A DNA stretch of 64,000 bases, from the NCBI GenBank assembly GCA_017306415.1, contig JAFKIL010000001.1, positions 1,039,971 to 1,103,970 on the forward strand, given 5' to 3'. How positions within the stretch are numbered: position 1 is the stretch's first letter; every line of letters starts with the position of its first letter. The position numbers were made by a program, and so were the translations under genes. Source of the stretch: Microbacterium sp. Lineage in GTDB: Bacteria; Actinomycetota; Actinomycetes; Actinomycetales; Microbacteriaceae. The notes under the pieces are model-generated. The model worked only from the letters and a program-made list of their open reading frames with translations, was not told the DNA's origin and did not search any database. Positions 1 to 64,000 of this stretch are shown one piece after another.

Positions 1-372
1 CAGGGCGTAGGCGTCCGCGGGCTCCGGATGCTCGAACACGAGCCGTTCACCGGCGACCTCGATCTCGACCTCGTGCGTGTCGGCGAGCCGTCGCAGCGAC
101 CGGAAGCTCGCGCGGAGCATCTCGCGCAGCTGATGCTCGAGCGGCAGCCACAGCGCGTCCTCGAGGGCGACGGAGTCCAGCGCCCATTCGGTCGTCCCGT
201 TGAAGGCGAGGATGCGCCCGGTCGGGTAGTCGCGCGGCTCCACGGTCATCTCACTCACCGTGAACACGTCGGCCTCGAACTCCGGCTCGTCGAGCTGGAA
301 GCGGTCGCCGGATCGCGGGTGCCACACGAGCCCCTCTTCACGCAGCGCGCGCGCCAGCTCGGTGGAGATCAT
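1..372 (-). CDS. Hypothetical protein, 3' end cut by window
   Basis: The visible 124 residues start with MISTELARAL and run off the left edge of the window, so the protein is incomplete because of the window and not because of a mutation. It is soluble and acidic, with no signal peptide or membrane segment. A central stretch (GRILAFNGTTEWALDSV) precedes an acidic and hydrophobic region with LWLPLEHQLREML. Similar short actinobacterial proteins are often labelled pilus assembly protein CpaE in databases, but I see no CpaE ATPase motif, so I assign no function. The ATG lies only 11 bp from the start of the divergent hydrolase gene, so the two genes share a very short promoter region or are transcribed leaderless. 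Coding sense is well supported by third-position GC and by the absence of a better frame. Confidence 0.7.
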   Translation of the reverse strand, partial: MISTELARALREEGLVWHPRSGDRFQLDEPEFEADVFTVSEMTVEPRDYPTGRILAFNGTTEWALDSVALEDALWLPLEHQLREMLRASFRSLRRLADTHEVEIEVAGERLVFEHPEPADAYAL

Positions 373-383
373 AGGCTCAGACT

Positions 384-1139
384 ATGCCCGCATCCGTCAC
401 CCTCCCCCGGCTGACATGGGGTGATCCCGCGTCCGGCCGACGCGCCCTCCTCGTGCACGGACTCGGCTCCACCGCGGCCCTGATGTGGCGCTTCGGCGTC
501 GCCCTCGCCGCCGAGGGGTGGTGCGCCCAGGCCGTCGACCTGCGCGGCCACGGGCGGGCGCCGCGCGCACTGGACTACTCGATCCCGGCCTACGCGGCCG
601 ACGTCGCCGCCACCCATCCGCCGGCCGGCGGCGCGTGGGACCTGGTGATCGGCCACTCCCTGGGCGGTGCTGCCGTCGTCCTGGCGAGCGCGCGCCACCC
701 GCGCTGGGCACGCCGCCTCGTCCTCGTCGACCCCGCCATCCACCTGTCCGATCACGATCGCGACGTCGTACGGCGCAGTCAGGAGGAGTCGTTCGCCGAT
801 CCGACCGTCGACGCCGTCCGCGCCGGGCATCCGCACTGGCATCCGCAGGACATCGAGCTCAAGGCGCTCTCGGCGCAGCAGGCCAGCCGGTGGGCGGTCG
901 AGCAGACGAGCGCGCAGAACCCGGAGTGGGACGTACGGGATGCCGCAGCCGCGCTCTCGACGCCGACCCACATCATCGGCGCCGACCCGGCGGTGTACTC
1001 GATCTTCACGGGGGCTCTCGCCGCGGAGGTGCTCGCCAACCCCGTCATCACGATGTCGGTGGTCGCGGGTGCGGGCCACTCCCCCCATCGCGACAAGCCG
1101 GATGACACGATGGCCCGGCTGAAGGAGGCTCTCGCATGA
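384..1139 (+). CDS. Alpha/beta-fold hydrolase
   Basis: A 251-residue alpha/beta hydrolase. The oxyanion-hole motif LVHGLGS lies near residues 23-29 and the nucleophile elbow GHSLGG at 90-95, giving Ser92 as nucleophile. The likely acid is Asp201 (IIGADP) and the base His232 (GAGHSPH). There is no signal peptide, so it should act in the cytoplasm. The substrate cannot be read from the sequence; esters or thioesters are plausible because the next gene, an acyl-CoA dehydrogenase, overlaps its stop codon (ATGA), which indicates translational coupling in a two-gene operon. The start is the first ATG and lies very close to the divergent gene; a later start before residue 20 is unlikely because the first strand of the fold begins there. 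Confidence 0.85.
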   Translation: MPASVTLPRLTWGDPASGRRALLVHGLGSTAALMWRFGVALAAEGWCAQAVDLRGHGRAPRALDYSIPAYAADVAATHPPAGGAWDLVIGHSLGGAAVVLASARHPRWARRLVLVDPAIHLSDHDRDVVRRSQEESFADPTVDAVRAGHPHWHPQDIELKALSAQQASRWAVEQTSAQNPEWDVRDAAAALSTPTHIIGADPAVYSIFTGALAAEVLANPVITMSVVAGAGHSPHRDKPDDTMARLKEALA

Positions 1140-2296
1140 CCGCGTTCGATCCCGCCCTCGTCCTCCCCGACGATCTCCTGGAGCGGTTCCGCGAGCGCGC
1201 CGCCGTGCACGACCGTGAGAACACGTTCCCCGACGACGACCTGGCCGAGCTGAAGGACGCGGGCTACCTGGCGATCCTCGTGCCGACCGAGCTGGGCGGC
1301 GCGGGCCTCGGACTCGCCGAGGCATCCGTCCTGCAGCAGCGGCTCGCCACGGCGGCCCCGGCCACGGCCCTCGCCGTCAACATGCATCTGGTCTGGACCG
1401 GCGTGGCGAAGGTGCTGGCCGATCGCGGCCTCGACGCGCTGCGGTTCGTGCAGGAGGGCGCCGCGGCGGGCGAGGTGTTCGCGTTCGGGATCAGCGAGGC
1501 CGGCAACGACCTCGTGCTGTTCGGGAGCGACACACGCGCGGAACCCCTCGACGACGGCTCGTACGCGTTCACCGGCACCAAGATCTTCACCTCGCTCGCC
1601 CCGGTGTGGACCCAGCTCGGTCTGCACGGCCTCGACACCACGTCGCCCGACGCGCCGAAGCTCGTCTACGCGTTCGTCCCGAGGAGCGACGCCGTCGTCA
1701 CGCGGGATGACTGGGACACGCTCGGGATGCGCGCCACGCAGTCCCGCACCACCGAGCTGCACGGCGCGACGGCCCCGGCCGACCGCATCGTGCGACGGGT
1801 CGACCCGGGCCCGCAGCCCGACCCCATCGTCTTCGGCATCTTCAGCGTGTTCGAGCTGCTGCTCGCGAGCGTCTACACGGGCATCGCCCGCCGCGCGCTC
1901 GACCTCGCGGTGACGACGGCGCGGCGGCGCACGTCGAAGCGGACGGGCACGACCTACGCGCAGGATCCCGACATCCGCTGGCGCATCGCCGACATGGGGC
2001 TCGCGTACGACGCGCTGCCGGCGCAGCTGCAGTCCCTCGCGACGGACGTCGACCGGCGCGTGGATCACGGCCCGCTCTGGTTCGCGAAGCTGTCCGGCAT
2101 CAAGCACCGCGCGGTGACGATGGCGAAGCAGGTCGTCGACGACGCCGTGCTCGTGGCGGGCGGATCGTCCTACGCGGCCGGGTCCGAGTTGAGCCGGCTG
2201 TATCGCGACGTGCTGGCCGGTCTGTTCCATCCGTCCGACCCGGAGTCCGCCCACGCGACGGTCGCCACGGCCTGGCTCGGTCCGCTCGAGACGTGA
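1136..2296 (+). CDS. Acyl-CoA dehydrogenase family flavoprotein
   Basis: A 386-residue protein with the full acyl-CoA dehydrogenase layout: N-terminal helical domain (LPDDLLERFRERAAVHDREN through about residue 120), middle beta-domain (FGISEAGND, TGTKIFTS, LGMRATQS) and C-terminal helical domain ending in LFHPSDPESAH. Members oxidise acyl-CoA thioesters to 2-enoyl-CoA using FAD, passing electrons to ETF. Some close relatives instead act as flavin-dependent monooxygenases on other substrates, so the exact reaction is open. The ATG overlaps the stop of the upstream hydrolase by 4 nt. The 3' end converges on a CsoR-type regulator with only 7 bp between them. Length is normal for the family and no frameshift is seen. 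Confidence 0.85.
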   Translation: MTAFDPALVLPDDLLERFRERAAVHDRENTFPDDDLAELKDAGYLAILVPTELGGAGLGLAEASVLQQRLATAAPATALAVNMHLVWTGVAKVLADRGLDALRFVQEGAAAGEVFAFGISEAGNDLVLFGSDTRAEPLDDGSYAFTGTKIFTSLAPVWTQLGLHGLDTTSPDAPKLVYAFVPRSDAVVTRDDWDTLGMRATQSRTTELHGATAPADRIVRRVDPGPQPDPIVFGIFSVFELLLASVYTGIARRALDLAVTTARRRTSKRTGTTYAQDPDIRWRIADMGLAYDALPAQLQSLATDVDRRVDHGPLWFAKLSGIKHRAVTMAKQVVDDAVLVAGGSSYAAGSELSRLYRDVLAGLFHPSDPESAHATVATAWLGPLET

Positions 2297-2303
2297 GGGC
2301 GGC

Positions 2304-2576
2304 TCAGCGCTCCTGCACGTCGTATGCCTTGAGGAGCTCGGCGACCGCCTGCTCGCGCTCCGCGCCGCCGTGCTCGAACATGTCGGTGACGTGCGTGCGC
2401 AGGTGGTTCTCCAGCAGGAGCCGGTCGAGCGACTCGAGCGCCTTCCGGATCGCGCGGGACTGGCCGATGATGTCCATGCAGTAGTCCTCGCTCTCGATCA
2501 TCTTCGCGAGCCCGCGCAGCTGTCCCTCGAGGATCGCGGTCCGATGCAGCGCCCGCTTCTTGATGTCGTCGATCAC
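2304..2576 (-). CDS. CsoR/RcnR-family metal-sensing repressor
   Basis: A 90-residue all-helical DUF156 protein. Family members bind DNA as tetramers or higher oligomers and release it on binding Cu(I), Ni(II)/Co(II) or formaldehyde. The ligand positions are Cys33 (DYCMDI), His58 (ENHL) and His62 (RTHV). Copper-type CsoR carries Cys-His-Cys at these positions, so the third ligand is His here, as in nickel/cobalt-sensing RcnR; the N-terminal His3 of RcnR is however Asp3. The metal is therefore uncertain. No efflux pump, chaperone or metallochaperone gene lies next to it, so its target is elsewhere. The N-terminal region KKRALHRTAILEGQLRG is the typical DNA-binding and oligomer segment. It is divergent from the DUF445 gene, 63 bp away. 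Confidence 0.88.
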   Translation of the reverse strand: MIDDIKKRALHRTAILEGQLRGLAKMIESEDYCMDIIGQSRAIRKALESLDRLLLENHLRTHVTDMFEHGGAEREQAVAELLKAYDVQER

Positions 2577-2639
2577 CCCGCCAGGCTACGCGCCCGCAGG
2601 ACCCGAGTGCCGCACAGCGGGCCGTGCGAGTATGGCCGG

Positions 2640-3914
2640 ATGGCGCGCACACCGACGGCTCTGCTGAGCCCCGCGGATCAGGAGCGCCGTCGCGCCCTGC
2701 GCACGATGAAGACGATCGCACTCTCGGCCCTGCTCGTCCTCGCGGCCGTGTTCGTCGTCTCGTTCGCGCTCCAGGGCCGGTATCCGTGGCTCGCGTACGT
2801 CCGCGCCGCCGCCGAGGGCGGAATGGTCGGCGCGCTCGCGGACTGGTTCGCGGTGACGGCGCTGTTCCGGCGGCCCCTGGGGCTGCCGATCCCGCACACC
2901 GCGATCATCCCGAACCGCAAGGACGAGATCGGCCGCACGCTGGGTGAGTTCGTCGAGACGAACTTCCTCTCCGGGGACGTCGTCCGCACGAAGCTCGAGT
3001 CGACCGAGATCGCGTCGCGGCTGGGCGCCTGGCTGGCGGACCCGGCACACGCCGAGCGGGTCACGGTCGAGGCATCCGCCATGGCGTCGGGGGTGCTGCG
3101 CGCACTCAGCGACGACGACGTCCGGTCGGTGCTCGAGGACCTGGCGCGCGAGCATCTGATCGCCCCCGCCTGGGGCCCGCCCCTCGGCGGCTGGCTGACG
3201 CGGGTGGTCGCCTCCGGCGCCCACCACCACGCGGTCGACCTCGCTGCCGACAGCATCGCCGCGTGGCTCGAGGGCAACCGCGCGTCGTTCGAGGGGCTCG
3301 TGTCGCGCCGCCTGCCGTCGTGGGTTCCCCGCGTCGCCCACCGCTTCGTCGACGACACCGTCTACAAGGAGGCCGTGACCTTCGTCGCGGCGGTGCGCGC
3401 GGACCCGGATCATCCCGCCCGCCACGCGATCGACGGGTATCTCGCGCGCCTGGCCGAGAACCTGCAGCACGACCCGGCGACCATCGGACGACTCGAAGAT
3501 GCGAAGGTCGCCGTCTTCGACAGCCCGCGCGTCCGGGAACTGGCCGGCGAGGCCTGGAACACCGTGAAGACGGGACTGCTCGCGGCCCTCGGCGACCCCG
3601 ACAGCGGCCTGCGGCGGCGGGCGTCGAGCGCACTCTCCGAGATCGGCGAGCGGCTCACGACGGATGCCGCGCTGCAGCGCCGCGTCGACACGTGGGTGAG
3701 CGACGCCGCGGTCTTCCTCGTCGACCGCTACCGGCACGACATCGCCTCGATCATCACCGACACCGTGGAGCGGTGGGACCCGGCCGAGACCACCGAGAAG
3801 ATCGAGCTCATGGTCGGGCGCGACCTGCAGTACATCCGCCTCAACGGCACGATCGTCGGCGCGCTCGCGGGTCTCGCGATCTTCTCGATCGCCACGGCTC
3901 TGCTCGGCACCTGA
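2640..3914 (+). CDS. DUF445 family membrane-anchored protein
   Basis: A 424-residue DUF445 (YjiN-type) protein. A membrane segment lies near residues 25-45 (TIALSALLVLAAVFVVSFAL) and a second at the extreme C-terminus (GALAGLAIFSIATALLG), so the long middle part is probably a helical domain held between two membrane anchors. Family motifs include EGGMVGALADWFAVTALFRRPLGLPIPHTAIIP split over residues 57-90 and RKDEIGRTLGEFVE after it. Function of the family is unknown. The chosen ATG gives MARTPTALL; a longer reading frame upstream exists but would run back through the intergenic region and the CsoR gene. There are no neighbours in the same operon upstream; the next gene starts 27 bp downstream. 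Confidence 0.85.
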   Translation: MARTPTALLSPADQERRRALRTMKTIALSALLVLAAVFVVSFALQGRYPWLAYVRAAAEGGMVGALADWFAVTALFRRPLGLPIPHTAIIPNRKDEIGRTLGEFVETNFLSGDVVRTKLESTEIASRLGAWLADPAHAERVTVEASAMASGVLRALSDDDVRSVLEDLAREHLIAPAWGPPLGGWLTRVVASGAHHHAVDLAADSIAAWLEGNRASFEGLVSRRLPSWVPRVAHRFVDDTVYKEAVTFVAAVRADPDHPARHAIDGYLARLAENLQHDPATIGRLEDAKVAVFDSPRVRELAGEAWNTVKTGLLAALGDPDSGLRRRASSALSEIGERLTTDAALQRRVDTWVSDAAVFLVDRYRHDIASIITDTVERWDPAETTEKIELMVGRDLQYIRLNGTIVGALAGLAIFSIATALLGT

Positions 3915-3941
3915 GCGGGGGCGCGCCGGTACTCTGATCGC

Positions 3942-4292
3942 GTGGCCGACTCCCCCGCGGACCAGATCCTGTTCACCTACGGCACGCTCCAGCAGCCGGA
4001 GGTCCAGCTCGACACGTTCGGGCGCCTCGTGGCGGGCGAGGACGACTCGCTCCCGGGGTACACCGTGGACTACGTCGAGATCGACGACCAGCGGGTGGTG
4101 GACCTCTCCGGGCTGGGTGTCCACCCGATCGTGCGGCCCACGGGGAGCCCGCGCGATCGCGTGGTCGGCAGGGCGCTGCACATCACGGAGGACGAGCTGG
4201 AGGCGGCGGACGAGTACGAGGTCGCGCTGTACCGGCGCGCCGCGGTGACGCTCGCGAGCGGTCGCCCCGCGTGGGTGTACGTGTCCGTGTGA
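3942..4292 (+). CDS. Gamma-glutamylcyclotransferase (AIG2-like) family protein
   Basis: A 116-residue protein with the AIG2-like fold. The phosphate or glutamyl-binding loop appears as LFTYGTLQQPEVQ at residues 9-21, and the candidate catalytic Glu is in ELEAADEYEVALYRR near residue 90. Family members act on gamma-glutamyl amino acids or similar small amides, but most bacterial single-domain members have no proven substrate. The start is a GTG; no ATG is available before the conserved YGTL motif. It follows the DUF445 gene by 27 bp and may be cotranscribed with it. Length is typical. Confidence 0.82.
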   Translation: MADSPADQILFTYGTLQQPEVQLDTFGRLVAGEDDSLPGYTVDYVEIDDQRVVDLSGLGVHPIVRPTGSPRDRVVGRALHITEDELEAADEYEVALYRRAAVTLASGRPAWVYVSV

Positions 4293-4352
4293 CCCGGGCG
4301 CCGGTGGAGAGCAGGACTACCCAGCCACCGGCCGGCGCGCCATGCTGGGGGG

Positions 4353-4841
4353 ATGATCCGGCTCGCGCTCGTCCGTCACGCCAAGTCCGACTGGTCCGAG
4401 GAGGGGATCGCCGACCACGATCGGCCGCTCAACGCCCGGGGTGAGCGCGACGCCCCCGCGATGGCGAGGCGGCTGGCCGTCACCGGATTCGCGCCCGACG
4501 TCATCGTGTCCTCGACGGCGACGCGCGCGCAGTCGACCGCGCTCGCCTTCGGCGCCGTGTTCGGGATCATGCCGCGTCCCGTGCGCCGGCTCTACGCGGC
4601 CTCGGCGACGACCCTCCTCGACGCGGTCGAGGAGGCCGGCGCGGCAGGCGCCTCCTCCGTCCTCCTCGTGGCGCACAATCCGGGCATCGCGGACCTCGCC
4701 GCGACGCTCTCGCGAGGCCGGATCGCGCACATGCCGACCTGCGCGGTGGCGACGTTCTCGTGGGCGGACGACGACTGGGGCATCGTGGACGCCGTCGACC
4801 CTCTCGGATGGGACCTCGACGTGCCACGCGGGGACAGCTAG
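4353..4841 (+). CDS. Histidine phosphatase family protein (SixA-like)
   Basis: A 162-residue histidine phosphatase. The signature RHAKSDW at residues 8-14 contains the nucleophilic His9, and a second conserved His sits in LLVAHNPGI near residue 109. Short members with RHAKS belong with SixA, which dephosphorylates phosphohistidine in signalling proteins, and with other small-molecule phosphatases, so the substrate is not settled. The stop codon overlaps the stop of the convergent hutI gene by 4 nt (CTAG). No signal peptide is seen, so it acts in the cytoplasm. Confidence 0.85.
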
Positions 4842-6010
4842 CCGACAGCGGCGGCCGGAACGGGCCGTCCGTCCTTGACGACGGACGACACGAGCGGTAC
4901 ACCCGGCCGGTAGGCGAGATGCACGCGCGTGGGGGCATCCAGGATGACCAGGTCCGCACGCATCCCCGGCGCGATCGCCCCTACGTCCTCCCGGCGCAGG
5001 GCACGTGCTCCACCGGCTGTCGCCGCCCAGATCGCCTCCCCGGGTGTCATGCCCATCTCGCGCACGGCGAGGGCGACCATGAGAGGCATCGAGCTCGTGA
5101 AGCACGAGCCGGGGTTGCAGTCGCTCGCGATCGCGACCGTGACGCCCGCATCGATCAGACGCCGCGCATCCGGATACGGCTGCCGCGTCGAGAACTCCAC
5201 CCCGGGCAGGAGCGTGGCGACGGTGCGGCTGCCGGCGAGCGCGGCCACGTCGTCGTCGGAGAGGTACGTGCAGTGGTCGACCGACGCGGCATCCATCTCG
5301 ACCGCCACGCGCACGCCGTCGCCCGGGCCGAGCTGGTTGCCGTGCATGCGTGGCGTGAGGCCGTGCGCGGCTCCGGCGGCGAGGACGCGACGGGCTTCGT
5401 CCGCGGTGAACGCCCCCCGCTCGCAGAACACGTCGATGAACCGCGCGTGCGGCGCGACGGCGCGCAGCATCGGCCCGCAGACGAGCTCGACGTACTCGTC
5501 GCGCGCGTCGGCGTATTCGGCGGGGACGACGTGCGCGCCGAGGAAAGTGACCTCGGGGGTGACCTCGGCCGCGATCCGCGCAGCGCGCGCCTCGTCGTGC
5601 ACGGTCAGCCCGTAGCCCGTCTTGACCTCCAGCGTGGTCGTCCCCTGCCGGGCGCACTCGGCGACGAGCCGGGCGAGCCCGCGACGCAGCTCGTCGTCGG
5701 ATGCCGCGCGGGTGGCGGCCACCGTGCGCCGTATGCCGCCCGCAGCATACGGCGTGCCCGCCATCCGCGCCTCGAACTCGTCGGCGCGATCGCCCGCGAA
5801 GACGAGGTGGGTGTGACTGTCGACGAAGCCGGGGATCACCGCCCGTCCCCCGGCGTCGACCGTGTCCGGGAGGCGGGGCGCGTCCCCGGCCGCTCCGACC
5901 CACGCGATGCGGCCGCCTTCGACCACGACCGCGGCATCGTGCAGGGTTCCGGTGCGGTCGTCGTCCCGCGCGACGTTCGTGGTCAGTTCGCCGATGTTCG
6001 TGATCAGCAC
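4838..6010 (-). CDS. hutI: Imidazolonepropionase
   Basis: A 390-residue amidohydrolase-superfamily enzyme that hydrolyses 4-imidazolone-5-propanoate to N-formimidoyl-L-glutamate, the third step of histidine breakdown. Metal ligands are in the HTH motif at residues 66-68 (VDSHTHLVF). Substrate-binding motifs [28 protein letters not shown] and [10 protein letters not shown] follow in the usual order. The length matches the family. It is the last gene of the hut operon: its ATG lies 7 nt inside the end of hutF, so translation is coupled. The substrate comes from HutU, encoded two genes upstream. Confidence 0.96.
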
Positions 6011-7260
6011 GACACCCCTCCTCCGCTCGCAACGCCGGGCCGCGTCATCCGCCCCCCGACGATCGTGGCCGTGACGTCCTCACCCCGAGCGACGAGCGGC
6101 AGCTGCAGTGGATCGGCCCCGGCGGTGCGCGGCGTCCCGGACGCCACCTCGAGCGCGTCGAAGGGACGCCCGACCCTGATCCCGTCCGTGCCCGACCCGG
6201 CCGCCCACAGCTGGCGCGGGGTGAAGACGCCGCGCCGCCCGAGGCGCAGACGCTGGTCGAGCTCGAGCCGAGCCGTCTCCTCCCACGGGTCGACCACGGC
6301 GTTCTGGTCGGAGCCGATCGCGAGTCGCGCGCCGGCGGCGAGGAGCTCGGGGGCCGGCCCGATGCCGTCGCCGAGATCGGCTTCCGTCGTCGGGCACATC
6401 ACGACGGTGACACCGGCCCCGCCGAGGAGATCGATGTCCTCAGGGGTGAGGTGCGTGGCGTGCACGGCCGACAGGCGCGGGGACAGCAGTCCGCTCGCGG
6501 CCAGGAGCGCGGTCGGCGTCAGGCCGGTCTCCGCGATGCACTGCTCGTTCTCGGCCGGCTGCTCGGAGACGTGGACGTGCAGGGGCACATCGGACGGCAG
6601 CCCGTCGGCCACCGCGACGAGGTCCGCGGGTGCGACCGCCCGCACCGAGTGCACCGCCGCGCCCAGGCTGACGAGCGGCGACGCGAGGGCGCCGAGGGCG
6701 TCCCGCAGGCCGTGCCATCGGGCCAGCCACCCGTGGACGTCGTGGTCGCCGAACCGGAGCTGCTCCGCGGCGAGCGGCACCCCCGGTCCCCCGCGCAGGT
6801 ACAGCGTGTCCAGCAGGAGCAGCCGGATGCCGACGGATGCGGCGGCCTCCGCAACCGCGAGCTCCATGTCGTGGTGCGGGTAGGACGTGCCGTCGGACCG
6901 GTGATGCACGTAGTGGAACTCGCTCACGGTCGTGCAGCCCGCATCCCGCATCTCGGTGAAGACCCGGGTCGCGAGCGTCCGGTAGCCGTCGGGCGTCAGC
7001 CCGGCGGCTTCCTCGTACATGCGCGTCCGCCACCGCCAGAAGTCGCCGCCGGCGTCGTGGGTGCGGCCGCGCAGGGCGCGGTGGAAGGCGTGCGAGTGGG
7101 CATTGACGAAGCCCGGGACCACGGTGCCGAGCGACACGTCCTCGGCCGTAGGTGCGCTGTCCGCACTGAGGTCCACGATCACACCGTCGTCGACCTCCAC
7201 CCGCACGTCGGCGGCGAAGTGGCCGTCGACGAGGGCTGCCGCGCAGTGGAACGTGCTCAT
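6004..7260 (-). CDS. hutF: Formimidoylglutamate deiminase
   Basis: A 418-residue metal-dependent amidohydrolase. It converts N-formimidoyl-L-glutamate to N-formyl-L-glutamate and ammonia, the branch of histidine degradation that bypasses HutG-type formiminoglutamase. The metal motif is HSH at residues 55-57 ([12 protein letters not shown]); later motifs are [14 protein letters not shown] and GSDQNAV. The ATG was chosen because it overlaps the stop of the upstream amidohydrolase by 4 nt and gives the normal N-terminus [10 protein letters not shown]; a longer reading frame continues upstream but lies inside the neighbouring gene. Product N-formylglutamate still needs a deformylase; the upstream M20-type gene is the local candidate. 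Confidence 0.93.
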
Positions 7261-8468
7261 GCGGACGCTCCCGCGAGGTCGCGCAGGACCGCCGCGAGCG
7301 CGACCGCACCCGCCTCGGCGTCCTCGTCGCGCGCACCCTCGCCCGGAGCATGGGACACGCCGGTGGGGTTGCGCACGAAGATCATGGCCGTCGGCACGAG
7401 CGGCGCGAGGATGCCCGCGTCGTGTCCCGCGCCGGTGGGGATCGTCGGCACGCCGCCGAGCACGTCCCCGATCCGCGCGGTGAGTGCCTGGTCGAAGTCC
7501 ACGCGGGGGGAGAACGACTCCTCCGCGACCGACAGCGTGCAGCCCTCCGCCGCGACTCCCTCCGCGGCCCGCGCGATGGTCGCGGCGAGCTGGGTGCGGA
7601 CCGCGTCGTCGGTCGCGGCGCGGATGTCGAGCCATGCCTCGACCCGGGAGGCGATCACGTTCGTCCCGTTCGGGGTCACCGCGAGTCTGCCCACCGTGGC
7701 GCGGGCCGACGGTCCCGCGGCCACCGCGGTCGCGCGCGCGGCGGTGACGACGGCCGCGAGAGCCACGACGGGGTCCCGACGGTCGGCGGTCGGGGTCGTG
7801 CCGGCGTGGTTCCCCTCGCCGTCGATCGTCAGGCGCCACCGTCCGTGCGGGATGATCGCCGACGCCGTGCCGAGCGGGGCGCCCCGATCCTCGAGGTCGC
7901 GACCCTGCTCGACGTGCAGTTCGACGAAGGCGCCCAGCCGGGCGACGCGATCCGGATCGGGTCCGATCCCCCGAGGATCCCAGCCTGCGGCGGACCACAC
8001 GTCCTCGAGCGTCCCCCCGTCGCCGTCGGCCAGAGCCCGCACCGTGGCTGCGGACGCTGCGCCCACCATGAGTCGCGTCCCGAGGCACGGCAGCCCGAAC
8101 CGGCTGCCCTCCTCCTCGCTGAACGCCACGACGGCGATCGGGCGGCTGGGCGTCCATCCGGATGCCTGCAGCTGCGCGACCGCCTCGAACGCGCTCGCGA
8201 CACCCAGGGGCCCGTCGTAGGCGCCACCCCCCGGCACGGAGTCGAGGTGGCTGCCGGTGGACACCGCATCCGGACCCTGCGGACCCCACCACGCCCAGAG
8301 ATTGCCGTTCCCGTCGCGCTCGACGTCGAGACCCAGCTCGACCGCCGAACGGTGGAACCACGCGCGCAGGGCGAGATCGGCGTCGTCGAGCAGGTGCCGC
8401 GAGTAGCCGCCGCGCACCGGGTCGCGCCCGATGCCGGCGATCTCGTCCAGCCTCGCGCGGACCGTCAC
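7257..8468 (-). CDS. M20-family amidohydrolase (allantoate/N-carbamoyl amino acid type) in hut operon
   Basis: A 403-residue zinc peptidase-fold hydrolase of the M20 group that includes allantoate amidohydrolase and N-carbamoyl-L-amino-acid hydrolase. Visible metal and active-site motifs are GSHLDSVPGGGAYDGPLG, FSEEEGSRFG, ELHVEQG, GEGNHAGTTP and TGAGHDA. The start is a GTG one base after the hutU stop; the upstream in-frame ATG would lie within hutU. Its place inside the operon, between hutU and hutF, and the lack of any HutG-type N-formylglutamate deformylase in the window suggest that it removes the formyl group of N-formylglutamate. That role is inferred from position; the sequence family alone predicts a carbamoyl or ureido substrate. 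Confidence 0.85.
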   Translation of the reverse strand: MTVRARLDEIAGIGRDPVRGGYSRHLLDDADLALRAWFHRSAVELGLDVERDGNGNLWAWWGPQGPDAVSTGSHLDSVPGGGAYDGPLGVASAFEAVAQLQASGWTPSRPIAVVAFSEEEGSRFGLPCLGTRLMVGAASAATVRALADGDGGTLEDVWSAAGWDPRGIGPDPDRVARLGAFVELHVEQGRDLEDRGAPLGTASAIIPHGRWRLTIDGEGNHAGTTPTADRRDPVVALAAVVTAARATAVAAGPSARATVGRLAVTPNGTNVIASRVEAWLDIRAATDDAVRTQLAATIARAAEGVAAEGCTLSVAEESFSPRVDFDQALTARIGDVLGGVPTIPTGAGHDAGILAPLVPTAMIFVRNPTGVSHAPGEGARDEDAEAGAVALAAVLRDLAGASA

Positions 8469-8469
8469 G

Positions 8470-10122
8470 TCAGCGGTCCAGCATCGGGATGGTGAGGCCC
8501 CGCTCGCGGGCGACGTCGGCGGCCCGCTCGTAGCCGGCGTCCACATGCCGCATGACGCCGGAGCCCGGGTCGTTGACGAGCACGCGCGCGAGCTTCTCCG
8601 CCGCGAGCGCCGACCCGTCGGCGACGGTCACCTGGCCGGCGTGGATGCTGCGGCCGATGCCGACGCCGCCGCCGTGGTGGATCGAGACCCACGAGGCACC
8701 GCTCGCGGTGTTGAGGAGGGCGTTCAGCAGCGGCCAGTCGGCGATCGCGTCCGATCCGTCCGCCATCGCCTCGGTCTCCCGGTACGGCGACGCGACGGAC
8801 CCGGAGTCCAGGTGGTCCCGGCCGATCACGATCGGGGCGGACAGCTCCCCCGACGCGACCATCTCGTTGAACCGGAGCCCCGCGAGATGGCGCTCCTGGT
8901 ACCCGAGCCAGCAGATCCGGGCAGGGAGCCCCTCGAAGTGGACCGCCGAGGCCGCCTTGTCGAGCCAGCGGTGCAGCGCGACGTCATCGGGGAAGAGCTC
9001 CTTCACGGCGCGATCCGTCTTGGCGATGTCCTCGGGATCCCCGGAGAGCGCGACCCAGCGGAACGGCCCCTTCCCCTCGGCGAAGAGCGGGCGGATGTAG
9101 GCGGGGACGAATCCGGGGAACTCGAACGCGCGACCGAATCCGCCGAGCTCGGCCTCCCGCCGGATGGAGTTGCCGTAGTCGAAGACGGCGGCCCCGGCAT
9201 CCTGGAATCCCACCATCGCCGCGACCTGCTTGGCCATGCTGCCGCGCGCGCGGGCGGTGAAGCCCTCGGGGTCGCGCTCGGCCTCCTCCCGCCAGCGGTC
9301 GAACGGCACGCCCACCGGGAGGTAGGCGAGCGGATCGTGCGCGCTGGTCTGGTCGGTCACGATGTCGATCGGCACGCCGCGGGCGAGGAGCTCGGGGAAC
9401 ACCTCCGCCGCGTTGCCCACGGCACCCACGGAGAGCGCGGCGCCGGCGTCCTTCGCGGCGAGGACGCGCGTGACGGCCGCGTCGAGATCGGTCGTGTACT
9501 CGTCGAGATAGCCGTGCGCGACCCGTCGTGCGAGGCGCGACTCGTCCACGTCGACGATGAGCACCGCCCCCTCGTTCAGGGTGACGGCGAGCGGCTGCGC
9601 GCCGCCCATGCCGCCGCATCCGCCGGTGAGGGTGAGCGTCCCTGCGAGCGAGGTGCGACCCAGCGACCGCGCGACCGCCGCGAACGTCTCGTAGGTGCCC
9701 TGGAGGATGCCCTGCGTGCCGATGTAGATCCACGAGCCGGCCGTCATCTGGCCGTACATGGTCAGCCCGAGCGCCTCGAGACGCCGGAACTCGGGCCACG
9801 TCGCCCAGTCCCCCACGAGGTTCGAGTTCGCGATGAGCACACGCGGCGCCCATTCGTGGGTGCGGAAGACGCCGACGGGCTTGCCGGACTGCACGAGGAG
9901 CGTCTCGTCCGGCTCCAGCTCGTCGAGCGTGCGGACGATCGCGTCGAACGCCTCCCAGGAGCGCGCCGCCCGGCCCGTCCCGCCGTAGACGACGAGGTCC
10001 TCCGGATGCTCGGCGACCTCCGGATCGAGGTTGTTCATCAGCATCCGCTTGGCCGCCTCGGCGCCCCAGCTCTTCGCGGTGCGCTCGGCGCCGCGCGGGG
10101 CGCGGATCGGGTCATGGCTCAT
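8470..10122 (-). CDS. hutU: Urocanate hydratase
   Basis: A 550-residue urocanase, full length for the family. It adds water to urocanate to form 4-imidazolone-5-propanoate and uses tightly bound NAD+ as an electrophile. The glycine-rich NAD-binding motif [14 protein letters not shown] is present near residue 170, along with [12 protein letters not shown] at the N-terminus, [11 protein letters not shown], and the active-site region [19 protein letters not shown]-like segment [16 protein letters not shown]. The ATG overlaps the hutH stop by 4 nt, so it is coupled to the first enzyme of the pathway; a longer frame extends upstream through hutH and is not used. Confidence 0.97.
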
Positions 10123-11729
10123 GGGGTGCCTCCCTGATGGGTCGGTGGTGGTGTCGTATCTCCTCGCGATGCAGCGCCCAGCGCGGCATCCCGGACGGCG
10201 CCAGACACGACGAGCGCCGTCACGGCCTCGATGTCCGGACTCACGAAGTGGTCGGGTCCCGGACCCGCCGCGACCGTGCGGATCAGGTCCCGCGCTGCCC
10301 CGGTGGCCGGGCCTGCGGACAGCGGCGCGCGCAGATCGAGCGCGCGAGCCCCGGTGATCAGCTCGATCGCCAGCACGCGGGCGAGTCCGTCGACGGCCCG
10401 GCGGAGCTTGCGCGCCGCCGCCCACCCCATCGACACGTGGTCCTCCTGCATCGCGGAGGACGGGATCGAGTCGACGGATGCCGGGACCGCGAGCCGCTTC
10501 AGCTCGGAGACGATCCCGGCCGCGGCGTACTGCGCGATCATCAGCCCGGAGTCGACCCCGACCTCGTCGGCGAGGAAGGGCGGCAGCCCGTGGCTGCGCG
10601 CGACGTCAAGCGCGCGGTCGGTGCGCCGCTCGGAGATCGATGCCAGGTCGGCCGTCGCGATGGCCAGGAAGTCGAGTACGTAGGCGATCGGCGCGCCGTG
10701 GAAGTTGCCGTTCGACCGGACCCGGCCGTCGGCCGTGATGACCGGATTGTCGACGGCCGCGGCGAGCTCGCGCGCGGCGACCAGGCGTGCGTGGTCGACC
10801 GTGTCCCGGGCCGCACCGTGCACCTGGGGCGTGCAGCGCAGCGAGTAGGCGTCCTGCACGCGCTTGTCCTCGGGACCCTTGTGGCTGGCGACCATCGGGG
10901 AGCCGGCGAGGAAGGCGCGGAGGTGGCCGGCGGACGCCGCCTGCCCGACCTGGGGGCGCAGCGCCATCAGGTCGGCGGCGAAGACGGCGTCGGTCCCCAG
11001 CTGGCTCTCGATCGACATCGCCGCCGCCAGGTCGGCCGTGGTGAGCAGCACGTCCAGGTCGTGGATGGCGAGCAGCAGCATCCCGAGCATGCCGTCCGTG
11101 CCGTTGATGAGCGCGAGCCCCTCCTTCTCGACGAGCTCGAGGGGCGGGATGGATGCCGCGGCCAGCGCGTCCGCGGCCGGGATCGGCTCCGACGCGACAC
11201 CCGTGACCGGATCGACGACCCGCACCTCCCCCTCGCCCATCGCCGCGAGGGCGAGGTGGGCGAGCGGCGCGAGATCCCCCGAGCAGCCGAGAGAGCCGTA
11301 CTCGCGCACGATCGGCGTGATTCCGGCATCGAGCATCGCGGCGTACGTCTCCACGACCACCGGACGCACCCCGGTATGACCGGTCGCGAGGGTCTGGAGC
11401 CGCAGGAGCTGGAGGGCGCGCACGACCTCGGTCTCCACCTCGGCACCCGTGCCCGCGGCGTGCGAGCGGATCAGGCTCGCCTGGAGCTGCCTGCGGCGCT
11501 CGGGCGCGATGAACGTCGTCGCCAGCGCGCCGAAGCCGGTCGAGATCCCGTAGTGCGGGACCGGGTCGTCGGCGAGCGCCTCGACCAGTGCGCGCGTCCG
11601 TGCGACGCGGTCCAGGGCGCCGGGATCGATCGCCACGGTCGCACCGTGCCGGGCGACGGCGACGACCTCGTCGGGACCGAGAGGGGCCGCACCGAGGACG
11701 ACGGGCGCGGGGCGGTCTGCGGTGGTCAT
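10119..11729 (-). CDS. hutH: Histidine ammonia-lyase
   Basis: A 536-residue member of the aromatic amino acid lyase family, first gene of the hut operon. It deaminates L-histidine to trans-urocanate with the self-made MIO electrophile. The MIO-forming triad is read as Cys149-Ser150-Gly151 in [16 protein letters not shown]; textbook HutH has Ala-Ser-Gly, and a Cys in the first position is, as far as I recall, normal in actinobacterial enzymes. The catalytic Tyr60 is in [12 protein letters not shown]. Start MTTADRP was preferred over an upstream in-frame ATG because the latter would fall within the divergent IclR regulator gene. The short divergent region to that regulator should hold the operon promoter. 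Confidence 0.96.
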
Positions 11730-11782
11730 GCGTCGATTCCACACCCCGCCCCTCGTGCGCGACAGGGGTTCGTGGCATCCTG

Positions 11783-11800
11783 TGTCTGATATGCCAGACA
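11783..11800. promoter_or_regulatory. Palindromic operator over the IclR-type regulator start
   Basis: TGTCTG and CAGACA form perfect 6-bp arms around a 6-bp spacer (ATATGC). The palindrome contains the ATG of the regulator gene and lies 54-71 bp upstream of the hutH ATG. It is the only clear inverted repeat in the divergent interval, so I infer that the IclR-type protein binds here to control itself and the hut operon. Binding is not shown by sequence alone. Confidence 0.5.
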
Positions 11801-12555
11801 AACCTCAGGTGCCGGCCGCCGATCAGACGCTGCGGATTCTGGGCTACCTCGCCCGCCAGCCCGGGCCCGTCGCCGCGGGCACGCTCGCGACCCAGCTCGG
11901 CATCCCCCGCTCGACGGTGTACTTCCTCCTCGCCGCCCTGCAGGAGCACGGTTTCGCGGTGCACGTCCCGGGCGAGCGCCGCTGGGGGCTCGGAACGGCG
12001 GCCTTCGAGCTGGCGGGCGGATACGCGCGTCAGCAGCCGCTCGCCCGCGTCGGCCGTCCGCTCGTGGCCGCCCTCGCCGATCGCACCGGCGAGAGCGCGC
12101 ACCTCGCGGTGATGGCGGGGCGCGACGTGCTGTACATCGTGGAGGAGCGCGCGCCCCGCCGTCCCGCGCTCGTCACGGAGGTCGGGGTCCGGCTGCCCGC
12201 GCACCTCACGGCGACCGGGCGCGCGATGCTCGCCGCGCTCCCGCGGGAGCAGGTGCGCGCCCTGTATCCGGATGCCGCGGCCTTCGCCGATCGCACCGGT
12301 CGCGGTCCGCGCCGCCCGGCCGAGCTGCGCGAAGTCCTGCGGGAGACGCGCGCGAACGACCACGCCGCCGAGGACGGGGAGGTGAGCCCGGGCCTCCGCT
12401 CCGTCGCGGTGGCCGTCCGCGACCACGCGGGCTGGCCGGTCGCCGCGATCGCGGTGACCTGGCCCGAGGACGACCCGGTGGATCGCGTGCGGCTCGTCGA
12501 CGTCGTGCGGCGGACGGCCGTCGAGTTGGAGCGCCGGATCCGCGGCGGCCGTTAG
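11791..12555 (+). CDS. IclR-family regulator, probably of the hut operon
   Basis: A 254-residue IclR-type regulator: winged helix-turn-helix at residues 10-75 (QTLRILGYLARQPGPV, LGIPRSTVYFLLAALQEHGF) and a C-terminal effector domain (LADRTGESAHLAVMAGRDVLYIVEE, HLTATGRAMLAALP, HAAEDGEVSPGLRSVAVAVRD). It is divergent from hutH with only 61 bp between the two starts, which makes the hut operon its most likely target and histidine, urocanate or a later intermediate its likely ligand. The ATG sits inside a perfect palindrome, consistent with autoregulation. I preferred this start over an upstream GTG/ATG because those lie inside the hutH coding region. Confidence 0.85.
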   Translation: MPDKPQVPAADQTLRILGYLARQPGPVAAGTLATQLGIPRSTVYFLLAALQEHGFAVHVPGERRWGLGTAAFELAGGYARQQPLARVGRPLVAALADRTGESAHLAVMAGRDVLYIVEERAPRRPALVTEVGVRLPAHLTATGRAMLAALPREQVRALYPDAAAFADRTGRGPRRPAELREVLRETRANDHAAEDGEVSPGLRSVAVAVRDHAGWPVAAIAVTWPEDDPVDRVRLVDVVRRTAVELERRIRGGR

Positions 12556-12561
12556 CGGACG

Positions 12562-12910
12562 ACCGGACCGTCGATGAGCTCGGGCTTCGGCGTGCGGACC
12601 ACGTCGACGGATGCCGGGGGCTCCCGGCCCCTCGGCTGCCATCGCGGCGCGGTGTGGGCGCACGACTCCGCGATCGTGACGCACGGGATGGCGCGAGCGG
12701 GGCTGCGCGACGCCGCTCTGATGTCGTCGGGCTGCTGTCGGCCGCCGAGGTGTTCGACTTCCGCATGCCCGGGCTGCACTCCGGCGATGCGCGGCGCACG
12801 GGGGGGCGCGCGGAGCGGGGATCCGACAGACGGTTGCCCACGACCGGCCCGTACCCCGCGGCGTGTCGTCCGCAGGCTGGCTCGCCGCCACCGTCTCGTG
12901 ACTCGAGATC
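12562..12910 (+). pseudogene. Frameshifted remnant of a glycogen debranching (amylo-alpha-1,6-glucosidase-like) C-terminus
   Basis: No intact gene fits this interval, but pieces of one protein family can be read across frames. In the frame of position 12574 the translation reads SSGFGVRTTSTDAGG, then PLGCHRGAVWAHDSAIV and HGMARAGLRDAA. In the frame one base shifted, from about 12718, it continues VVGLLSAAEVFDFRMPGLHSG and, near 12849, PYPAACRPQA. A further one-base shift gives WLAATVS. This order matches the end of bacterial amylo-alpha-1,6-glucosidase/MGH1 enzymes (SGWGxRTLS, YHxGxVWPHDxA, FxxRxPELxxG, YPxACxPQAW). At least two frameshifts and loss of everything upstream make it a decaying fragment. 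The identification rests on motif order recalled from the family. Confidence 0.7.
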
Positions 12911-12928
12911 GCGCGCGGCTGGGGTCTC

Positions 12929-13405
12929 TCAGTCGACCTTGGCGACCGTGCCCGAGGTGAGGCGCACGAGCTCGTCGTACGACAACGGGAAGACCGTGTG
13001 CGGCGTGCCCCCGGCCGCCCACAGCTCGGGGTAGACGGCGAGTGCCTCGTCGACGATCGTGGTCAGCGGCGCGGGATGGCCGGTCGGCGCCACGCCGCCG
13101 ATCGCCTGCCCCGTGGCATCCCGGACCTGCTCCGGCGTCGCGCGGCGGATGGACGTGCGACCCAGTCGTTCGGCCAGCGCCGCCGTGTCGACGCGGTGAG
13201 CCCCGCTCGTCATGACGAGCAGCGGCTCGTCGTCGCTCCAGAACACGAGGCTGTTCGCGATCGCCCCCACCTCGACGCCGAGCGCCGCCGCCGCGAGCGC
13301 GGCCGTGGATGCCGCATCCGGGAGCACGACGATCTCGCCGCCGATCCCCGCCGCACGCAGAGCGTCGTGGACGAGGCGGCTGCGGGCGGGGAGGTTCTCG
13401 CTCAT
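12929..13405 (-). CDS. YbaK/EbsC-family aminoacyl-tRNA deacylase
   Basis: A 158-residue protein of the YbaK/prolyl-tRNA editing domain family. These are free-standing editing enzymes that hydrolyse mischarged tRNAs such as Cys-tRNA(Pro) in the cytoplasm. Family features are a hydrophobic N-terminal region with VVLPDAASTAALAAAALGVEVGAIANSLVF, the strand LVMTSGAHRVDTAALAERLG, and the substrate-pocket motif QAIGGVAPTGHPAP with the conserved GG.xP.G pattern, followed by VDEALAVYPELWAAGGTPHTVF. It is a single-gene unit: the upstream side carries the palindromic repeat unit at 13442-13517 and the downstream side the debranching-enzyme remnant. Confidence 0.88.
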   Translation of the reverse strand: MSENLPARSRLVHDALRAAGIGGEIVVLPDAASTAALAAAALGVEVGAIANSLVFWSDDEPLLVMTSGAHRVDTAALAERLGRTSIRRATPEQVRDATGQAIGGVAPTGHPAPLTTIVDEALAVYPELWAAGGTPHTVFPLSYDELVRLTSGTVAKVD

Positions 13406-13441
13406 GTTCCCAGCCTACGGGCGGGCGTCTCGCCGCTGACA

Positions 13442-13517
13442 GTCGGAAAAGCAGGCTGAACGGTCGCAACAGCTGCCCGCGACACCGCTCTCAGCCGATC
13501 GAGCCTGCTTCCCCGAC
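13442..13517. repeat. Palindromic repeat unit A (left end of DUF559 cassette)
   Basis: The left arm at 13442-13457 (GTCGGAAAAGCAGGCT) pairs with the right arm at 13502-13517 with 14 of 16 positions matching, around a spacer of 44 bases. The first 18 bases of this unit, GTCGGAAAAGCAGGCTGA, are the exact reverse complement of the last 18 bases of unit B at 14510-14527. The unit sits directly after the 3' end of the DUF559-type gene and before the YbaK start. Confidence 0.75.
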
Positions 13518-13525
13518 GATCCGCG

Positions 13526-14344
13526 TCAGCGAGTCGACCGGAGACCGAAGACCGCAGCCCGCACGAGTTCGGGCCGCCACATGATGTCCTCCGCGATGGG
13601 ACGGTATGTGGCGTAGCCGAGCGACGCCGCGGCTTGATCCCGCCGACGATCACGGCGCTGCTCATCCCAACTCGAATGGTGCTCCCTGCTGTCGCATTCG
13701 ATGATGAGCCATCCCTCGACCAGGAAGTCGACTCGTCCCACTCCCTCGATCGGCACCTGCACCTCGAACGAGCAGCCCAGCGAACGAAGTATCAATCGCA
13801 TCAACGACTCCGGACCCGACTCGGCGCGCGAGTCCAGAAGACCTCGGAGCCGGCGGTACCGGCGTGGAAGTGCAGCGAAGAGTTCGTCGAGGTCATCGCG
13901 ATGAATGGCGTTGAGGTGCAGCGCTGAATCGATCGTCGCGACCGAGGCACGCGGATCCTGGCACAGCACCGCGTGGACCAGCGCATCGAGCACCTCGACC
14001 GAGAGCGCCTCGGGATGCGGACGACGCCGCAGCACATCGCGATGTACACGATGTCGGACGTGGATGTCAGGAAGACGGGCGGCGGTCCGTTCGATGTGAA
14101 CATGGAGAGTCTGCACATCTCGTACGAAGACCCCCAGGCGCCGGAGTTCTGACACACACGTGAGGCGGCCACGCAGTCGACCCGCCTCGATGCACGACTG
14201 GTCGGTTCCCGCCGGACAGAACGCACCGGCGCGAAGACGGACGAGGCGCCCCTCGCCGACCGCCGCGCGGACCTGTCGCTCGGTCAGTCCCCGCGTGCGG
14301 AGGTGTCGGGTTCTTATCAATGAGGGAATCGGCGCGGAGTTCAC
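13526..14344 (-). CDS. AbiEi-like / DUF559-domain protein (putative nuclease fold)
   Basis: A 272-residue protein with two parts. The N-terminal region (LIRTRHLRTRGLTERQVRAAV, then GRLVRLRAGAFCP) resembles the winged helix of AbiEi-type proteins, the antitoxin half of type IV toxin-antitoxin systems. The C-terminal region has the DUF559/Vsr-like pattern: RVDFLVEGWLIIECDSREHH, then DRRRDQAAASLGYATYRP, which matches a PD-(D/E)xK-type core with Asp, Glu and downstream basic residues. No AbiEii toxin gene is next to it. I chose the GTG at 14344 because it lies within a perfect palindrome and gives a start just before the winged helix; a TTG nine codons inward is possible. The gene is enclosed by two palindromic repeat units. 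Confidence 0.75.
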   Translation of the reverse strand: MNSAPIPSLIRTRHLRTRGLTERQVRAAVGEGRLVRLRAGAFCPAGTDQSCIEAGRLRGRLTCVSELRRLGVFVRDVQTLHVHIERTAARLPDIHVRHRVHRDVLRRRPHPEALSVEVLDALVHAVLCQDPRASVATIDSALHLNAIHRDDLDELFAALPRRYRRLRGLLDSRAESGPESLMRLILRSLGCSFEVQVPIEGVGRVDFLVEGWLIIECDSREHHSSWDEQRRDRRRDQAAASLGYATYRPIAEDIMWRPELVRAAVFGLRSTR

Positions 14345-14359
14345 GATTGAATCGTGAAC
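14339..14359. promoter_or_regulatory. Perfect palindrome at the DUF559-type gene start
   Basis: GTTCACGAT and ATCGTGAAC form perfect 9-bp arms around TGA. The GTG start codon of the DUF559-type gene lies inside the left arm (read on the minus strand). A winged-helix protein that binds its own start region would fit, as AbiEi antitoxins repress their own promoters, but this is inferred. Confidence 0.5.
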
Positions 14360-14451
14360 GCGCGTGCCGCGACCCCCGCCCGCCCTCTGAACATCCGTGG
14401 ATCGCCGCGCCCATGGCGTCCCTGCGGAGGAGACGGTCGTTCGCGGCACCG

Positions 14452-14527
14452 GTCGGAAGAGCAGGCTGAAACGCATCCGAACGCCGTTCGAGCGCCCATC
14501 ACTTCCGCCTCAGCCTGCTTTTCCGAC
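14452..14527. repeat. Palindromic repeat unit B (right end of DUF559 cassette)
   Basis: The left arm at 14452-14469 (GTCGGAAGAGCAGGCTGA) and the right arm at 14510-14527 pair over 17 of 18 positions, the exception being a possible G-U pair, around a 40-base spacer. The unit is the same length (76 bp) as unit A and shares its arms but not its spacer. It lies in the 324-base interval between the DUF559-type gene and the dehydrogenase. Confidence 0.75.
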
Positions 14528-14668
14528 AAGAGCGACCCCGCACGTACCGCGAACAGGCCGGCGGCCGGGTGGCCGCAGCCGGGCGGCGGGGGCACAATGG
14601 ACGGTGGACGCAGCAAAGCCGCGGCGTCCACCGAGCACAGCCCACAAGGCCAGCCGAAAGAGGTCGCG
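14528..14668 (+). promoter_or_regulatory. Leader region of the Leu/Val dehydrogenase gene
   Basis: Together with repeat unit B this fills the 324-base gap before the dehydrogenase. I see no convincing ORF here. The only readable signal is the purine-rich GAAAGAG eight bases before the ATG, a plausible ribosome binding site. A -10-like CACAAT lies at 14593-14598 but without a good -35 hexamer. Confidence 0.3.
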
Positions 14669-15736
14669 ATGACGCACACCCTGCCCCTGCCCGAATTCAC
14701 CCACGAACGCGTGGAGGTGATCACGGGCTCGCGCAGCGGCCTGTTCCTCACCGTCGCGCTGCACTCCTCGGTGCTCGGCCCCGCTCTCGGCGGCGCTCGC
14801 CTGTGGACCTACGCGCACTGGAGCGACGCCCTGGGAGACGCACTGCGTCTGTCGGCGGCGATGACGCTCAAGAACGCCACGGCGGGCCTGGACGCCGGCG
14901 GTGGCAAGGCGGTCATCCGCCTGGCCCCGGACACGGTGCTGGATGCCGAGTGGCGCCGCGCGGCATTCCTCGATCTCGGTGACGCGGTCGAGTCCCTCGG
15001 GGGCCTCTACCGCACCGCCGAGGACGTCGGCTCCACCACGGAGGACATGCTCGTCGTGAGCGAGCGCACCGCCCACGTCGTCGGGCTCCCCGACGCGGTC
15101 GGCGGCTCCGGCGAGCCGGCGGGTCCGACGAGTCTCGGCGTGTACGAGTCGCTCCGCGCGACGCTCGAGCGCGTCACCGGCTCCCCCGATGTCGCCGGGC
15201 GCCGCATCACGATCTCCGGCATGGGCCAGGTCGGCAGCCGCCTCGCGGTGCGCCTCGCGGCCGAGGGCGCGGTGCTCACCGTGACGGACGTGAACCCCGC
15301 CAAGCGCGACGTCGCCGTCCAGCTCGAGGCGTCGTGGGTCGACCCCGGCACAGAGCATCTCGTCGAGGCGGATGTCTTCGTGCCCGCCGGGATCGGCGGC
15401 ATCCTCGACGACGAGGTCATCGCCGCCCTCGACGCGAAGGCGGTGTGCGGACCGGCCAACAACCCGCTCGCCGAGCGGGCAGGGGCGGAGCGGCTCGCGG
15501 AGCGCGGCATCCTGTACGCCCCCGACTTCGTCGTCAACGCCGGCGGCGTGATCTACCTCGACCTCGAGGCGAAGCGCATCGGCACCCGGGCCGAGATCAT
15601 GGACCGCGTCGCACACATCGGCGACACGCTCCGCCGGATCTACGATGAGGCCGAGCGGCGCTCCGTCACACCGCTCGAGGCGGCCGAGAGCCTCGCCGCC
15701 GAGCGGCTGCGCAGCGGCTCCGGCATCCTCGCGTGA
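14669..15736 (+). CDS. Leucine/valine dehydrogenase (Glu/Leu/Phe/Val dehydrogenase family)
   Basis: A 355-residue amino acid dehydrogenase. The catalytic lysine region appears as LKNATAGLDAGGGKAVI near residues 71-87, preceded by the substrate-binding ARLWTYAHWSDALGDALRLS segment. The Rossmann domain begins at ISGMGQVGSRLAVRLAAEGA around residue 190 with TDVNPAKR as the acidic end of strand two, indicating NAD+ use. Enzymes of this size deaminate branched-chain amino acids to 2-oxoacids and feed the branched-chain degradation or fatty acid primer pools; Leu versus Val cannot be told apart by eye. The ATG with upstream GAAAGAG was chosen; the same frame runs further upstream through the repeat unit without coding character. 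Confidence 0.88.
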   Translation: MTHTLPLPEFTHERVEVITGSRSGLFLTVALHSSVLGPALGGARLWTYAHWSDALGDALRLSAAMTLKNATAGLDAGGGKAVIRLAPDTVLDAEWRRAAFLDLGDAVESLGGLYRTAEDVGSTTEDMLVVSERTAHVVGLPDAVGGSGEPAGPTSLGVYESLRATLERVTGSPDVAGRRITISGMGQVGSRLAVRLAAEGAVLTVTDVNPAKRDVAVQLEASWVDPGTEHLVEADVFVPAGIGGILDDEVIAALDAKAVCGPANNPLAERAGAERLAERGILYAPDFVVNAGGVIYLDLEAKRIGTRAEIMDRVAHIGDTLRRIYDEAERRSVTPLEAAESLAAERLRSGSGILA

Positions 15737-15924
15737 CGGATGCTGGGCCCGCGCCCGCTCGTGGCGCGGGCCGCAGCACCGTGCCCGCCACCCTTCGGAC
15801 TGAGTTCCACCGCGACTGACACCGACTCCCACCTATCAGTGGACCCAGTCGTGGCATGATGGGGGCGAACGGCGACGGCGCCGGACCCGCGGCGTCGGTG
15901 CACGGAGAATCAAGGGAGAGCCTC

Positions 15925-17532
15925 GTGTTCCACAGTTTGCTGCCCGACGTCGAGATCCCGGACGTCAGCGTCTACGACTACCTGTTCGGCACGCTCACGG
16001 AGGAGGATCTGGCGCGGGTGGCGCTGATCGACCCGGCGACGGGTGCCGAGACGACGTATGGGGCACTGCGGGCGCAGGTGAACGCGTTCGCGGGGGCACT
16101 GGCGGCCCGGGGTGTGGAGACGGGCACGGTGGTGGGGCTGCTGTGCCCGAACGTGCCGGCGTTCGCGACGGTGTTCCACGGGGTGCTGCGGCTGGGCGCG
16201 ACGGTGACCACCATCAACTCCCTGTACACGGCCGGGGAGATCGAGAAGCAGCTGACGGACGCGGGCGCCACCTGGCTCATCACGGTGTCACCGCTGCTCC
16301 CCCAGGCCGAGGCCGCAGCGGCAGCGGTGGGCATCCCGGCCGCGCGGTTGATCGTGCTGGACGGCGCCGGTGCCCAGGGGCCCGACGGTCACCCGAACCT
16401 CCGTGAGCTGCTCATGGAGCAGCGCACGCCGCCCGAGGTCGCGTTCGACCCGGCGACGCACGTCGCCGTCCTCCCGTACTCGTCGGGCACGACCGGCATC
16501 CCCAAGGGCGTGATGCTCAGCCACCGCAACCTCGTGGCGAACGTGGCCCAGTGCGTGCCGAACATGAACCTGGATGCCTCGGATCGCGTCCTGGCCGTGC
16601 TGCCGTTCTTCCACATCTACGGGATGACGGTCCTGCTCAATCTCGCGCTGCGCAAGCGCGCCACCCTCGTCACGATGCCGAGGTTCGACCTGGTCGAGTT
16701 CCTCACCATCATCCAGAACTTCGGCTGCACCTACCTCTACATCGCGCCGCCCATCGCCGTCGCGCTGGCTAAGCATCCGATCGTCGACCAGTTCGACATC
16801 TCGAGCGTGCACACGGTCTTCTCCGGCGCCGCACCGTTGGACGGCGAGACGGCCGAGATCGCGGGCCGCCGCATCAACGCCCGCATGCTGCAGGGGTACG
16901 GGATGAGCGAGCTCAGCCCGGTGTCGCACGCCATGCACTTCGCCCGCCACGACGTGCCCGTCAGCTCGGTCGGGCAGACGCTGCCGAACGAGGTCTGCAA
17001 ACTGGTGGATACGGAGACGGGTGAGGAGATCACGGAGTTCGAGGCGGACGGGAAGACGCGTCCGGGTGAGCTGTGGGTCAAGGGCCCGAACGTGATGCTG
17101 GGGTATCTGAACCGTCCGGATGCCACGGCGGAGACGATCGACGCGGACGGGTTCCTGCACACCGGCGACGTGGCGGTCTACCACGAGGGCGACTACTTCT
17201 CGATCGTGGACCGCGCCAAGGAGCTGATCAAGTACCACGGGTACCAGATCGCCCCGGCCGAACTGGAGGCGCTGCTGCTGGGGCATCCCCGCATCATGGA
17301 TGCCGCCGTGATCGGTGTCCTCGACGAGGAGAAGGAGGAGATCCCGAAGGCGTTCATCGTGGCCGCCCCCGACTCGGGTCTCACCGCGGAGGAGGTGATG
17401 GCGTTCGTCGCCGACAACGTCGCGCCGCACAAGAAGATCCGCCGCGTCGAGTTCATCGACGCGATCCCGAAGTCCACCTCCGGCAAGATCCTCCGCAAAG
17501 ACCTCCGCGCCCGCGAAACCGCACCCGCCTGA
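15925..17532 (+). CDS. AMP-forming acyl-CoA ligase (4-coumarate-CoA ligase-like)
   Basis: A 535-residue adenylate-forming enzyme. The phosphate-binding signature YSSGTTGIPKGVMLSHRNL is near residues 185-203, followed by FFHIYGMTVLL, the motif GYGMSELSP, the hinge region HTGDVAVYHEGDYFSIVDRAKELIK and the C-terminal lysine in PKSTSGKILRKDLRA. It activates a carboxylic acid with ATP and transfers it to CoA. The 4CL-type layout suggests phenylpropanoid, benzoate-like or medium-chain acids; the real substrate is unknown. GTG at 15925 was chosen because GGGAG lies 5-9 bases upstream and the start matches the family N-terminus (FHSLLPDVEIPD); an in-frame ATG 23 codons earlier adds a low-complexity lead. 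Confidence 0.9.
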   Translation: MFHSLLPDVEIPDVSVYDYLFGTLTEEDLARVALIDPATGAETTYGALRAQVNAFAGALAARGVETGTVVGLLCPNVPAFATVFHGVLRLGATVTTINSLYTAGEIEKQLTDAGATWLITVSPLLPQAEAAAAAVGIPAARLIVLDGAGAQGPDGHPNLRELLMEQRTPPEVAFDPATHVAVLPYSSGTTGIPKGVMLSHRNLVANVAQCVPNMNLDASDRVLAVLPFFHIYGMTVLLNLALRKRATLVTMPRFDLVEFLTIIQNFGCTYLYIAPPIAVALAKHPIVDQFDISSVHTVFSGAAPLDGETAEIAGRRINARMLQGYGMSELSPVSHAMHFARHDVPVSSVGQTLPNEVCKLVDTETGEEITEFEADGKTRPGELWVKGPNVMLGYLNRPDATAETIDADGFLHTGDVAVYHEGDYFSIVDRAKELIKYHGYQIAPAELEALLLGHPRIMDAAVIGVLDEEKEEIPKAFIVAAPDSGLTAEEVMAFVADNVAPHKKIRRVEFIDAIPKSTSGKILRKDLRARETAPA

Positions 17533-17572
17533 CCCGGCCCTCGACCTGCCGCGGCGGGCATACCCTGAACGC

Positions 17573-18439
17573 ATGCGCGCAGGAATCCACCTCTGGAACT
17601 ACACGAACCCGGGTGGCGCCGCCGCCACCGCCGATCTCGTCGCCGGCGTCGCGACGGCCGCGGAAGCCGGCGGTTTCACCCAGCTCACCGTGATGGACCA
17701 CTGGTTCCAGATGGAGGCCGCGGGCGATCCGCGCGAGCCGATGCTGGAGGCCTTCACGACACTGGCGTTCCTCGCGGCGCACTCGAGCACGCTGCGACTC
17801 GGCCCGCTCGTCGTCGGCGTCACCTACCGGCATCCGGGACTGCTGGCCAAGATCGTCACCAGCCTCGACGTCCTGAGCAAGGGCCGGGCGATGCTCGGCA
17901 TCGGGGCGGCCTGGTACGAGCGCGAGCACCTCGCGCTCGGCGTCCCCTACCCCGCGATCTCGGAGCGGTTCGAGCGACTCGAAGAGGCCATCCGGATCGT
18001 GCACCAGATGTGGAGCGACGACGAGGGCGCGTTCGAGGGCGAGCACTATCGTCTCGCCGAGACGATCAACAGCCCCGCTGCGGTGACCGAGGGGCACCCG
18101 CCTCTGCTGATCGGGGGCAAGGGCGAGAAGAAGACGCTCCGCATCGCCGCGCAGTATGCGCAGATCGTCAACCTGACGGCCTCCGAGCCGGACGAGGTCG
18201 CGCACCTGCTCGACGTGCTGCGAGGGCATTGCGACCGGCTGGGCACCGACTACGACGCCATCGAGAAGCAGGTCATGGCCACCCGCCTCCGTCCGGACGA
18301 CCCCTCGTATTGGCCCACGATGGAGCGGCTGGCCGCGCTGGGCGTCGACCTGGTGGTGTTCGGAGCGTCCCCGAACGATCAGGTGGGCTCCGTGGAGCGG
18401 TACGCGGCCCAGGTGCTGCCCCGGCTCGCCGAGCTCTGA
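17573..18439 (+). CDS. F420-dependent LLM-class oxidoreductase
   Basis: A 288-residue luciferase-like (TIM-barrel) oxidoreductase of the type that uses reduced F420 rather than FMN. Indicative segments are the N-terminal GIHLWNYTNPGG, the MDHWFQ motif near residue 43, LGIGAAWYEREHLALGVPYP and PPLLIGGKGEKKTLRIAAQYA. The last pattern is typical of the TIGR03560 group. Substrate is unknown. The gene begins 40 bp after the acyl-CoA ligase on the same strand, so readthrough from that gene is possible, but no functional link is evident. No signal peptide is seen. Confidence 0.85.
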   Translation: MRAGIHLWNYTNPGGAAATADLVAGVATAAEAGGFTQLTVMDHWFQMEAAGDPREPMLEAFTTLAFLAAHSSTLRLGPLVVGVTYRHPGLLAKIVTSLDVLSKGRAMLGIGAAWYEREHLALGVPYPAISERFERLEEAIRIVHQMWSDDEGAFEGEHYRLAETINSPAAVTEGHPPLLIGGKGEKKTLRIAAQYAQIVNLTASEPDEVAHLLDVLRGHCDRLGTDYDAIEKQVMATRLRPDDPSYWPTMERLAALGVDLVVFGASPNDQVGSVERYAAQVLPRLAEL

Positions 18440-18466
18440 CCCGCGCCGACCGCAACCCGGCGTACG

Positions 18467-18919
18467 CTAGCCGGCGTCGGCGAGCGCGGCGCGCGCCCGT
18501 GCCTCGGCCGAGATCAGCGCCGTCGCCCCGCTCACGAGGGCGGACTGCTGCGCAGGCGAGATGCCCGCGAGCAGGGCGAGGACGTCGGCGTCGAACCGCT
18601 GCTCCACGGTGTGGGTGAGTTCGCGGCCCGCGTCCGTCACCCGCACGCGCACCGACCGGCGGTCGGTGGAGGACGGCACACGCATGACCAGCCCTCGGCG
18701 CTCCGCGCGGTCCACGAGCCCGCTGATGCTGGACTTGTCCAGGGCCATCCGGGCACCGAGCTCGTTCATCGTGGGCTCACGGTCGCGGAGGATTCCGAGC
18801 AGGCGCATCTGCGAGATCGAGATGTCCGCCTCGGTCGCGCGACGTTCCAGCGCCCCGTGGACCAGAAAGGCGAGCTGGGCCAGCGCGTCGACCGGCGAGA
18901 GCGTGTCGTCCGAAGTCAT
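18467..18919 (-). CDS. MarR-family transcriptional regulator
   Basis: A 150-residue winged-helix regulator. The HTH is read from ISQMRLLGILRDREPTMNELGARMALDKSSISGLVDRAERRG (residues about 35-77) and the wing from MRVPSSTDRRSVRVRVTDAG. MarR proteins usually repress a divergent target until a small phenolic or oxidant ligand binds. Here the divergent neighbour is a quinone-oxidoreductase-like gene, and a 41-bp palindrome lies between the two starts, so that gene is the obvious target and autoregulation is likely. Confidence 0.9.
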   Translation of the reverse strand: MTSDDTLSPVDALAQLAFLVHGALERRATEADISISQMRLLGILRDREPTMNELGARMALDKSSISGLVDRAERRGLVMRVPSSTDRRSVRVRVTDAGRELTHTVEQRFDADVLALLAGISPAQQSALVSGATALISAEARARAALADAG

Positions 18920-18934
18920 GTCCCGACTCTAGTC

Positions 18935-18981
18935 TTGACGTAGTTCGTGGCACAAACTACTTTGGTTTGTGCCACGAACTA
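18935..18981. promoter_or_regulatory. MarR operator embedded in the oxidoreductase promoter
   Basis: The arms TAGTTCGTGGCACAAAC (18941-18957) and its exact reverse complement (18965-18981) flank a 7-bp spacer. On the plus strand a -35-like TTGACG (18935-18940) is followed by exactly 17 bp, the left arm, and then TACTTT as a -10-like hexamer, so a bound repressor would cover the promoter. The palindrome is perfect over 17 bp per arm, longer than most MarR sites, which suggests two overlapping half-sites. Confidence 0.8.
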
Positions 18982-18994
18982 GTTTGGAGTCCTG

Positions 18995-19960
18995 ATGAGC
19001 ACCATGAACGCCGCCCTCGTCACCTCGTTCGACGAGCCCCCGCACTACCGCACGTTCACCGCCCCCGTACCGCACGGCGACGAGGCGGTCGTCGAGATGG
19101 TCGCCGTCGGACTGCACCCCCGCGTGCGCAGCGGCGCCTCCGGCAGCCACTACACGAGCACGGGGGTGCTCCCGCTCGTGCCCGGAGTGGACGGCGTGGG
19201 CCGCCGACGCGACGGCGCGCTCGTGTACTTCGTGACGGACGACGACCAGCAGGGCACGATGGCGGAGCGCGCCGTCGTCGATCCGAGGCGGTCGATCGTG
19301 CTGCCGGAGGGCACCGATGCCGTGGCGGTCGCGGCCGCGATGAATCCAGCGATGTCGTCGTGGGTCGCGCTGCGCCGACGGGTGCCGCTCGTGCCGGGGC
19401 AGAGCGTGCTCGTGCTCGGCGCGACAGGCAACGCCGGGACGATGGCCGTCCAGGTGGCGCGGCTTCTCGGCGCGGGCCGCATCGTCGGCGCCGGACGCGA
19501 CCGGGCGCGGCTCGACGCCCTCCACGGCGTGGGCGCCGATGAGGTCGTCGCACTCACGGACGATGTCGAGGCGACCCGACACCGCCTCGCACGTGCGGCA
19601 TCCGAGGTCGACGTCGTGCTCGACTACCTGTGGGGGCAGCCGACCGAGCACGCGATCCCGGCGCTGCTGCGCGCCCGTGAGGACCGGAACCGCCCGCTGG
19701 ACTGGGTGCAAATCGGAGCCGTCGCCGGTGCGGACATCCAGCTCCCATCCGCAGCCCTCCGCTCGGCGAACCTGCGCCTGCTGGGGAGCGGGCAGGGCTC
19801 GGTCTCCCCGCAGGGGTATCTCGCCGAGCTTCCCTCGCTGGTGGCGGCGATCGGCTCGGGCGACATCGCGGTACGCACGCGCACGGTCGCCCTCCGCGAC
19901 ATCGAGGCGGCATGGGTCGCCGGGGACGAACCGGGCGTTCGCACCGTCGTCGTGCCGTAG
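18995..19960 (+). CDS. Quinone oxidoreductase-like MDR family protein
   Basis: A 321-residue medium-chain dehydrogenase/reductase without the zinc-binding residues of alcohol dehydrogenases. The cofactor domain is marked by SVLVLGATGNAGTMAVQVARLLGAGRIVGAGRD (from about residue 137), an NADPH-type Rossmann turn, and the C-terminal part by SAALRSANLRLLGSGQGS. These enzymes reduce quinones or enones and protect against electrophiles. Expression is probably controlled by the divergent MarR through the palindrome just upstream. The start ATG has GGAG four to seven bases before it. Confidence 0.87.
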   Translation: MSTMNAALVTSFDEPPHYRTFTAPVPHGDEAVVEMVAVGLHPRVRSGASGSHYTSTGVLPLVPGVDGVGRRRDGALVYFVTDDDQQGTMAERAVVDPRRSIVLPEGTDAVAVAAAMNPAMSSWVALRRRVPLVPGQSVLVLGATGNAGTMAVQVARLLGAGRIVGAGRDRARLDALHGVGADEVVALTDDVEATRHRLARAASEVDVVLDYLWGQPTEHAIPALLRAREDRNRPLDWVQIGAVAGADIQLPSAALRSANLRLLGSGQGSVSPQGYLAELPSLVAAIGSGDIAVRTRTVALRDIEAAWVAGDEPGVRTVVVP

Positions 19961-20037
19961 GCGGGCGTCTCCTCGCGTCGCGGCGACCTCTGGCCGGCGT
20001 TGCCCGTCACCGCGATTCGGTGTCGCAAAGGCAGGCG

Positions 20038-20083
20038 TGTTGACGTCAACATGGTCTCCGCCGGTCCGTGTTAGCGTCAACAC
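20038..20083. promoter_or_regulatory. Two LacI-like operator sites upstream of the oxidoreductase
   Basis: TGTTGACGTCAACA at 20038-20051 is a perfect 14-bp palindrome, and a related site, TGTTAGCGTCAACA, lies at 20069-20082, 31 bp away or about three helical turns. The centre CG and the TGTT/AACA ends are typical of LacI/GalR-family operators. No LacI-type gene is present in the window, so the regulator must be encoded elsewhere. The surrounding 210-bp interval contains no gene that I can support. Confidence 0.6.
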
Positions 20084-20170
20084 TCCTGCATCTGCGACCG
20101 ATTCTCGACGCCATCGACGGCCGCACCGTCCCCGTGCGGCTGTGACGATGGGGGCGGAACAGGAGCAGAA

Positions 20171-21046
20171 ATGGATGAGCGGATCGGATTCGTCGGACTC
20201 GGCATCATGGGGCGCCCGATGGCGCTCCGCCTCGCGCGCGCCGGCACACGGCTCCTGGTGTGGAACCGGAGTCCCGAGCCGGCACGCGAGCTGGCGGATG
20301 CCGGCGCCGATGTCGCCGCGACCGTCGCCGATGTGTTCACCGCCTGCCGCACGGTGATCGTGATGCTCCGCGACGAGCGCGCGGTCGACGCGGTCCTGCG
20401 TCCCTCGGCCGATACGCTCGCGTCCCTGGTTCGGGGTCGCACGCTCGTGAACATGGGCACCGTGTCGCCGGGATTCGCCCGCAGGCTCGCCGACGAGGTG
20501 GAGGCCGCGGGCGGCGAGTACGTGGAGGCACCCGTGTCGGGGTCTCGCGTCCCGGCCGAGAACGGCGAGCTCGTCGCGATGGCGGCCGGCCTGCCGGAAC
20601 CGCTCGCCCGCGTCGCCCCGCTCCTCGCGCCGCTGTGTACGCAGGTCGCGACGTGCGGCGTCGTCCCCGGGGGCATCACGATGAAGCTCGCCGTGAACGT
20701 CTTCCTCATCTCCGTCGTGACCGGGCTCGCGGAGTCGTTCCACTTCGCCGAGGCGCACGGCCTCGACGCCGCTCTGCTGCGCGGGGTGCTCGACGCCGGG
20801 CAGATGTCGTCGCCGATCTCGCGCGTGAAGACGGCGAAGCTCGTCGCGGACGATCTGACCCCGCAGGCGGCGATCTCCGATGTGCTCATGAACGCCGAGC
20901 TCGTCGTCCGCGCAGCTCGGGCAGCGGGGATCTCCAGCCCCCTGCTCGACGTCTCTCGCGACCTCTACGCCGAGGCCGTGGCGGCCGGTGACGGCGGCAT
21001 CGACATGATCGGCGTCGTCCGCGCGATCACGCGACGCGACGGATGA
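20171..21046 (+). CDS. 3-hydroxyisobutyrate dehydrogenase-like beta-hydroxyacid dehydrogenase
   Basis: A 291-residue NAD(P)-dependent dehydrogenase. The N-terminal Rossmann motif GFVGLGIMGRPMALRLARAG (residues 6-25) is followed by VWNRSPEPA, where Arg after Asn suggests NADPH preference. The substrate signature is the segment VNMGTVSPGFARRLADEV with YVEAPVSGS, and the catalytic lysine is in ITMKLAVNVFLI near residue 175. Family members oxidise 3-hydroxyisobutyrate, tartronate semialdehyde or related beta-hydroxyacids. A LacI-type double operator upstream points to regulation by a sugar or sugar acid, which fits tartronate semialdehyde or aldonate metabolism better than valine breakdown; that is an inference. 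Confidence 0.85.
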   Translation: MDERIGFVGLGIMGRPMALRLARAGTRLLVWNRSPEPARELADAGADVAATVADVFTACRTVIVMLRDERAVDAVLRPSADTLASLVRGRTLVNMGTVSPGFARRLADEVEAAGGEYVEAPVSGSRVPAENGELVAMAAGLPEPLARVAPLLAPLCTQVATCGVVPGGITMKLAVNVFLISVVTGLAESFHFAEAHGLDAALLRGVLDAGQMSSPISRVKTAKLVADDLTPQAAISDVLMNAELVVRAARAAGISSPLLDVSRDLYAEAVAAGDGGIDMIGVVRAITRRDG

Positions 21047-21080
21047 CGCCGATCCGGATCATCCGACCCCCGCGCACGGC

Positions 21081-22784
21081 TCACGACCCGAACAGCTCCC
21101 GTCCGCGAAGTTCGAGAAGCTCCTTCGCCTGGCCATAGGTCGTGGGGATCGGGTCACCCGGCCGTCCGTATTTCGCAAGCAGCATCGCGAGCAGCCCGAC
21201 GGCGGGGGCGGTCAGCTTGTTGCCCGACGTGCCGGCGCCCGGCGCACTCGCCTCCGGGTTGTCGGGGACGTAGTGCGCCGAGGTGGTCGGCCACGTCGCG
21301 GGGTCGCGCGCCGTCGAGCGGTTCACGGCCGCGCGCAGCGTGCGCGCCCCGCGGTCCCGCTCGGTGAGATGGGGCAGGTCGTAGCGTTCGCAGAGGGTCC
21401 GGATGACGGCACCGTGGTGCATGGGATCGTTGATCACCGAACCGGCAGCGGTGTACGCGGAGATCGCGATCGCCGGCACGCGGACGCCGAGCCGGTCGAA
21501 CGTGAAGTCGAATTCGCCCGGCCCTGCGGCGTCGGGGGGAACGGCCGTCGGCGGCGGCACGTGGTCGTAGGTTCCCCCGGATTCGTCGAACGTGACGAGC
21601 AGCATCGTGTTGAAGGCGTTCGAGCCGGTGCTCGCGGCACTCTCCTTGATCGACGTGTAGACCTCGTGCAGCAGCACCTCGGCGGCGCGGGCGTCGGAGA
21701 TCGAGTTGCCGACGACGGTCGTGCCGTCCACGGTCTGGACCGCATCCGCACCGAACGGAGGATGCATGTCGTTGTGGTTGTAGATCATCCGCGGCTCGAT
21801 GAACGCGTAGGTGGGGAGCCGGCCGGTGGCGACGTCCTGGTGGAACTGGGTCATCGTCCGGAAGTTGGTCTTCCAGAACGGCTGGAGGCGGGGCGCGTGG
21901 ATGAGTCCCGTGAACGAGATGAGCTGCGACTCGTCGAAGTACACCGCCCAGCTGAGGCCCGCGGCATCCAGCCGCTCGAACACGGTCGGTGCGTCGTTGA
22001 GCTCCGGATCGAGCCACTTCGCGAAGCCCTTCGCACCCTTGTTGACGACGAAGCCGCTCGACGTGGAGGCGTGGAAGAACGAGCGGTTGGCGAACGTCTG
22101 CGAGGGAACGGCCGCGTGCCAGTGGTCGTAGACGGCGAACTCGCGGGCCAGGTGCGAGAACACGGGCAGCATCGCGGGGGTGAAACCGCCCATGATCATG
22201 GCCGCCTGCGCCGAGGTGAGCTCGGTTCCGGTGGCCGCTCGGTGGGTGTTGACGTAGTCGAGGACGAATCCGTCCATCGTGGGCTTCACCCCCGCCGCCG
22301 GGGCGTTGTAGGGGGGCAGCATCCGCTCGCTGGTCCGCGTCGCGTTCCCCGGGGGATCCACGATGCCGAACAGCTGCGTGTTGATGTGGGGGTACTCCTC
22401 CCCCGCATTCGGAACCGGCGACGACATGATGACGTCGGTCGAGCCGGCATAGGGATGCGCGTGGATCAGCGTGCCGTCCGGCGCGCGGTTCGAGTGCGTG
22501 CGATCCGTGAGGCCGGCGAAGGTCTGTCCGGCGGGGAGCGGAGCACCGTATGTACCGCCGTAGAGGTGCCCGAGGAGGTTGTCGAAGGAGCGGTTCTCGA
22601 ACATGAGCACGACGAGGTGATCGAACCCCGGGCCCTCGCCGCGGGGCGGCGTGACGTGCCGGCCGGACGACCCGAGGATCTGTCCGACCGCCGCGGTGCC
22701 GCCGATGCCCGCGGCCAGGCCGGCCGCCGCCCAGCCCGCGCGGATCAGCACCTCCCGCCGCGACACTCCCGCGCGATCGTCCAT
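21081..22784 (-). CDS. Tat-exported phosphoesterase (phospholipase C/acid phosphatase type), paralogue 1
   Basis: A 567-residue secreted enzyme of the PF04185 phosphoesterase family, which includes bacterial non-toxic phospholipases C and some acid phosphatases. The Tat signal is SRREVLIRAGWAAAGLAAG at residues 8-26. Catalytic-region motifs are FDHLVVLMFENRSFDNLLGH (from residue 54), HINTQLFG, YNHNDMHPPFG and TFDESGGTYDHVPPP. The product is probably exported folded to the cell surface or outside, where it would release phosphate or phosphoalcohol from lipids. A clear paralogue is encoded at 54680-56422 and has the same motifs. The gene has no obvious operon partner. Confidence 0.88.
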   Translation of the reverse strand: MDDRAGVSRREVLIRAGWAAAGLAAGIGGTAAVGQILGSSGRHVTPPRGEGPGFDHLVVLMFENRSFDNLLGHLYGGTYGAPLPAGQTFAGLTDRTHSNRAPDGTLIHAHPYAGSTDVIMSSPVPNAGEEYPHINTQLFGIVDPPGNATRTSERMLPPYNAPAAGVKPTMDGFVLDYVNTHRAATGTELTSAQAAMIMGGFTPAMLPVFSHLAREFAVYDHWHAAVPSQTFANRSFFHASTSSGFVVNKGAKGFAKWLDPELNDAPTVFERLDAAGLSWAVYFDESQLISFTGLIHAPRLQPFWKTNFRTMTQFHQDVATGRLPTYAFIEPRMIYNHNDMHPPFGADAVQTVDGTTVVGNSISDARAAEVLLHEVYTSIKESAASTGSNAFNTMLLVTFDESGGTYDHVPPPTAVPPDAAGPGEFDFTFDRLGVRVPAIAISAYTAAGSVINDPMHHGAVIRTLCERYDLPHLTERDRGARTLRAAVNRSTARDPATWPTTSAHYVPDNPEASAPGAGTSGNKLTAPAVGLLAMLLAKYGRPGDPIPTTYGQAKELLELRGRELFGS

Positions 22785-22826
22785 GCCACCGACCCTACGG
22801 CTGTGACGGATGCGGCGACAGCGACG

Positions 22827-24509
22827 TCACCGAGCGCGCCTGGTGCCGCTCGGGACCTCCGCGACGAGGTAGTGGGCGACCACCACGGGTGCCGCGCTCA
22901 GTGTCCGCGCCCGCTCGGAGAGCTGTTCGTCGTACGCGGTCGTCCGCGCCCGCACCTGACTGTCGTGCTCTCGCCAGGTGCCGAACGAGTACGTCTCCGA
23001 GTACGAGCCGGGCGACAGCGGATCCTGCAGGAGTCGCCACATCCGCGCGCCGGTGCGCCGTCGGCTCTCGCGCAGCTGCGCCATCGTCGCGAGGAACTCC
23101 GGCAGCGCATCGTCCGGGATGACGTAGCGGATCACGACGACGACCGGACTGTCGGGGTCGATCGACGCGCCGTCGCCGTCGTGCACGCCGTCCGCGGTCA
23201 CGATCGCGCGGCCGATGCCCTCGGTCGAGGGCAGGCGCCACACCAGCTGGACGAGGCCGAGCGCGATGACGCAGGCGCCCGCGACCACCACGACGACGAC
23301 CGATCCGACCATGCCGCCGAGCAAGCCGGCGAGGGCCGCACCGGCCGCGGTCCCGCCGAAGAGGACGAGCTGGTACACCGAGAGCCCGCGCGTGCGCACC
23401 CACGGCGGGAGGAAGGCCTGGACGGTGCCGTTGAACGTGGCGAGCACGCCGATCCAGCCCATGCCGGCGAGGATGAGCGCGACCAGCGCCACCCAGATCG
23501 ACGGGATCAGCGGCAGCGCGGCGCAGGCGACGCCGTACAGGAGGAACGCGATCATGATCGTGCCGCCGGCCCCGGCTCGCCGCCGCAGGGACGGCAGGAT
23601 GAGCGCTCCGACGATCGAGCCTGCGCCGAGCGCGCCGAGCATCAGTCCGTAGCCGCCGGCGTCGAGACCGAACCGTCCGGACGCGAGCACCGGCAGCAGC
23701 GCCCAGAGCGCATTGGCCGGCAGCAGGAAGAGCAGGAGCCGAGCGTAATAGCGACGCACGATGCCGGCGTGACGGACGTAACGCAGCCCTGCTCGGGTCG
23801 CATCGAGGAAGGGCTCCGGCCGCGACGGCGGCGGTCGATAGCCGCGCCATAGAAGGAGGACGACCAGGAAGAACCCGAACGAGACGGCGTTCGCGATGAA
23901 CACGGCGGTGACCCCGAGCTGGGCGACCACGAGTCCGGCGACGGCCGGCCCGATCGCGCGGGCGATGTTCACCCCCACGGAGGACAGCGAGGCGGCGGCC
24001 GGGATCATCGGGGACGGCACGACGTCGGGGATGATCGCCTGATAGGACGGGAGCTGCACGGCAGCGCACGCGCCGAGGATGAACGTGACGATCAGGAGCA
24101 CGGCGGGGGTCGTCTCCCCGAGCCAGGTCAGCACGACCAGCACGGTCACGACCGCGAACTGCGCGACCTGCGACACGATGAGGATCCGGCGCCTATCGAG
24201 CAGTTCGCCGATGACGCCGGCCGGGATGGCGAGCAGCAGCACCGGTGCGGCGGACGCGGTCTGGACGAGCGCGATCACGGCGGGCGAGCTGTGGCTGTCG
24301 ACGAGGAGCCACTGCGCGCCGACGGTCTGCATCCAGCTGCCGATGTTGCTGACGAGGCCCGCGATCCACAGCACACGGAACACGGGGACGCCGAAGGGCG
24401 CCAGCGACCGCACAGGGGAAGGCGGGGTCGGCGCGGTCGGCGCCGCTGGGGGCAGGTGATCGGTCACGGCATCCTCGGATCGGGGACTCGCTTGCGCAGC
24501 GAGCTCCAT
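22827..24509 (-). CDS. MFS exporter with C-terminal monooxygenase-like tail (MFS_3/EntS type)
   Basis: A 560-residue transporter with about twelve membrane segments beginning at FGVPVFRVLWIAGLVSNIGSW and ending near VVVVVAGACVIALGLVQL. After residue 440 a soluble tail of about 120 residues follows (VVVVIRYVIPDDALPEFLATM, RMWRLLQDP, YSETYSFGTWREHDS), which resembles the antibiotic-biosynthesis-monooxygenase-like extension of the PF05977 family. EntS-like members export siderophores or other small molecules; the substrate here is unknown. Two starts are possible: ATG at 24509, used here, and GTG at 24467 preceded by GAGGA; the second removes 14 residues. Confidence 0.85.
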   Translation of the reverse strand: MELAAQASPRSEDAVTDHLPPAAPTAPTPPSPVRSLAPFGVPVFRVLWIAGLVSNIGSWMQTVGAQWLLVDSHSSPAVIALVQTASAAPVLLLAIPAGVIGELLDRRRILIVSQVAQFAVVTVLVVLTWLGETTPAVLLIVTFILGACAAVQLPSYQAIIPDVVPSPMIPAAASLSSVGVNIARAIGPAVAGLVVAQLGVTAVFIANAVSFGFFLVVLLLWRGYRPPPSRPEPFLDATRAGLRYVRHAGIVRRYYARLLLFLLPANALWALLPVLASGRFGLDAGGYGLMLGALGAGSIVGALILPSLRRRAGAGGTIMIAFLLYGVACAALPLIPSIWVALVALILAGMGWIGVLATFNGTVQAFLPPWVRTRGLSVYQLVLFGGTAAGAALAGLLGGMVGSVVVVVVAGACVIALGLVQLVWRLPSTEGIGRAIVTADGVHDGDGASIDPDSPVVVVIRYVIPDDALPEFLATMAQLRESRRRTGARMWRLLQDPLSPGSYSETYSFGTWREHDSQVRARTTAYDEQLSERARTLSAAPVVVAHYLVAEVPSGTRRAR

Positions 24510-24637
24510 CTTCCCCCACGGACGGAACCGCCTGCCATGGCACCGAGGGCGGGTCCCCCTCCGCTCCCCCGCGCCCGAGCCTGCTGGCGCGCTCGAGGGG
24601 GTAGCGTGGAAGCCCCGCCCGCGAGAGGAGACCGGCT

Positions 24638-24961
24638 GTGACCGACGCCGTCCACTCGCTGGTGCAGCTCCTCGTCCTCTTCGCGCGCCTGGTCTCGTCG
24701 TTCGCGGAGCTGCTGCTGGAGATGGTGGGGACGACCGACCTCACCTCGTCGGGTTCGTTCGCGGTCGGGGCGCTCCTGGTCACCGCGACGACGCTCGTCG
24801 TGGCGCTGCTGGCGGTCGGCTTCGGGCCGCCCGCGACCCATGTCGGCCTTGCGCGACCGCGCCGGTCGATCGACGTCTCTGCGACCGTTCCGCAGAGCGA
24901 TCCGGATGCCGCGGGGCATCCGCGTTCGCGAGCTCCGGGGATCGCGGCCACGGCCGCGTAG
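24638..24961 (+). CDS. Small membrane protein (DUF6412-like) upstream of yidC-like gene
   Basis: A 107-residue protein with two predicted membrane segments (HSLVQLLVLFARLVSSFAELLL and VGALLVTATTLVVALLAVGF) followed by a soluble tail that ends in RRSIDVSATVPQSDPDAAGHPRSRAPG. The tail motif, with D-P-D-A-A-G-x-P-R-x-R-A-P-G, resembles the DUF6412 proteins that I recall next to YidC-like insertases in actinobacteria. The GTG start has GAGAGGAG 7-14 bases before it. It lies 104 bp before the insertase gene on the same strand and is probably cotranscribed. Its function is unknown. Confidence 0.7.
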   Translation: MTDAVHSLVQLLVLFARLVSSFAELLLEMVGTTDLTSSGSFAVGALLVTATTLVVALLAVGFGPPATHVGLARPRRSIDVSATVPQSDPDAAGHPRSRAPGIAATAA

Positions 24962-25065
24962 CCCGCCCGTCGTCCCCTCCCCTGTCGCCTTCGGCGGCGC
25001 GGGTCCGTGCGCGCCGGTGAGCGCCGTGGCCACACGCCACCATCACTCATCGACGAACGGACATC

Positions 25066-25827
25066 ATGGATCTCTTCTCCTTTCCTCCCATCGCCGCGGC
25101 GCTCGACGCGGCGTACTCCACCCTTCTGTGGATCGTGGGGGTGCTCGAACCGATCGCCGGCGGCGCCGCCGCGGTGATCGCGGTCATCCTCATCACGCTG
25201 CTCGTGCGGGCCGCCCTCATCCCCGTCGGGGTCTCGCAGGCCAAGGCGGAGCAGACGCGCGCGCGTCTCGCGCCGAAGCTGCGCCAGCTCCAGACGCGGT
25301 ACAAGAACGACCGCGAGCGCCTGCAGCGCGAGACCGTGAAGCTCTATGCGGACGAGAACGCCTCGCCTCTCGCAGGCTGTCTGCCGCTTCTGATCCAAGC
25401 GCCCATCGTCGGGATCATCTACGCCCTGTTCCTCCATCCGGCGATCGCCGGTCACGCGAACGGGCTGCTGGCGCACCAGCTGCTGGGCGTTCCGCTGGGC
25501 GCCTCGGCCGTCGGCCTCATCGGCGCCCACGCCGTGACCGGGGGTGCGGTGCTGGTCTTCGCGGCACTCGTGGGCGCGATCGCGGTGGTGGCCGAGGTGA
25601 CCCGCCGACGGTTACGTCCCCCGGCGCCGTCCCCGGTGGAGTCTGCCGCGCCCGGCGCGGCGATCATGACGCGGATGGCGGGCGTGCTGCAGTTCACGAC
25701 GGCGGTCTTCGCATTGTTCGTGCCACTCGCAGCCGGGATCTACCTCCTGGTCACAGTGGCGTGGACGCTCGGCCAACGCCTCGTGCTGCGCCGTCGTTAC
25801 CCACTGGATGTCCCCGCACGGCCCTGA
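25066..25827 (+). CDS. YidC/Oxa1-family membrane insertase, accessory copy
   Basis: A 253-residue Oxa1-superfamily protein that would insert or fold membrane proteins. It has membrane segments around residues 15-35, 38-58, 105-125, 145-170 and 205-235, with the conserved cytoplasmic helical hairpin KLRQLQTRYKNDRERLQRE and the motif ASPLAGCLPLLIQAPIVGIIYALF. It lacks the large N-terminal domain of Gram-negative YidC and is shorter than the main actinobacterial YidC encoded near dnaA. No rnpA, rpmH or jag genes are nearby, so this is likely a second, accessory copy. Its C-terminus is short and basic. Confidence 0.85.
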   Translation: MDLFSFPPIAAALDAAYSTLLWIVGVLEPIAGGAAAVIAVILITLLVRAALIPVGVSQAKAEQTRARLAPKLRQLQTRYKNDRERLQRETVKLYADENASPLAGCLPLLIQAPIVGIIYALFLHPAIAGHANGLLAHQLLGVPLGASAVGLIGAHAVTGGAVLVFAALVGAIAVVAEVTRRRLRPPAPSPVESAAPGAAIMTRMAGVLQFTTAVFALFVPLAAGIYLLVTVAWTLGQRLVLRRRYPLDVPARP

Positions 25828-25857
25828 TCGACCCACGTGCCGTCGCGTCGTCCTCGG

Positions 25858-26340
25858 TCACGGCTGCGCCACCCACATCCGCTGGTCGGGATCCAGGCGG
25901 GTGAGGATCGCGTGCGCGATGTCCCGCAATTGGTCGAGCTGCTCCGGCTCGAGGGCGTCCAGCACATGCTCGCGAACGTTCGACACGTGCCCGGGTGTCG
26001 CCCGGATGACCGCCCGTCGACCCGCGTACGTGAGCACGACATCCGTCGCCCGCGCGTCGTCGGCGGCGGTCTCACGGCGAACATAGCCGCGCTTCTCCAG
26101 GCGCGTCACGGCGTGCGACATGCGCGGGAGAGTGGCGTGCGACATCGTGGCGAGCGCGCTCATCCGCAGCCGGCGTCCGGGCGTGAGGGCGAGCATCGAC
26201 AGCGTGAAGTAGTCGAAGTGGGTCAGGTCGTCATCACGGAGGAGCTGCGCGTCGAGCTGCCGCGGGAGCAGCTCCAGCAGTGCCCCCAGAGGGGCCCACG
26301 CCGCCCGTTCCTCCGGAGTGAACGACCGTGACCGAGTCAT
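25858..26340 (-). CDS. MarR-family transcriptional regulator
   Basis: A 160-residue winged-helix regulator. The HTH region is FTLSMLALTPGRRLRMSALATMSHATLPRMSHAVTRLEKRGYV (about residues 45-88), then the wing (RRETAADDARATDVVLTYAG). The ATG chosen gives MTRSRSFTPEER; an in-frame upstream ATG would extend it into the promoter region of the divergent gene. It is divergent from an F420-type reductase gene 108 bp away and probably represses it. The ligand is unknown. Confidence 0.88.
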   Translation of the reverse strand: MTRSRSFTPEERAAWAPLGALLELLPRQLDAQLLRDDDLTHFDYFTLSMLALTPGRRLRMSALATMSHATLPRMSHAVTRLEKRGYVRRETAADDARATDVVLTYAGRRAVIRATPGHVSNVREHVLDALEPEQLDQLRDIAHAILTRLDPDQRMWVAQP

Positions 26341-26360
26341 CACCCCACTGTACGGGAATA

Positions 26361-26407
26361 GTTGACCGGACAACCATGTTGGGCACTTTAGTTGCAAGAA
26401 CAAGCAA
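26361..26407. promoter_or_regulatory. Imperfect palindromes between MarR gene and reductase
   Basis: GTTGACCGGACAAC (26361-26374) matches itself in reverse complement over 12 of 14 positions and contains a -35-like TTGACC. A second imperfect repeat, TTGC-N8-GCAA, lies at 26392-26407. Either could be the MarR operator; neither is as clear as other palindromes in the window. AAGGAG lies at 26438-26443, six bases before the reductase ATG, and is a good ribosome binding site. Confidence 0.35.
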
Positions 26408-26448
26408 TTCGCCGCCTGGCGGCAGTCGTCACGTCACAAGGAGCAGGA

Positions 26449-27024
26449 ATGTCCACCATCACCATCTTCGGCAGCGGGAACATGGGAAGCGGGATCGCGG
26501 GTGTCCTCGCCCGAGGCGGCGCTTCGGTGCAGCACATCGGCAGCGATCAGACCGCGGAGACCATCCAGGGCGACATCGTCATCCTGGCCGTGCCGTACGG
26601 GTCGCTCGCCGTCATCGCGCAGAACTATGCCGCGCAGCTGGCGGGAAAGACCGTCGTCGACATCACGAATCCGCTGAACTTCGAGACGTTCGACGGGCTC
26701 GTGGTGCCGGCCGGCAGCTCGGCCGCCGCCGAACTGCAGAAGGCGCTTCCGGGCGCCCACGTCGTGAAGGCGTTCAACACGAACTTCGCCGCGACCCTCG
26801 TCGCGGGCACGGTGGGCGACGTGCCGACCACAGTCCTGGTGGCCGGCGACGACGCGGACGCCAAGGCCGCGGTGATCGCCGCGGTGCAGGCGGGAGGCCT
26901 GTCGGCGATCGACGCCGGATCCCTGGCACGCGCCCACGAGCTGGAGGCGATCGGGTTCCTCCAGCTGACCCTCGCGGTCCGTGAGCAGATCGGCTGGAAC
27001 GCCGGATTCGCGCTCGTGCGCTGA
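26449..27024 (+). CDS. NADPH:F420 reductase-like oxidoreductase
   Basis: A 191-residue Rossmann protein with the N-terminal motif ITIFGSGNMGSGIAGVLARGG, then DIVILAVPYGSL, VDITNPLNFE and HVVKAFNTNFA. This is the pattern of F420H2:NADP+ oxidoreductase-like proteins, which transfer hydride between NADP(H) and F420, or act on other small molecules in this group. The canonical NADP-binding Ser-Arg after strand two is not clear here (HIGSDQ), so the cofactor is uncertain. The start has an excellent ribosome binding site. The gene is divergent from a MarR regulator. Other F420-dependent enzymes are encoded in the window. Confidence 0.82.
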   Translation: MSTITIFGSGNMGSGIAGVLARGGASVQHIGSDQTAETIQGDIVILAVPYGSLAVIAQNYAAQLAGKTVVDITNPLNFETFDGLVVPAGSSAAAELQKALPGAHVVKAFNTNFAATLVAGTVGDVPTTVLVAGDDADAKAAVIAAVQAGGLSAIDAGSLARAHELEAIGFLQLTLAVREQIGWNAGFALVR

Positions 27025-27046
27025 TCACGCATCAGCCGCGCACGTC

Positions 27047-27093
27047 ACCGAACGACGAAACGCCCCCGCGAAGGGGGCGTTCCGTCGTTCGGT
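27047..27093. terminator. Strong bidirectional hairpin terminator next to tRNA-Ala
   Basis: A 47-base inverted repeat: ACCGAACGACG plus AACGCCCCC pairs with GGGGGCGTT plus CGTCGTTCGGT around a GCGAA loop, with a single mismatch. The stem is about 21 bp and begins at the 3' end of the tRNA gene. It would stop transcription from the tRNA (minus strand) and from the reductase gene (plus strand). It lacks a long T-run, as is common for high-GC actinobacteria. Confidence 0.8.
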
Positions 27094-27165
27094 GGACCTG
27101 AGGGGATTCGAACCCCTGACCTCTTCATTGCGAACGAAGCGCGCTACCAACTGCGCCACAGGCCC
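27093..27165 (-). tRNA. tRNA-Ala (anticodon CGC)
   Basis: The 73-base minus-strand sequence folds into a full cloverleaf: acceptor GGGCCTG pairs with CAGGTCC and carries the alanine identity pair G3-U70; the D arm reads GGCGCAGTTGGTAGCGC; the anticodon stem CTTCG/TGAAG encloses the loop TTCGCAA, so the anticodon is CGC; the T arm is AGGGGTTCGAATCCCCT. The CCA end is not encoded (discriminator A followed by CCG) and must be added after transcription. Confidence 0.97.
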
Positions 27166-27264
27166 GTGAACCTCAGCAACAATATCACGACGCGACGGGC
27201 GTCTCCGTCCTCGGCGGCGTCCCTCGCGAGAGCGTGCGCGCACTCCTGCGCGCCTCCGGCCGAC

Positions 27265-28212
27265 TCAGCCCGCGGCGCGGGAGCGAAGCAGTTCGCGGAC
27301 GTGGGCCTCGATCTCGGCGTCGTCGACGTGGCCCGCGCGCGCGAGGCGGGCGGTGTCGATCGACGGCGGCCTCTGCCGCTCGGCGCGCCGGCGCATCGAC
27401 TCCTCGATGCGGGCCTGGCGCAGCGCCTCGCGCGCCTCTGCGGCGTCGAGGACGGCCGCCGCCTGCGACCCGGTCGAGACCGTGAGCGGTCGCGGGAGCG
27501 ACCTCGGCTCCCAATCCCGTGCGTGCGCTCCGACGTCCAGGTCCTGGATGGATGCCTCGACCGCGGTGCGCTCGACGGGTCCCGCGGCGATCCGCACCGA
27601 GGCCCTGGTCCGCACGCGCGCCATGCGCGAGAGCATGGCGACGCACACCAGCGCGAGCGCGCCTCCGGCCCACAGGAGCGTCGCCGAACCCGTGGTCGCC
27701 AGCTGCCAGCCCCCGATGCCGACGACACCGAGCGCGATCATGCCGACGACGGTGGTGAGCAGACGTGCGCGGCGTCGTGCACGGGAGCGTCGAGCCTCCG
27801 GCATCCGGCGTGTCGCCGCGCGTTCGGCCCGCGCGAGCTCCCGGGCCGCGGACAGCTCCATCCGCGCGCGCTCGAGGTCGGCCTGCTCACGCTCGGCGAG
27901 CGTCTGCTTGGCGAGCTCCTCACGCTCCGCCTGCGCCCGCCGGGAGAGCTCGTCGCGCTCCGCCTGTGCGCGCTTGGCGAGCTTCTGCTGCGCCATGGCA
28001 GTGCGGGCGTTGAGCTCGAGGCGCACTTCGGCCGGCGTCTCGCTCGTCTCGGCGAGGACGCGCAGCGCCTGGTTCAGCCGCACCGCGTTGCGCTCGGCGG
28101 CGTAGTACTGGTGCCTGCTGTGCCACGACGGCAGCAGGTAGACGAGCCAGAGCAGCACCGCGACGAGGACGATCACGCCCCCGCCCATCACCTGCCCGTC
28201 CATGGTGACCAC
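27265..28212 (-). CDS. Coiled-coil membrane protein of unknown function
   Basis: A 315-residue protein. One membrane segment lies at the N-terminus (GGGVIVLVAVLLWLVYLLP), then a long charged region rich in repeats of QAERDEL and AEREELAKQ between about residues 70 and 130 forms a likely coiled coil. Two further membrane segments follow (LLTTVVGMIALGVVGIGGW and ATLLWAGGALALVCVAML), then a basic soluble tail. Similar actinobacterial proteins are often misnamed large exoproteins; I see no adhesin feature. Possible starts are the first codon used here (a GTG) and ATGs three and nine codons further on (MDGQV, MGGGV). The gene is preceded by the GNAT and galU genes on the same strand. Confidence 0.75.
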   Translation of the reverse strand: MVTMDGQVMGGGVIVLVAVLLWLVYLLPSWHSRHQYYAAERNAVRLNQALRVLAETSETPAEVRLELNARTAMAQQKLAKRAQAERDELSRRAQAEREELAKQTLAEREQADLERARMELSAARELARAERAATRRMPEARRSRARRRARLLTTVVGMIALGVVGIGGWQLATTGSATLLWAGGALALVCVAMLSRMARVRTRASVRIAAGPVERTAVEASIQDLDVGAHARDWEPRSLPRPLTVSTGSQAAAVLDAAEAREALRQARIEESMRRRAERQRPPSIDTARLARAGHVDDAEIEAHVRELLRSRAAG

Positions 28213-28310
28213 GGTAAGCGACGTGGATGCCGCGACCCCGCCACCGGACCGCGTGTCGGACTCTCAACTTCAACTCGAAGGTGAATCGAGTGCCCGCGCG
28301 AATGCGCGGG

Positions 28311-28940
28311 CTACGCCGGAAGGCGGTCGGCCGGTGGCACCATCGCGGCATCCTGCGGCGCGCGCCCGTCGATCCAGCGCCGCAGCACGCCCTCCGGAAC
28401 CTCCTCGCGCACCAGTGCGAACGCGTAGTGGTCGCGCCAGTCGCCGTTGATGTGGATGTATCGGCGACGCAGGCCCTCGTAGCGGAAACCGAGCTTCTCG
28501 ACCACCCGCAGACTCGCGGTGTTCTCCGGGCGGATGCAGATCTCCATGCGGTGCAGACGCAGTTCGCTGAAGCAGATGTCGGTCGCGAGCGCGACGCACG
28601 TCGGGGTGATGTCGCGGCCGGCGAACCGCTCGCTCACCCAGTAGCCGATCGTCGCCGAGGCGAGCGACCCGCGCGCGATGCCCCACACGTTCAGCTGCCC
28701 GACGACCTCGCCGTCCCATTCCATGACGAACGGGACGCCGGCGCCGTCGCGGTACTGCTGGAGCAGTCTGCGGATGCCGAGACGCATGTCGAACGACACG
28801 GCGCCATCGGGGCTCGTCGCCTCCCACGGCCGCAGCCACGAGCGGTTCGAGAGCAGTTCGTTCTGCAGCGGCCGCGCGTCCTTCGGTCGCACGAGGCGCA
28901 GGGAGATCCGGCCGTGCTGCTGCGGGGCGGTGAGATCCAC
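28311..28940 (-). CDS. GNAT-family N-acetyltransferase (RimJ/RimL type)
   Basis: A 209-residue acetyltransferase. The acetyl-CoA binding motif A is split in this family; visible segments are GRISLRLVRPKDARPL at the N-terminus, GYWVSERFAGRDITPTCVAL, and the C-terminal ENTASLRVVEKLGFRYEGLRR, which is typical of RimJ-like enzymes that acetylate N-terminal or side-chain amines of proteins. The exact substrate is unknown. The start is a GTG. It lies between galU and the coiled-coil membrane protein on the minus strand, 33 bp after galU, so it may share the galU transcript. Confidence 0.85.
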   Translation of the reverse strand: MDLTAPQQHGRISLRLVRPKDARPLQNELLSNRSWLRPWEATSPDGAVSFDMRLGIRRLLQQYRDGAGVPFVMEWDGEVVGQLNVWGIARGSLASATIGYWVSERFAGRDITPTCVALATDICFSELRLHRMEICIRPENTASLRVVEKLGFRYEGLRRRYIHINGDWRDHYAFALVREEVPEGVLRRWIDGRAPQDAAMVPPADRLPA

Positions 28941-28973
28941 GTGACCCCCTCTGACGCTGGCGGTGCGGACGGG

Positions 28974-29858
28974 CTAGAGACCGGCCGCGAACTCCTTGAA
29001 CCACGGGCGGAGATCCGGCCCGAGATCGTCGCGATCGGCAGCGAGCTGCAGGATCGCCTTGATGTACTCCACCTTATCGCCGGTGTCGTAACGACGACCG
29101 CGGAACACGACGCCGTAGACGCCGCCGTCCTCCATGTTCGCGAGCTCTTGGAGCGCGTCGGTGAGCTGGATCTCGCCACCTCGGCCCGGCTCGGTGTGCT
29201 CCAGGACGTCGAACACCTTCGGGTCGAGAACGTACCGGCCGATGATGGCGAGGTTGGAGGGGGCATCCTCCTTCTTGGGCTTCTCCACGAGCCCGGTGAC
29301 CTTGACCACGTCGGGGTCGTCGGTCGGCTCGACGGCCGCCGTGCCGTAGAGGTGGATCTGCTCCGGATCGACCTCCATGAGGGCGATCACGGTCGCGCCG
29401 CGCTTGTCGTACTCGCCGAGCATGCGGGCGAGGAGCTTGTCGCGCTCGTCGATCAGGTCGTCGCCGAGGAGCACGGCGAAAGGATGATCGTCCACGTGGG
29501 CCCGAGCCCGGGACACCGCGTGGCCGAGGCCCTTCGGCTCGCCCTGGCGGACGAAGTGGATGTCGGCGAGGTCGCTGGACTCCTGCACCTTCGCGAGCCG
29601 GTCCTGATCGCCCTTCTTGACCAGATTGCTCTCGAGCTCGGGCACCGAGTCGAAGTGGTTCGAGAGGGCGTTCTTGTTGCGCCCGATGATGATGAGCACG
29701 TCCGAGATGCCCGCGTCGACCGCCTCTTCGACGACGTACTGGATGGCCGGCTTGTCGACGACCGGCAGCATCTCCTTCGGCATGGCCTTGGTCGCGGGCA
29801 GGAATCGCGTGCCGAGTCCCGCGGCGGGGATGACGGCCTTGAAGGGCTTGTGCGGCAT
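28974..29858 (-). CDS. galU: UTP-glucose-1-phosphate uridylyltransferase
   Basis: A 294-residue nucleotidyltransferase of normal GalU length. The nucleotide-binding signature AAGLGTRFLPATKAMPKEML appears at residues 12-31, followed by DKPAIQYVVEEAVDAGI, LGDDLIDE with a metal-binding Asp, and GLVEKPKKEDAPSNLAIIGRYVL. It makes UDP-glucose for cell wall glycans, glycolipids and trehalose. It is divergent from the 5-formyl-THF cyclo-ligase gene with 32 bp between them. The downstream GNAT gene may be cotranscribed. Confidence 0.96.
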   Translation of the reverse strand: MPHKPFKAVIPAAGLGTRFLPATKAMPKEMLPVVDKPAIQYVVEEAVDAGISDVLIIIGRNKNALSNHFDSVPELESNLVKKGDQDRLAKVQESSDLADIHFVRQGEPKGLGHAVSRARAHVDDHPFAVLLGDDLIDERDKLLARMLGEYDKRGATVIALMEVDPEQIHLYGTAAVEPTDDPDVVKVTGLVEKPKKEDAPSNLAIIGRYVLDPKVFDVLEHTEPGRGGEIQLTDALQELANMEDGGVYGVVFRGRRYDTGDKVEYIKAILQLAADRDDLGPDLRPWFKEFAAGL

Positions 29859-29890
29859 CCGGCAAGTCTACCGACCGTACAATCGTGACC

Positions 29891-30487
29891 ATGTCGAACG
29901 AGATCGACGACGAGAAGCGGGCGCTGCGCGCGGATCTGCGCGAGCGCCGTCAGCTGCTCTCGCAATCGGTGCGGGAGGCCGCCGAGCACGGCGTGCGCGA
30001 GCAGCTCGATGCCCTCGTCGACCGCGTCGGCGCCCGATCCGTCTCGTGCTTCCTGTCGACCACCACCGAACCCGGCACGCGCGAGTTCGTCGACGAGGCC
30101 GTGCGCCGCGGCATCCGCGTGCTGCTGCCCGTGACCCGCGACGACGGCCTCCTCGACTGGTCGGTGGCGGAGCCGGACGGGGACATCGCCGAGGGACTCT
30201 TCGGACTCCCCGAGCCGGTCGGCGAGCTCCTCGGCCCGATCGCGGTGAACGACGTCGATCTGCTGATCATCCCCGCCGCCGCCGTGGATGTCAGCGGAAT
30301 GCGGCTCGGCTGGGGGCGCGGCTTCTTCGACAAGACCATCGGGTCGATGGAGCGCTGCCCTCCGGTATACGCCGTGATCTACGACACCGAGTTCCTCGAC
30401 GAGGTCCCCCGCGACGTGCACGACCAGCCCGTGAGCGGCATCGTCACCCCCACCCGTACCCTCGCCATCGCGCCGACCCGGCGCTGA
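29891..30487 (+). CDS. 5-formyltetrahydrofolate cyclo-ligase
   Basis: A 198-residue enzyme that uses ATP to convert 5-formyl-THF to 5,10-methenyl-THF in one-carbon metabolism. Family motifs are the N-terminal KRALRADLRERRQ, TREFVDEA-like GTREFVDEAVRRGIRVLLPVT, DLLIIPAAAVDVSGMRLGWGRGFFDK (the ATP and substrate loop, residues about 122-147) and VYAVIYDTEFLDEVPRDVHD near the C-terminus. ATG at 29891 was preferred; a GTG two codons upstream is possible. It starts the run 5-FTHF ligase, fmdB-like, mscL. Confidence 0.93.
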   Translation: MSNEIDDEKRALRADLRERRQLLSQSVREAAEHGVREQLDALVDRVGARSVSCFLSTTTEPGTREFVDEAVRRGIRVLLPVTRDDGLLDWSVAEPDGDIAEGLFGLPEPVGELLGPIAVNDVDLLIIPAAAVDVSGMRLGWGRGFFDKTIGSMERCPPVYAVIYDTEFLDEVPRDVHDQPVSGIVTPTRTLAIAPTRR

Positions 30488-30500
30488 CCCGAAAGAGCCC

Positions 30501-30839
30501 ATGCCCACCTACGCCTACGCCTGCAAGCAGTGCGGCCACCGCTTCGACGCCGTCCAGTCCTTCGCGGATGCCGCCCTCACCGTGTGCCCCGAGTGCGGCG
30601 GACCGCTGCGCAAGGAGTACGGCTCCATCGGCGTCACGTTCAACGGCTCCGGCTTCTACCGCACGGACTCGCGCGCCGGCGGATCGGACGGATCGGGCGC
30701 CGCGAAGTCCGGATCGAACGAGAAGGGGTCGAGCGGCTCGGGGTCGTCCTCCTCCGGCGATTCCTCTGGTGGCTCCTCTGGGTCTTCGGCATCATCGAAA
30801 GCGGAGACGAAGGCCTCCCCCGCACCCGCGGGTTCGTGA
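30501..30839 (+). CDS. FmdB-family zinc ribbon protein
   Basis: A 112-residue protein with the FmdB-type zinc ribbon at residues 1-45: MPTYAYACKQCGHRFD gives the first CxxC and VCPECGGPLRKE the second. The following GVTFNGSGFYRTD is a typical family continuation. The C-terminal half is a serine and glycine-rich low-complexity tail that is probably disordered. Function is unproven in the family; formamidase regulation gave the name. It is 13 bp after the cyclo-ligase and 31 bp before mscL, a common actinobacterial arrangement. Confidence 0.9.
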   Translation: MPTYAYACKQCGHRFDAVQSFADAALTVCPECGGPLRKEYGSIGVTFNGSGFYRTDSRAGGSDGSGAAKSGSNEKGSSGSGSSSSGDSSGGSSGSSASSKAETKASPAPAGS

Positions 30840-30870
30840 CCGGCGGAAGCCGGAGAACAGGGGGCGACCC

Positions 30871-31284
30871 ATGATCAAGGGCTTCAGAGAGTTCATCCTT
30901 CGCGGCAACGTCATCGACCTGGCCGTCGCGGTCGTCATCGGTGCGGCGTTCACGGCCATCGTGACGGCGATCGTCAACGGTCTGATCAATCCACTCATCG
31001 CGCTCGTCTTCGATGCGAAGAGCCTGGATGAGGCGGGCTTCCACGTCACAGGCATCTCCGGTCAGCAGGTCCTGTTCCCCATCGGGACGATCATCGGCGC
31101 CATCATCAACTTCCTCGCCGTTGCGGTGATCGTGTACTTCGTGTTCGTCTTCCCGATGAACAAGTTCAAGGAGCGCGCCGCCGCGAGGGCCGGCGTGGAC
31201 AAGGCTCCGGAGGAGCCGCAGCTGCCCACCGAGCAGGAGCTTCTCGTACAGATCCGCGACCTGCTCGAGAAGGAGCGGGCCTGA
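30871..31284 (+). CDS. mscL: Large-conductance mechanosensitive channel
   Basis: A 137-residue MscL of normal length. It opens under membrane tension to release solutes on osmotic downshock. The N-terminal helix and first membrane segment read FREFILRGNVIDLAVAVVIG and AAFTAIVTAIVNGLINPLI, the second membrane segment is TIIGAIINFLAVAVIVYFVFV, and the C-terminal cytoplasmic helix contains LLVQIRDLLEK. The ATG was chosen because it gives the family N-terminus; the same frame runs open far upstream. It is the last gene of its run and is followed by a long inverted repeat. Confidence 0.96.
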   Translation: MIKGFREFILRGNVIDLAVAVVIGAAFTAIVTAIVNGLINPLIALVFDAKSLDEAGFHVTGISGQQVLFPIGTIIGAIINFLAVAVIVYFVFVFPMNKFKERAAARAGVDKAPEEPQLPTEQELLVQIRDLLEKERA

Positions 31285-31328
31285 CCCCGTCCGAGCCGCA
31301 GCTCGCCTCTGTGGCGCACCCGCTGGCG

Positions 31329-31414
31329 GTGCAGAACTCCACGGATCCGGCACCGCGCCGGCACGGGGCACGCCGAATACGTCGCCGTCGCATCGGATCC
31401 GTGGAGTTCTGCAC
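31329..31414. repeat. 86-bp inverted repeat with perfect 21-bp arms
   Basis: The left arm, whose first 20 bases are GTGCAGAACTCCACGGATCC, is at 31329-31349, and its exact reverse complement is at 31394-31414, with a 44-base loop between. It lies between mscL and the convergent small gene. A role as terminator is possible, but the T-run is missing and the arms are much longer and cleaner than needed. It is a different family from the 13.4/14.5-kb units but has the same design of arm length and loop size. Confidence 0.75.
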
Positions 31415-31434
31415 GCGCCGGCGGGCTGCGCGCG

Positions 31435-31629
31435 TCAGTAGTGCGGCGGCACGTCCCGCCGCATCCGCTCGTCGTTGGGCCCGGATGCCGCGGCCGGGCT
31501 GACCGGATCCGATGCCGCGGCATCCGCCGTCTCATCTGCCGGGGTCGGCTCCACCGTCGTGCCGGGCGCGGGGGTGAGCTTGGCCCGACGCCTGCCGGGG
31601 ACCCGCTCGATGCGCTGGCGCTCAGCCAC
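31435..31629 (-). CDS. Small partner protein ending in DVPPHY
   Basis: A 64-residue proline- and alanine-rich, acidic protein, probably disordered except for its ends: RQRIERVPGRRRAKLTPAPG at the N-terminus and GPNDERMRRDVPPHY at the C-terminus. The GTG start overlaps the stop of the large helicase-like gene by 8 nt, so the two are translationally coupled. I recall similar short proteins ending in D-x-PPH-aromatic in Microbacteriaceae, but know no function. An in-frame ATG nine codons upstream lies inside the larger gene and is less likely. Confidence 0.65.
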   Translation of the reverse strand: MAERQRIERVPGRRRAKLTPAPGTTVEPTPADETADAAASDPVSPAAASGPNDERMRRDVPPHY

Positions 31630-34600
31630 CGAAGTCGAGCGGCTGCGTGTCGGCATCGACCGTGGGGGTCTCGGGCTGCACGCCCAGGACCGCCGCGATG
31701 CGTGCGGCGACGCCGGCCGGATCGCTGTACAGATCGAACGCGTGGACGCGGACGTAGTGCCATCCCAACCGGCGCAGCAGCTGCGGTCGCAGCCGCAGCG
31801 ACTCCCGCAGAGAGTCGCCCCGGGTCTCCGGGTCGCTCTCGGCGACGACGGCCTTGCCCTTGTACTGCGCGACGAGGGGCAAGAGCCCGCGGTAGTGGAC
31901 GTCCACGGAGACCCCGAGGCGCCGCAGCTCGCGGGCGAGGGCCAGGGTGAGCGGGTCGGCGAGGTCCTCGAGCCGGGCCTCGCGTGCCCGAGCGGCGATG
32001 CCGCCCAGCACCGTCATGAAGGTGGCGGCGCCGTACTCCAGCCGCCCGTCGTCGAACGCCGAGGGGCGGATGGACGACACGAGCACCATCGACCGGCGGG
32101 CGCGCGTCATGCCGACCGTCAGGAGGCGCTCCCCGTCAGGCGTGGAGAGATCGCCGAAGTCGCTCAGCACCCGCCCGTGCCGGGTGAGACCGAAGCCGAG
32201 CGAGAAGATGACGCGGTCGCGGCTCTCGGCCACCGACTCCTCCAGGGTGAGGACCGCGAAGGGCTCTGCGGTGTCGCGCGACACGAAGTCCTCGACATCC
32301 GACCGGCCGGCGAAGGCGGCACCCACGGCGGCGCGCACGCGCTCGGCGTGACGCCGGCTGGCCGTGACGACCATGAGGGACTCGCTCCCCCGGTTGACCG
32401 CGTGCTCGACGACGAGCGTGACGACGCGGGCGACCTCCGCCTCCGGGCTCTCCACCGCACCGCTCACCGGGTCGGGCACCCCGACACCGCCCTCGACGTA
32501 GTCGACGCTGAGGCTGCCGCGTCCGAGATACGACCCCGCCCAGGGGAGCGACGAGATCTCACCGCCGTAGAACGCGTCGTTCACGAGCTCCGCGAGGTCC
32601 TCACCGCCCGCGCGGTAGCTGCGGGTCAGTGTCTCGATCGGGAGGAGGTCGGCGAGGAGCTCGAAGACGCTCGCCTCATCGAAGGGGAGGTCCGGCTCGT
32701 CGTCGTCGGCCGGGTGACCGGCAGCGACGTGGAACGGCGTGGGCTTCTGCGTCACGGGGTCGCCGAAGACGACGACCTGCCGTGCGCGGCGCAGCGCCGG
32801 GGCGGCCTCGGCGACCGAGAGCGCCGCGGCGTCGGCGATGAGCACGACGTCGAAGTCCGCCTCGTCGGGGATGAGCGGGACCTCGTAAGGCGACGCGATC
32901 CAGACGGGCGCGAGCGTGCGCGACAGCTCCGGAGCCGTCCGCACCAGACCCTCCGGCGTCACCGCGCCGCTCTTGAGCGCGAGCTTGAGCCGCTCGGCCT
33001 CCGACGCGTGGTCCACGATGCCGATCCGCCACTGCGTCGCGAGGTGCGCGGCGAGGAGCGGGCCGGATGCCGCGGCGTGCGCCTCGTCGACGAGGCGGAA
33101 GTCCCGCTCCAGCCGATCGACGACGGACGTGTTCGCGCCGAGCAGTGCGCGGTCGGCGCGCAGGAGGTGCTCGAGCGCGGACTGCCACCAGGCGAACTCC
33201 AGTTCCGCCCGCACGCGCTCCTCGGGGACATGCCGCACGGACAGCTCGAGGAGGAGCGGCTCGAGACCCATCCGGGCCAGATCCGTGCGGAGCGTCGCGC
33301 GCTCCACGAGATTTTCGAAGTACGCGGACTCGGCGGCGAGGCCGCCCAGCGTCCGCACGAGGTGGGCGACCGGAAGGCCGGCGAGCCGGTCCGCTCCGGA
33401 ACGCCCCAGGATGGCATCGAGCTCGCCCAGCTCGGCGTGCACCCGCATCGCACTGCTGTGGACGTCGCCGAGCCCGACGGGGAGCTCGGGGGCGATGCCG
33501 GCGTCGGCGTACTTCTGCCACTCGGTCCGCTGCTGCTGGATGCGCACGAGCGCCTCGTACATGTCCGGCACGTGGACGCCCGGGCGGACGTACTCCTTCG
33601 CCAGCCGCTTGAGCCGGCGGCGATTGGGGCCGGTCATGGTCGGCGCGTCGCGGCGGGAGCCGTGGGCCTGGATGAGGTCGGCGAGGGGCCGCTCGAACAC
33701 CGTCGGACTGAACCGGTCGAGGGAGTCCCGGATGCTCTGGAGGAGGTCGAGGTACACGCCGAGCTCATCGAGCGTGCGGAACGGCCGCATCCGCGTCTGC
33801 GCGATGAGCTCGTATCCGCGCTCCAGCAGACCCGGCACCTCCTGGCGGTGCAGACGCCCCGCCAGCGCGTGGGCGCGGCGGGCGGCATCGGTGGTGGTGA
33901 ATGTCACCCCGTACCAGGGCGAGTCGTCCGGCCCGAACCGGAACTCGCCCAGACGCGCCGCGGTCGCCAGCTTGTCGGCGGCATCCGGGCGGGAGTCGCG
34001 GAGCCGCTCGAGGGTCGCGGCGTCGAATCGGGCGGAGGTCGAGGGCGCGGGCGACTCGGCGGCGAGGGATGTGAGCCGGCGGACGATGTCGAGCATCGAG
34101 ACGCCGAGCGACCCGTTGCGTGCGGTCAGCGCCGTGCGGTAGTCGCGCAGCACCGTGCGCAGCCGGACGAGGGCATCGTCGATGTCGGACACCTTCGGCG
34201 GGACGGCCTTCTCGTTCCGGCCGATCGCGCGGATGAGGTCGCGGCGCAGCTCGCTCGGCGAGACGGCCAGCCCGTCCAGGCCGATCCCGGCCAGGCGATG
34301 GCGCACACCCTCGAGCGTGGACCGGCGGGCGCTCACCACGAGCACCCGTCTGCCGTCGGCGACGAGCGCGCCCAGCGCGTTGATGACCGTCTGCGTGCCG
34401 CCCGTTCCCGGCAGGGTGTGGACGGCGAGCGACTGGCCGTCCGAGATGCGCGCCAGCACGGCCTCCTGCTCGGCATCCGCGTCCAACAGCAGCGCGTCGG
34501 CTCCCGGGGAGCGCTCGTCGGGACCGGTCACAGCCGGGGCCGGGCGGTGGAGGGTGAGCCGCTCGCGGTCGCCGATGTGCCCCGCCAGGGCGTTGAGGAC

Positions 34601-35338
34601 GGGGTGGTCGAGATCCGCGAAGTCGCGGGACATCCCCGATGCGACGTCCGCGAACGTCGAGACCACGAGCCGAGGCCGCACCGCGAACAACGGCACGTGC
34701 GCCGTGAGCGCCCGGATGTGGTCTATCACGGGCTGCGGCTTGAAGACGCCGCCGTCGTAGGCGAGCGCGGCGAGGCCGTCGCCGTTGAGGTCCACGCCGA
34801 ACTGTTCAGCGAGGGCGCGGACGAGCTCGGGGTTGGCGGTGAAGGTGCCGTGCAGCTTCAGCTCGAAGTCGGTGTGATGCCGCCGGATCGCTGTCGGGCG
34901 CAGGAGGATCGGCGCGCAGAAGACGTCGTCGCCGACGGTCCACGTCGCGAGGCCCACGCCGAGTCGTACCGTGTCGAGGCCGCGGGCGGTGCGCAGCTCG
35001 ACGTTCTTCGCGGTCACGCGCTCTGCGGCGATCGTCGCCGTGCGCAGGGCCACCTCGTCGCGGAACAGGTTCGACAGCAGCGTCGACCGCCCCGTGATGA
35101 ACTGCGGGAGGCTGCCCGGGTGCGCCTTGGTGATCTCGATGCCCGCGTCGCCCGCGTCACGGTAGTGCAGCAGCGAGGACCGGCCGCCCAGCTGAGCCGC
35201 CTGGTCGCGCAGGCGCTCGCGCTCGGGCTCTGCGACATGCATGACGGTGACCCCCGGTTCGGCGATCGCGAGCGAGCCCGGGGTCACCTCGGCCCGTGGC
35301 CCGTCCCCCTGGGGGATGGCCTCCTCCGCGCCGACCAC
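31622..35338 (-). CDS. Helicase-like protein with degenerate Walker motifs and nuclease-like C-terminus
   Basis: A 1238-residue protein laid out like a superfamily 1 helicase. The Walker A position reads LPGTGGTQT (residues 309-317), with Gly where the catalytic Lys should be, and the Walker B position reads FDVVLIADAAALS instead of a DE pair. Later motifs look kept: LTRSYRAGGEDLAEL, GMTRARRSMVLV. The middle 400 residues are helical and variable. The C-terminus (ESLRLRPQLLRRLGWHYVRVHAFDLYSDP) resembles the nuclease-like domain named after M. testaceum MTES_1575. Start: GTG at 35338 has GAGGTGAGGG upstream; an earlier GTG at 35362 and an ATG further up are weaker. It could be a DNA repair or defence factor or a DNA-binding scaffold. 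Confidence 0.75.
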   Translation of the reverse strand: MVGAEEAIPQGDGPRAEVTPGSLAIAEPGVTVMHVAEPERERLRDQAAQLGGRSSLLHYRDAGDAGIEITKAHPGSLPQFITGRSTLLSNLFRDEVALRTATIAAERVTAKNVELRTARGLDTVRLGVGLATWTVGDDVFCAPILLRPTAIRRHHTDFELKLHGTFTANPELVRALAEQFGVDLNGDGLAALAYDGGVFKPQPVIDHIRALTAHVPLFAVRPRLVVSTFADVASGMSRDFADLDHPVLNALAGHIGDRERLTLHRPAPAVTGPDERSPGADALLLDADAEQEAVLARISDGQSLAVHTLPGTGGTQTVINALGALVADGRRVLVVSARRSTLEGVRHRLAGIGLDGLAVSPSELRRDLIRAIGRNEKAVPPKVSDIDDALVRLRTVLRDYRTALTARNGSLGVSMLDIVRRLTSLAAESPAPSTSARFDAATLERLRDSRPDAADKLATAARLGEFRFGPDDSPWYGVTFTTTDAARRAHALAGRLHRQEVPGLLERGYELIAQTRMRPFRTLDELGVYLDLLQSIRDSLDRFSPTVFERPLADLIQAHGSRRDAPTMTGPNRRRLKRLAKEYVRPGVHVPDMYEALVRIQQQRTEWQKYADAGIAPELPVGLGDVHSSAMRVHAELGELDAILGRSGADRLAGLPVAHLVRTLGGLAAESAYFENLVERATLRTDLARMGLEPLLLELSVRHVPEERVRAELEFAWWQSALEHLLRADRALLGANTSVVDRLERDFRLVDEAHAAASGPLLAAHLATQWRIGIVDHASEAERLKLALKSGAVTPEGLVRTAPELSRTLAPVWIASPYEVPLIPDEADFDVVLIADAAALSVAEAAPALRRARQVVVFGDPVTQKPTPFHVAAGHPADDDEPDLPFDEASVFELLADLLPIETLTRSYRAGGEDLAELVNDAFYGGEISSLPWAGSYLGRGSLSVDYVEGGVGVPDPVSGAVESPEAEVARVVTLVVEHAVNRGSESLMVVTASRRHAERVRAAVGAAFAGRSDVEDFVSRDTAEPFAVLTLEESVAESRDRVIFSLGFGLTRHGRVLSDFGDLSTPDGERLLTVGMTRARRSMVLVSSIRPSAFDDGRLEYGAATFMTVLGGIAARAREARLEDLADPLTLALARELRRLGVSVDVHYRGLLPLVAQYKGKAVVAESDPETRGDSLRESLRLRPQLLRRLGWHYVRVHAFDLYSDPAGVAARIAAVLGVQPETPTVDADTQPLDFGG

Positions 35339-35538
35339 GGCGTTGCCCTCACCTCGCCACACAGGAGCCAGACTAAGCGGGAGAGTGCCCGCTCCCCCGC
35401 AGCCCGGCCGAGTTTCGCGGTATTGACGGGACACGCCGCGCTGATCGGCCCTTCCTCCCCAGCGGATGCGCCCCGGGCCTCCTCCACCGGACGGCCGGCG
35501 CAACGGTGCCCGCCGCCGGTGCGCGCCAGGATGGACGC

Positions 35539-36048
35539 ATGATCTCCGCCACCTACACCGTCCACCCCACGCCCGTCGGCGACGCGCTGCTCGTCTTCAC
35601 GGACGAGGGCCTCGTCGCTCTGCACGTCACGCACGACGACGGCGACGACGCGCTCGCTGCGCTGTCCCTCGCGCTGCGCACGCTGCCCGGGCGCGACGAC
35701 GTGGTCGACGGCGACCTGCGGCGGCAGCTGGACGAGTACTTCGAGGGTTCGCGGCGCACCTTCGAGGTGACGCTGGACTGGCGACTCACGCGCGGCTTCA
35801 CGCGCGAGGCACTCGAAGCGGTGCGCGAGATCCCGTACGCGCGGGTCGCCAGCTACGGCGAAGTGGCGGCGATGGCGGGACGTGCCCGGGCGGCGCGCGC
35901 GGTGGGGACCGCGTGCGCGACGACGCCCTGGTCGATCGTGGTGCCCGTGCACCGGGTCGTCCGGTCGGACGGGTCGATGGGCGAGTACGGCGGGCACCCG
36001 GAGGTCAAGCGCTTCCTGCTCGACCTCGAGGCCGCCGCGGGCGAGTAG
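35539..36048 (+). CDS. MGMT/Ogt homologue lacking the acceptor cysteine
   Basis: A 169-residue protein with the full two-domain layout of O6-alkylguanine-DNA alkyltransferase: N-terminal domain (TVHPTPVGDALLVFTDEGL), then FTREALEAVREIPYARVASYGEVAAMAGRARAARAVGTA. The active-site motif, normally PCHRV, reads PVHRV at residues 136-140, and the preceding conserved Asn of the hinge is replaced (CATTPW). Codon 137 is GTG. So it should not accept alkyl groups. Alkyltransferase-like proteins also lack the Cys and flag lesions for excision repair, but those usually have Trp or Ala there and no N-terminal domain. It is divergent from the helicase-like gene, 200 bp away. Confidence 0.85.
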   Translation: MISATYTVHPTPVGDALLVFTDEGLVALHVTHDDGDDALAALSLALRTLPGRDDVVDGDLRRQLDEYFEGSRRTFEVTLDWRLTRGFTREALEAVREIPYARVASYGEVAAMAGRARAARAVGTACATTPWSIVVPVHRVVRSDGSMGEYGGHPEVKRFLLDLEAAAGE

Positions 36049-36159
36049 GCCGTCCGCGGCGGCCGTCGCCATGCGGGGCCGCGGCTCCGCACGCGATGGT
36101 AGCCTCGTCGCTACGATACGCGGCACCGCTGCCGTCCCCCGGAGAGAAGCAGGTCGTGC

Positions 36160-37023
36160 GTGGGAGCACCGTCGGGAACGCTGTCGGCGCCTGACAAGGA
36201 CGCCGACCTGATCGCGCGCGCCGTGGGCGACCTCGCTCGGCGCACACGGTTCCCTGTGGCGTTCGGCGGACTCGAACGCGACGGCGCTGTGCACGTCAGC
36301 GCCGTGGTGGGTGCACGCACCCACCACCTGGACTCCCTCGTGGTCGAAGCGGGCCGCGGCTTGGGCGGCCGCGCGCTGGTCGAGACCCGGCCCCGCCTCG
36401 CCCTCGACTACCGAACCGCAAAGGGCATCACGCACGACTACGACGGGATGGTGCTGGGCGAGGGCATCGCGACGCTGTTCGCCGTGCCGGTCGTGTCGGA
36501 CGGCCGTGCTCGCGCCGTCATCTACTGCGGATCGTGGGGGCAGGCTCCGGTCAGCGACGTCACGGCAAAGCCGGCGTTCGACGTCGCCGAGAACCTCGCG
36601 ACCGAGCTGCGGATCCGCGATGAGGTCGAGCGGCGCATCGCGCGGACGACCTCGGCGGCGGGCGCGCCGACGATGGCACCCGCCGTCCGCGAGGAGCTGC
36701 GCTCGAGCTTCGCTGAACTGCGCAGCATCTCCGCCGACGTTCGCGACGCCGAACTGCGCGATCGCCTCGGCCGGTTGGAGCGCCGCCTGGCCGCCCTCTC
36801 GCACGACGGCCCGTCGGTCGCTCTCGACGTGACACTGTCACCGCGCGAGATCGACGTCCTCGCGTGCGCAGCGCTGGGCGCCACGAACGCGGAGATCGGC
36901 ACGTCCCTGGCGCTCAAAGAGGTGACGGTCAAGTCGTATCTGGCATCGGCGATGGCGAAGCTCGACGTCTCCACCCGTCACGCCGCCGTCGCGACCGCAC
37001 GTCGCGCGGGACTCCTCCCCTAG
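36160..37023 (+). CDS. GAF-like sensor with LuxR-type HTH
   Basis: A 287-residue regulator. The N-terminal 155 residues form a GAF-like domain (FPVAFGGLERDGAVHVSAVVGAR, GRGLGGRALVETRPRLALDY, LFAVPVVSDGRARAVIYCG), then a helical linker, then a LuxR-type helix-turn-helix in the last 62 residues (LSPREIDVLACAALGATNAEIGTSLALKEVTVKSYL). The ligand is unknown; GAF domains of this type usually bind small aromatic or nucleotide ligands, and the family includes regulators of catabolic genes. The start is a GTG with GGAGAGAAG upstream. The next gene is lsr2, 14 bp after its stop. Confidence 0.8.
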   Translation: MGAPSGTLSAPDKDADLIARAVGDLARRTRFPVAFGGLERDGAVHVSAVVGARTHHLDSLVVEAGRGLGGRALVETRPRLALDYRTAKGITHDYDGMVLGEGIATLFAVPVVSDGRARAVIYCGSWGQAPVSDVTAKPAFDVAENLATELRIRDEVERRIARTTSAAGAPTMAPAVREELRSSFAELRSISADVRDAELRDRLGRLERRLAALSHDGPSVALDVTLSPREIDVLACAALGATNAEIGTSLALKEVTVKSYLASAMAKLDVSTRHAAVATARRAGLLP

Positions 37024-37037
37024 ATAGGGTTTCTCCC

Positions 37038-37385
37038 ATGGCTCGCAGAATCGTGCATCAGCTCGTCGACGACCTGGACGGCAGCGTCCTCGAGATCGGC
37101 TCGGGTGAGACCGTCCTCTTCTCGCTGGACGGCGTCGCCTACGAGATCGACCTGACCGACGAGAACGCCGCCGCGCTGCGTGCCGCGTTCGCGCCCTACA
37201 TCTCTGCGGCGCGGTCGATCTCGACGCGACGGCCGAGCACGGCAGGCGCATCTCGTCCCCGTCGCCGCACCGGTCAGCAGGATTACAGTGCCGTGCGCGC
37301 CTGGGCCAAGGAGAACGGCTACACCCTTTCGGACCGCGGTCGCGTGCCCGCCGCCGTGCTCGAGGCGTTCGAAGCCGCGAACTGA
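37038..37385 (+). CDS. lsr2: Lsr2-family nucleoid-associated protein
   Basis: A 115-residue Lsr2, the actinobacterial H-NS analogue that bridges AT-rich DNA and silences foreign genes. The N-terminal oligomerisation domain reads RRIVHQLVDDLDGS, VLFSLDGVAYEIDLT and ENAAALRAAFAPYI. A basic linker (STRRPSTAGASRPRRRTGQ) precedes the DNA-binding domain AVRAWAKENGYTLSDRGRVPAAVLEAF with the RGR AT-hook-like motif. It begins 14 bp after the GAF-LuxR gene and is followed by a good terminator. Confidence 0.95.
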   Translation: MARRIVHQLVDDLDGSVLEIGSGETVLFSLDGVAYEIDLTDENAAALRAAFAPYISAARSISTRRPSTAGASRPRRRTGQQDYSAVRAWAKENGYTLSDRGRVPAAVLEAFEAAN

Positions 37386-37408
37386 CCCCACGCCCATCCT
37401 TCGGGGCG

Positions 37409-37448
37409 GGGCCTCTCTGCACGCGCAGGCGTGACGGGAGGCCCTTTT
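37409..37448 (+). terminator. Rho-independent terminator after lsr2
   Basis: GGGCCTC at 37409-37415 pairs with GAGGCCC at 37438-37444 and is followed directly by TTTT. The loop contains a smaller hairpin (TGCACGCGCAGGCGTGA). It lies 24 bp after the lsr2 stop and just before the 3' end of the convergent MFS gene, so it may serve both. Confidence 0.75.
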
Positions 37449-37467
37449 CGGGGCGGGCCGTGGGCGC

Positions 37468-39621
37468 CTACTGCTGTTGGGCCTCGCGCAGCTGACGCCG
37501 CGTGAGCGGCTGCGACGGGGCGGCGACCTCGACCGACGCGGGACGGGCAGCGGTCTCGGGTGCGTCCGCGACGTCGAACGGAGCGACGAGCGCTCCCGCC
37601 TCGTCGGCGGCCGCCTTGGCACGGACCGCCTCGTCATCCGCCGCCTCCTGCAGGGCCGACTTGGCGCGCAGCGGCGGGGTGCGGAAGAACAGCGCGAGCA
37701 CGAAGGCCAGCAGCACGACGAACATCGCGACCCAGTAGACCATGACCGCGGACTCGTTGAACGCGACGAGGAACGGCTTGGAGAGGCGCGGATCGGACCC
37801 GTTCAGGAATGACGTGTCGTCGAACGTGCTGGAGTCGAACCCGCTCCCGCCGGACTGCTCCTTGATCTTCTTCTGGAGGGAGGGGACAGCGGCCTCGACG
37901 AATGTCTTCCGCGCGCTCGCGTCGGCGAAGTTCAGCGTCACCGCCCCGTCGGATGCGATCTGCACCGCGGGGTTCGTCTCCTGGACCTTGGACGAGACGG
38001 CAGCGATCGCCTGCTGCACGGCGGCCTGCTCGGCCGCCGCCTGCCCTGCGGCGGGGATGGTCCCGGCGGCCACCTGATCGGCGACCGCCTTCTTCGCGGC
38101 ATCCGTCGCCTGGGCGACCGACGCCTCGATGGACGCCGTCACACCGCTGGTCGCGCCGTCGACGATCTTGGCGTACATCGTCTTCATGATCGCCTTGTTC
38201 TCGGGCGCGGACGCCACCGCCGGGTCGAACGCGGCGTCGAGAGCCGCGGTCAGGTTGGCCTTGTCGGTGAACTCCGCCTTGAAGTTCGTCGGCATCACCG
38301 TGAACAGCAGCGACAGCAGCACGGCGGTGCCCAGCGTGCCGCCGATCTGGCGGAAGAACGTGGAGGCACTGGTGGCGACGCCCATGTCGCGCAGCCCGAC
38401 GGAGTTCTGGCTGGCGATCGTGAGGGTCTGCATGAGCTGACCCAGGCCGAGCCCGATCAGCAGCATCGCGCCCGCGAGGAACCAGTACGAGCCGTCGTAC
38501 TGCAGACGCGTGAGCATGAAGTAGCCGCCCGCCATGAACGCCGTGCCCAGGATCGGGAACATGCGGTAGCGGCCCGTGCGCGCGATGATCTGACCGCTCG
38601 CGATCGACGAGATCATCAGGCCGAGGATCATCGGGAGGAGCTGGAACCCGCTCTCGGTCGGAGTGGAGCCCAGCACGATCTGCAGGTAGAGCGGGAGGGT
38701 CAGCATCGCGCCGAACATGCCGAAGCCGACGAGCACGCCGATGATCGTCGCCATCGAGAAGGTGGAGGAGCGGAAGAGCTTCAGCGGGATGAGCGCGTCG
38801 TCCTTCATCAGCGTCTCCGCGATGACGAACGCGACGATGCCGACGGCGCCGATGATGTAGCAGCCGATCGACAGCGCCGAATCCCAGCCCCACGTGCGGC
38901 CCTGCTCCGCAACCAGGAGGAGCGGGACGAGCGCCACGATGACCGTGGTCGCGCCCCACCAGTCGATCCGCACCGAGCGGCGCCCGTGGTGCGGGATGTG
39001 CAGGAACCTCAGGACGATGCCGAGCGCGACCAGGCCGATCGGGACGTTGATGAGGAACACCCAGCGCCAGCCGTCGATCCACAGGATCTGGTCGACACCG
39101 GCGAAGAGGCCGCCGATGAGCGGCCCGATGACGCTCGAGATGCCGAACACGGCGAGGAAGTAGCCCTGATACTTCGCGCGCTCGCGTGGCGCGAGGATGT
39201 CGCCCATGATGGCCAGCGGCATCGACATGAGGCCGCCCGCGCCGAGGCCCTGCACCGCGCGGAAGGCCGCCAGCTCGAGCATCGAGGTCGAGAACGACGC
39301 GAGGATCGAGCCGACGATGAAGACGACGATCGCGATGATGAACAGCGGCCGGCGACCGAAGATGTCGGACAGCTTGCCGTAGATCGGCGTGGAGATCGTC
39401 GACACGATCAGGTACGCGGTGGTCACCCACGCCTGCTGGCTCAGGCCGTGCAGGTCGTCGCCGATGGTGCGGATCGCCGTGCCGACCACGGTCTGATCGA
39501 GCGCCGAGAGGAACATGCCGGCCATGAGGCCGAAGATCACGAACAGGATCATCCTGTGCGTCATGACGGGGGATGCGGTGCGATGCGATCCGGTGCGAGG
39601 CGCGACGGCGGTATCTGACAT
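37468..39621 (-). CDS. DHA2-type MFS multidrug exporter with large external loop
   Basis: A 717-residue transporter of the 14-segment DHA2 family. The first segment is followed by ALDQTVVGTAIRTIGDDL, the DHA2 hallmark; later motifs include GKLSDIFGRRPLF and GGLFAGVDQ. Between the last two segments there is an extracytoplasmic loop of about 185 residues (residues 440-626) with amphipathic and alanine-rich helices such as IEASVAQATDAAKKAVADQ. Most DHA2 proteins have a much shorter loop here. A 70-residue cytoplasmic tail ends in LTRRQLREAQQQ. ATG at 39621 gives a normal N-terminus; an open frame continues upstream through non-coding sequence. Substrates are unknown. Confidence 0.88.
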   Translation of the reverse strand: MSDTAVAPRTGSHRTASPVMTHRMILFVIFGLMAGMFLSALDQTVVGTAIRTIGDDLHGLSQQAWVTTAYLIVSTISTPIYGKLSDIFGRRPLFIIAIVVFIVGSILASFSTSMLELAAFRAVQGLGAGGLMSMPLAIMGDILAPRERAKYQGYFLAVFGISSVIGPLIGGLFAGVDQILWIDGWRWVFLINVPIGLVALGIVLRFLHIPHHGRRSVRIDWWGATTVIVALVPLLLVAEQGRTWGWDSALSIGCYIIGAVGIVAFVIAETLMKDDALIPLKLFRSSTFSMATIIGVLVGFGMFGAMLTLPLYLQIVLGSTPTESGFQLLPMILGLMISSIASGQIIARTGRYRMFPILGTAFMAGGYFMLTRLQYDGSYWFLAGAMLLIGLGLGQLMQTLTIASQNSVGLRDMGVATSASTFFRQIGGTLGTAVLLSLLFTVMPTNFKAEFTDKANLTAALDAAFDPAVASAPENKAIMKTMYAKIVDGATSGVTASIEASVAQATDAAKKAVADQVAAGTIPAAGQAAAEQAAVQQAIAAVSSKVQETNPAVQIASDGAVTLNFADASARKTFVEAAVPSLQKKIKEQSGGSGFDSSTFDDTSFLNGSDPRLSKPFLVAFNESAVMVYWVAMFVVLLAFVLALFFRTPPLRAKSALQEAADDEAVRAKAAADEAGALVAPFDVADAPETAARPASVEVAAPSQPLTRRQLREAQQQ

Positions 39622-39962
39622 GTGTCCTCGGAATGCTCTCAGGAAGATCGGCGACCCGAAGATCGTCAGGTCACGAACACACCATCGTAGCCCGCCCGGA
39701 ACGACTCGGTCTCGAAATCCCCCAGAACCGGGGGTCCCGTCAGGCTCCCCGAGTCGGGCACGGATTATAGGAGCGCCGCGGATCGCAGGGACGCGCGGGC
39801 CCGGTTTGTTACGTCGCAGCGCCTGCTGACGACGCGATCGCGTCACACGTCGACCCTTTCGGTCACATCCGCCCGAGACATCCGCTCGGGATGCCATGGT
39901 GATCTTCGCCCCCGCACTCGACGAGGGCGATCCCCTACCCCACCCCTCACCGGAGGAATCCC
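39622..39962 (+). other. Intergenic region before the Liv-type transporter operon
   Basis: A 341-base gap between the divergent MFS and substrate-binding protein genes. I see no supported gene. A short hairpin (CCCGAG at 39872-39877 with CTCGGG at 39885-39890) lies near the downstream end, and GGAGGA at 39952-39957 is the ribosome binding site of the next gene. Promoters for both directions should be here but no clear hexamers stand out. Confidence 0.5.
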
Positions 39963-41132
39963 ATGTCACGCCCGCAACGACGTGCACTTCTCGCCACAGC
40001 CGTCATCGCCGCAGCCGCCCTCGCCCTGACCGGCTGCAGCCTGAGCGCATCCGCGGGCGATTCGAGCGCATCCGCCAAGGACGGCAGCACCGTCTACTTC
40101 GGCGTCTCCGCCGCGATCACGGGCCAGTACGCCCAGTACGGCCAGCAGTTCAAGGAGGCCTTCGACCTCGCCGTCGAGCAGGTCAACAAGGACGGCGGCA
40201 TCGACGGTCACCCGGTGGCGCTCAAGTACGAGGACTCGCAGTCCGACCCGAAGCAGTCGGTCACCGTCGCGCAGAAGTTCGTGAACGACTCCGACGTCGT
40301 GCTCGTGTTCGGCGACTACTCCTCCGCCGCCTCGATCCCGGCGTCGCCGATCTACACCGCGGGCAAGCTGGTGCAGTACGGGTTCAACAACTCGAACCCC
40401 GACTTCACGGCCAAGGGCACCGAGTACCAGTGGTCGACCTCGATCACGACGAGCGCGAGCTACGAGTGGACCGCCGACTACGTCAAGAAGCAGGGCGTCG
40501 ACACGGTGGGTGTCAGCTACCTGAACACGTCGGACTGGGGCGTGCCCGCCTTCGCCGCCTTCAAGGCCGAGGCCGACAAGATCGGGCTCAAGATCACCGA
40601 CGCCGAAGCCGTCGACCCCACGTCCGACGACTACCGGCCGTCGCTGACGAAGGCCGTCGCGGCGAAGCCGGACGCGTTCGTCCACATCGGCTACGGCCCG
40701 GATGCCGCCAAGCTCGTCACGCAGCTGCGCGCCATCGGCTACGACGGCACGTTCTACGGCGGACAGGACGAGCAGTCGTTCGACGGCACTCCGGACGCCG
40801 AGGGCTCGATCGTCGGCGCGCAGTTCATCGAGACCAGCACCGATCCCGCCGTCTCGTCGTTCGTGAAGGCCTTCAAGAAGAAGTACCCCGACGAGGCGGA
40901 CGTCACCGGGTTCGAGGCCGGTGCCTACGACGCCCTCAACGTCGCCGTGGCCGCGGCGAAGGCCGGCGGGATCACACGCGACGGCATCCTGAAGGGCTTC
41001 ACGGCCGTCAAGGACGTCCCGAGCGTCGTCTACGGCAAGATCACGTTCGACCCGGAGACGCGCCGCGTGGCGGACCCGCAGCTCACGCCCACGATCCTGA
41101 AGGGCGGCAAGTGGGTCGAGTACAAGGGCTGA
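39963..41132 (+). CDS. Liv-type ABC transporter substrate-binding lipoprotein
   Basis: A 389-residue type I periplasmic-binding protein carried as a lipoprotein: the signal peptide runs to the lipobox LTGC with acylated Cys25. The mature part reads VYFGVSAAITGQYAQYGQQFKEAFDLAVEQVNKDGGIDGHPV, the usual start of LivJ-like proteins, followed by VLVFGDYSSAASIPASPIY and GFEAGAYDALNVAV. The family binds branched-chain amino acids, amides, urea or aromatic acids. The ligand cannot be told by eye, but the downstream monooxygenase and AhpD-like genes suggest something other than a plain amino acid. GGAGGA precedes the ATG. It is the first gene of a seven-gene run. Confidence 0.9.
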   Translation: MSRPQRRALLATAVIAAAALALTGCSLSASAGDSSASAKDGSTVYFGVSAAITGQYAQYGQQFKEAFDLAVEQVNKDGGIDGHPVALKYEDSQSDPKQSVTVAQKFVNDSDVVLVFGDYSSAASIPASPIYTAGKLVQYGFNNSNPDFTAKGTEYQWSTSITTSASYEWTADYVKKQGVDTVGVSYLNTSDWGVPAFAAFKAEADKIGLKITDAEAVDPTSDDYRPSLTKAVAAKPDAFVHIGYGPDAAKLVTQLRAIGYDGTFYGGQDEQSFDGTPDAEGSIVGAQFIETSTDPAVSSFVKAFKKKYPDEADVTGFEAGAYDALNVAVAAAKAGGITRDGILKGFTAVKDVPSVVYGKITFDPETRRVADPQLTPTILKGGKWVEYKG

Positions 41133-41140
41133 GCGCCCTT
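41124..41140 (+). promoter_or_regulatory. Small hairpin at the end of the binding-protein gene
   Basis: AAGGGC (41124-41129) and GCCCTT (41135-41140) form a short hairpin that includes the stop codon. Such hairpins between a binding protein and its permease often stabilise the upstream message or cause partial termination, so that the binding protein is made in excess. This role is inferred. Confidence 0.35.
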
Positions 41141-41156
41141 CACTGATCCCTTCATC

Positions 41157-42959
41157 GTGTTCGACACACTGATCGCCGGCCTGCTCCGAGGAAACGTCTA
41201 CGCCCTCGGAGCGGTCGGCATCTCCCTCGTCTTCGGCGTCATGAACGTCGTCAACTTCGCCCAGTTCTCGTTCTTCGGACTGGGTGCCATGCTGGCGTGG
41301 TTCTTCGTCGTCAAGCTCGGCGTCTCCTTCTGGATCGCCCTGCCCGCCGTCCTCGTGATCTGCGCGGCCCTCGGGCTGCTCATCAACGTGTCCGTGGTCC
41401 GGCCCCTCGCGCGCTACCTGCCGCTCGCCGCGATGCTGTCGACGTACGCGGTGGCGCAGATCCTCGACAACGTCTCGCAGCTCGCGTTCACGGCGCAATT
41501 CCAGACCTTCCCCGCGGTCCTGCCGACCTCGAACTTCCAGATCGGCAACATGCGGTTCGGGACGTCGGACGTCGTGATGCTCGGCATCACGGCCGCGGTC
41601 ATGGTCTCGATGTCACTGTTCCTCAAGTTCGGGAAGACCGGCCGTGCGATCCGTGCGACGGCGCAGGACCAGGAGGCCGCGCTGCAGGTCGGCATCCCGG
41701 TCGGCACCGTGCAGAACCTGTCGTTTCTGATCGCCTCCGCCCTCGGCGGCCTGGCCGGCATCTTCTTCTCGCTCTACATCGGGGTGGTGAGCCCCACCTC
41801 GGGGCTGAACATCGGAATGACGGCGTTCGTCGCGGCGACCCTCGGCGGGCTCGGCTCGCTCGTCGGCGCCGTGATCGGCGGCTTCGTGCTGGGGATCCTG
41901 GAGGCGTTCGGGATCTATCTGTTCGGGGATGCCGCGCGGCAGATCCTCGTGTTCGTCATCCTCATCGTGGTCCTGATCGTGCGTCCCGGCGGCCTGCTCG
42001 GCAAGGTGCCGCTCATCTCCAGCGAGCCGCTCACCGGCACGTTCCTCGGCAAGGGACGACCGCTGCGGATACCGCGATGGGTCTGGCCCGCCGCCTTCGT
42101 CGTCGGCGGCGTCCTGGTCCCGGTGTTCGCGGACAGCTACGTGCTGACGACGGGCACGCAGGTGCTCATCTACGCGATCATCGCCGCCGGCTTCACCGTG
42201 ACCGCGGGGCAGGCGGGGGTGATCGCACTCGGTCAGGCGGGTCCGATCGCGATCGGCGCCTACACCTCGGCGATCATCAGCGTGTACCTGCACGTGCCGT
42301 TCTGGGCGGCGCTCCCGATCGCAGGGCTTGCCGCGGCGGTCATCGCGTCCATCCTCGCGTCGCCGATCTGGGGCGTGAAGGGGCATTACATCTCGATCGC
42401 GACCCTGGGGCTCGGGATCGCGATCGTCGCGGCGATCCAGCTGATCGTGCCGCAGGCGATCTACGACATCCCCGTCCCGTCGATCGGCGGCATTGCCCTC
42501 AACACGCCCCTCGCCTACTACGTCATCGACTTCGTGGTCCTCGCGATCACCCTGCTCGTGATGTGGCGGATCCGGCGATCGCACCTCGGCAAGGTCATCT
42601 CCTCCGTCGGTTCGGACGAGGTCGCCGCCCTCGCGTCCGGGGTCCGGGTGCGCGACTACAAGGCGCTCGCGTTCGCGGTCTCGGCGTTCTTCGCGGGCAT
42701 CGGCGGCTCTCTCCTCGCGCACCAGTACACGTACATCGACACCACGATCTTCACGATGATGATGTCCCTGCTCGTGGTGACGATCGTGATCCTCGGCGGC
42801 GTGAGCCTGCCGTACGGCGCCGTCGTCGGCTCGATCATCCTGATCGGCGCGATGGAGCTCCTCCGGTTCACGCCGGAGTGGCGGATCATCGTCTACGGCC
42901 TCGTGCTCATTCTCGTCGTGCGCTTCCGGCCCGGCGGCATCCTGGTGAGGAACTCATGA
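41157..42959 (+). CDS. Fused LivH-LivM ABC permease
   Basis: A 600-residue permease in which both membrane subunits of a Liv-type importer are joined. Residues 1-290 are LivH-like (VYALGAVGISLVFGVMNVVNFAQFSFFGLGAM, LGGLGSLVGAVIGGFVLGILE); after a short linker around residue 300 the LivM-like half begins (YVLTTGTQVLIYAIIAAGFTVTAGQAGVIALGQAG) and ends with FRPGGILVRNS. Most relatives encode these as two proteins. The GTG start follows the binding protein by 24 bp. The ATG of the LivG gene overlaps its stop by 4 nt. Confidence 0.9.
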   Translation: MFDTLIAGLLRGNVYALGAVGISLVFGVMNVVNFAQFSFFGLGAMLAWFFVVKLGVSFWIALPAVLVICAALGLLINVSVVRPLARYLPLAAMLSTYAVAQILDNVSQLAFTAQFQTFPAVLPTSNFQIGNMRFGTSDVVMLGITAAVMVSMSLFLKFGKTGRAIRATAQDQEAALQVGIPVGTVQNLSFLIASALGGLAGIFFSLYIGVVSPTSGLNIGMTAFVAATLGGLGSLVGAVIGGFVLGILEAFGIYLFGDAARQILVFVILIVVLIVRPGGLLGKVPLISSEPLTGTFLGKGRPLRIPRWVWPAAFVVGGVLVPVFADSYVLTTGTQVLIYAIIAAGFTVTAGQAGVIALGQAGPIAIGAYTSAIISVYLHVPFWAALPIAGLAAAVIASILASPIWGVKGHYISIATLGLGIAIVAAIQLIVPQAIYDIPVPSIGGIALNTPLAYYVIDFVVLAITLLVMWRIRRSHLGKVISSVGSDEVAALASGVRVRDYKALAFAVSAFFAGIGGSLLAHQYTYIDTTIFTMMMSLLVVTIVILGGVSLPYGAVVGSIILIGAMELLRFTPEWRIIVYGLVLILVVRFRPGGILVRNS

Positions 42960-43813
42960 CCGACGCACTGCTGCAGGTGACCGACCTCGAGCGGCACTTC
43001 GACGGGCTCAAGGCGGTGGACGGCGTCTCGTTCACGGTCGCCCCCCGCGAGGTCGTGTCGATCATCGGTCCGAACGGCTCGGGCAAGACGACGACGCTCA
43101 ACCTCGTCACCGCGACCATCCCGCCGCACGGCGGCACCATCACCCTCGACGGTGCCCGCATCGACCGCGCGACCACGGCGAGCATCGCCGAGCACGGGAT
43201 CGCGCGGACGTTCCAGAACGGGCGGGTGTTCGCGACGCTGTCGGTGGCCGACAACATCGAGGTCGGCATCCACTCGACGCTGCACGCGACGCGGCCGTTC
43301 CGCCGCCTCTCGCACGTGTTCCTGCTGCGGTGGATCCCCCTCCTGGCGGAGCTGTTCGTGGCGATCTTCGGCACGCCCGCCGCGCGCCGGGAGAGGGCCG
43401 TGATCGACGCGACGATCGAAACGGAGATCGACCGGTTCGAAGCCCGGCTCGGGCCGCGGCGCGACGACCCCGCGTACTCGCTCAGCTACGCCAACCGTCG
43501 GCGCACCGAGATCGCACGGGCCCTCGCGCTGCAGCCGAAGCTCCTCGTCCTGGACGAGCCCACGGCCGGCATGAACCAGTCCGAGACGGCCGAGGTGCTC
43601 GCCCAGCTGCTGGATCTGAAGGCGCAGGGGCAGGCCATCCTGCTCGTCGAGCACAAGCTCGACCTCGTGATGCGGGTGTCCGACCGGGTCATCGTGATGG
43701 ACGGCGGCCGCATCATCGCGGAGGGACCGCCTCAGGTCGTCCGGCGCGACCCGGCGGTGATCGAGGCGTACCTCGGCCGCCGGCGCGGGCACGGCGAGGA
43801 GGACGCGGAATGA
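42956..43813 (+). CDS. LivG-type ABC ATPase
   Basis: A 285-residue ATPase subunit. Walker A GPNGSGKTTTLNLVT is near residues 38-52, Walker B is LLVLDEPTAGMN, and the switch His is in LLVEHKLDLVM. The signature is variant: LSYANRRRTEIARAL where most LivG proteins have LSYGxQRR. Between the Q-loop (ARTFQNGRVFATLSV) and the signature there is an extra hydrophobic segment, LSHVFLLRWIPLLAELFVAIFG. It works with the fused permease and LivF as the heterodimeric ATPase. ATG overlaps the upstream stop and its own stop overlaps the LivF start, both by 4 nt. Confidence 0.92.
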   Translation: MTDALLQVTDLERHFDGLKAVDGVSFTVAPREVVSIIGPNGSGKTTTLNLVTATIPPHGGTITLDGARIDRATTASIAEHGIARTFQNGRVFATLSVADNIEVGIHSTLHATRPFRRLSHVFLLRWIPLLAELFVAIFGTPAARRERAVIDATIETEIDRFEARLGPRRDDPAYSLSYANRRRTEIARALALQPKLLVLDEPTAGMNQSETAEVLAQLLDLKAQGQAILLVEHKLDLVMRVSDRVIVMDGGRIIAEGPPQVVRRDPAVIEAYLGRRRGHGEEDAE

Positions 43814-44541
43814 GCGCGCCGCTCCTCACGCTCGACGCCGTCGACGTCTACTACGGCCCCTTCCACGCGCTCCGCGGCGTCGGCATCGAGGTCGGCGAGG
43901 GCGAGATCGTCTCGCTCCTGGGCGGGAACGCCTCCGGCAAGTCGACGACGATGAAGACGATCCTCGGCCTCAACCGGGTGAAGGCGGGATCGATCACGTT
44001 CGCCGGACACGACATCACGCACCGCCCGACGGCCAAGCGGATCCGGGCGGGCATCGCGAGCGTCCCCGAGGCGCGCCGCGTCTTCCCGCAGATGACGGTC
44101 GACGAGAACCTCTACGCCGGCGCGTACACCCGACGGGATCGCGCGGGCATCGCCGAGGACGTCGAGCGGATGCGCGAGCACTTCCCCCGCCTCGCCGAGC
44201 GGCGCCGACAGGAGGCGGGCACCCTCTCCGGCGGCGAGCAGCAGATGCTCGCCTTCGCCCGCGCGCTGATGAGCCGCCCGCGGCTGATCTGCATGGACGA
44301 GCCGACGATGGGGCTCTCCCCCAAGCTCGTCGACCAGGTGCTCGACGAGATCGCCCGCCTGAACCGCGAGCTCGGCGTCGCCGTCCTCCTCGTCGAGCAG
44401 CAGGCCGAGCTCGCACTGTCGATCGCGGGCCGCGGCTACGTCCTCGCCACGGGCGAGATCGTCGTCGAGGGGACGGCGCGGGAACTGCTCGACGACCCCC
44501 GCATCCAAGAGGCCTACCTCGGAAGGAGCACTGGCTCATGA
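43810..44541 (+). CDS. LivF-type ABC ATPase
   Basis: A 243-residue ATPase, second nucleotide-binding subunit of the same importer. Walker A is GGNASGKSTTMKTILG (residues 38-53), the signature is TLSGGEQQMLAFARALMSRPRLICMDEPTMGLSP in two parts, and the switch His position is Gln (LLVEQQAELAL), as is normal for LivF. The N-terminus DAVDVYYGPFHALRGVGIEV is typical. The stop overlaps the ATG of the luciferase-like monooxygenase gene by 4 nt, which ties transporter and enzymes into one translational unit. Confidence 0.92.
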   Translation: MSAPLLTLDAVDVYYGPFHALRGVGIEVGEGEIVSLLGGNASGKSTTMKTILGLNRVKAGSITFAGHDITHRPTAKRIRAGIASVPEARRVFPQMTVDENLYAGAYTRRDRAGIAEDVERMREHFPRLAERRRQEAGTLSGGEQQMLAFARALMSRPRLICMDEPTMGLSPKLVDQVLDEIARLNRELGVAVLLVEQQAELALSIAGRGYVLATGEIVVEGTARELLDDPRIQEAYLGRSTGS

Positions 44542-45566
44542 CAGACCGGCAGCGACTGGGATTCTTCACCCGCGTGCTCGATGAGACGACGGCGGCGGAG
44601 CGCTACCGTCTCGCGATCGAGCAGATCAGGACCGCGGAGGCTCTCGGGTTCGACACCGCATGGGTCGCCCAGCACCACTTCCACGAGTTCGAGGGCGGCC
44701 TGCCGTCTCCCTTCGTGCTGCTCGCCCACGCGGCCGCGCAGACATCCCGCATCGTCCTCGGGACGAGCATCGTCACACTCCCGCTCGAGACGCCGCTGCG
44801 GGTCGCGGAGGATGCCGCGGTGCTGTTCCTCCTGTCCGGCGGACGGTTCGAGCTCGGTGTCGGCAGCGGCGGCACCCCGAGCTCCTTCCCTCCGTTCGGG
44901 CACGACCCGAAGGATCGCCCGACGATCTACGCCCGCCACTTCGCGCAACTCGTGTCGGCGTTGCGCGGGGACGTGCTGACCTCCGACGGCGGACACCTGT
45001 ACCCCGCCGCCCCCGCGCTGCTCGACACCCTGTGGCAGGCGACCTTCTCAGCGCAGGGTGCCGCGTACATCGGCGCGTCCGGGCTCGGCCTGATGCTCTC
45101 CAAGACGCAGGCGCACACGGCGGGGTCCGGCTTCTCGGCGCTCGCCGACACGCAACGCGAGCTCGTCGACGCCTACCGCGCCGCCCTGCCCGAGGCGATC
45201 GCACCGCGCGTGTTCGGCTCGCGCAACCTCGTCGTCGTCGACGACCAGGCGACGGCGGACCGCCTCGCCGACCGCGGGATCGAGCGCTCGCTGCCCACCG
45301 TGAAGGCGCTCGGCATCGAGGTCCCGTCAGGCGCGACCCGCGAGGAGCTGCGCGCGCTGTTCGACCTCCATGTCGGGACTCCGGAACGGATCGTGGAGGA
45401 ACTCGCGCAGGACCACGTCCTCGCCTCCGCGACCGACATCGTGTTCCAGACGCATCCGATCGACCCGCCCCACGACCTGCTCCTGCGTTCGCTCGAGCTC
45501 ATCGCCACGGACGTCGCACCCGCTCTCGGGTGGGCGGCCGCCCACACGGAGGAGACCCATGTCTGA
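44538..45566 (+). CDS. FMN-dependent luciferase-like monooxygenase (KPN_01858-type)
   Basis: A 342-residue TIM-barrel flavin enzyme. Indicative segments are RLGFFTRVLDETTAAERYRLAIEQI split at the N-terminus, FDTAWVAQHHFHEFEGGLPSP, RIVLGTSIVTLPLETPLRVAEDAAVL and FELGVGSGG. The shape fits the group of putative FMN-dependent monooxygenases that sit beside CMD and AhpD-like proteins (TIGR04027 as I recall it). The substrate is unknown. It needs reduced FMN, so a flavin reductase must be supplied from elsewhere. Its ATG overlaps the LivF stop, and the CMD gene begins 8 bp before its own stop. Confidence 0.83.
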   Translation: MTDRQRLGFFTRVLDETTAAERYRLAIEQIRTAEALGFDTAWVAQHHFHEFEGGLPSPFVLLAHAAAQTSRIVLGTSIVTLPLETPLRVAEDAAVLFLLSGGRFELGVGSGGTPSSFPPFGHDPKDRPTIYARHFAQLVSALRGDVLTSDGGHLYPAAPALLDTLWQATFSAQGAAYIGASGLGLMLSKTQAHTAGSGFSALADTQRELVDAYRAALPEAIAPRVFGSRNLVVVDDQATADRLADRGIERSLPTVKALGIEVPSGATREELRALFDLHVGTPERIVEELAQDHVLASATDIVFQTHPIDPPHDLLLRSLELIATDVAPALGWAAAHTEETHV

Positions 45567-46146
45567 TCTCATCGACGACCTCGTCGGCATCGTCCCGGGG
45601 AGCGCCCTCGACGACCTGCGGGCCAAGCGCCCTGTCGCGCGGGCGGATGCGCAGGCCACCTACGAGGGCCTCATCGCATCCCCCGCCGACCTCGAGCGGG
45701 CGACCGCGGCGGAGCGCGCGGCGATCGGGTACTGGGTCAGCGCCCTCAGCCAGGCGGACGGTCTGTCCGCGCACTACCGCGGGCTGCTGGGCGCGCAGGA
45801 CGAGGCCGTCCTCGCGGCGATCGACGGCGCCCTCCCGACGGCCGTCACGACCGGCCCGTACGGCGCGTTCCCCGCGGGTCCGCTGAGCGTCGAGGACGAG
45901 GACGGCCTGGACTGGGCGCCGACCGCCGAGCTTCGCGCCGCCGTCGGAGATCGCCTGGCCGCGGCCCTCGCGCACGCGCACCTGCTCACGTTCCGGCCTC
46001 GCGACTCGAGCCCGGACGCCCTCCAGTCCCTGCTCGACGCGGGATGGACCACCGACGGCGTGGTCACCGTGTCGCAGCTCATCGCATTCACCCACTTCCA
46101 GCTCCGCGTCGTCGCGGGCCTCACCGTCCTCAAGGAGACGATCTGA
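45559..46146 (+). CDS. CMD-domain protein (Avi_7170-like)
   Basis: A 195-residue helical protein related to the carboxymuconolactone decarboxylase/AhpD fold, without a CxxC pair. Recognisable segments are DDLVGIVPGSALDDLRAKRP, ATAAERAAIGYWVSALSQAD and, at the C-terminus, VSQLIAFTHFQLRVVAGLTVL. It looks like the TIGR04029-type CMD protein that accompanies the luciferase-like enzyme and the AhpD-like protein encoded next. The lack of the redox Cys pair suggests a binding or structural role, possibly as partner of the next protein. Its start overlaps the upstream stop by 8 nt. Confidence 0.78.
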   Translation: MSDLIDDLVGIVPGSALDDLRAKRPVARADAQATYEGLIASPADLERATAAERAAIGYWVSALSQADGLSAHYRGLLGAQDEAVLAAIDGALPTAVTTGPYGAFPAGPLSVEDEDGLDWAPTAELRAAVGDRLAAALAHAHLLTFRPRDSSPDALQSLLDAGWTTDGVVTVSQLIAFTHFQLRVVAGLTVLKETI

Positions 46147-46147
46147 C

Positions 46148-46771
46148 ATGGCATCCGTCGAAAGCGCCGAGCGCGTCACCCGCTACCCCGATCTCGTCCG
46201 TCCGAACGAGTTCACCCAGGCCGAGCTGGGCTGGGTCCCGTGGCTCGAGCCGAAGGCGGTCGAGGACCTGACCGACGAGGACTACGCCGGCCTGGTGGAG
46301 CGCGCGCGGGCGGGGAGCCCGTACTTCCGTCTCCTCGTGCGTGATCCGGTCGTCCTCGGCGCGCGCACCCGCGCGGACAACGACATCTTCTACAACACGG
46401 ACGCGGGGCTCGGTCGCGCGGAACGCGAGCTCTCCGCGGCCGCCACGTCCCGGACGAACGGATGCCTGTTCTGCGCGTCCGTCCACTCCCGGTTCGCGTC
46501 GCTGCAGGCGCCGTCGCGCCGCGACGACGTGCAGCGGCTCCTGGACGAGGGGATCGACGGCGACCAGGACGAGAGGTGGACGGCGGTCATCGAGGCCGCG
46601 GCCGCGCTCACCGCCACACCCTCGCACTTCGGACCGGCGCACGTCGCGGCGCTGCGGAACGCGGGACTCGACGATCAGGCCATCGTCGACGTCGTGCAGA
46701 GCGCGGCCTTCTTCAACTGGGCGAACCGCCTCATGCTGTCGCTGGGCGAGGCCACTCCGCCGGCAGCGTGA
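46148..46771 (+). CDS. AhpD-like alkylhydroperoxidase domain protein (Avi_7169-like)
   Basis: A 207-residue protein with the AhpD active-site pattern: Cys106 and Cys109 in NGCLFCASVHSR, with His113. Such proteins reduce peroxides or act as thiol-dependent redox or hydrolase partners. The N-terminal extension (FTQAELGWVPWLEPKAVEDLTD) and the C-terminal VVQSAAFFNWANRLMLSLGE fit the Avi_7169-type family (TIGR04030 as I recall). It begins one base after the stop of the CMD gene and is the last gene of the operon. A role in dealing with peroxide or reactive product made by the monooxygenase is inferred. Confidence 0.82.
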   Translation: MASVESAERVTRYPDLVRPNEFTQAELGWVPWLEPKAVEDLTDEDYAGLVERARAGSPYFRLLVRDPVVLGARTRADNDIFYNTDAGLGRAERELSAAATSRTNGCLFCASVHSRFASLQAPSRRDDVQRLLDEGIDGDQDERWTAVIEAAAALTATPSHFGPAHVAALRNAGLDDQAIVDVVQSAAFFNWANRLMLSLGEATPPAA

Positions 46772-46786
46772 CACTCGCGCCGGGGG

Positions 46787-47167
46787 TCACTCCCCCGGCG
46801 CGCCCTCTGCGGGGGCCGAGTGCTTGCGCGGCACCATGAACCACTCGACGAAGCGCTGAGCACGCCCGTCCGGCGCGAACCACACCTCCCAGATGTTGTG
46901 GTAGCTCTGCTGCCCGGGGTATTCGACGTGCCCCTTGATGATGCCGAGGCGCTCGTCCTCGATCAGCACGTCGAAGCCGTACGTCGGGTGGGTGCCCTCG
47001 TCCTCGGGCCACCCCTCGATGATCGCGTCGATGCCGCGGACGGGGTCCGGGTCGTCAGGGCGGAACCAGTACTCCGCGTCGTCGGTGAAGATCGCCCTGA
47101 CATCGTCGGGATCATTCGACTCCCACGCCTTCAGGTATCCGTCCAGCCACTCACTCGCTCGCGACAT
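46787..47167 (-). CDS. SnoaL-like / NTF2-fold protein
   Basis: A 126-residue alpha+beta-barrel protein of the SnoaL-like/NTF2 group: WLDGYLKAWESNDPDDVRAIFTDDAEYWFRP starts with the typical helix-turn and DD motif, followed by VRGIDAIIEGW and YHNIWEVWFAPDGRAQRFVEWFM. Members are small-molecule isomerases, cyclases or binding proteins; many have no known substrate. No catalytic residue can be assigned with confidence. It converges on the AhpD-like gene and is divergent from the VanZ-like gene. Confidence 0.8.
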   Translation of the reverse strand: MSRASEWLDGYLKAWESNDPDDVRAIFTDDAEYWFRPDDPDPVRGIDAIIEGWPEDEGTHPTYGFDVLIEDERLGIIKGHVEYPGQQSYHNIWEVWFAPDGRAQRFVEWFMVPRKHSAPAEGAPGE

Positions 47168-47279
47168 GCTCCGTGTCTACTTCATCCCGCCGCGTCACGC
47201 CACCCCTGGACACGGCGGGGACGATACGCCCACGCAACATCGCCCCGGCTGGAATGGTCGTCCCGACCGATTGGCGATC

Positions 47280-47777
47280 ATGACCCACCCGACGACACTT
47301 CCCCTCCCTCGACCACGACCGGCGCGCTCCCGGAGCGCGGTGCGCCCGTGGGCCACCGTCGCGACCGTCGCCGCGCTCGGCTTCGTGGCCGCGCTCACGC
47401 TGCTGCCTCGGCGCTTCGTCGCCCCGATCCACGGCCTGTTCCTGTCGTGGACGGATGCGCACGCGCAGCATTTGCTCGCCTGGTTCCCGCAGGCCGACAG
47501 CGAGCAGGTGCTCAACGCGATCCTGTTCGCCCCGCTCGGCGCCGCGCTCGCCGTGCTGTTCGGACGGCGTCTCTGGCCCGCGGCGGTGCTCGCGTGCGCG
47601 ACGCTCTCCGCGGCCGTCGAGTACGCGCAGAGCGACATCCCGGGACGCGTGTCCGATCCGCATGACATCGCGTGGAACACGCTCGGCGCCGCGGTGGGGA
47701 CCGCGATCGTCGCCGTGGGCTACCTCCTCGCGGCGATCGCCCGGCGGGTGGCTGCGGCTACCCGCCGGGCAGGGTGA
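47280..47777 (+). CDS. VanZ-family membrane protein
   Basis: A 165-residue protein with four membrane segments (ATVATVAALGFVAALTLLP, VLNAILFAPLGAALAVLFG, AAVLACATLSAAVEYAQ, AWNTLGAAVGTAIVAVGYLLAA). The pattern NAILFAPLGxxL, then SAAVEYAQSDIPGRVSDPHDIAWNTLG split across residues 110-138, is the VanZ signature. VanZ raises teicoplanin tolerance in enterococci by an unclear mechanism; in actinobacteria these genes are common and of unknown role. The ATG is the first good start. Its 3' end overlaps the end of the convergent sensor kinase gene by 20 nt. Confidence 0.85.
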   Translation: MTHPTTLPLPRPRPARSRSAVRPWATVATVAALGFVAALTLLPRRFVAPIHGLFLSWTDAHAQHLLAWFPQADSEQVLNAILFAPLGAALAVLFGRRLWPAAVLACATLSAAVEYAQSDIPGRVSDPHDIAWNTLGAAVGTAIVAVGYLLAAIARRVAAATRRAG

Positions 47778-48870
47778 CGCGGACGACGAGTCCGCCCCCG
47801 GCGCGCGGGACGACCTCGAGCTCCCCGTCGTGGGCGGCCGTGATGGCCGCCACGATCGCGAGGCCGAGACCGGAGCCTCCGGTCCCGTCCGCGCCGCGGA
47901 TGCGCCCGGCACCCCGCACGAACGGTTCGGCAAGGGTGGCCGCCGTCGCGGCATCGATGAGCGCGCCGGTGTTCTCCACCAGCACCGATGCCCCGGCCGC
48001 GGCGATGTCGAGGGTCACGCGGACCTCGCCGCCGGTCGTGTTGTGGACGACCGCGTTGTGCACGAGGTTGGCGACGAGTCGCTGCAGCAGCGTCCGCTCG
48101 CCCCACACAGCGGCGGCGCCGCTGACGGCGATCCGGATGCCGCGGACCTCGGCCTCTCTCGCCTCCTCGGCGACGGCGTCCGCGACGAGAGCTCCGAGAT
48201 CGACCGGGACCCGCTCGATCCCGCCTCCGCGACCCAGGCGGGCGAGCGTGAGAAGAGCCTCGGTGATCTCGATCGCGCGATCGTTCGTGGCCGCGACCCG
48301 CTCCAGCACGACGTCGACGTCGCGCCCGTCGGGGTCGGCCCTCGCGACCTCGACCATCGTGCGGATGATCGCGTGCGGTGTGCGCAGCTCGTGCGATGCG
48401 TTGGCCGCGAAGCGGCGCTCCTCGTCGATCGTCTGCTGCAGGCGGGCCAGCATCGCATCGAACGTGTCGGCCAGATCGGTCAGCTCGTCCCCGGGCCCCG
48501 GCAGGTCGATGCGGTGGTCGAGGGAGCCGTCGCGCGCGAGCCGGGCTGCGGCGGTGATCCGGTCGAGCGGCCGCAGCACGACGCCGGCGAGCAGCCACCC
48601 ACCGACGAGTCCCAGCACGGCGAGTCCCGCGATCGTCCACCAGGCGTACTTGACGAACACCTCGAGGAGGTTGGAGCGGTTCGGGGCCCACCCCCCGCTC
48701 GCCTGTAACAGGCTGCCTTCGGGCACGAAGCGGAGGAGGAGCAGGCCGACGGCGAACAGGGCGATACCCGCGACGACGACGAGTCCTGCGTAGCTGAGGG
48801 TGAGCTTGACCCGCACGGACAGTCCGCGGGGGCGCGTGGACTCAGCCGGCATGGGCGGGGGCTGCGGCAT
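47758..48870 (-). CDS. Two-component sensor histidine kinase
   Basis: A 370-residue kinase with two membrane segments (AGLVVVAGIALFAVGLLLLRF and WWTIAGLAVLGLVGGWLLAGVVL) enclosing a small external region of about 35 residues, a HAMP linker (RPLDRITAAARLARDGSLDHR), the H-box RFAANASHELRTP with its phosphorylated His, and an ATPase domain with NLVHNAVVHN and GSGLGLAIV. Two starts are possible: the ATG used here, 29 nt inside the response regulator gene, and one six codons later. The tight overlap and the shared strand make it the partner of that regulator. Confidence 0.92.
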   Translation of the reverse strand: MPQPPPMPAESTRPRGLSVRVKLTLSYAGLVVVAGIALFAVGLLLLRFVPEGSLLQASGGWAPNRSNLLEVFVKYAWWTIAGLAVLGLVGGWLLAGVVLRPLDRITAAARLARDGSLDHRIDLPGPGDELTDLADTFDAMLARLQQTIDEERRFAANASHELRTPHAIIRTMVEVARADPDGRDVDVVLERVAATNDRAIEITEALLTLARLGRGGGIERVPVDLGALVADAVAEEAREAEVRGIRIAVSGAAAVWGERTLLQRLVANLVHNAVVHNTTGGEVRVTLDIAAAGASVLVENTGALIDAATAATLAEPFVRGAGRIRGADGTGGSGLGLAIVAAITAAHDGELEVVPRAGGGLVVRVTLPGG

Positions 48871-49534
48871 CCGTGGGCGCGGCCGCGCGGTAGCCGACGC
48901 CCGGCACCGTCTCGATGACCCACGGCTCGCCGAGGCGCTTGCGGAGCGTGGAGATCGTGATGCGCACCGCGTTGGTGAAGGGATCGGCGTTCTCGTCCCA
49001 CGCCCGTTCGAGGAGCTCCTCGGCGCTGATCACCCCGCCTCGGGCGCGCAGCAGCACCTCGAGCACTGCGAACTGCTTGCGGGTGAGCGGCACGTAGTGC
49101 CCGTCGCGAAAGACCTCGCGGCGGAACGGATCCAGCCGGACGCCGGCGAACTCGACGATCGGGGGGATCCCGTCCGCCGTCCGGCGTCCGAGCGCCCGGA
49201 GCCGCAGCACCAGCTCGCGCAGGACGAAGGGCTTGGTGAGGTAGTCGTCGGCACCGTTCTCGAACCCCGCCGCCTTGTCGTCGAGGCGGTCGGCTGCGGT
49301 GAGCATGAGGATGCGCGGGCTCGGCGGCTCGCCGACCAGCCGGCGGGCGATCTCGTCGCCGTCGGGGCCCGGGATGTCGCGATCCAGGACGACGACGTCG
49401 TAGCGGTTCACCGCGAGCAGTTCGAGGGCGGTGTCGCCGTCGCCGGCGACGTCCGCTGCGATCGCCTCCAGACGGAGCCCGTCGCGGATCGCCTCGGCGA
49501 GATAGAGCTCGTCCTCGACGATCAGCACCCGCAT
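48842..49534 (-). CDS. OmpR-type response regulator
   Basis: A 230-residue regulator. The receiver domain starts MRVLIVEDELYLAEAI, the phosphorylated Asp is Asp51 in YDVVVLDRDIPG, and the conserved Lys is in YLTKPF. The C-terminal winged helix is VRLDPFRREVFRDG, then PLTRKQFAVLEVLL, ISTLRKRLGEPWVIETVPGVGYR, which places it in the OmpR/PhoB group. It pairs with the overlapping sensor kinase gene. The gene is divergent from a VanY-like carboxypeptidase, so that enzyme may be its target. An open frame continues upstream but the ATG at the receiver start is certain. Confidence 0.95.
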   Translation of the reverse strand: MRVLIVEDELYLAEAIRDGLRLEAIAADVAGDGDTALELLAVNRYDVVVLDRDIPGPDGDEIARRLVGEPPSPRILMLTAADRLDDKAAGFENGADDYLTKPFVLRELVLRLRALGRRTADGIPPIVEFAGVRLDPFRREVFRDGHYVPLTRKQFAVLEVLLRARGGVISAEELLERAWDENADPFTNAVRITISTLRKRLGEPWVIETVPGVGYRAAAPTDAAAPAHAG

Positions 49535-49556
49535 GCGCACCAGCCTAGGTCGCCGC

Positions 49557-49575
49557 GCATATCGCGGACATATGC
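49557..49575. promoter_or_regulatory. Palindrome between response regulator and VanY-like gene
   Basis: GCATAT and ATATGC form perfect 6-bp arms around CGCGGAC in the 87-bp divergent interval. It is the only AT-rich palindrome here and could be a binding site of the OmpR-type regulator, or part of the promoter. OmpR-type regulators more often use direct repeats, so confidence is low. Confidence 0.3.
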
Positions 49576-49621
49576 ACAGACGCTTACGACCGCGCAACGC
49601 ACGCGCCCGTTCGATGGGAGC

Positions 49622-50206
49622 ATGAGCACACTCCCCGCGCCGTCCGATTCTCCCTCCGCCCGCACCCGGCCGCTCGTGTTCGTGATCGTCGGAGCCGTGA
49701 TCGCGGTCCTGCTCGCCACGCTGACGATGGGTGCGGTCTTCGCCCCGGTCGGGGCGCTCGCCGCTCCGTACCGGCCGACATCGGCCGATGGATATCTGCG
49801 CGAACCGGTCGCCCTCGACGACTCCTCGCCCGCGATCCGCCGGCTGGATCCGGAACTGCGTGCGGCTCTCCACCAGGCGGCGGATGCCGCGGCGACCACC
49901 GGCGTCTCGATCCGCATCACGAGCGGCTGGCGGGCGCCGCGCCTGCAGCAATGGCTGCTCGACCAGGCGGTGAAGAGCTACGGGAGCGAAGAGACCGCGC
50001 TCGAGTGGGTCGCCACCCCGGATCGCTCGCACCACGTCACGGGTGCAGCAGTGGACGTGGGTCCCGTCGGAGCGCAGGCATGGCTGAGCAGACACGGCGC
50101 GCAGTGGGGCCTGTGTCAGGTCTACGGCAACGAGGCATGGCACTTCGAGCTGCTGACGACGCCGGGCGGCCCGTGCCCGCCCCCGCGCGCGAACGCCGCG
50201 GACTGA
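49622..50206 (+). CDS. VanY-like D-alanyl-D-alanine carboxypeptidase
   Basis: A 194-residue zinc peptidase. A single N-terminal membrane anchor (LVFVIVGAVIAVLLATLTMGAVF) places the catalytic part outside the cell. The zinc motif SxHxxGxAxD is present as Ser136, His138, Gly141, Ala143, Asp145, and the third ligand is His174 in EAWHFEL. The upstream SGWR motif (101-104) binds substrate. Such enzymes remove the last D-Ala of peptidoglycan stem peptides. It lies divergent from the response regulator, 87 bp away, with the sensor kinase and a VanZ-like gene on the other side. Confidence 0.9.
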   Translation: MSTLPAPSDSPSARTRPLVFVIVGAVIAVLLATLTMGAVFAPVGALAAPYRPTSADGYLREPVALDDSSPAIRRLDPELRAALHQAADAAATTGVSIRITSGWRAPRLQQWLLDQAVKSYGSEETALEWVATPDRSHHVTGAAVDVGPVGAQAWLSRHGAQWGLCQVYGNEAWHFELLTTPGGPCPPPRANAAD

Positions 50207-50213
50207 GACCGGC

Positions 50214-50555
50214 TCAGCTCTCGGGGTCGTTCTGGAACGCACGGAGCTCCTGCGCGCAACGGCAGGCGACCGCGATCTTCGCCGCCCACTCCTCGGCCGC
50301 TTCGCGCGACGGCAGGTCGAGGACGGTGTATCCGCCTTCGAGCCGGCTCGTCTGCGGATATGTGCCGGCCGTGACCGTGCCGTCGCCCGCGACCATCACC
50401 GGCGGGACGCTCTCGTCGATCCCGCCGCCGAAGACCCACACGCCGGCTGCCTTGGCCTCGCGGACCACGGCGTGCGCGGCATCCGCGACGGCCGGAAGAT
50501 CCTCCGGCGAGACATCCATCTCGCGGCTGGGGAACGAGATCAGGTACTTCGTCAT
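50214..50555 (-). CDS. YCII-related (DGPF) domain protein
   Basis: A 113-residue protein of the YCII/DGPF family: MTKYLISFPSREMDV at the N-terminus, VVREAKAAGVWVFGGGIDESVPPVMVAGDG in the middle and GYTVLDLPSREAAEEWAAKIAVACRC at the end. The DGPF motif itself is changed. Members have a ferredoxin-like fold and mostly unknown function; many sit next to sigma factors, but none is present here. The ATG chosen gives the family N-terminus; an earlier in-frame start adds 21 unlike residues. Confidence 0.85.
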   Translation of the reverse strand: MTKYLISFPSREMDVSPEDLPAVADAAHAVVREAKAAGVWVFGGGIDESVPPVMVAGDGTVTAGTYPQTSRLEGGYTVLDLPSREAAEEWAAKIAVACRCAQELRAFQNDPES

Positions 50556-50663
50556 CGGTCGACTCCTCCACATCAACGTCGTGGTGCCCATCATCCCCGC
50601 AGCATCCGCCCGCCGCACCCCCGCACCGTCCCCTCCCCGCGCCGACGGCTAGGCTCGGGAGCT

Positions 50664-51203
50664 ATGGCCGTCGGCGCGACGATCCACACCTTCGCGGCAC
50701 AGCTGGCCGACGTCGACCGCGGCGTCTACGAGGACCTCGCGCTGCGCGTCGCACGCCAGTCGTCCGAGACCGACGCGTTCATGCTCACGCGGGTGCTCGC
50801 CTACTGCCTCGAATACACCGAGGGGATCGCCTTCAGCGAGGGCATCGCCGCGACGGACGAGCCTGCCGTGCTCGTGCGCGACCTCACGGGGCGCGTGACG
50901 GCGTGGATCGAGGTGGGCTCGCCCGATGCCGAGCGGCTCCATCACGGCAGCAGGCTCGCTGAGCGGACCGCCGTGTACACGCACCGCGATCCGGCCAAGG
51001 TGGCCGCACAGTGGGCGGGCAAACGGATCCACCGCGCCTCGGAGATCCCGCTCCGCAGCTTCGATCCGGGATTCGTGGATGCGGTCGCCGCCGGGATCGA
51101 GCGCCGCAACGACATGACCCTGTCCGTCAGCGACGGCCACATCTACCTCGACCTCAACGGACGCTCCGCGACCACTGCGATCCACGAGCAGGCGGTCGGC
51201 TGA
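50664..51203 (+). CDS. YaeQ-family protein
   Basis: A 179-residue YaeQ homologue. YaeQ proteins have a compact PD-(D/E)xK nuclease-like fold, but no proven enzyme activity. The typical sequence features are ATIHTFAAQLADVDRGVYEDLALRVARQSSETDAFMLTRVLAYCLEY in pieces, followed by EGIAFSEGI, AWIEVGSPDAERLHHGSR, VYTHRDP and the C-terminal LSVSDGHIYLDLNG. The core residues Asp and Glu of the nuclease-like site would be in this central WIEVGSPD segment. It is a single gene divergent from the YCII gene. Confidence 0.92.
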   Translation: MAVGATIHTFAAQLADVDRGVYEDLALRVARQSSETDAFMLTRVLAYCLEYTEGIAFSEGIAATDEPAVLVRDLTGRVTAWIEVGSPDAERLHHGSRLAERTAVYTHRDPAKVAAQWAGKRIHRASEIPLRSFDPGFVDAVAAGIERRNDMTLSVSDGHIYLDLNGRSATTAIHEQAVG

Positions 51204-51217
51204 GCCGCGCCACCGGC

Positions 51218-51613
51218 TCAGCCGATCTGGGCGAGCAGCTCCTCGTCGCCCGAACCCGACGACTCCGCGATGCGGCCGTTCGTGACCCGGTAGAAGGAGA
51301 ACTCGGCCACGTTCACGTGGCGTCGCGTGGGCGCGATGCCACGGAACGAACCCACGTGGGTGCCGCTCCCGCGCAGGTGTGCCGCGATGAGGTCGTCTTC
51401 GATGACGAGCTGGATGCGACGCCACCGCCAGTCGGGGAACCCCTGGAAGAGGTCGGCGAGGTCGGCGATCCAGGCGTCGGCGCCGCCGGGCAGGTGCGCG
51501 CGGCGCACCGTCGGCGAGACGAAGGAGCGGATGCGGTCGAGATCGTGGCGGTTGCACGCATCGAGGTACTCGGCGTACCACTCGCGCATCTCCCAGGGTT
51601 CCATCCGCTCCAT
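51218..51613 (-). CDS. SnoaL-like polyketide cyclase/ester cyclase family protein
   Basis: A 131-residue SnoaL-like protein: MREWYAEYLDACNRHDLDRIRSFVSPTVRRA is the typical opening, then LADLFQGFPDWRWRRIQLVIEDDLIAAHLRGSGTHVGSF in pieces with the conserved D and H of the barrel, and VNVAEFSFYRVTNGRIAE. The substrate is unknown. ATG at 51613 or at 51604 are both possible. It overlaps nothing and lies next to a HutD-like gene on the same strand (12 bp), so both may be one unit. Confidence 0.82.
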   Translation of the reverse strand: MERMEPWEMREWYAEYLDACNRHDLDRIRSFVSPTVRRAHLPGGADAWIADLADLFQGFPDWRWRRIQLVIEDDLIAAHLRGSGTHVGSFRGIAPTRRHVNVAEFSFYRVTNGRIAESSGSGDEELLAQIG

Positions 51614-51624
51614 TATCCGGAGGT

Positions 51625-52179
51625 TCAGCGTGGCGACACGCGCGCGAGCGCGACGCGGCCGGACCCGCCCACCCGTGCCGACGCACCGTCCGAGGCGCTC
51701 CACGCGTCGTACGGGATCATCGTCTCGCCGTCGATGGTGATGGCGCCCTCCAGGGCGATCACCACCAGCGACTCACGGCTCGCCGCCTCGACGGCGCGGT
51801 CGCCGGAGACCTCGACGCACGTCAGAGACGAAAGCCAGTGATCGCGGCTGGCCATGAGGTTGAGATCGAGGCTCGGGGCCGTCACATCGACGGCTGCGAC
51901 GGCCGCGTGACCGTCGAACGACAGCACCTCGTACTGGTCCACCTCGAGCGTCCTCCCGTCGACCACGAGCCGAAGACCGCCGACCGTGAGCGGCATCAGA
52001 TGGCGGTCCTGGCCGGTGTAGTCGGAGAACTCGGCGTCGTGCGCGATGGTGGCGATCGAGATCCGCCAGCCGGAGCCCGGATCGCCCGAGCGCACGACCT
52101 CCTGCGTCATCCCTTTTCCGTTGCTCCAGGGCGATGCGACACGCGCGGCAGCGGGCAGGCGGACGGCGCGGGAGACCAC
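51625..52179 (-). CDS. HutD-family cupin protein
   Basis: A 184-residue protein with the HutD-type double cupin layout: SPWSNGKGMTQEVVRS near residues 16-31, WRISIATIAHDAEFSDYTGQDRHLMPLTVGGLRLVVDG in pieces at 38-75, and a second barrel toward the C-terminus (SLVVIALEGAITIDGETM). HutD is genetically linked to histidine use in pseudomonads, where it appears to tune hut expression, probably by binding an intermediate. Here it lies 40 kb away from the hut operon, next to a SnoaL-like gene. The start is a GTG. Function in histidine use is inferred from the family name only. Confidence 0.82.
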   Translation of the reverse strand: MVSRAVRLPAAARVASPWSNGKGMTQEVVRSGDPGSGWRISIATIAHDAEFSDYTGQDRHLMPLTVGGLRLVVDGRTLEVDQYEVLSFDGHAAVAAVDVTAPSLDLNLMASRDHWLSSLTCVEVSGDRAVEAASRESLVVIALEGAITIDGETMIPYDAWSASDGASARVGGSGRVALARVSPR

Positions 52180-52282
52180 CGGTTCGGATCCTCTCGATCG
52201 ACGGAGCGCGGCGACCCCGCGTCAACCCAGTGTCTCGCACCGATTCGCTGCCTAGGCTGGAAGCCGACCTCGGAGGTACGGC

Positions 52283-52930
52283 ATGTCCACTCGCGTTCTG
52301 CTGTTCGGCGGCCACGGCAAGGTGGCTCTCCTCCTGGAGCCCCTGCTCGCCGCGAGAGGGGATGCCGTGACCGCGGTCATCCGCAACCCTGCCCAGGAGC
52401 CGGACGTCGCTGCGACCGGCGCGACCCCCGTCGTGTTCGATGTCGAGGCGTTCGACGTGGATCATCTCGCCGATCTCATCGGCGGGAACGACGTCGTCGT
52501 GTGGTCGGCGGGTGCGGGCGGCGGAAGCCCCGAGCGCACTTACGCGGTGGACCGGGACGCCGCCATCCGATCGATGGATGCCGCCGTCGAGGCCGGCGTG
52601 CGTCGATACGTCATGGTCTCCTACTTCGGCGCCGGGCCCGACCATGGCATCCCGGAGGACGACTCGTTCTTCGCCTACGCCGAGGCGAAGGCCGCCGCCG
52701 ACGAGCACCTGCGTGCGAGCGGGCTGGACTGGACGATCCTCGGCCCGAGCTCGCTCACGCTCGACCCGCCCACCGGTCGCATCGACATCGACGCCACCGT
52801 GTCGGGATCGGTTCCGCGCGCCGACGTCGCCGCAGTGATCGCGGCGGTCATCCCGGATGCCTCGACCTTCGGCCGCACCATCCGATTCAACTCCGGAGAC
52901 GTGCCGATCGGCGACCTCTTCGCCGGGTGA
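52283..52930 (+). CDS. NAD(P)-binding SDR-like protein (atypical, NmrA/ycbB type)
   Basis: A 215-residue protein with a Rossmann start (RVLLFGGHGKVALLLEPLLAARG; the usual GxxGxxG reads GGHGKV) and then VTAVIRNP, DVVVWSAGAGGGSP and YVMVSYFGAGPDHGIPEDDSFFAYAEAKAAADEHL, with the YAEAK motif of atypical SDRs. These proteins bind NAD(P) and may act as sensors or epimerase-like reductases; no substrate can be named. It is a single gene divergent from the HutD-like gene, 103 bp away. Confidence 0.85.
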   Translation: MSTRVLLFGGHGKVALLLEPLLAARGDAVTAVIRNPAQEPDVAATGATPVVFDVEAFDVDHLADLIGGNDVVVWSAGAGGGSPERTYAVDRDAAIRSMDAAVEAGVRRYVMVSYFGAGPDHGIPEDDSFFAYAEAKAAADEHLRASGLDWTILGPSSLTLDPPTGRIDIDATVSGSVPRADVAAVIAAVIPDASTFGRTIRFNSGDVPIGDLFAG

Positions 52931-52948
52931 GCACGCGCGGGCCGTCGT

Positions 52949-54616
52949 TCAGACGGCACGCGGCGCAGGGCGGTGGAACCAGCTCGCGGCACGGCCGACC
53001 CAGAGCGTGACCAGAGCGGCCGCGTCCGCCGCGAGCACCACGCCGAAGGCCACCGCCGCACCTGCGTCGCCCGCGACCACGGTCACCACGATCAGCAGAG
53101 TCGCGACGAGCGCGGAGAAGGACACCGAGATCGTGACGACGACCCGCGCGACGCGGTTGCCGGACAGCAGCCCGACCGCGACGAGGATCGTCGTCACTCC
53201 GATCGCGAGCACGACGAGCGCCGCGATCAGCGCCGCGCGCCGCTGATCCTCCCCGCGGAGCTCCGGGCCGACGAGGGATGCCACGCCGATGAGGATCTGC
53301 AGCACACCGCCCGCCCAGACCACCACGGCGACCACGGTGACCCCCACCGGCCGGCGCCGGCGGACCGCCGACGCCTCGGCATCCATGACGTCGGCGATGG
53401 TGGCGACATCACCCACATCCGTCACGAGGACGGGTGCTCTTCCGCGCGCGCGACGCACGGCCGTGTCGATCCCCCAGCCGAGCAGTCCCCCGGCGATCGC
53501 GAGCACGACCACGACGCCGTCCATCGCCAGCGCGTAGATCCCCGTCGCCACGGAGACCTCGATCAGTCGCTGCGCGACGAGGGGCGGGATGACAGCCAGG
53601 ACGAGCACGACCAGGGCGAGGGGATGCCGGCCTCGCGCGATCAGCCATCCGCCGAGGGCGGCGACGAGCGTCACGAAGCCCTGGTTGAGGAGGAAGAACC
53701 AGAGTTGCACCGGCGGGCCGATGTTCCCGACGCTGCGTTCGATGCCGAACGTCGTCCACAGCAGGAGCACCACCGACGTGAGGGTGACGGCGCCGAGCCG
53801 TCGGCCGGAGCTCGTCGGCATGATCGCGAACGAGACGACGTAGAGCGCGAGGATGAGCAGGAACTGCAGCACTCCGAGGACCGAGACGCTCGAGTTGCCC
53901 GCGAAGTGCGTCTGGTCGAGGTAGCCCGTGAAGTCCGTCGAGATGTTGGCGTAGGTCGCGAAGACCACCCCGGCGAGCGCGAGACCGTAACGGGAGAACG
54001 GGTCCGCGAACCGCAGGAGCCGCGGGGCCGACGGCCGCAGGGCGCGGTCGATGCCGCGCGCGGCCGCGATGCCGACCGCTCCCGCCACGACGACCACGCC
54101 CTGGATGGCGATCGTGTACGCCGTGGAATCGACCTGCGCGGCCGTGAGCCCGCCTCCGGCGAGGGGCGGCGCGAGGGCGACGAGGAGTGCGAGCCAGCTG
54201 AGCGGATGGAGCCCGCGCGCGATGAGCCACCCGCCGAGCGCCACCGCGAGCGTGATGAACCCCTGGTCCAGGAGGTAGTCCCACACGGCGGCGTCGCCGA
54301 GGGGCAGCGTGCCCGATCCCCGTTCGACGCCGAGCAGCGCCCACGCCAGCAGCGTGAGCGGCACGACCGTGAGGGCGATCGCGCGGCGGAGCGGCGTCGT
54401 CGCGACCAGTGAGAACGACGCCAGGTAGACGCCGAGGATGATCGAGAACTGCACCGCGTTGACGAGGGGGACGTCGTTGGGGATCGAACCGGCGTAGTTC
54501 GCTGCCTGGATGATGGCGCTGAAGTCGGTCGCGATGTTCAGGTAGGCGGCGAACAGGATGCCCACGACCGCAGCCGCGTCACGGGCGCGGTGGTCGAATC
54601 GGAGCACCCTCTGCAT
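52949..54616 (-). CDS. Membrane protein with internal duplication, function unknown
   Basis: A 555-residue protein with roughly fourteen to sixteen hydrophobic segments. Residues 8-192 and 203-386 are a tandem repeat of the same domain: both contain FAxYxNIxTDF (22-32 and 219-229) and LLxQGFxTLxxALGGWLIARGxHPL (115-139 and 309-333) at matching distances. After the second copy comes an extra linker (APVLVTDVGDVATIADVMDAEA) and a four-segment C-terminal membrane domain (VVAVVVWAGGVLQILIGVASL and later). I do not recognise the family; it is neither a known transporter nor a kinase. It is divergent from the phosphoesterase gene. Confidence 0.8.
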   Translation of the reverse strand: MQRVLRFDHRARDAAAVVGILFAAYLNIATDFSAIIQAANYAGSIPNDVPLVNAVQFSIILGVYLASFSLVATTPLRRAIALTVVPLTLLAWALLGVERGSGTLPLGDAAVWDYLLDQGFITLAVALGGWLIARGLHPLSWLALLVALAPPLAGGGLTAAQVDSTAYTIAIQGVVVVAGAVGIAAARGIDRALRPSAPRLLRFADPFSRYGLALAGVVFATYANISTDFTGYLDQTHFAGNSSVSVLGVLQFLLILALYVVSFAIMPTSSGRRLGAVTLTSVVLLLWTTFGIERSVGNIGPPVQLWFFLLNQGFVTLVAALGGWLIARGRHPLALVVLVLAVIPPLVAQRLIEVSVATGIYALAMDGVVVVLAIAGGLLGWGIDTAVRRARGRAPVLVTDVGDVATIADVMDAEASAVRRRRPVGVTVVAVVVWAGGVLQILIGVASLVGPELRGEDQRRAALIAALVVLAIGVTTILVAVGLLSGNRVARVVVTISVSFSALVATLLIVVTVVAGDAGAAVAFGVVLAADAAALVTLWVGRAASWFHRPAPRAV

Positions 54617-54679
54617 GAGGCGACCCTAGCGAAGCGCGGCCTATACTGGCGCGACATCAGAAACCCCTGGGAGGATGCG

Positions 54680-56422
54680 GTGGACGACGCCAGCTCGCCA
54701 GAGCACTCGTCGCAGGTCCCCGCGTCGCGCCGCGACTTCCTCCGGCGGATGGGGATCGGTGCGGCCGGGCTCGCGATCGGCGGCTCGGCGGGGGCCGCGA
54801 TCTCGGCCGCCGCAACGGCTCATCCGCCCGAGTACGCGCCCCTCGCGCGGCGCACCTCGCCGGGCTTCGACCACGTCGTCGTCGTGATGTTCGAGAACCG
54901 CAGCTTCGACAACATGCTCGGCTGGCTCTACTCGGCCGAGGAGAAGACGAAGGCGGAGTTCAACGGTCTCGCCCAGGGGCACTACTCGAACCCCGCCCCG
55001 GACGGCACCGCCATCCCGGCGCACGTGTACTCCGGCCCCACCGACAAGATCATGCAGTCGCCGCATCCCGATCCGGGTGAGCACTTCCCGCATGTCAACA
55101 CCCAGCTGTTCAACGTCCTCGACCCCGCGACCAACGCGCACCTCGTCGAAAACGGCCTGCAGGCCCCGTACAACACGCCTCCCGAGGGCATGACCCCGAC
55201 GAACAGCGGGTTCGTGACGGACTTCATCGTCAACTTCCGGCAGTCGCAGCGGCGCGAGCCCACGCCCGAGGAGTACCGGGTCGCGATGGGCGGATTCAGC
55301 CCGAAGATGATGCCGGTGCTCTCCACCCTCGCGCGAGAGTTCGCGGTGTACGACGCGTGGCACGCGGCCGTGCCGTCGCAGACGTTCTGCAACCGCCTCT
55401 TCTTCCACGCCTCGACCTCGCACGGCTACGTGACCAATCACGGCGGGGACAGCTATTACAAGTGGATCAACGGCCCGGCGGCGCCGACGATCTTCAATCG
55501 GCTCGAAGATGCCGGCATCCCGTGGCGCATCTACTACGACGGCAGCCAGCTCACGTCGCTGACCGGACTCCTCCACGCCCCGTCGCTGCAGAAGTACTGG
55601 AAGACGAACTTCCGCGAGATGGGGCAGTTCGCGATGGATGCCGCGAACGGCAACCTCCCCGCGTACTCGTTCATCGAGCCGCGGATGGTGTTCAACCACA
55701 ACGACATGCACCCGCCGTGGGGCGACAGCGTGCGCGAGACGGACCTGGATCTCGGCGACGGCACCGTCCTGCCGATCTACAACAGCGCCCTGTCGGATGT
55801 GCGCGCGGGCGACCAGCTCGTGCAGGACGTCTACGACGCGATCCGGCTGAGCAGCTCGCCGACGGGCTCCAACGCGATGAACACGGCGCTCGTGATCACG
55901 TTCGACGAGCACGGGGGCACGTACGACCACGTCCCCCCGCCTGCCGCGACTCCACCTGACAACAGCGGCCCGGGCGAGATGGGTTTCGCATTCGATCGGC
56001 TGGGAATCCGCGTGCCGGCGATCGTGGTGAGCGCCTACACGGCCAAGAACACCGTGATCCACGATCAGATGCACCACGGCTCGGTCATCAACACGCTCTG
56101 CCGCCTGCACGGGCTGCGACCGCTCAGCGCTCGCGACGAGAGCGCCAACCCGATCTTCAACGCGGTGAACCTCACCGAGCCGCGGCAGCCGTACAGCTGG
56201 CCGACGCCGACCTCGAACTTCATGGACACGAACCCCGAGGAGACCCCGATGAAGGCCGGGGCGAAGCACAAGCGCCGCCCTCTCACGGCCCCCGCCCAAG
56301 GGCTCACCGGGCTCCTCCTGGCCCGGTTCAACCCGGGCAGTTCGGTGCCGACGACCTATGGCGAGGCGTACGAGGCGCTGATCGGATACGGCAAGGGCCT
56401 CTTCGGCGTCTACGACGACTGA
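54680..56422 (+). CDS. Tat-exported phosphoesterase (phospholipase C/acid phosphatase type), paralogue 2
   Basis: A 580-residue enzyme and the paralogue of the protein encoded at 21081-22784. The Tat signal is SRRDFLRRMGIGAAGLAIGG at residues 16-35. The same catalytic motifs are seen: FDHVVVVMFENRSFDNMLGW, HVNTQLFN, FNHNDMHPPWG and TFDEHGGTYDHVPPP, where Glu-His replaces the Glu-Ser of paralogue 1. It would act outside the cell on phosphate esters or phospholipids. The start chosen is a GTG five bases after GGAGG; an earlier open frame has no ribosome binding site. The preceding 60 bases are the divergent promoter region shared with the membrane protein gene. Confidence 0.88.
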   Translation: MDDASSPEHSSQVPASRRDFLRRMGIGAAGLAIGGSAGAAISAAATAHPPEYAPLARRTSPGFDHVVVVMFENRSFDNMLGWLYSAEEKTKAEFNGLAQGHYSNPAPDGTAIPAHVYSGPTDKIMQSPHPDPGEHFPHVNTQLFNVLDPATNAHLVENGLQAPYNTPPEGMTPTNSGFVTDFIVNFRQSQRREPTPEEYRVAMGGFSPKMMPVLSTLAREFAVYDAWHAAVPSQTFCNRLFFHASTSHGYVTNHGGDSYYKWINGPAAPTIFNRLEDAGIPWRIYYDGSQLTSLTGLLHAPSLQKYWKTNFREMGQFAMDAANGNLPAYSFIEPRMVFNHNDMHPPWGDSVRETDLDLGDGTVLPIYNSALSDVRAGDQLVQDVYDAIRLSSSPTGSNAMNTALVITFDEHGGTYDHVPPPAATPPDNSGPGEMGFAFDRLGIRVPAIVVSAYTAKNTVIHDQMHHGSVINTLCRLHGLRPLSARDESANPIFNAVNLTEPRQPYSWPTPTSNFMDTNPEETPMKAGAKHKRRPLTAPAQGLTGLLLARFNPGSSVPTTYGEAYEALIGYGKGLFGVYDD

Positions 56423-56439
56423 GCGGCGTCCCGCGGCGC

Positions 56440-56808
56440 TCAGAAGCGATCGTGCAGCGTGACGGGGTATCCGTCGGGATCCGCGAAGGTGAACGTGCGG
56501 CCGAACGGGCCGTCGATGGGCGACGCGATGATGCGATGCCCGTCGGCAACCAGCCTGTCGTGGATCTCCTGCACCTCGGTGGCGTGGAGCCAGATCGCGA
56601 CGCCGAGACCCGGGGTCGCGGCGGACCCGAGTTCGGTGCTCGGAACGAGGTCGCGGAGGGCGAACGCGATGGGCGTCGTGTCGAACACCACCGCGTGGGG
56701 CGGACCGGCCGGCGAGCGGACGAGGCCGAGGTACCGCTCGTAGAACGCGCGAGACGCGTCGAGATCGCTCACCTGGAGCGAGAGGAAATCGGGTCCGGTG
56801 ACCGGCAT
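56440..56808 (-). CDS. VOC-family (glyoxalase/dioxygenase fold) protein
   Basis: A 122-residue single-domain VOC protein with two beta-alpha-beta-beta-beta modules. The first starts PDFLSLQVSDLDASRAFYERYLGL, the second AIWLHATEVQEIHDRLVADG and ends GRTFTFADPDGYPVTLHDR, the common C-terminal VOC pattern DPDGYxxxL. Candidate metal ligands are Gln13 (LQV), His50s region (TELG) and the last Glu is missing (TLHD), so metal binding is doubtful. It may be a resistance or lactoylglutathione lyase-like protein. It is divergent from a MarR gene, with two identical-core palindromes between. Confidence 0.83.
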   Translation of the reverse strand: MPVTGPDFLSLQVSDLDASRAFYERYLGLVRSPAGPPHAVVFDTTPIAFALRDLVPSTELGSAATPGLGVAIWLHATEVQEIHDRLVADGHRIIASPIDGPFGRTFTFADPDGYPVTLHDRF

Positions 56809-56824
56809 GGCAAACTCCTTGCTT

Positions 56825-56872
56825 GTGTGTCAGTGTTCTGACACACCCCACCATATGTCAGAATACTGACAT
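56825..56872. promoter_or_regulatory. Tandem MarR operators between VOC and MarR genes
   Basis: Two perfect palindromes share the core TGTCAG-N4-CTGACA. The first, 56825-56846, has 9-bp arms (GTGTGTCAG); the second, 56855-56872, has 7-bp arms (ATGTCAG) and covers the MarR ATG. Their centres are 28 bp apart. They should let the MarR protein control itself and the VOC gene. Confidence 0.8.
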
Positions 56873-57329
56873 GAGTCAAGATCGCACCGGGATCGACCTC
56901 GAGACGTCGCTGGGCTACCTGCTCAAGGAGGCGTCGAGCGCCCTGCGCGCCGCGATGGAGGAGGTATTGCGTCCGCTGGACATGACCGTGACGCGCTACT
57001 CCTGCCTCGAGCTGCTCGCCCAGCGGCCGGGGTTGTCGAACTCCGATCTGGCGCGGGGGACGTTCGTGACGCGGCAGTCGATGAACGTCCTGCTGCAGCA
57101 GCTCGAGATCGAGGGGTTCGTGACGCGGCCCGCGGCAGCCCCCGTCGGGAAGATCCTCCCCACCCGGCTCACCGCGGCCGGCCGGCGGAGCCTGGAGAAG
57201 GCGAGCGCGGCGGTGAGATCCGTCGAGGTGAGGATGCTCAGCGGCATGACGACGGACGAGCAGGCGGCCGCGTTCGACGCACTGAAGAGCATGATCCGGT
57301 CGCTGCGCGACCGCCCGAGCGGAGCCTGA
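56871..57329 (+). CDS. MarR-family transcriptional regulator
   Basis: A 152-residue winged-helix regulator. The HTH region reads MTVTRYSCLELLAQRPGLSNSDLARGTFVTRQSMNVLLQQLEIEGFV (about residues 37-83) and the wing includes AAAPVGKILPTRLTAAGRR. It is divergent from the VOC gene and its own start codon is inside the second palindrome. This arrangement predicts repression of the VOC gene with release by a toxic small molecule. The ATG with the palindrome is preferred; an upstream in-frame start would cover the operators. Confidence 0.9.
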   Translation: MSQDRTGIDLETSLGYLLKEASSALRAAMEEVLRPLDMTVTRYSCLELLAQRPGLSNSDLARGTFVTRQSMNVLLQQLEIEGFVTRPAAAPVGKILPTRLTAAGRRSLEKASAAVRSVEVRMLSGMTTDEQAAAFDALKSMIRSLRDRPSGA

Positions 57330-57343
57330 GCCCCGCCGCGAGG

Positions 57344-57517
57344 TCAGCTCCCCGAGCCGGGCAGCCCGTGCCGCATCTTGGAGAGGTTGCCGTTCGCGTG
57401 ACCCTCGGCGCGCGATCCGTTCAAAGCCTCATCCATCCGCTGGGCGTTCGCCGCTCGCGCGCGCCACGAGGCCAGGAAGCGCTGCCAACGGGACGGGCGT
57501 TCTTCGATCTCGGACAT
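57344..57517 (-). CDS. Small basic protein, 57 residues
   Basis: Reading on the minus strand, ATG at 57517 opens a 57-residue frame that ends at 57344: it begins MSEIEERPSRWQRFLASWRA, contains RAANAQRMDEALNGSRAEGH and ends NLSKMRHGLPGSGS. It is basic, hydrophilic and has no membrane segment. The sequence looks like a real coding frame (regular codon use, tryptophan-rich helix at the start) and fills an otherwise empty 247-base gap between the MarR and TetR genes. I do not recognise a family. It sits downstream of the TetR gene on the same strand, so it may be part of the epimerase-tetR transcript. Confidence 0.6.
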   Translation of the reverse strand: MSEIEERPSRWQRFLASWRARAANAQRMDEALNGSRAEGHANGNLSKMRHGLPGSGS

Positions 57518-57576
57518 GTCCGGAGTGTATCCCGGTCATCCCCGGAGCGCGAGGGGCGCGGCGACGAGGTCCGCGA

Positions 57577-58260
57577 TCACGCGCGCACGTCGCTCACGAG
57601 CGAGAGCATGTCGCGCACCATGCCGCGCAGCAGCGGGAGGCGCACCAGAGGGAGCCCCGTCCCGAGCAGCTTCAGCCCGCCCTCCAGGAGCGCTCGTGTA
57701 CGCCGACGCCCCGCGGAAGTGTCGTACACCCAGAACAGCGCGAGGAGAAGGTGCGCGAGGACCAGCGCACGAGGAAGGAGCACGCGGACGTCGTCGGGAA
57801 TGCGCGCGCCCGTGGCACCGTCGACGGCCTCGGTGAACAGGTCCTGGACGATCGCGAGCGCTTCGGCGGACTCGGTGGACAGCGGGTTGATCGGCGACCG
57901 CGGCGACACGGCGGCGGACAGGAACTCACCCGCGTGGGAGTGGTAGGGCTCGAGCTCATCGAGACCCGTGGAGTACACGATGCGCAGGCGGTCGATCAGC
58001 CGCGACTCCTGCGCCAGGAGGGGCATCGCCGCCGCGCGATGCGCCTGCTGCACATCGAGGTACAGCTCTTGGATGAGGTGGTTCTTGGACGGGAAGTGGT
58101 AGTTGGTCGCGCCCACCGACATCCCGAGCTCGTCGGCGATCCGGCGGATGGTGGTGGCGTCGTAGCCGTTCTCGCGGAACGAGCGCAGGGCCGCGGTGCG
58201 GATGCGCAGCCTCGTTCGATCGCCCTTGGTCTCGCGCGGTTCAGGAGACATGCGCCGCAT
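57577..58260 (-). CDS. TetR-family transcriptional regulator
   Basis: A 227-residue TetR-type regulator. The N-terminal HTH is TRLRIRTAALRSFRENGYDATTIRRIADELGMSVGATNYHFPSKNHLIQEL (residues about 15-66). The C-terminal ligand domain is helical and hydrophobic, with an unusually aromatic VLAHLLLALFWVYDTSAG segment. The start overlaps the 3' end of the epimerase gene by 20 nt, so both are cotranscribed. A palindromic site upstream of that operon fits autoregulation. Start at 58260 or three codons later. Confidence 0.9.
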   Translation of the reverse strand: MRRMSPEPRETKGDRTRLRIRTAALRSFRENGYDATTIRRIADELGMSVGATNYHFPSKNHLIQELYLDVQQAHRAAAMPLLAQESRLIDRLRIVYSTGLDELEPYHSHAGEFLSAAVSPRSPINPLSTESAEALAIVQDLFTEAVDGATGARIPDDVRVLLPRALVLAHLLLALFWVYDTSAGRRRTRALLEGGLKLLGTGLPLVRLPLLRGMVRDMLSLVSDVRA

Positions 58261-59272
58261 CCCTCTCGGTCGTTGAGGTGGATGCCGGTCGGCGACGGTC
58301 GCGCACGTCAGCGAGCGCGCCCTCCAGGTCGGGGTGCGCGAAGGTGAAGCCGGCGCCGGTCAGGGCCTCGGGGAGCACCCACCGGCTCTTGAGGACGAGC
58401 TCGGCCTCGCTGCGGAGCGCCCACATCCCGAGTTCCAGCATCCATCTCCGGGTCGGGACGCCCACCGGCATGCCCACGACATGGCGCAGCGTGCGCATGA
58501 GCGCGCGGTTGTCGGTCGGGTTCGGGGCCGCGATGTTGATCGGGCCCGAGAGTCGTTCGTCGTCGCGGAGGAAGCGGATGGCGGAGACGACGTCGTCGAT
58601 ATGGACCCAGCTGAACATCTGCCCGCCGGCAGTGCGGTGCCACGGTGCCTCGTCCGGCCCCGTCGGTGTGTCACCGATGCCTCGGTAGCGGCGGTGCGGC
58701 GGGATCCAGCCGTCGAGCTGCGTTCCGCCGAGGCCGGAGCGCGCCAGCGTCAGCAGCATGCGCGTGGCAGGTCCGTCGCCGAGGACGATCGCCATCCGCA
58801 GCGCGACACGGCGGGTCGTGGGAAGGGAGCCGGCGAAGAGCTCGCGCTCCCACGCCGTGGCGACGTCCACCGAGAAGCCCGACCCGATCTCGCCGTCGGT
58901 CTCGGTGTTCGGCCGGTCGATCGAATGCCGGTAGATGGTTGCCGTCGACGCGTTGAGCCACACGCGCGGGGGATGCGCGACGCGCGTGATCGCCTCGCGC
59001 AGCGCGCGCGTCGTTGACAGCCGGGAGTCGAGGATCTCCTGACGGTTGCGGTCGGTGTAGCGGCAGTTCACCGACCTGCCCGCGAGGTTGACGACGACGT
59101 CTGCACCGTCCATCGCCGCGCGCAGAGCGTTCGGGTCCGTCCACGGGATGCCGTCCGTCCGTCCGATCCTGCGCAGTTCGTACCCGTCGGCAGCGAACGC
59201 CTGCGCGACGGCGGCCCCAATGTATCCGCTCCCGCCCGCGATCACCGCGATCCGCTTCTCCCCCGCATCCAT
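58241..59272 (-). CDS. NAD-dependent epimerase/dehydratase-like protein (TIGR01777/SDR39U1-like)
   Basis: A 343-residue extended SDR. The Rossmann motif GGSGYIGAAVAQAFAADG is at residues 13-30, then DVVVNLAGRSVNCRYTDRNRQEIL and NASTATIYRHSIDRP, where the Tyr of YxxxK is placed in IYRH, without Lys, as in the SDR39U1/SulA-like group. The C-terminus contains FSWVHIDDVVSAIRFLRDD and the DUF1731-like region WVLPEALTGAGFTFAHPDLEGAL. Its role is unknown in the family. It is the first gene of a two-gene unit with the TetR gene. Confidence 0.88.
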   Translation of the reverse strand: MDAGEKRIAVIAGGSGYIGAAVAQAFAADGYELRRIGRTDGIPWTDPNALRAAMDGADVVVNLAGRSVNCRYTDRNRQEILDSRLSTTRALREAITRVAHPPRVWLNASTATIYRHSIDRPNTETDGEIGSGFSVDVATAWERELFAGSLPTTRRVALRMAIVLGDGPATRMLLTLARSGLGGTQLDGWIPPHRRYRGIGDTPTGPDEAPWHRTAGGQMFSWVHIDDVVSAIRFLRDDERLSGPINIAAPNPTDNRALMRTLRHVVGMPVGVPTRRWMLELGMWALRSEAELVLKSRWVLPEALTGAGFTFAHPDLEGALADVRDRRRPASTSTTERDAAHVS

Positions 59273-59292
59273 GGGATGAGCATAGCGGCTTT

Positions 59293-59306
59293 CTGAACAC
59301 GTTCAG
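59293..59306. promoter_or_regulatory. TetR-type operator upstream of the epimerase-tetR unit
   Basis: CTGAAC-AC-GTTCAG is a nearly perfect 14-bp palindrome located 21 bp before the epimerase start codon, in the 50-bp gap between that gene and the DUF308-lipase gene on the same strand. It has the TGAAC/GTTCA half-sites common for TetR-family proteins, so self-control of the operon is likely. Confidence 0.6.
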
Positions 59307-59322
59307 TTATGCGTGATCAGCG

Positions 59323-61140
59323 TCACGTCGGGCACTCGTCGGTGACGCTCGGACGGCCGACGAAGAGGTCGTCGGTCCATTTCACGAGGAGGGAGAGGAA
59401 CGGCGACCCCGGCTGGAGGACTCCGAGGTGGTTCACCCCCGAGTACTCCCGCCACCGCACGCGATTGCCCTCGGCGCACATCCGCTCCACGAACCGGTCC
59501 TGGAGGCGCTTGGGGATCACCTCGTCCTTGCTGCCCCACGCGACGAGCAGCGGCGCGGCGAACTTCCCGGTCACCGCGTTCTGCTGGAGTCGTGCTCCCA
59601 GTGGGCCGCCCGTCAGGTCGCCGACGTAGAGCGGACGGTCCTCCGACACGCCGAGGGCCGCGAGCACCGACACGATCACTCCGGGCTCGGTCGGGCAGCG
59701 CTGCGCCATCTCCCGCACGATCGGCATGGCGCCGGGCGCGACGTAGTCCGATATCCGCACGTCCGGGTACGCCTGCGCGTACGGGACGAGCACCCACGAG
59801 ATCAGCACCGTCAGCTCCGGACTGGCACCGCCGGAGAGCAGGTCGCGAGCCAGCGCGTGCGGGTCGGCGACCGGTGCGAGGGCGGCCGTGCCGAGCACGT
59901 GCAGCTCCGGGGCGTAGGCCCGGGCGATCTTCGACGTCCACAGGGCCGCGTGACCGCCCTGCGAGTGCCCCCACACCACGACATCGGGCGCGAGCCAGCG
60001 CTGCGGGAGCTCCGCGGCGGCGCGGACCGCGTCCAGCGCCGAACGAGCCTCCCCCTGGCCGATGAGGTAGGGGAACGCGCCCGCGGTGCCCTGCCCGGAG
60101 TAGTCAGGGGCGACGACGATCCAGCCCCGCTTGAGCACCTCGTCCAGGGCGGGGATCGCCCACCGCGTCGCGGAGTTGTCCCGCAGGCTGGGTGCGCAGC
60201 CGCGCGCGACGCCGGTGGTCCCGTGGTTCCACAGGACCACCGGACGCGGACCCGGCAGCGGGTCGGAGGACGTGATGACGAGCCCGCTGCCGACCGCGGG
60301 CCGGCCGTCGGCATCGGTGGTCGTGTAGAGGATCCGCTGCACGACGCCGGCGGGCGGGGCATCCCCCTCGTAGTCGTCGAAGCGGAGGAGCGCACCGTGC
60401 CTGGCGGGGACGTCCGCCGGGGCGCTGTAGAACGCGTCGATCACCGGGGCCCCCTCGCGGAGCCAGTCGTTGAGCGACCAGCCGACGGTGGCGACGGCGA
60501 CGAGGAGGAGGGAGAGGCCGTAGCGGCCGGCATCCGCCCACCCGAACCGGCGCGGCGTCGGCGCCGCGCGCTGCGCCACCGCGGCGCTCCGGCGATTGAG
60601 GCCCAGGACGCCGCGGACCAGGAGGCTCGCTCCGAACACGAGCGTGCGCAGGCCGAACACCACCGCCACCACGAGGACGGTGACGTCGGGCCACGTGAGC
60701 GAGAGGATCCCGAACGCGATCTGCGCTCCTCCCCACGCGACCGCGAGCACCCGCGCGCTCACCGGGCCGCGCGCCACCCCCTCGCCCAGGGACGCCACGC
60801 CGCCGAGGATGAGCAGCGCCGCCAGGACCGGGGGCAGGAGCTCGAGGCTCCGACCGAGCCACGCGATGACGAGGACGCCGCCGACGATCCACAGCACCGC
60901 GACCGCGCGCGTCCACCCGCGCGCGGAGCGGTGGCTCGTGGCCAGTTCGATGACGCCCGAGATGACGGCGCTCGCGCCGACATAGAGCCCGAGGAGCAGG
61001 AGTGACGTCAGCGGACGCGCCACGATGAGCACGCCGAGCAGGGCTGTCACGGCCCCGACGACGACGAGCACGCGCGCAGGCGCATGGGCGATCAGCGAGG
61101 GCAGGACGCTCCAACGTCGCATCGATCGCTCCCCGGCCAT
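59323..61140 (-). CDS. DUF308 (HdeD-like) membrane domain fused to a lipase-type hydrolase
   Basis: A 605-residue two-domain protein. The first 190 residues hold six membrane segments in an HdeD/DUF308 pattern (VLVVVGAVTALLGVLIVARPLTSLLLLGLYV, AVLWIVGGVLVIAWL, ALLILGGVASLGEGVARG, VFGLRTLVFGASLLVRGVLG). A further membrane segment (YGLSLLLVAVATVGWSLND) leads into an alpha/beta hydrolase of the secretory-lipase type: WNHGTTG oxyanion region, DVVVWGHSQGGHAAL with nucleophile Ser, WGSKDEVIP with the acid, and SGVNHLGV with the His. The hydrolase should face outside. The start ATG gives MAGERSMRRWS; a second ATG six codons later is also possible. Confidence 0.85.
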   Translation of the reverse strand: MAGERSMRRWSVLPSLIAHAPARVLVVVGAVTALLGVLIVARPLTSLLLLGLYVGASAVISGVIELATSHRSARGWTRAVAVLWIVGGVLVIAWLGRSLELLPPVLAALLILGGVASLGEGVARGPVSARVLAVAWGGAQIAFGILSLTWPDVTVLVVAVVFGLRTLVFGASLLVRGVLGLNRRSAAVAQRAAPTPRRFGWADAGRYGLSLLLVAVATVGWSLNDWLREGAPVIDAFYSAPADVPARHGALLRFDDYEGDAPPAGVVQRILYTTTDADGRPAVGSGLVITSSDPLPGPRPVVLWNHGTTGVARGCAPSLRDNSATRWAIPALDEVLKRGWIVVAPDYSGQGTAGAFPYLIGQGEARSALDAVRAAAELPQRWLAPDVVVWGHSQGGHAALWTSKIARAYAPELHVLGTAALAPVADPHALARDLLSGGASPELTVLISWVLVPYAQAYPDVRISDYVAPGAMPIVREMAQRCPTEPGVIVSVLAALGVSEDRPLYVGDLTGGPLGARLQQNAVTGKFAAPLLVAWGSKDEVIPKRLQDRFVERMCAEGNRVRWREYSGVNHLGVLQPGSPFLSLLVKWTDDLFVGRPSVTDECPT

Positions 61141-61251
61141 CGGGCCATGATAGGTCGCGCGGGGGTGCGAGGGGCGCGGGGTAGAGTCGGGTGCGGTGAG
61201 CCGGGAAGTCTGGTCGGCACAGTATTCGCTGTGCAGACGAAAGGGCCGGCC

Positions 61252-61725
61252 ATGCATGCCTCCGACATCCAGACCGCTCTGCCGGTCGTCGATCGCACGA
61301 CTCCGGCGGTCGAGGCGGCCCGGCTGATCGCCCGCGATCACCTCGCCGGTCTGGTGGTGGTGGATGCCGCGGGCAGGCCACTCGTCGTGATCTCGTCCGC
61401 CGATGTGCTGGGGCTGCTGGTGCCGGGCTACGTCCTCCAGGACATGACGCTGGCGGGCGTCTTCGATGATGCCGGCGCCGAGGAGATGTGGGCGCAGGCC
61501 GAGAGCAGGACGATCGGCGAACTGCTCGACGACGAGGACGTCCGCACGCGCGAGCTGCTCCACGTCGACGCGGACAGCACCCTCATCGAGATCGCCGCCC
61601 TGATGGTCGATGCGCACGCGCAGGTCGCCGCGGTCCGCGGCAGCGGGGAAGCGAGGTTCGTGACGCTCCCGACCGTGATGGACGCGATCCTCACCGGCTT
61701 CGACGAGGCCGGCGCGCGCTCGTGA
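61252..61725 (+). CDS. CBS-domain protein
   Basis: A 157-residue protein with two CBS motifs: residues 1-60 (LPVVDRTTPAVEAARLIARDHLAGLVVVDAAGRPLVVIS) and 90-150 (VHADSTLIEIAALMVDAHAQVAAVRG). CBS pairs bind adenine nucleotides and regulate partner domains. The stop codon overlaps the GTG start of the membrane transporter gene, so it is probably its regulatory subunit. A linker helix (MTLAGVFDDAGAEEMWAQAE) joins the two CBS units. No catalytic domain is present. Confidence 0.88.
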   Translation: MHASDIQTALPVVDRTTPAVEAARLIARDHLAGLVVVDAAGRPLVVISSADVLGLLVPGYVLQDMTLAGVFDDAGAEEMWAQAESRTIGELLDDEDVRTRELLHVDADSTLIEIAALMVDAHAQVAAVRGSGEARFVTLPTVMDAILTGFDEAGARS

Positions 61726-63011
61726 CGACCCAGATCGTCCTCGCCCTCATCGTCTTCGTCGGGGCCTACGTCTTCATCGCGACGGAGAAGGTGCCGCGCA
61801 TCACGGTGGCCCTCGTGGGCGCCGCGCTGATGGTGGTCATCGGCGCGACCGACGACACCTCCATCTTCTTCTCGGAAGACAGCGGGATCGACTGGAACGT
61901 CATCTTCCTGCTGCTCGGGATGATGATCATCGTCGGCATCCTCCAGCAGAGCGGAGTCTTCGAGTACCTCGCGATCTGGGCGGCGAAGCGGGCACGTGGC
62001 CGACCGTTCGTGATCATGGTGATGCTCGTCCTCATCACCGCGGTGCTATCCGCGTTCCTCGACAACGTCACGACCGTCCTCCTGGTCGCGCCGGTCACCC
62101 TCCTGATCTGCGACCGCCTCGGCATCACGCCCGTCCCCTTCCTCATCGCCGAGGTGATGGCGAGCAACATCGGCGGCAGCGCGACCCTGATCGGGGACCC
62201 GCCGAACATCATCATCGCGAGTCGCGGCGGCCTCACGTTCAACGACTTCGTCGCGAACATGGTGCCGATCGTCGCCATCCTGCTGGTGGTGTTCATCGGC
62301 CTGTGCTGGCTGCTGTTCCGAAAGGAGCTGGCCTACGACCCGGCCAGGGTGGCGCGCGTGATGGCCCTCAACGAGCGCGAGGCGATCCGCGACATCCCCC
62401 TGCTGATCAAGTCGCTCAGCGTGCTCGCGCTCGTCCTCACCGGCTTCGTCCTGCATTCGCTGATCCATCTGGAGCCTGCGATCGTCGCGCTCCTGGGTGC
62501 GGGGCTGCTGATCCTGATCACTCGGCTCGAGAAGCGGAAGATCTTCGCGGACGTCGAATGGGAGACGCTCGTGTTCTTCGCGGGTCTGTTCATCATGGTC
62601 GGCTCCCTCGTCAATCTGGGCGTGATCGACATGGTCGGGAAGGCCGCGGTCCAGGCCGTGGGCGACAACTTCTTCGGCGCGTCCGTCGCGCTGCTGGTCG
62701 GATCGGCCGTCTTCTCCGGGATCGTCGACAACATCCCGTTCGTCGCGACGCTCGCTCCGCTGGTGAACGATCTCGTGCAGGCCGGTGGCGCTCCGGCCGA
62801 GCCGCTGTGGTGGGCACTGGCGCTGGGTGCTGACCTGGGCGGCAACGCCACCGCCATCGGCGCCAGCGCGAACGTCGTCGTCCTGGGCATCGCCGCCCGC
62901 AACGGGCATCCGATCTCGTTCTGGACGTTCACGAAGTACGGTCTCATCGTGACGGCCGTCACGATCGCCCTTTGCATCCCCTACCTGTGGCTGCGGTACT
63001 TCGCCGGCTGA
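61722..63011 (+). CDS. ArsB/NhaD-type (SLC13) ion transporter
   Basis: A 429-residue transporter with about eleven membrane segments. The ion-transporter superfamily pattern is clear: WNVIFLLLGMMIIVGILQQSGVFEYLA, then SAFLDNVTTVLLVAPVTLLI with the NVTT substrate motif, SNIGGSATLIGDPPNIIIAS, and in the second half GSAVFSGIVDNIPFVATLAPLV and GADLGGNATAIGASANVVV. Members export arsenite, exchange Na+/H+ or carry dicarboxylates; no arsenic genes are near, so Na+/H+ or anion transport is more likely. The GTG start overlaps the stop of the CBS gene by 4 nt, which suggests nucleotide-dependent control. Confidence 0.9.
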   Translation: MTTQIVLALIVFVGAYVFIATEKVPRITVALVGAALMVVIGATDDTSIFFSEDSGIDWNVIFLLLGMMIIVGILQQSGVFEYLAIWAAKRARGRPFVIMVMLVLITAVLSAFLDNVTTVLLVAPVTLLICDRLGITPVPFLIAEVMASNIGGSATLIGDPPNIIIASRGGLTFNDFVANMVPIVAILLVVFIGLCWLLFRKELAYDPARVARVMALNEREAIRDIPLLIKSLSVLALVLTGFVLHSLIHLEPAIVALLGAGLLILITRLEKRKIFADVEWETLVFFAGLFIMVGSLVNLGVIDMVGKAAVQAVGDNFFGASVALLVGSAVFSGIVDNIPFVATLAPLVNDLVQAGGAPAEPLWWALALGADLGGNATAIGASANVVVLGIAARNGHPISFWTFTKYGLIVTAVTIALCIPYLWLRYFAG

Positions 63012-63023
63012 CGAACAGACGCG

Positions 63024-63770
63024 TCACATCGGCGTCTTTATGCCGCGCCTTACCAGCCACCAGTTGACGGGGTAGCTGCACGCGTAACCCGCCATCATCG
63101 CGAACTGCATGAGCACCCAGAACTGGGGGGCGACGGGGGAGGCCGGTCCCCCGATCCAGCGGGGCAGCCACACCAACTGGACCAGAGCCATGACGCCGAT
63201 CATTCCGACCTGCCATGCCGCGATCGAGGCCGCATCCGCTTTGAGCGCCTCCCGGATGCCTTCCCTCACCGTGAGATCGCGCATCGGGGCGATGGCGAAG
63301 TACTGCAGCAAGATCCCGAACCCGAATGCCAGGAGGGTGCTCAGGACCCAGCCGGGAACGGGCTCGGCGGAGGAGAGCCATCCGGCACCGAATACGGCCG
63401 CCAGCGCAGGGAAGGCGATCAGGATGCTCTCACCCGCGATGTCGCCCAGCGCGCAGCCGGCCCCGCAGTGATTCGTCTCTATCGCCACCGAGATCCAGCG
63501 GGGCGATCGCGCCGGCGCCGGGCGACCCTGCCGGTCGGCGCGTCCGGTGCGGAGATAGAAGATCAGCCAGACGACGCTGCCGAAGAGCATGACGATCGGC
63601 CATACGACGTTCATCACGGCCATCGGCTGTGGCCTGCGCACGACGTCGATGGCCACCCATGCAGCGCACGCGCTCGCGGTCGCGAGCAGGATCCACGCCA
63701 GCGGAAACGTCCACGAGGGGAAGGCGGAGGCGTCCGGGAGACCGGTTGATGCTGCGTCGATCGCGCCCAC
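63024..63770 (-). CDS. DUF4396 membrane protein
   Basis: A 248-residue protein with about seven membrane segments and the DUF4396 signature NHCGAGCALGDIAGE (residues 100-114), where His101, Cys102 and Cys106 could bind a metal. It has a P-loop-free, channel-like layout with VWLIFYLRTGR and LVQLVWLPRWIGG segments. The function is unknown; other DUF4396 genes are found near metal and copper genes, but none is adjacent here. GTG at 63770 was chosen because GGAGGGG lies upstream; a longer frame adds a basic, non-membrane lead. Confidence 0.82.
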   Translation of the reverse strand: MGAIDAASTGLPDASAFPSWTFPLAWILLATASACAAWVAIDVVRRPQPMAVMNVVWPIVMLFGSVVWLIFYLRTGRADRQGRPAPARSPRWISVAIETNHCGAGCALGDIAGESILIAFPALAAVFGAGWLSSAEPVPGWVLSTLLAFGFGILLQYFAIAPMRDLTVREGIREALKADAASIAAWQVGMIGVMALVQLVWLPRWIGGPASPVAPQFWVLMQFAMMAGYACSYPVNWWLVRRGIKTPM

Positions 63771-63816
63771 GTCACCCCTCCGGCACCTTGGCCTTCGCCG
63801 AGAATTGTGATCTGCT

Positions 63817-63833
63817 GTAGTACAAGTGTTGCA
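63817..63833. promoter_or_regulatory. Imperfect palindrome upstream of the ABC ATPase gene
   Basis: AGTACAA and TTGCACT flank GTG in the region between the DUF4396 gene and the partial ABC ATPase gene. Six of the seven base pairs match. It may be an operator for either gene; the AT-rich flank (TGTAGTACAA) also resembles a -10 region. No regulator is encoded nearby. Confidence 0.3.
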
Positions 63834-63900
63834 CTGAAGCACACATCTCGATCACTACGGATCGTCCGGCACGTACCTGCCGGTGAAGGAGAAGAGAAAC

Positions 63901-64000
63901 ATGGCGTCAGTCACGTTCGACAACGCAACCCGCCTGTACCCCGGGGGCACGCGTCCCGCGGTGGACAAGCTCAACCTCGAGGTCGCCGACGGCGAGTTCC
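63901..64000 (+). CDS. Partial ABC transporter ATPase of the sugar-import type, cut by window
   Basis: Only the first 33 codons are visible: MASVTFDNATRLYPGGTRPA, followed by VDKLNLEVADGEF. The pattern V-x-F-D-x-A-x-R-x-Y-P and DxxNLxVxDGEF is the opening of MsmK/UgpC-type ATPases that serve sugar importers; the Walker A motif would follow next. GAAGGAGAAG precedes the ATG and is a good ribosome binding site. The truncation is caused by the window edge. Confidence 0.8.
   Translation, partial: MASVTFDNATRLYPGGTRPAVDKLNLEVADGEF

Follow-up and report, generated by a model that had tools for sequence, protein, structure and literature searches.

A resident AbiEi/Vsr-like nuclease gene in Microbacterium and the dispersed REPIN-like palindromes that probably depend on it

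The window, a 64,000-nucleotide stretch of a Microbacterium sp. genome, contains an 18-bp motif, GTCGGAAAAGCAGGCTGA, at 13442–13459 and its exact reverse complement at 14510–14527 (pair identity 100%), and these perfect terminal inverted repeats bound 1,086 bp, as a first-pass annotation of this DNA had described. A second, inward copy of the motif at both ends creates two 76-bp units (Table 1). The annotation had called each end a 76-bp palindrome; the units and their inward copies are indeed present, but the palindromes are imperfect, with arm mismatches commoner in the left unit than in the right. When up to three mismatches are allowed, the motif is matched three times in the window, compared to a mean of 0.06 in shuffled sequences, and 0 of 100 shuffles reached three.

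Between the units lies a single minus-strand frame, the one gene that had been placed there. There is no transposase gene between the 18-bp ends, also in agreement with the annotation, the sole gene there encoding an AbiEi/Vsr-like protein. Its likely GTG start falls inside a perfect palindrome, TTCACGATT-G-AATCGTGAA, which was noted earlier as well and is a possible operator. A longer frame opens at an upstream ATG (14476); alignments with homologs mostly begin only at about residue 30–60 of this longer frame. The neighboring genes encode a tRNA-editing-domain protein and an ELFV-type dehydrogenase, and no AbiEii nucleotidyltransferase toxin gene adjoins the window gene. A search for known RNA families over 13300–14700 gave five microRNA-family matches, far under their gathering scores, which were taken as chance.

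Table 1 Coordinates of the features in the window
Feature	Position	Strand	Basis or remark
76-bp element on the gene's downstream side, 8 bp past the stop codon	13442..13517	.	inverted half-sites 13442–13463 and 13496–13517
AbiEi-like + Vsr-like nuclease protein gene, 272 aa from GTG at 14344	13526..14344	-	ORF, Pfam, homologs
Predicted Vsr / EDxHD homing-type nuclease domain, model residues ~174–272	13529..13825	-	predicted fold, alignment
Predicted AbiEi-like winged-helix + middle domain, model residues 9–171	13832..14320	-	predicted fold
19-bp perfect palindrome over the GTG start, candidate operator	14340..14358	.	read from the sequence
76-bp element on the gene's upstream side	14452..14527	.	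inverted half-sites 14452–14473 and 14506–14527
86-bp near-perfect palindrome of the AACTCCACGGAT family, arms GTGCAGAACTCCACGGATCCG	31329..31414	.	arms are those by homolog G000:C4:356015

The encoded protein had been read as an AbiEi-like winged helix joined to a DUF559/Vsr-like nuclease, and Pfam, the homologs and the predicted fold bear this out. The closest Pfam nuclease family is MTES_1575 (E = 7.5e-8, below the family's own cut-off), followed by DUF559 (E = 1.1e-4, above its cut-off), while AbiEi_4 matches the window protein at E = 0.047 only. In an alignment of 70 sequences, A2, made from 69 of the 76 intact frames plus the window protein, all 70 members match MTES_1575, and AbiEi_4 is matched at E ≤ 0.01 in 41 of 70 homologs. 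The putative catalytic residues of the nuclease motif are invariant across the 70 sequences. The structure model resembles AbiEi in its N-terminal part and Vsr/I-Bth0305I in the nuclease part, and supports an AbiEi fold in the window protein with middling strength. Assignment to a known defense family was rejected, as the AbiEi and nuclease matches from a PADLOC search of such families were all weak.

In the host genome (3.76 Mb, hereafter G000) the paired motif occurs in 11 copies, all of 76 bp, a length that the search pattern itself fixed; the reversed-pattern control gave none. All 16 half-site matches in this genome fall within the 11 units. Most genomic copies are solitary and geneless. 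The aligned copies display sharp conservation from the first to the last base, with two ~22-bp arms and a spacer of free sequence, and the unit ends are mostly GTCG, GTTC, GCGC or GTGC (the alignment for a related genome, G138, held 20 units, three of them spurious). Across 198 genomes of the genus the pattern was found in six, with 44 elements (25 in G138) and one control match in one genome. The single match in G094 was discarded as chance, since it lies inside a long reading frame and the G094 homolog is without such arms. Each of the remaining five pattern-bearing genomes has a homolog adjoined by GCAGG-type arms.

Homologs of the window protein are present in 117 of the 198 genus genomes at E ≤ 1e-40 and are flanked by ~70–100 bp palindromes with many different arm sequences. 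We counted palindromes (score ≥13) around 80 loci, chosen as the best 80 among 220 relatives, some of them from genomes already in the genus draw. The first 250 bp from the gene contained 58 and the next 250 bp 16, corresponding to densities of 1.50/kb and 0.42/kb, with ~0.03/kb beyond 500 bp. Control stretches contained 14 palindromes in 400 kb (0.035/kb), so that the near-gene density is ~40 times higher. A palindrome lay within 500 bp at 47 of the 80 loci, and on both sides at 17. The first-pass annotation had raised the doubts that the repeats might be scattered without regard to such genes, or that the gene might occur in relatives without the repeats. The preference for the neighborhood of a homolog is strong; relatives do carry the gene without these particular repeats, but other palindromes are often there.

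The host genome itself, in which all 81 candidates were scored, has five homologs, and flanking repeats are found on both sides of all five. These represent five different arm sequences; the repeats of one are weakly palindromic and were seen with a lax caller, as used for the flank palindromes of L004. In a draw of 198 genomes from the phylum, where the best 12 candidates per genome were scored and the breadth is thus a lower bound, four further genomes outside the genus matched at E ≤ 1e-15 (five loci). With the lax caller, similar palindromes were found on both sides of three of these loci (L264, L265, L268), on one side of L263 and on neither side of L266.

The arms go with the protein. 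In a set of 127 genes, 102 of them non-redundant, which excludes eight short or disrupted frames (L003, L037, L052, L066, L186, L197, L210 and L259), a palindrome lies within 450 bp in 63 of the 102. Of 33 genes with one on each side, 27 have agreeing arms, whereas arms taken from two genes agree in 129 of 1815 comparisons. Similarity of arms rises with protein identity over the 63 genes (Mantel r 0.327, reached by 0 of 1000 permutations). Taken by part, r is 0.324 for residues 52–114, 0.325 for residues 116–213 and 0.179 for the nuclease (215–312). In partial tests the winged helix given the nuclease retains 0.285 (0/1000), whereas the nuclease given the winged helix retains 0.08 (53/1000). 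The arms thus track the winged-helix part more than the nuclease, which points to the AbiEi-like part as the probable reader of the arms, although shared ancestry is not fully separable from function by a Mantel test.

Other element families behave similarly. The arm adjoining the second homolog of the host genome, CCGTACCGTTCTCAGGA, gives 67 half-sites in that genome (control 0); 64 of these form 32 inward pairs, including three that flank the second homolog. A TCAGGAGA...TCTCCTGA family comprises 55 elements in 13 of the 198 genomes (24 in G085), and a AACTCCACGG...CCGTGGAGTT family 48 elements in 12 genomes (11 in G000), both with control counts of 0. In at least 5 of the 13 genomes of the first family, and at least 5 of the 12 of the second, exact-pattern copies sit no further than 500 bp from a homolog; other copies lie elsewhere. 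Against the pairing, two of the 13 TCAGGAGA genomes (G101 and G193) are without a homolog at E ≤ 1e-40. A reciprocal test started from a repeat family first noticed as a DNA repeat in G049 and G101: two G049 copies lie 1.2 kb apart in L172, and the frame between them proved to encode a distant homolog with 35% identity (E 5e-34).

Several further palindromes were recorded. Within the window, 20022–20098 is a 77-bp palindrome whose outer arms, GTCGCAAAGGCAGG, are related but whose inner arms, GTGTTGACG, differ; it may represent another family or a copy that has diverged. G000 holds four TCAGGAGA-family elements (C10:82550, C10:95928, C11:436141 and C11:523605) for which no matching-arm gene was recognized among its five homologs, making them possible orphans. 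The repeat behind the reciprocal test, in loci L170–L174 of G049 and G101, is a multi-copy 72-bp palindrome, CAACAGGTCAACC..., with many matches per genome.

The spacing of the half-sites is quantized. Pairs of CCGTACCGTTCTCAGGA, sought from 40 to 140 bp, are spaced at 73–74 bp (7 pairs), 84–86 bp (24 pairs) or 95 bp (1 pair). Among the elements listed (47 of 48 AACTCCACGG and 49 of 55 TCAGGAGA), AACTCCACGG spans are 73–74 bp in 41 of 47 and 85–86 bp in 6 of 47 (66–86 allowed, the pattern being blind above 86), and TCAGGAGA spans are 57–59 bp in 49 of 49 (52–64 allowed). Since the half-sites are thus spaced in steps of about one helical turn, the data suggest that two protomers could sit on one face of the double helix. 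Inverted half-sites of ~22 bp are what would be expected of an AbiEi-like reader, since 3 bp separate the two 23-bp inverted repeats bound by AbiEi, and 13 bp the pairs bound by Rv2827c, according to the available part of PMC7319586.

A hairpin role for the elements, as put forward in the first-pass annotation, is disfavored. The arm-match test used a stricter rule, giving 18 units for G138 with tandem copies included. In G000 (189 vs 192.1) and G138 (322 vs 330.7) arms match their own partner no better than they match re-dealt ones, and arm covariation was not found in these two genomes. In G085 the match is slightly above re-dealt (277 vs 268.9), a value reached by 287 of 2000 shuffles. Spacer folding energies are no better than those of shuffles (mean z 0.00, -0.11 and 0.97). 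In-register spacer pairs, of 16, are above shuffles in G138 (6.72 vs 4.83), slightly above in G000 (5.55 vs 4.85) and not above in G085 (4.67 vs 5.15). The arm matches and folding energies, together with the helical-turn steps, favor duplex half-sites over action on hairpins, though the in-register pairs of G138 point somewhat the other way.

We next consider where the elements lie. Among 62 dispersed elements, picked as not flanking a homolog and some of them mutually orthologous, 52 are intergenic, compared to 10.8% of random placements; gene calling used a simple rule based on codon composition. The 52 comprise 23 in convergent gaps (12% of random intergenic placements), 20 in codirectional (64%) and 9 in divergent ones (24%). 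A cruder first pass placed 11 of 41 element loci inside frames. The preference for convergent ends resembles the placement of REPs, which are extragenic with a gene-end pattern as far as the available text of PMC3733652 describes them, and not that of promoter operators.

Four orthologous element pairs are identical at 161 of 176 arm positions and 98 of 128 spacer positions, a contrast that is overstated, as some of the arm positions were set by the search pattern itself; with the pattern-fixed positions removed, arms (92/104) still differ from spacers (99/129; Fisher p 0.025). Spacer sequence is shared within tandem arrays and by a few dispersed pairs (L006/L012 19/28, L041/L124 20/28, L119/L128 19/28), which suggests that elements may have been copied. 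At three sites compared across related species, some genomes have an element and others lack it at the orthologous place, the exact ends not being discernible, and element sites differ between close species. At some orthologous intergenic places (L142, L150, L149) a GC-rich repeat (GTCGTTGAGCGAGCGAGGAACGAGCGAGACGAAACG-like) stands where another genome has a palindrome, and some intergenic regions, possibly insertion-prone ones, hold different families from genome to genome (L018/L020/L123, L021/L131/L119, L023/L116/L109). A swap of arms in place was rejected for the latter regions, as alignment gave no identical exact position.

One site carries the gene and palindromes in ten genomes, with 1.1–2.2 kb between the same flanks and different arms. 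Here G049 has 1393 bp between the flanks, and G101 and G193, both without the gene, have 180 bp and 115 bp. The first-pass annotation had proposed comparing orthologous loci for the exact ends of a cassette; comparison of the three genomes makes presence and absence clear, and empty orthologous gene sites are seen, but the exact insertion ends are not defined. Since nine genomes besides G049 keep the gene at this site with diverged arms, the comparison suggests a long-resident gene that was lost in places. Two homologs stand in opposite orientation ~18–22 kb apart in at least 13 genomes, and the frames between them look alike in the host genome and G138. The bracketed gene runs, L284–L285 (G000:C4:356001-380500) and L286 (G138:C1:3110001-3128500), are similar and 18–22 kb long; they include frames that we take to be housekeeping, with an SdhA-like flavoprotein and a TrpS-like tRNA synthetase. 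The gene stays or leaves whole and in this is like a resident RAYT, not a hopping cassette. A phage or viral origin was discarded: 54 pattern stretches in viral contigs included no confirmed relative and phage records gave no match. Plasmid records gave three matches, at 30–46% identity.

Co-localization, covariation and geometry make recognition of these arms by the protein the simplest reading, and one that we regard as very likely. Our overall account, which we consider probable, is of a resident AbiEi/Vsr-like nuclease gene with cognate, dispersed REPIN-like elements that would depend on the nuclease. It has to be weighed against a regulon, wherein the AbiEi-like protein would repress its own and dispersed promoters through paired half-sites, the nuclease being secondary. 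AbiEi and Rv2827c do autoregulate through 23-bp inverted repeats (PMC7319586, in the part available), and phased duplex half-sites would suit a regulator. However, the dispersed copies favor convergent gene ends (23/52 against 12% at random) and not divergent ones (9/52 against 24%), elements also occur downstream of their own gene and in tandem arrays, their sites differ between close species and the putative catalytic residues are invariant, and we regard a regulon as unlikely. Gene-end placement, phased spacing, arms that change somewhat slower than spacers and retention of the gene at conserved places would also fit sites that benefit the host, in chromosome folding, transcription termination or mRNA ends, with the protein a nucleoid-type or genome-maintenance factor. 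This is distinctly unlikely in our estimation: species differ widely in the number (0 to 25 per pattern) and positions of their elements, two species lack the gene at the orthologous place, and at one gene locus the arms differ between species.

Two accounts based on transposition fare worse. The 1.1-kb segment could be a one-gene mobile element moving by its own ends, as the first-pass annotation had entertained, and the 1393 bp of gene and palindromes in G049, at a site that measures 180 bp in G101 and 115 bp in G193, would fit such a cassette. Yet the same site holds the gene with diverged arms in nine other genomes, paralog pairs are arranged in a constant manner in at least 13 genomes, most element copies are solitary and geneless, and no homolog was confirmed in the viral-contig scan or in phage records, the three plasmid records standing at 30–46% identity; genes at conserved chromosomal places make a mobile cassette very improbable. 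Terminal inverted repeats and dispersed short units are likewise features of MITE-like miniature transposons, which an ordinary transposase would move and between two copies of which the nuclease gene would have been caught. We find this hardly credible, because palindromes of many arm families are found around one and the same class of gene and the arms go with the protein; in addition, all 16 half-site matches sit inside the 11 76-bp units. The genome-wide transposase search covered PF01797.

Under the favored account of a resident gene with dependent elements, the AbiEi-like module (winged helix plus middle domain) would bind DNA, and the C-terminal Vsr/I-Bth0305I-like domain would be the nuclease. 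Each cognate element has a pair of inverted ~22-bp half-sites separated, around a free spacer, by a set number of helical turns, and two protomers, presumably as a dimer, would occupy them on one face of duplex DNA. The nuclease may then cut or nick at elements, and repair or recombination may copy or keep them, such that cutting would drive copy number. We favor spread or maintenance of the elements by the nuclease as the likeliest mechanism, and the elements would be non-autonomous repeats dependent on the gene, as REPINs are on a RAYT. We are evenly divided on the full proposal: that an AbiEi-type reader fused with a homing-type nuclease, unrelated to RAYTs, recognizes phased duplex half-sites in pairs and, by cutting there, spreads and maintains the elements, and that coevolution of protein and element has given Microbacterium, as well as other families of its order, several separate pairs in each genome.

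The dispersed palindromes best known from bacteria are REPs and REPINs, whose dedicated partners are HUH transposases in the portions of PMC3733652 and PMC3116915 available. The arrangement found here parallels theirs with an enzyme of another class and, seemingly, a different way of recognizing DNA. Among openly licensed PubMed Central papers, judged by title and the start of the abstract, pairing of such nuclease genes with palindromes was unreported. The arrangement suggests a likely role for proteins so far labeled just "AbiEi" and "DUF559", it may explain many intergenic palindromes of actinobacteria, and it offers many natural protein-site pairs, five of them in one genome, with which to probe coevolution between a DNA reader and its site.

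Comparison with known systems delimits the present one. With AbiE type IV systems the window protein shares the AbiEi fold, but it has no adjoining AbiEii gene and its nuclease domain is fused. The half-site centers lie ~53 bp apart, as opposed to 26 or 36 bp for AbiEi and Rv2827c (computed from the available part of PMC7319586), and the sites here are dispersed through the genome. A Vsr-like catalytic domain is shared with I-Bth0305I and Vsr, but the window gene was not seen in an intron or intein, and palindromic elements flank it and are scattered. MTES_1575, the closest Pfam nuclease family, is described as the Vsr-type domain of a large HEPN fusion protein, a context that differs from the present one, in the part of PMC3710099 available, which mentions no repeats. 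Insertion sequences with terminal inverted repeats have similar ends, but here no transposase gene lies between them. CGTC-tagged REPs, which the available text of PMC3733652 says lack a dedicated transposase, are also palindromic extragenic repeats; they have 8–9 bp stems and 4–5 nt loops and occur mostly in alpha-Proteobacteria, whereas the arms here are ~22 bp and the units ~76–112 bp (76 bp in the window family).

The closest parallel is the REPIN-RAYT system. As described in the portion of PMC3116915 available, REPINs are likewise inverted doublets with conserved ends, fixed length and a free spacer; they are extragenic, form tandem clusters and come as several pairs per genome, with one cognate repeat family adjoining each gene and dispersed intergenic copies. 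A RAYT as the enzyme was rejected: the RAYT-type HUH/Y1 transposase family PF01797 was found in 0 of 7 genomes, including the host (one of the seven 68% complete), and in 5 of 14 control genomes, and the predicted fold of the window protein differs. The enzyme here is AbiEi plus Vsr-like, whereas a RAYT is an HUH Y1 protein; the elements are without the GTAG foot (as defined in the available part of PMC3733652) and, in two of three genomes, without arm covariation; and their half-sites are spaced in steps of about one helical turn, which suggests that duplex DNA is recognized. What the first-pass annotation proposed, a RAYT-like logic carried out by an unrelated enzyme, is supported by the genus-wide flanking palindromes, the agreement of arms with protein and the dispersed repeats: the system works like REPIN-RAYT but is not a member of it.
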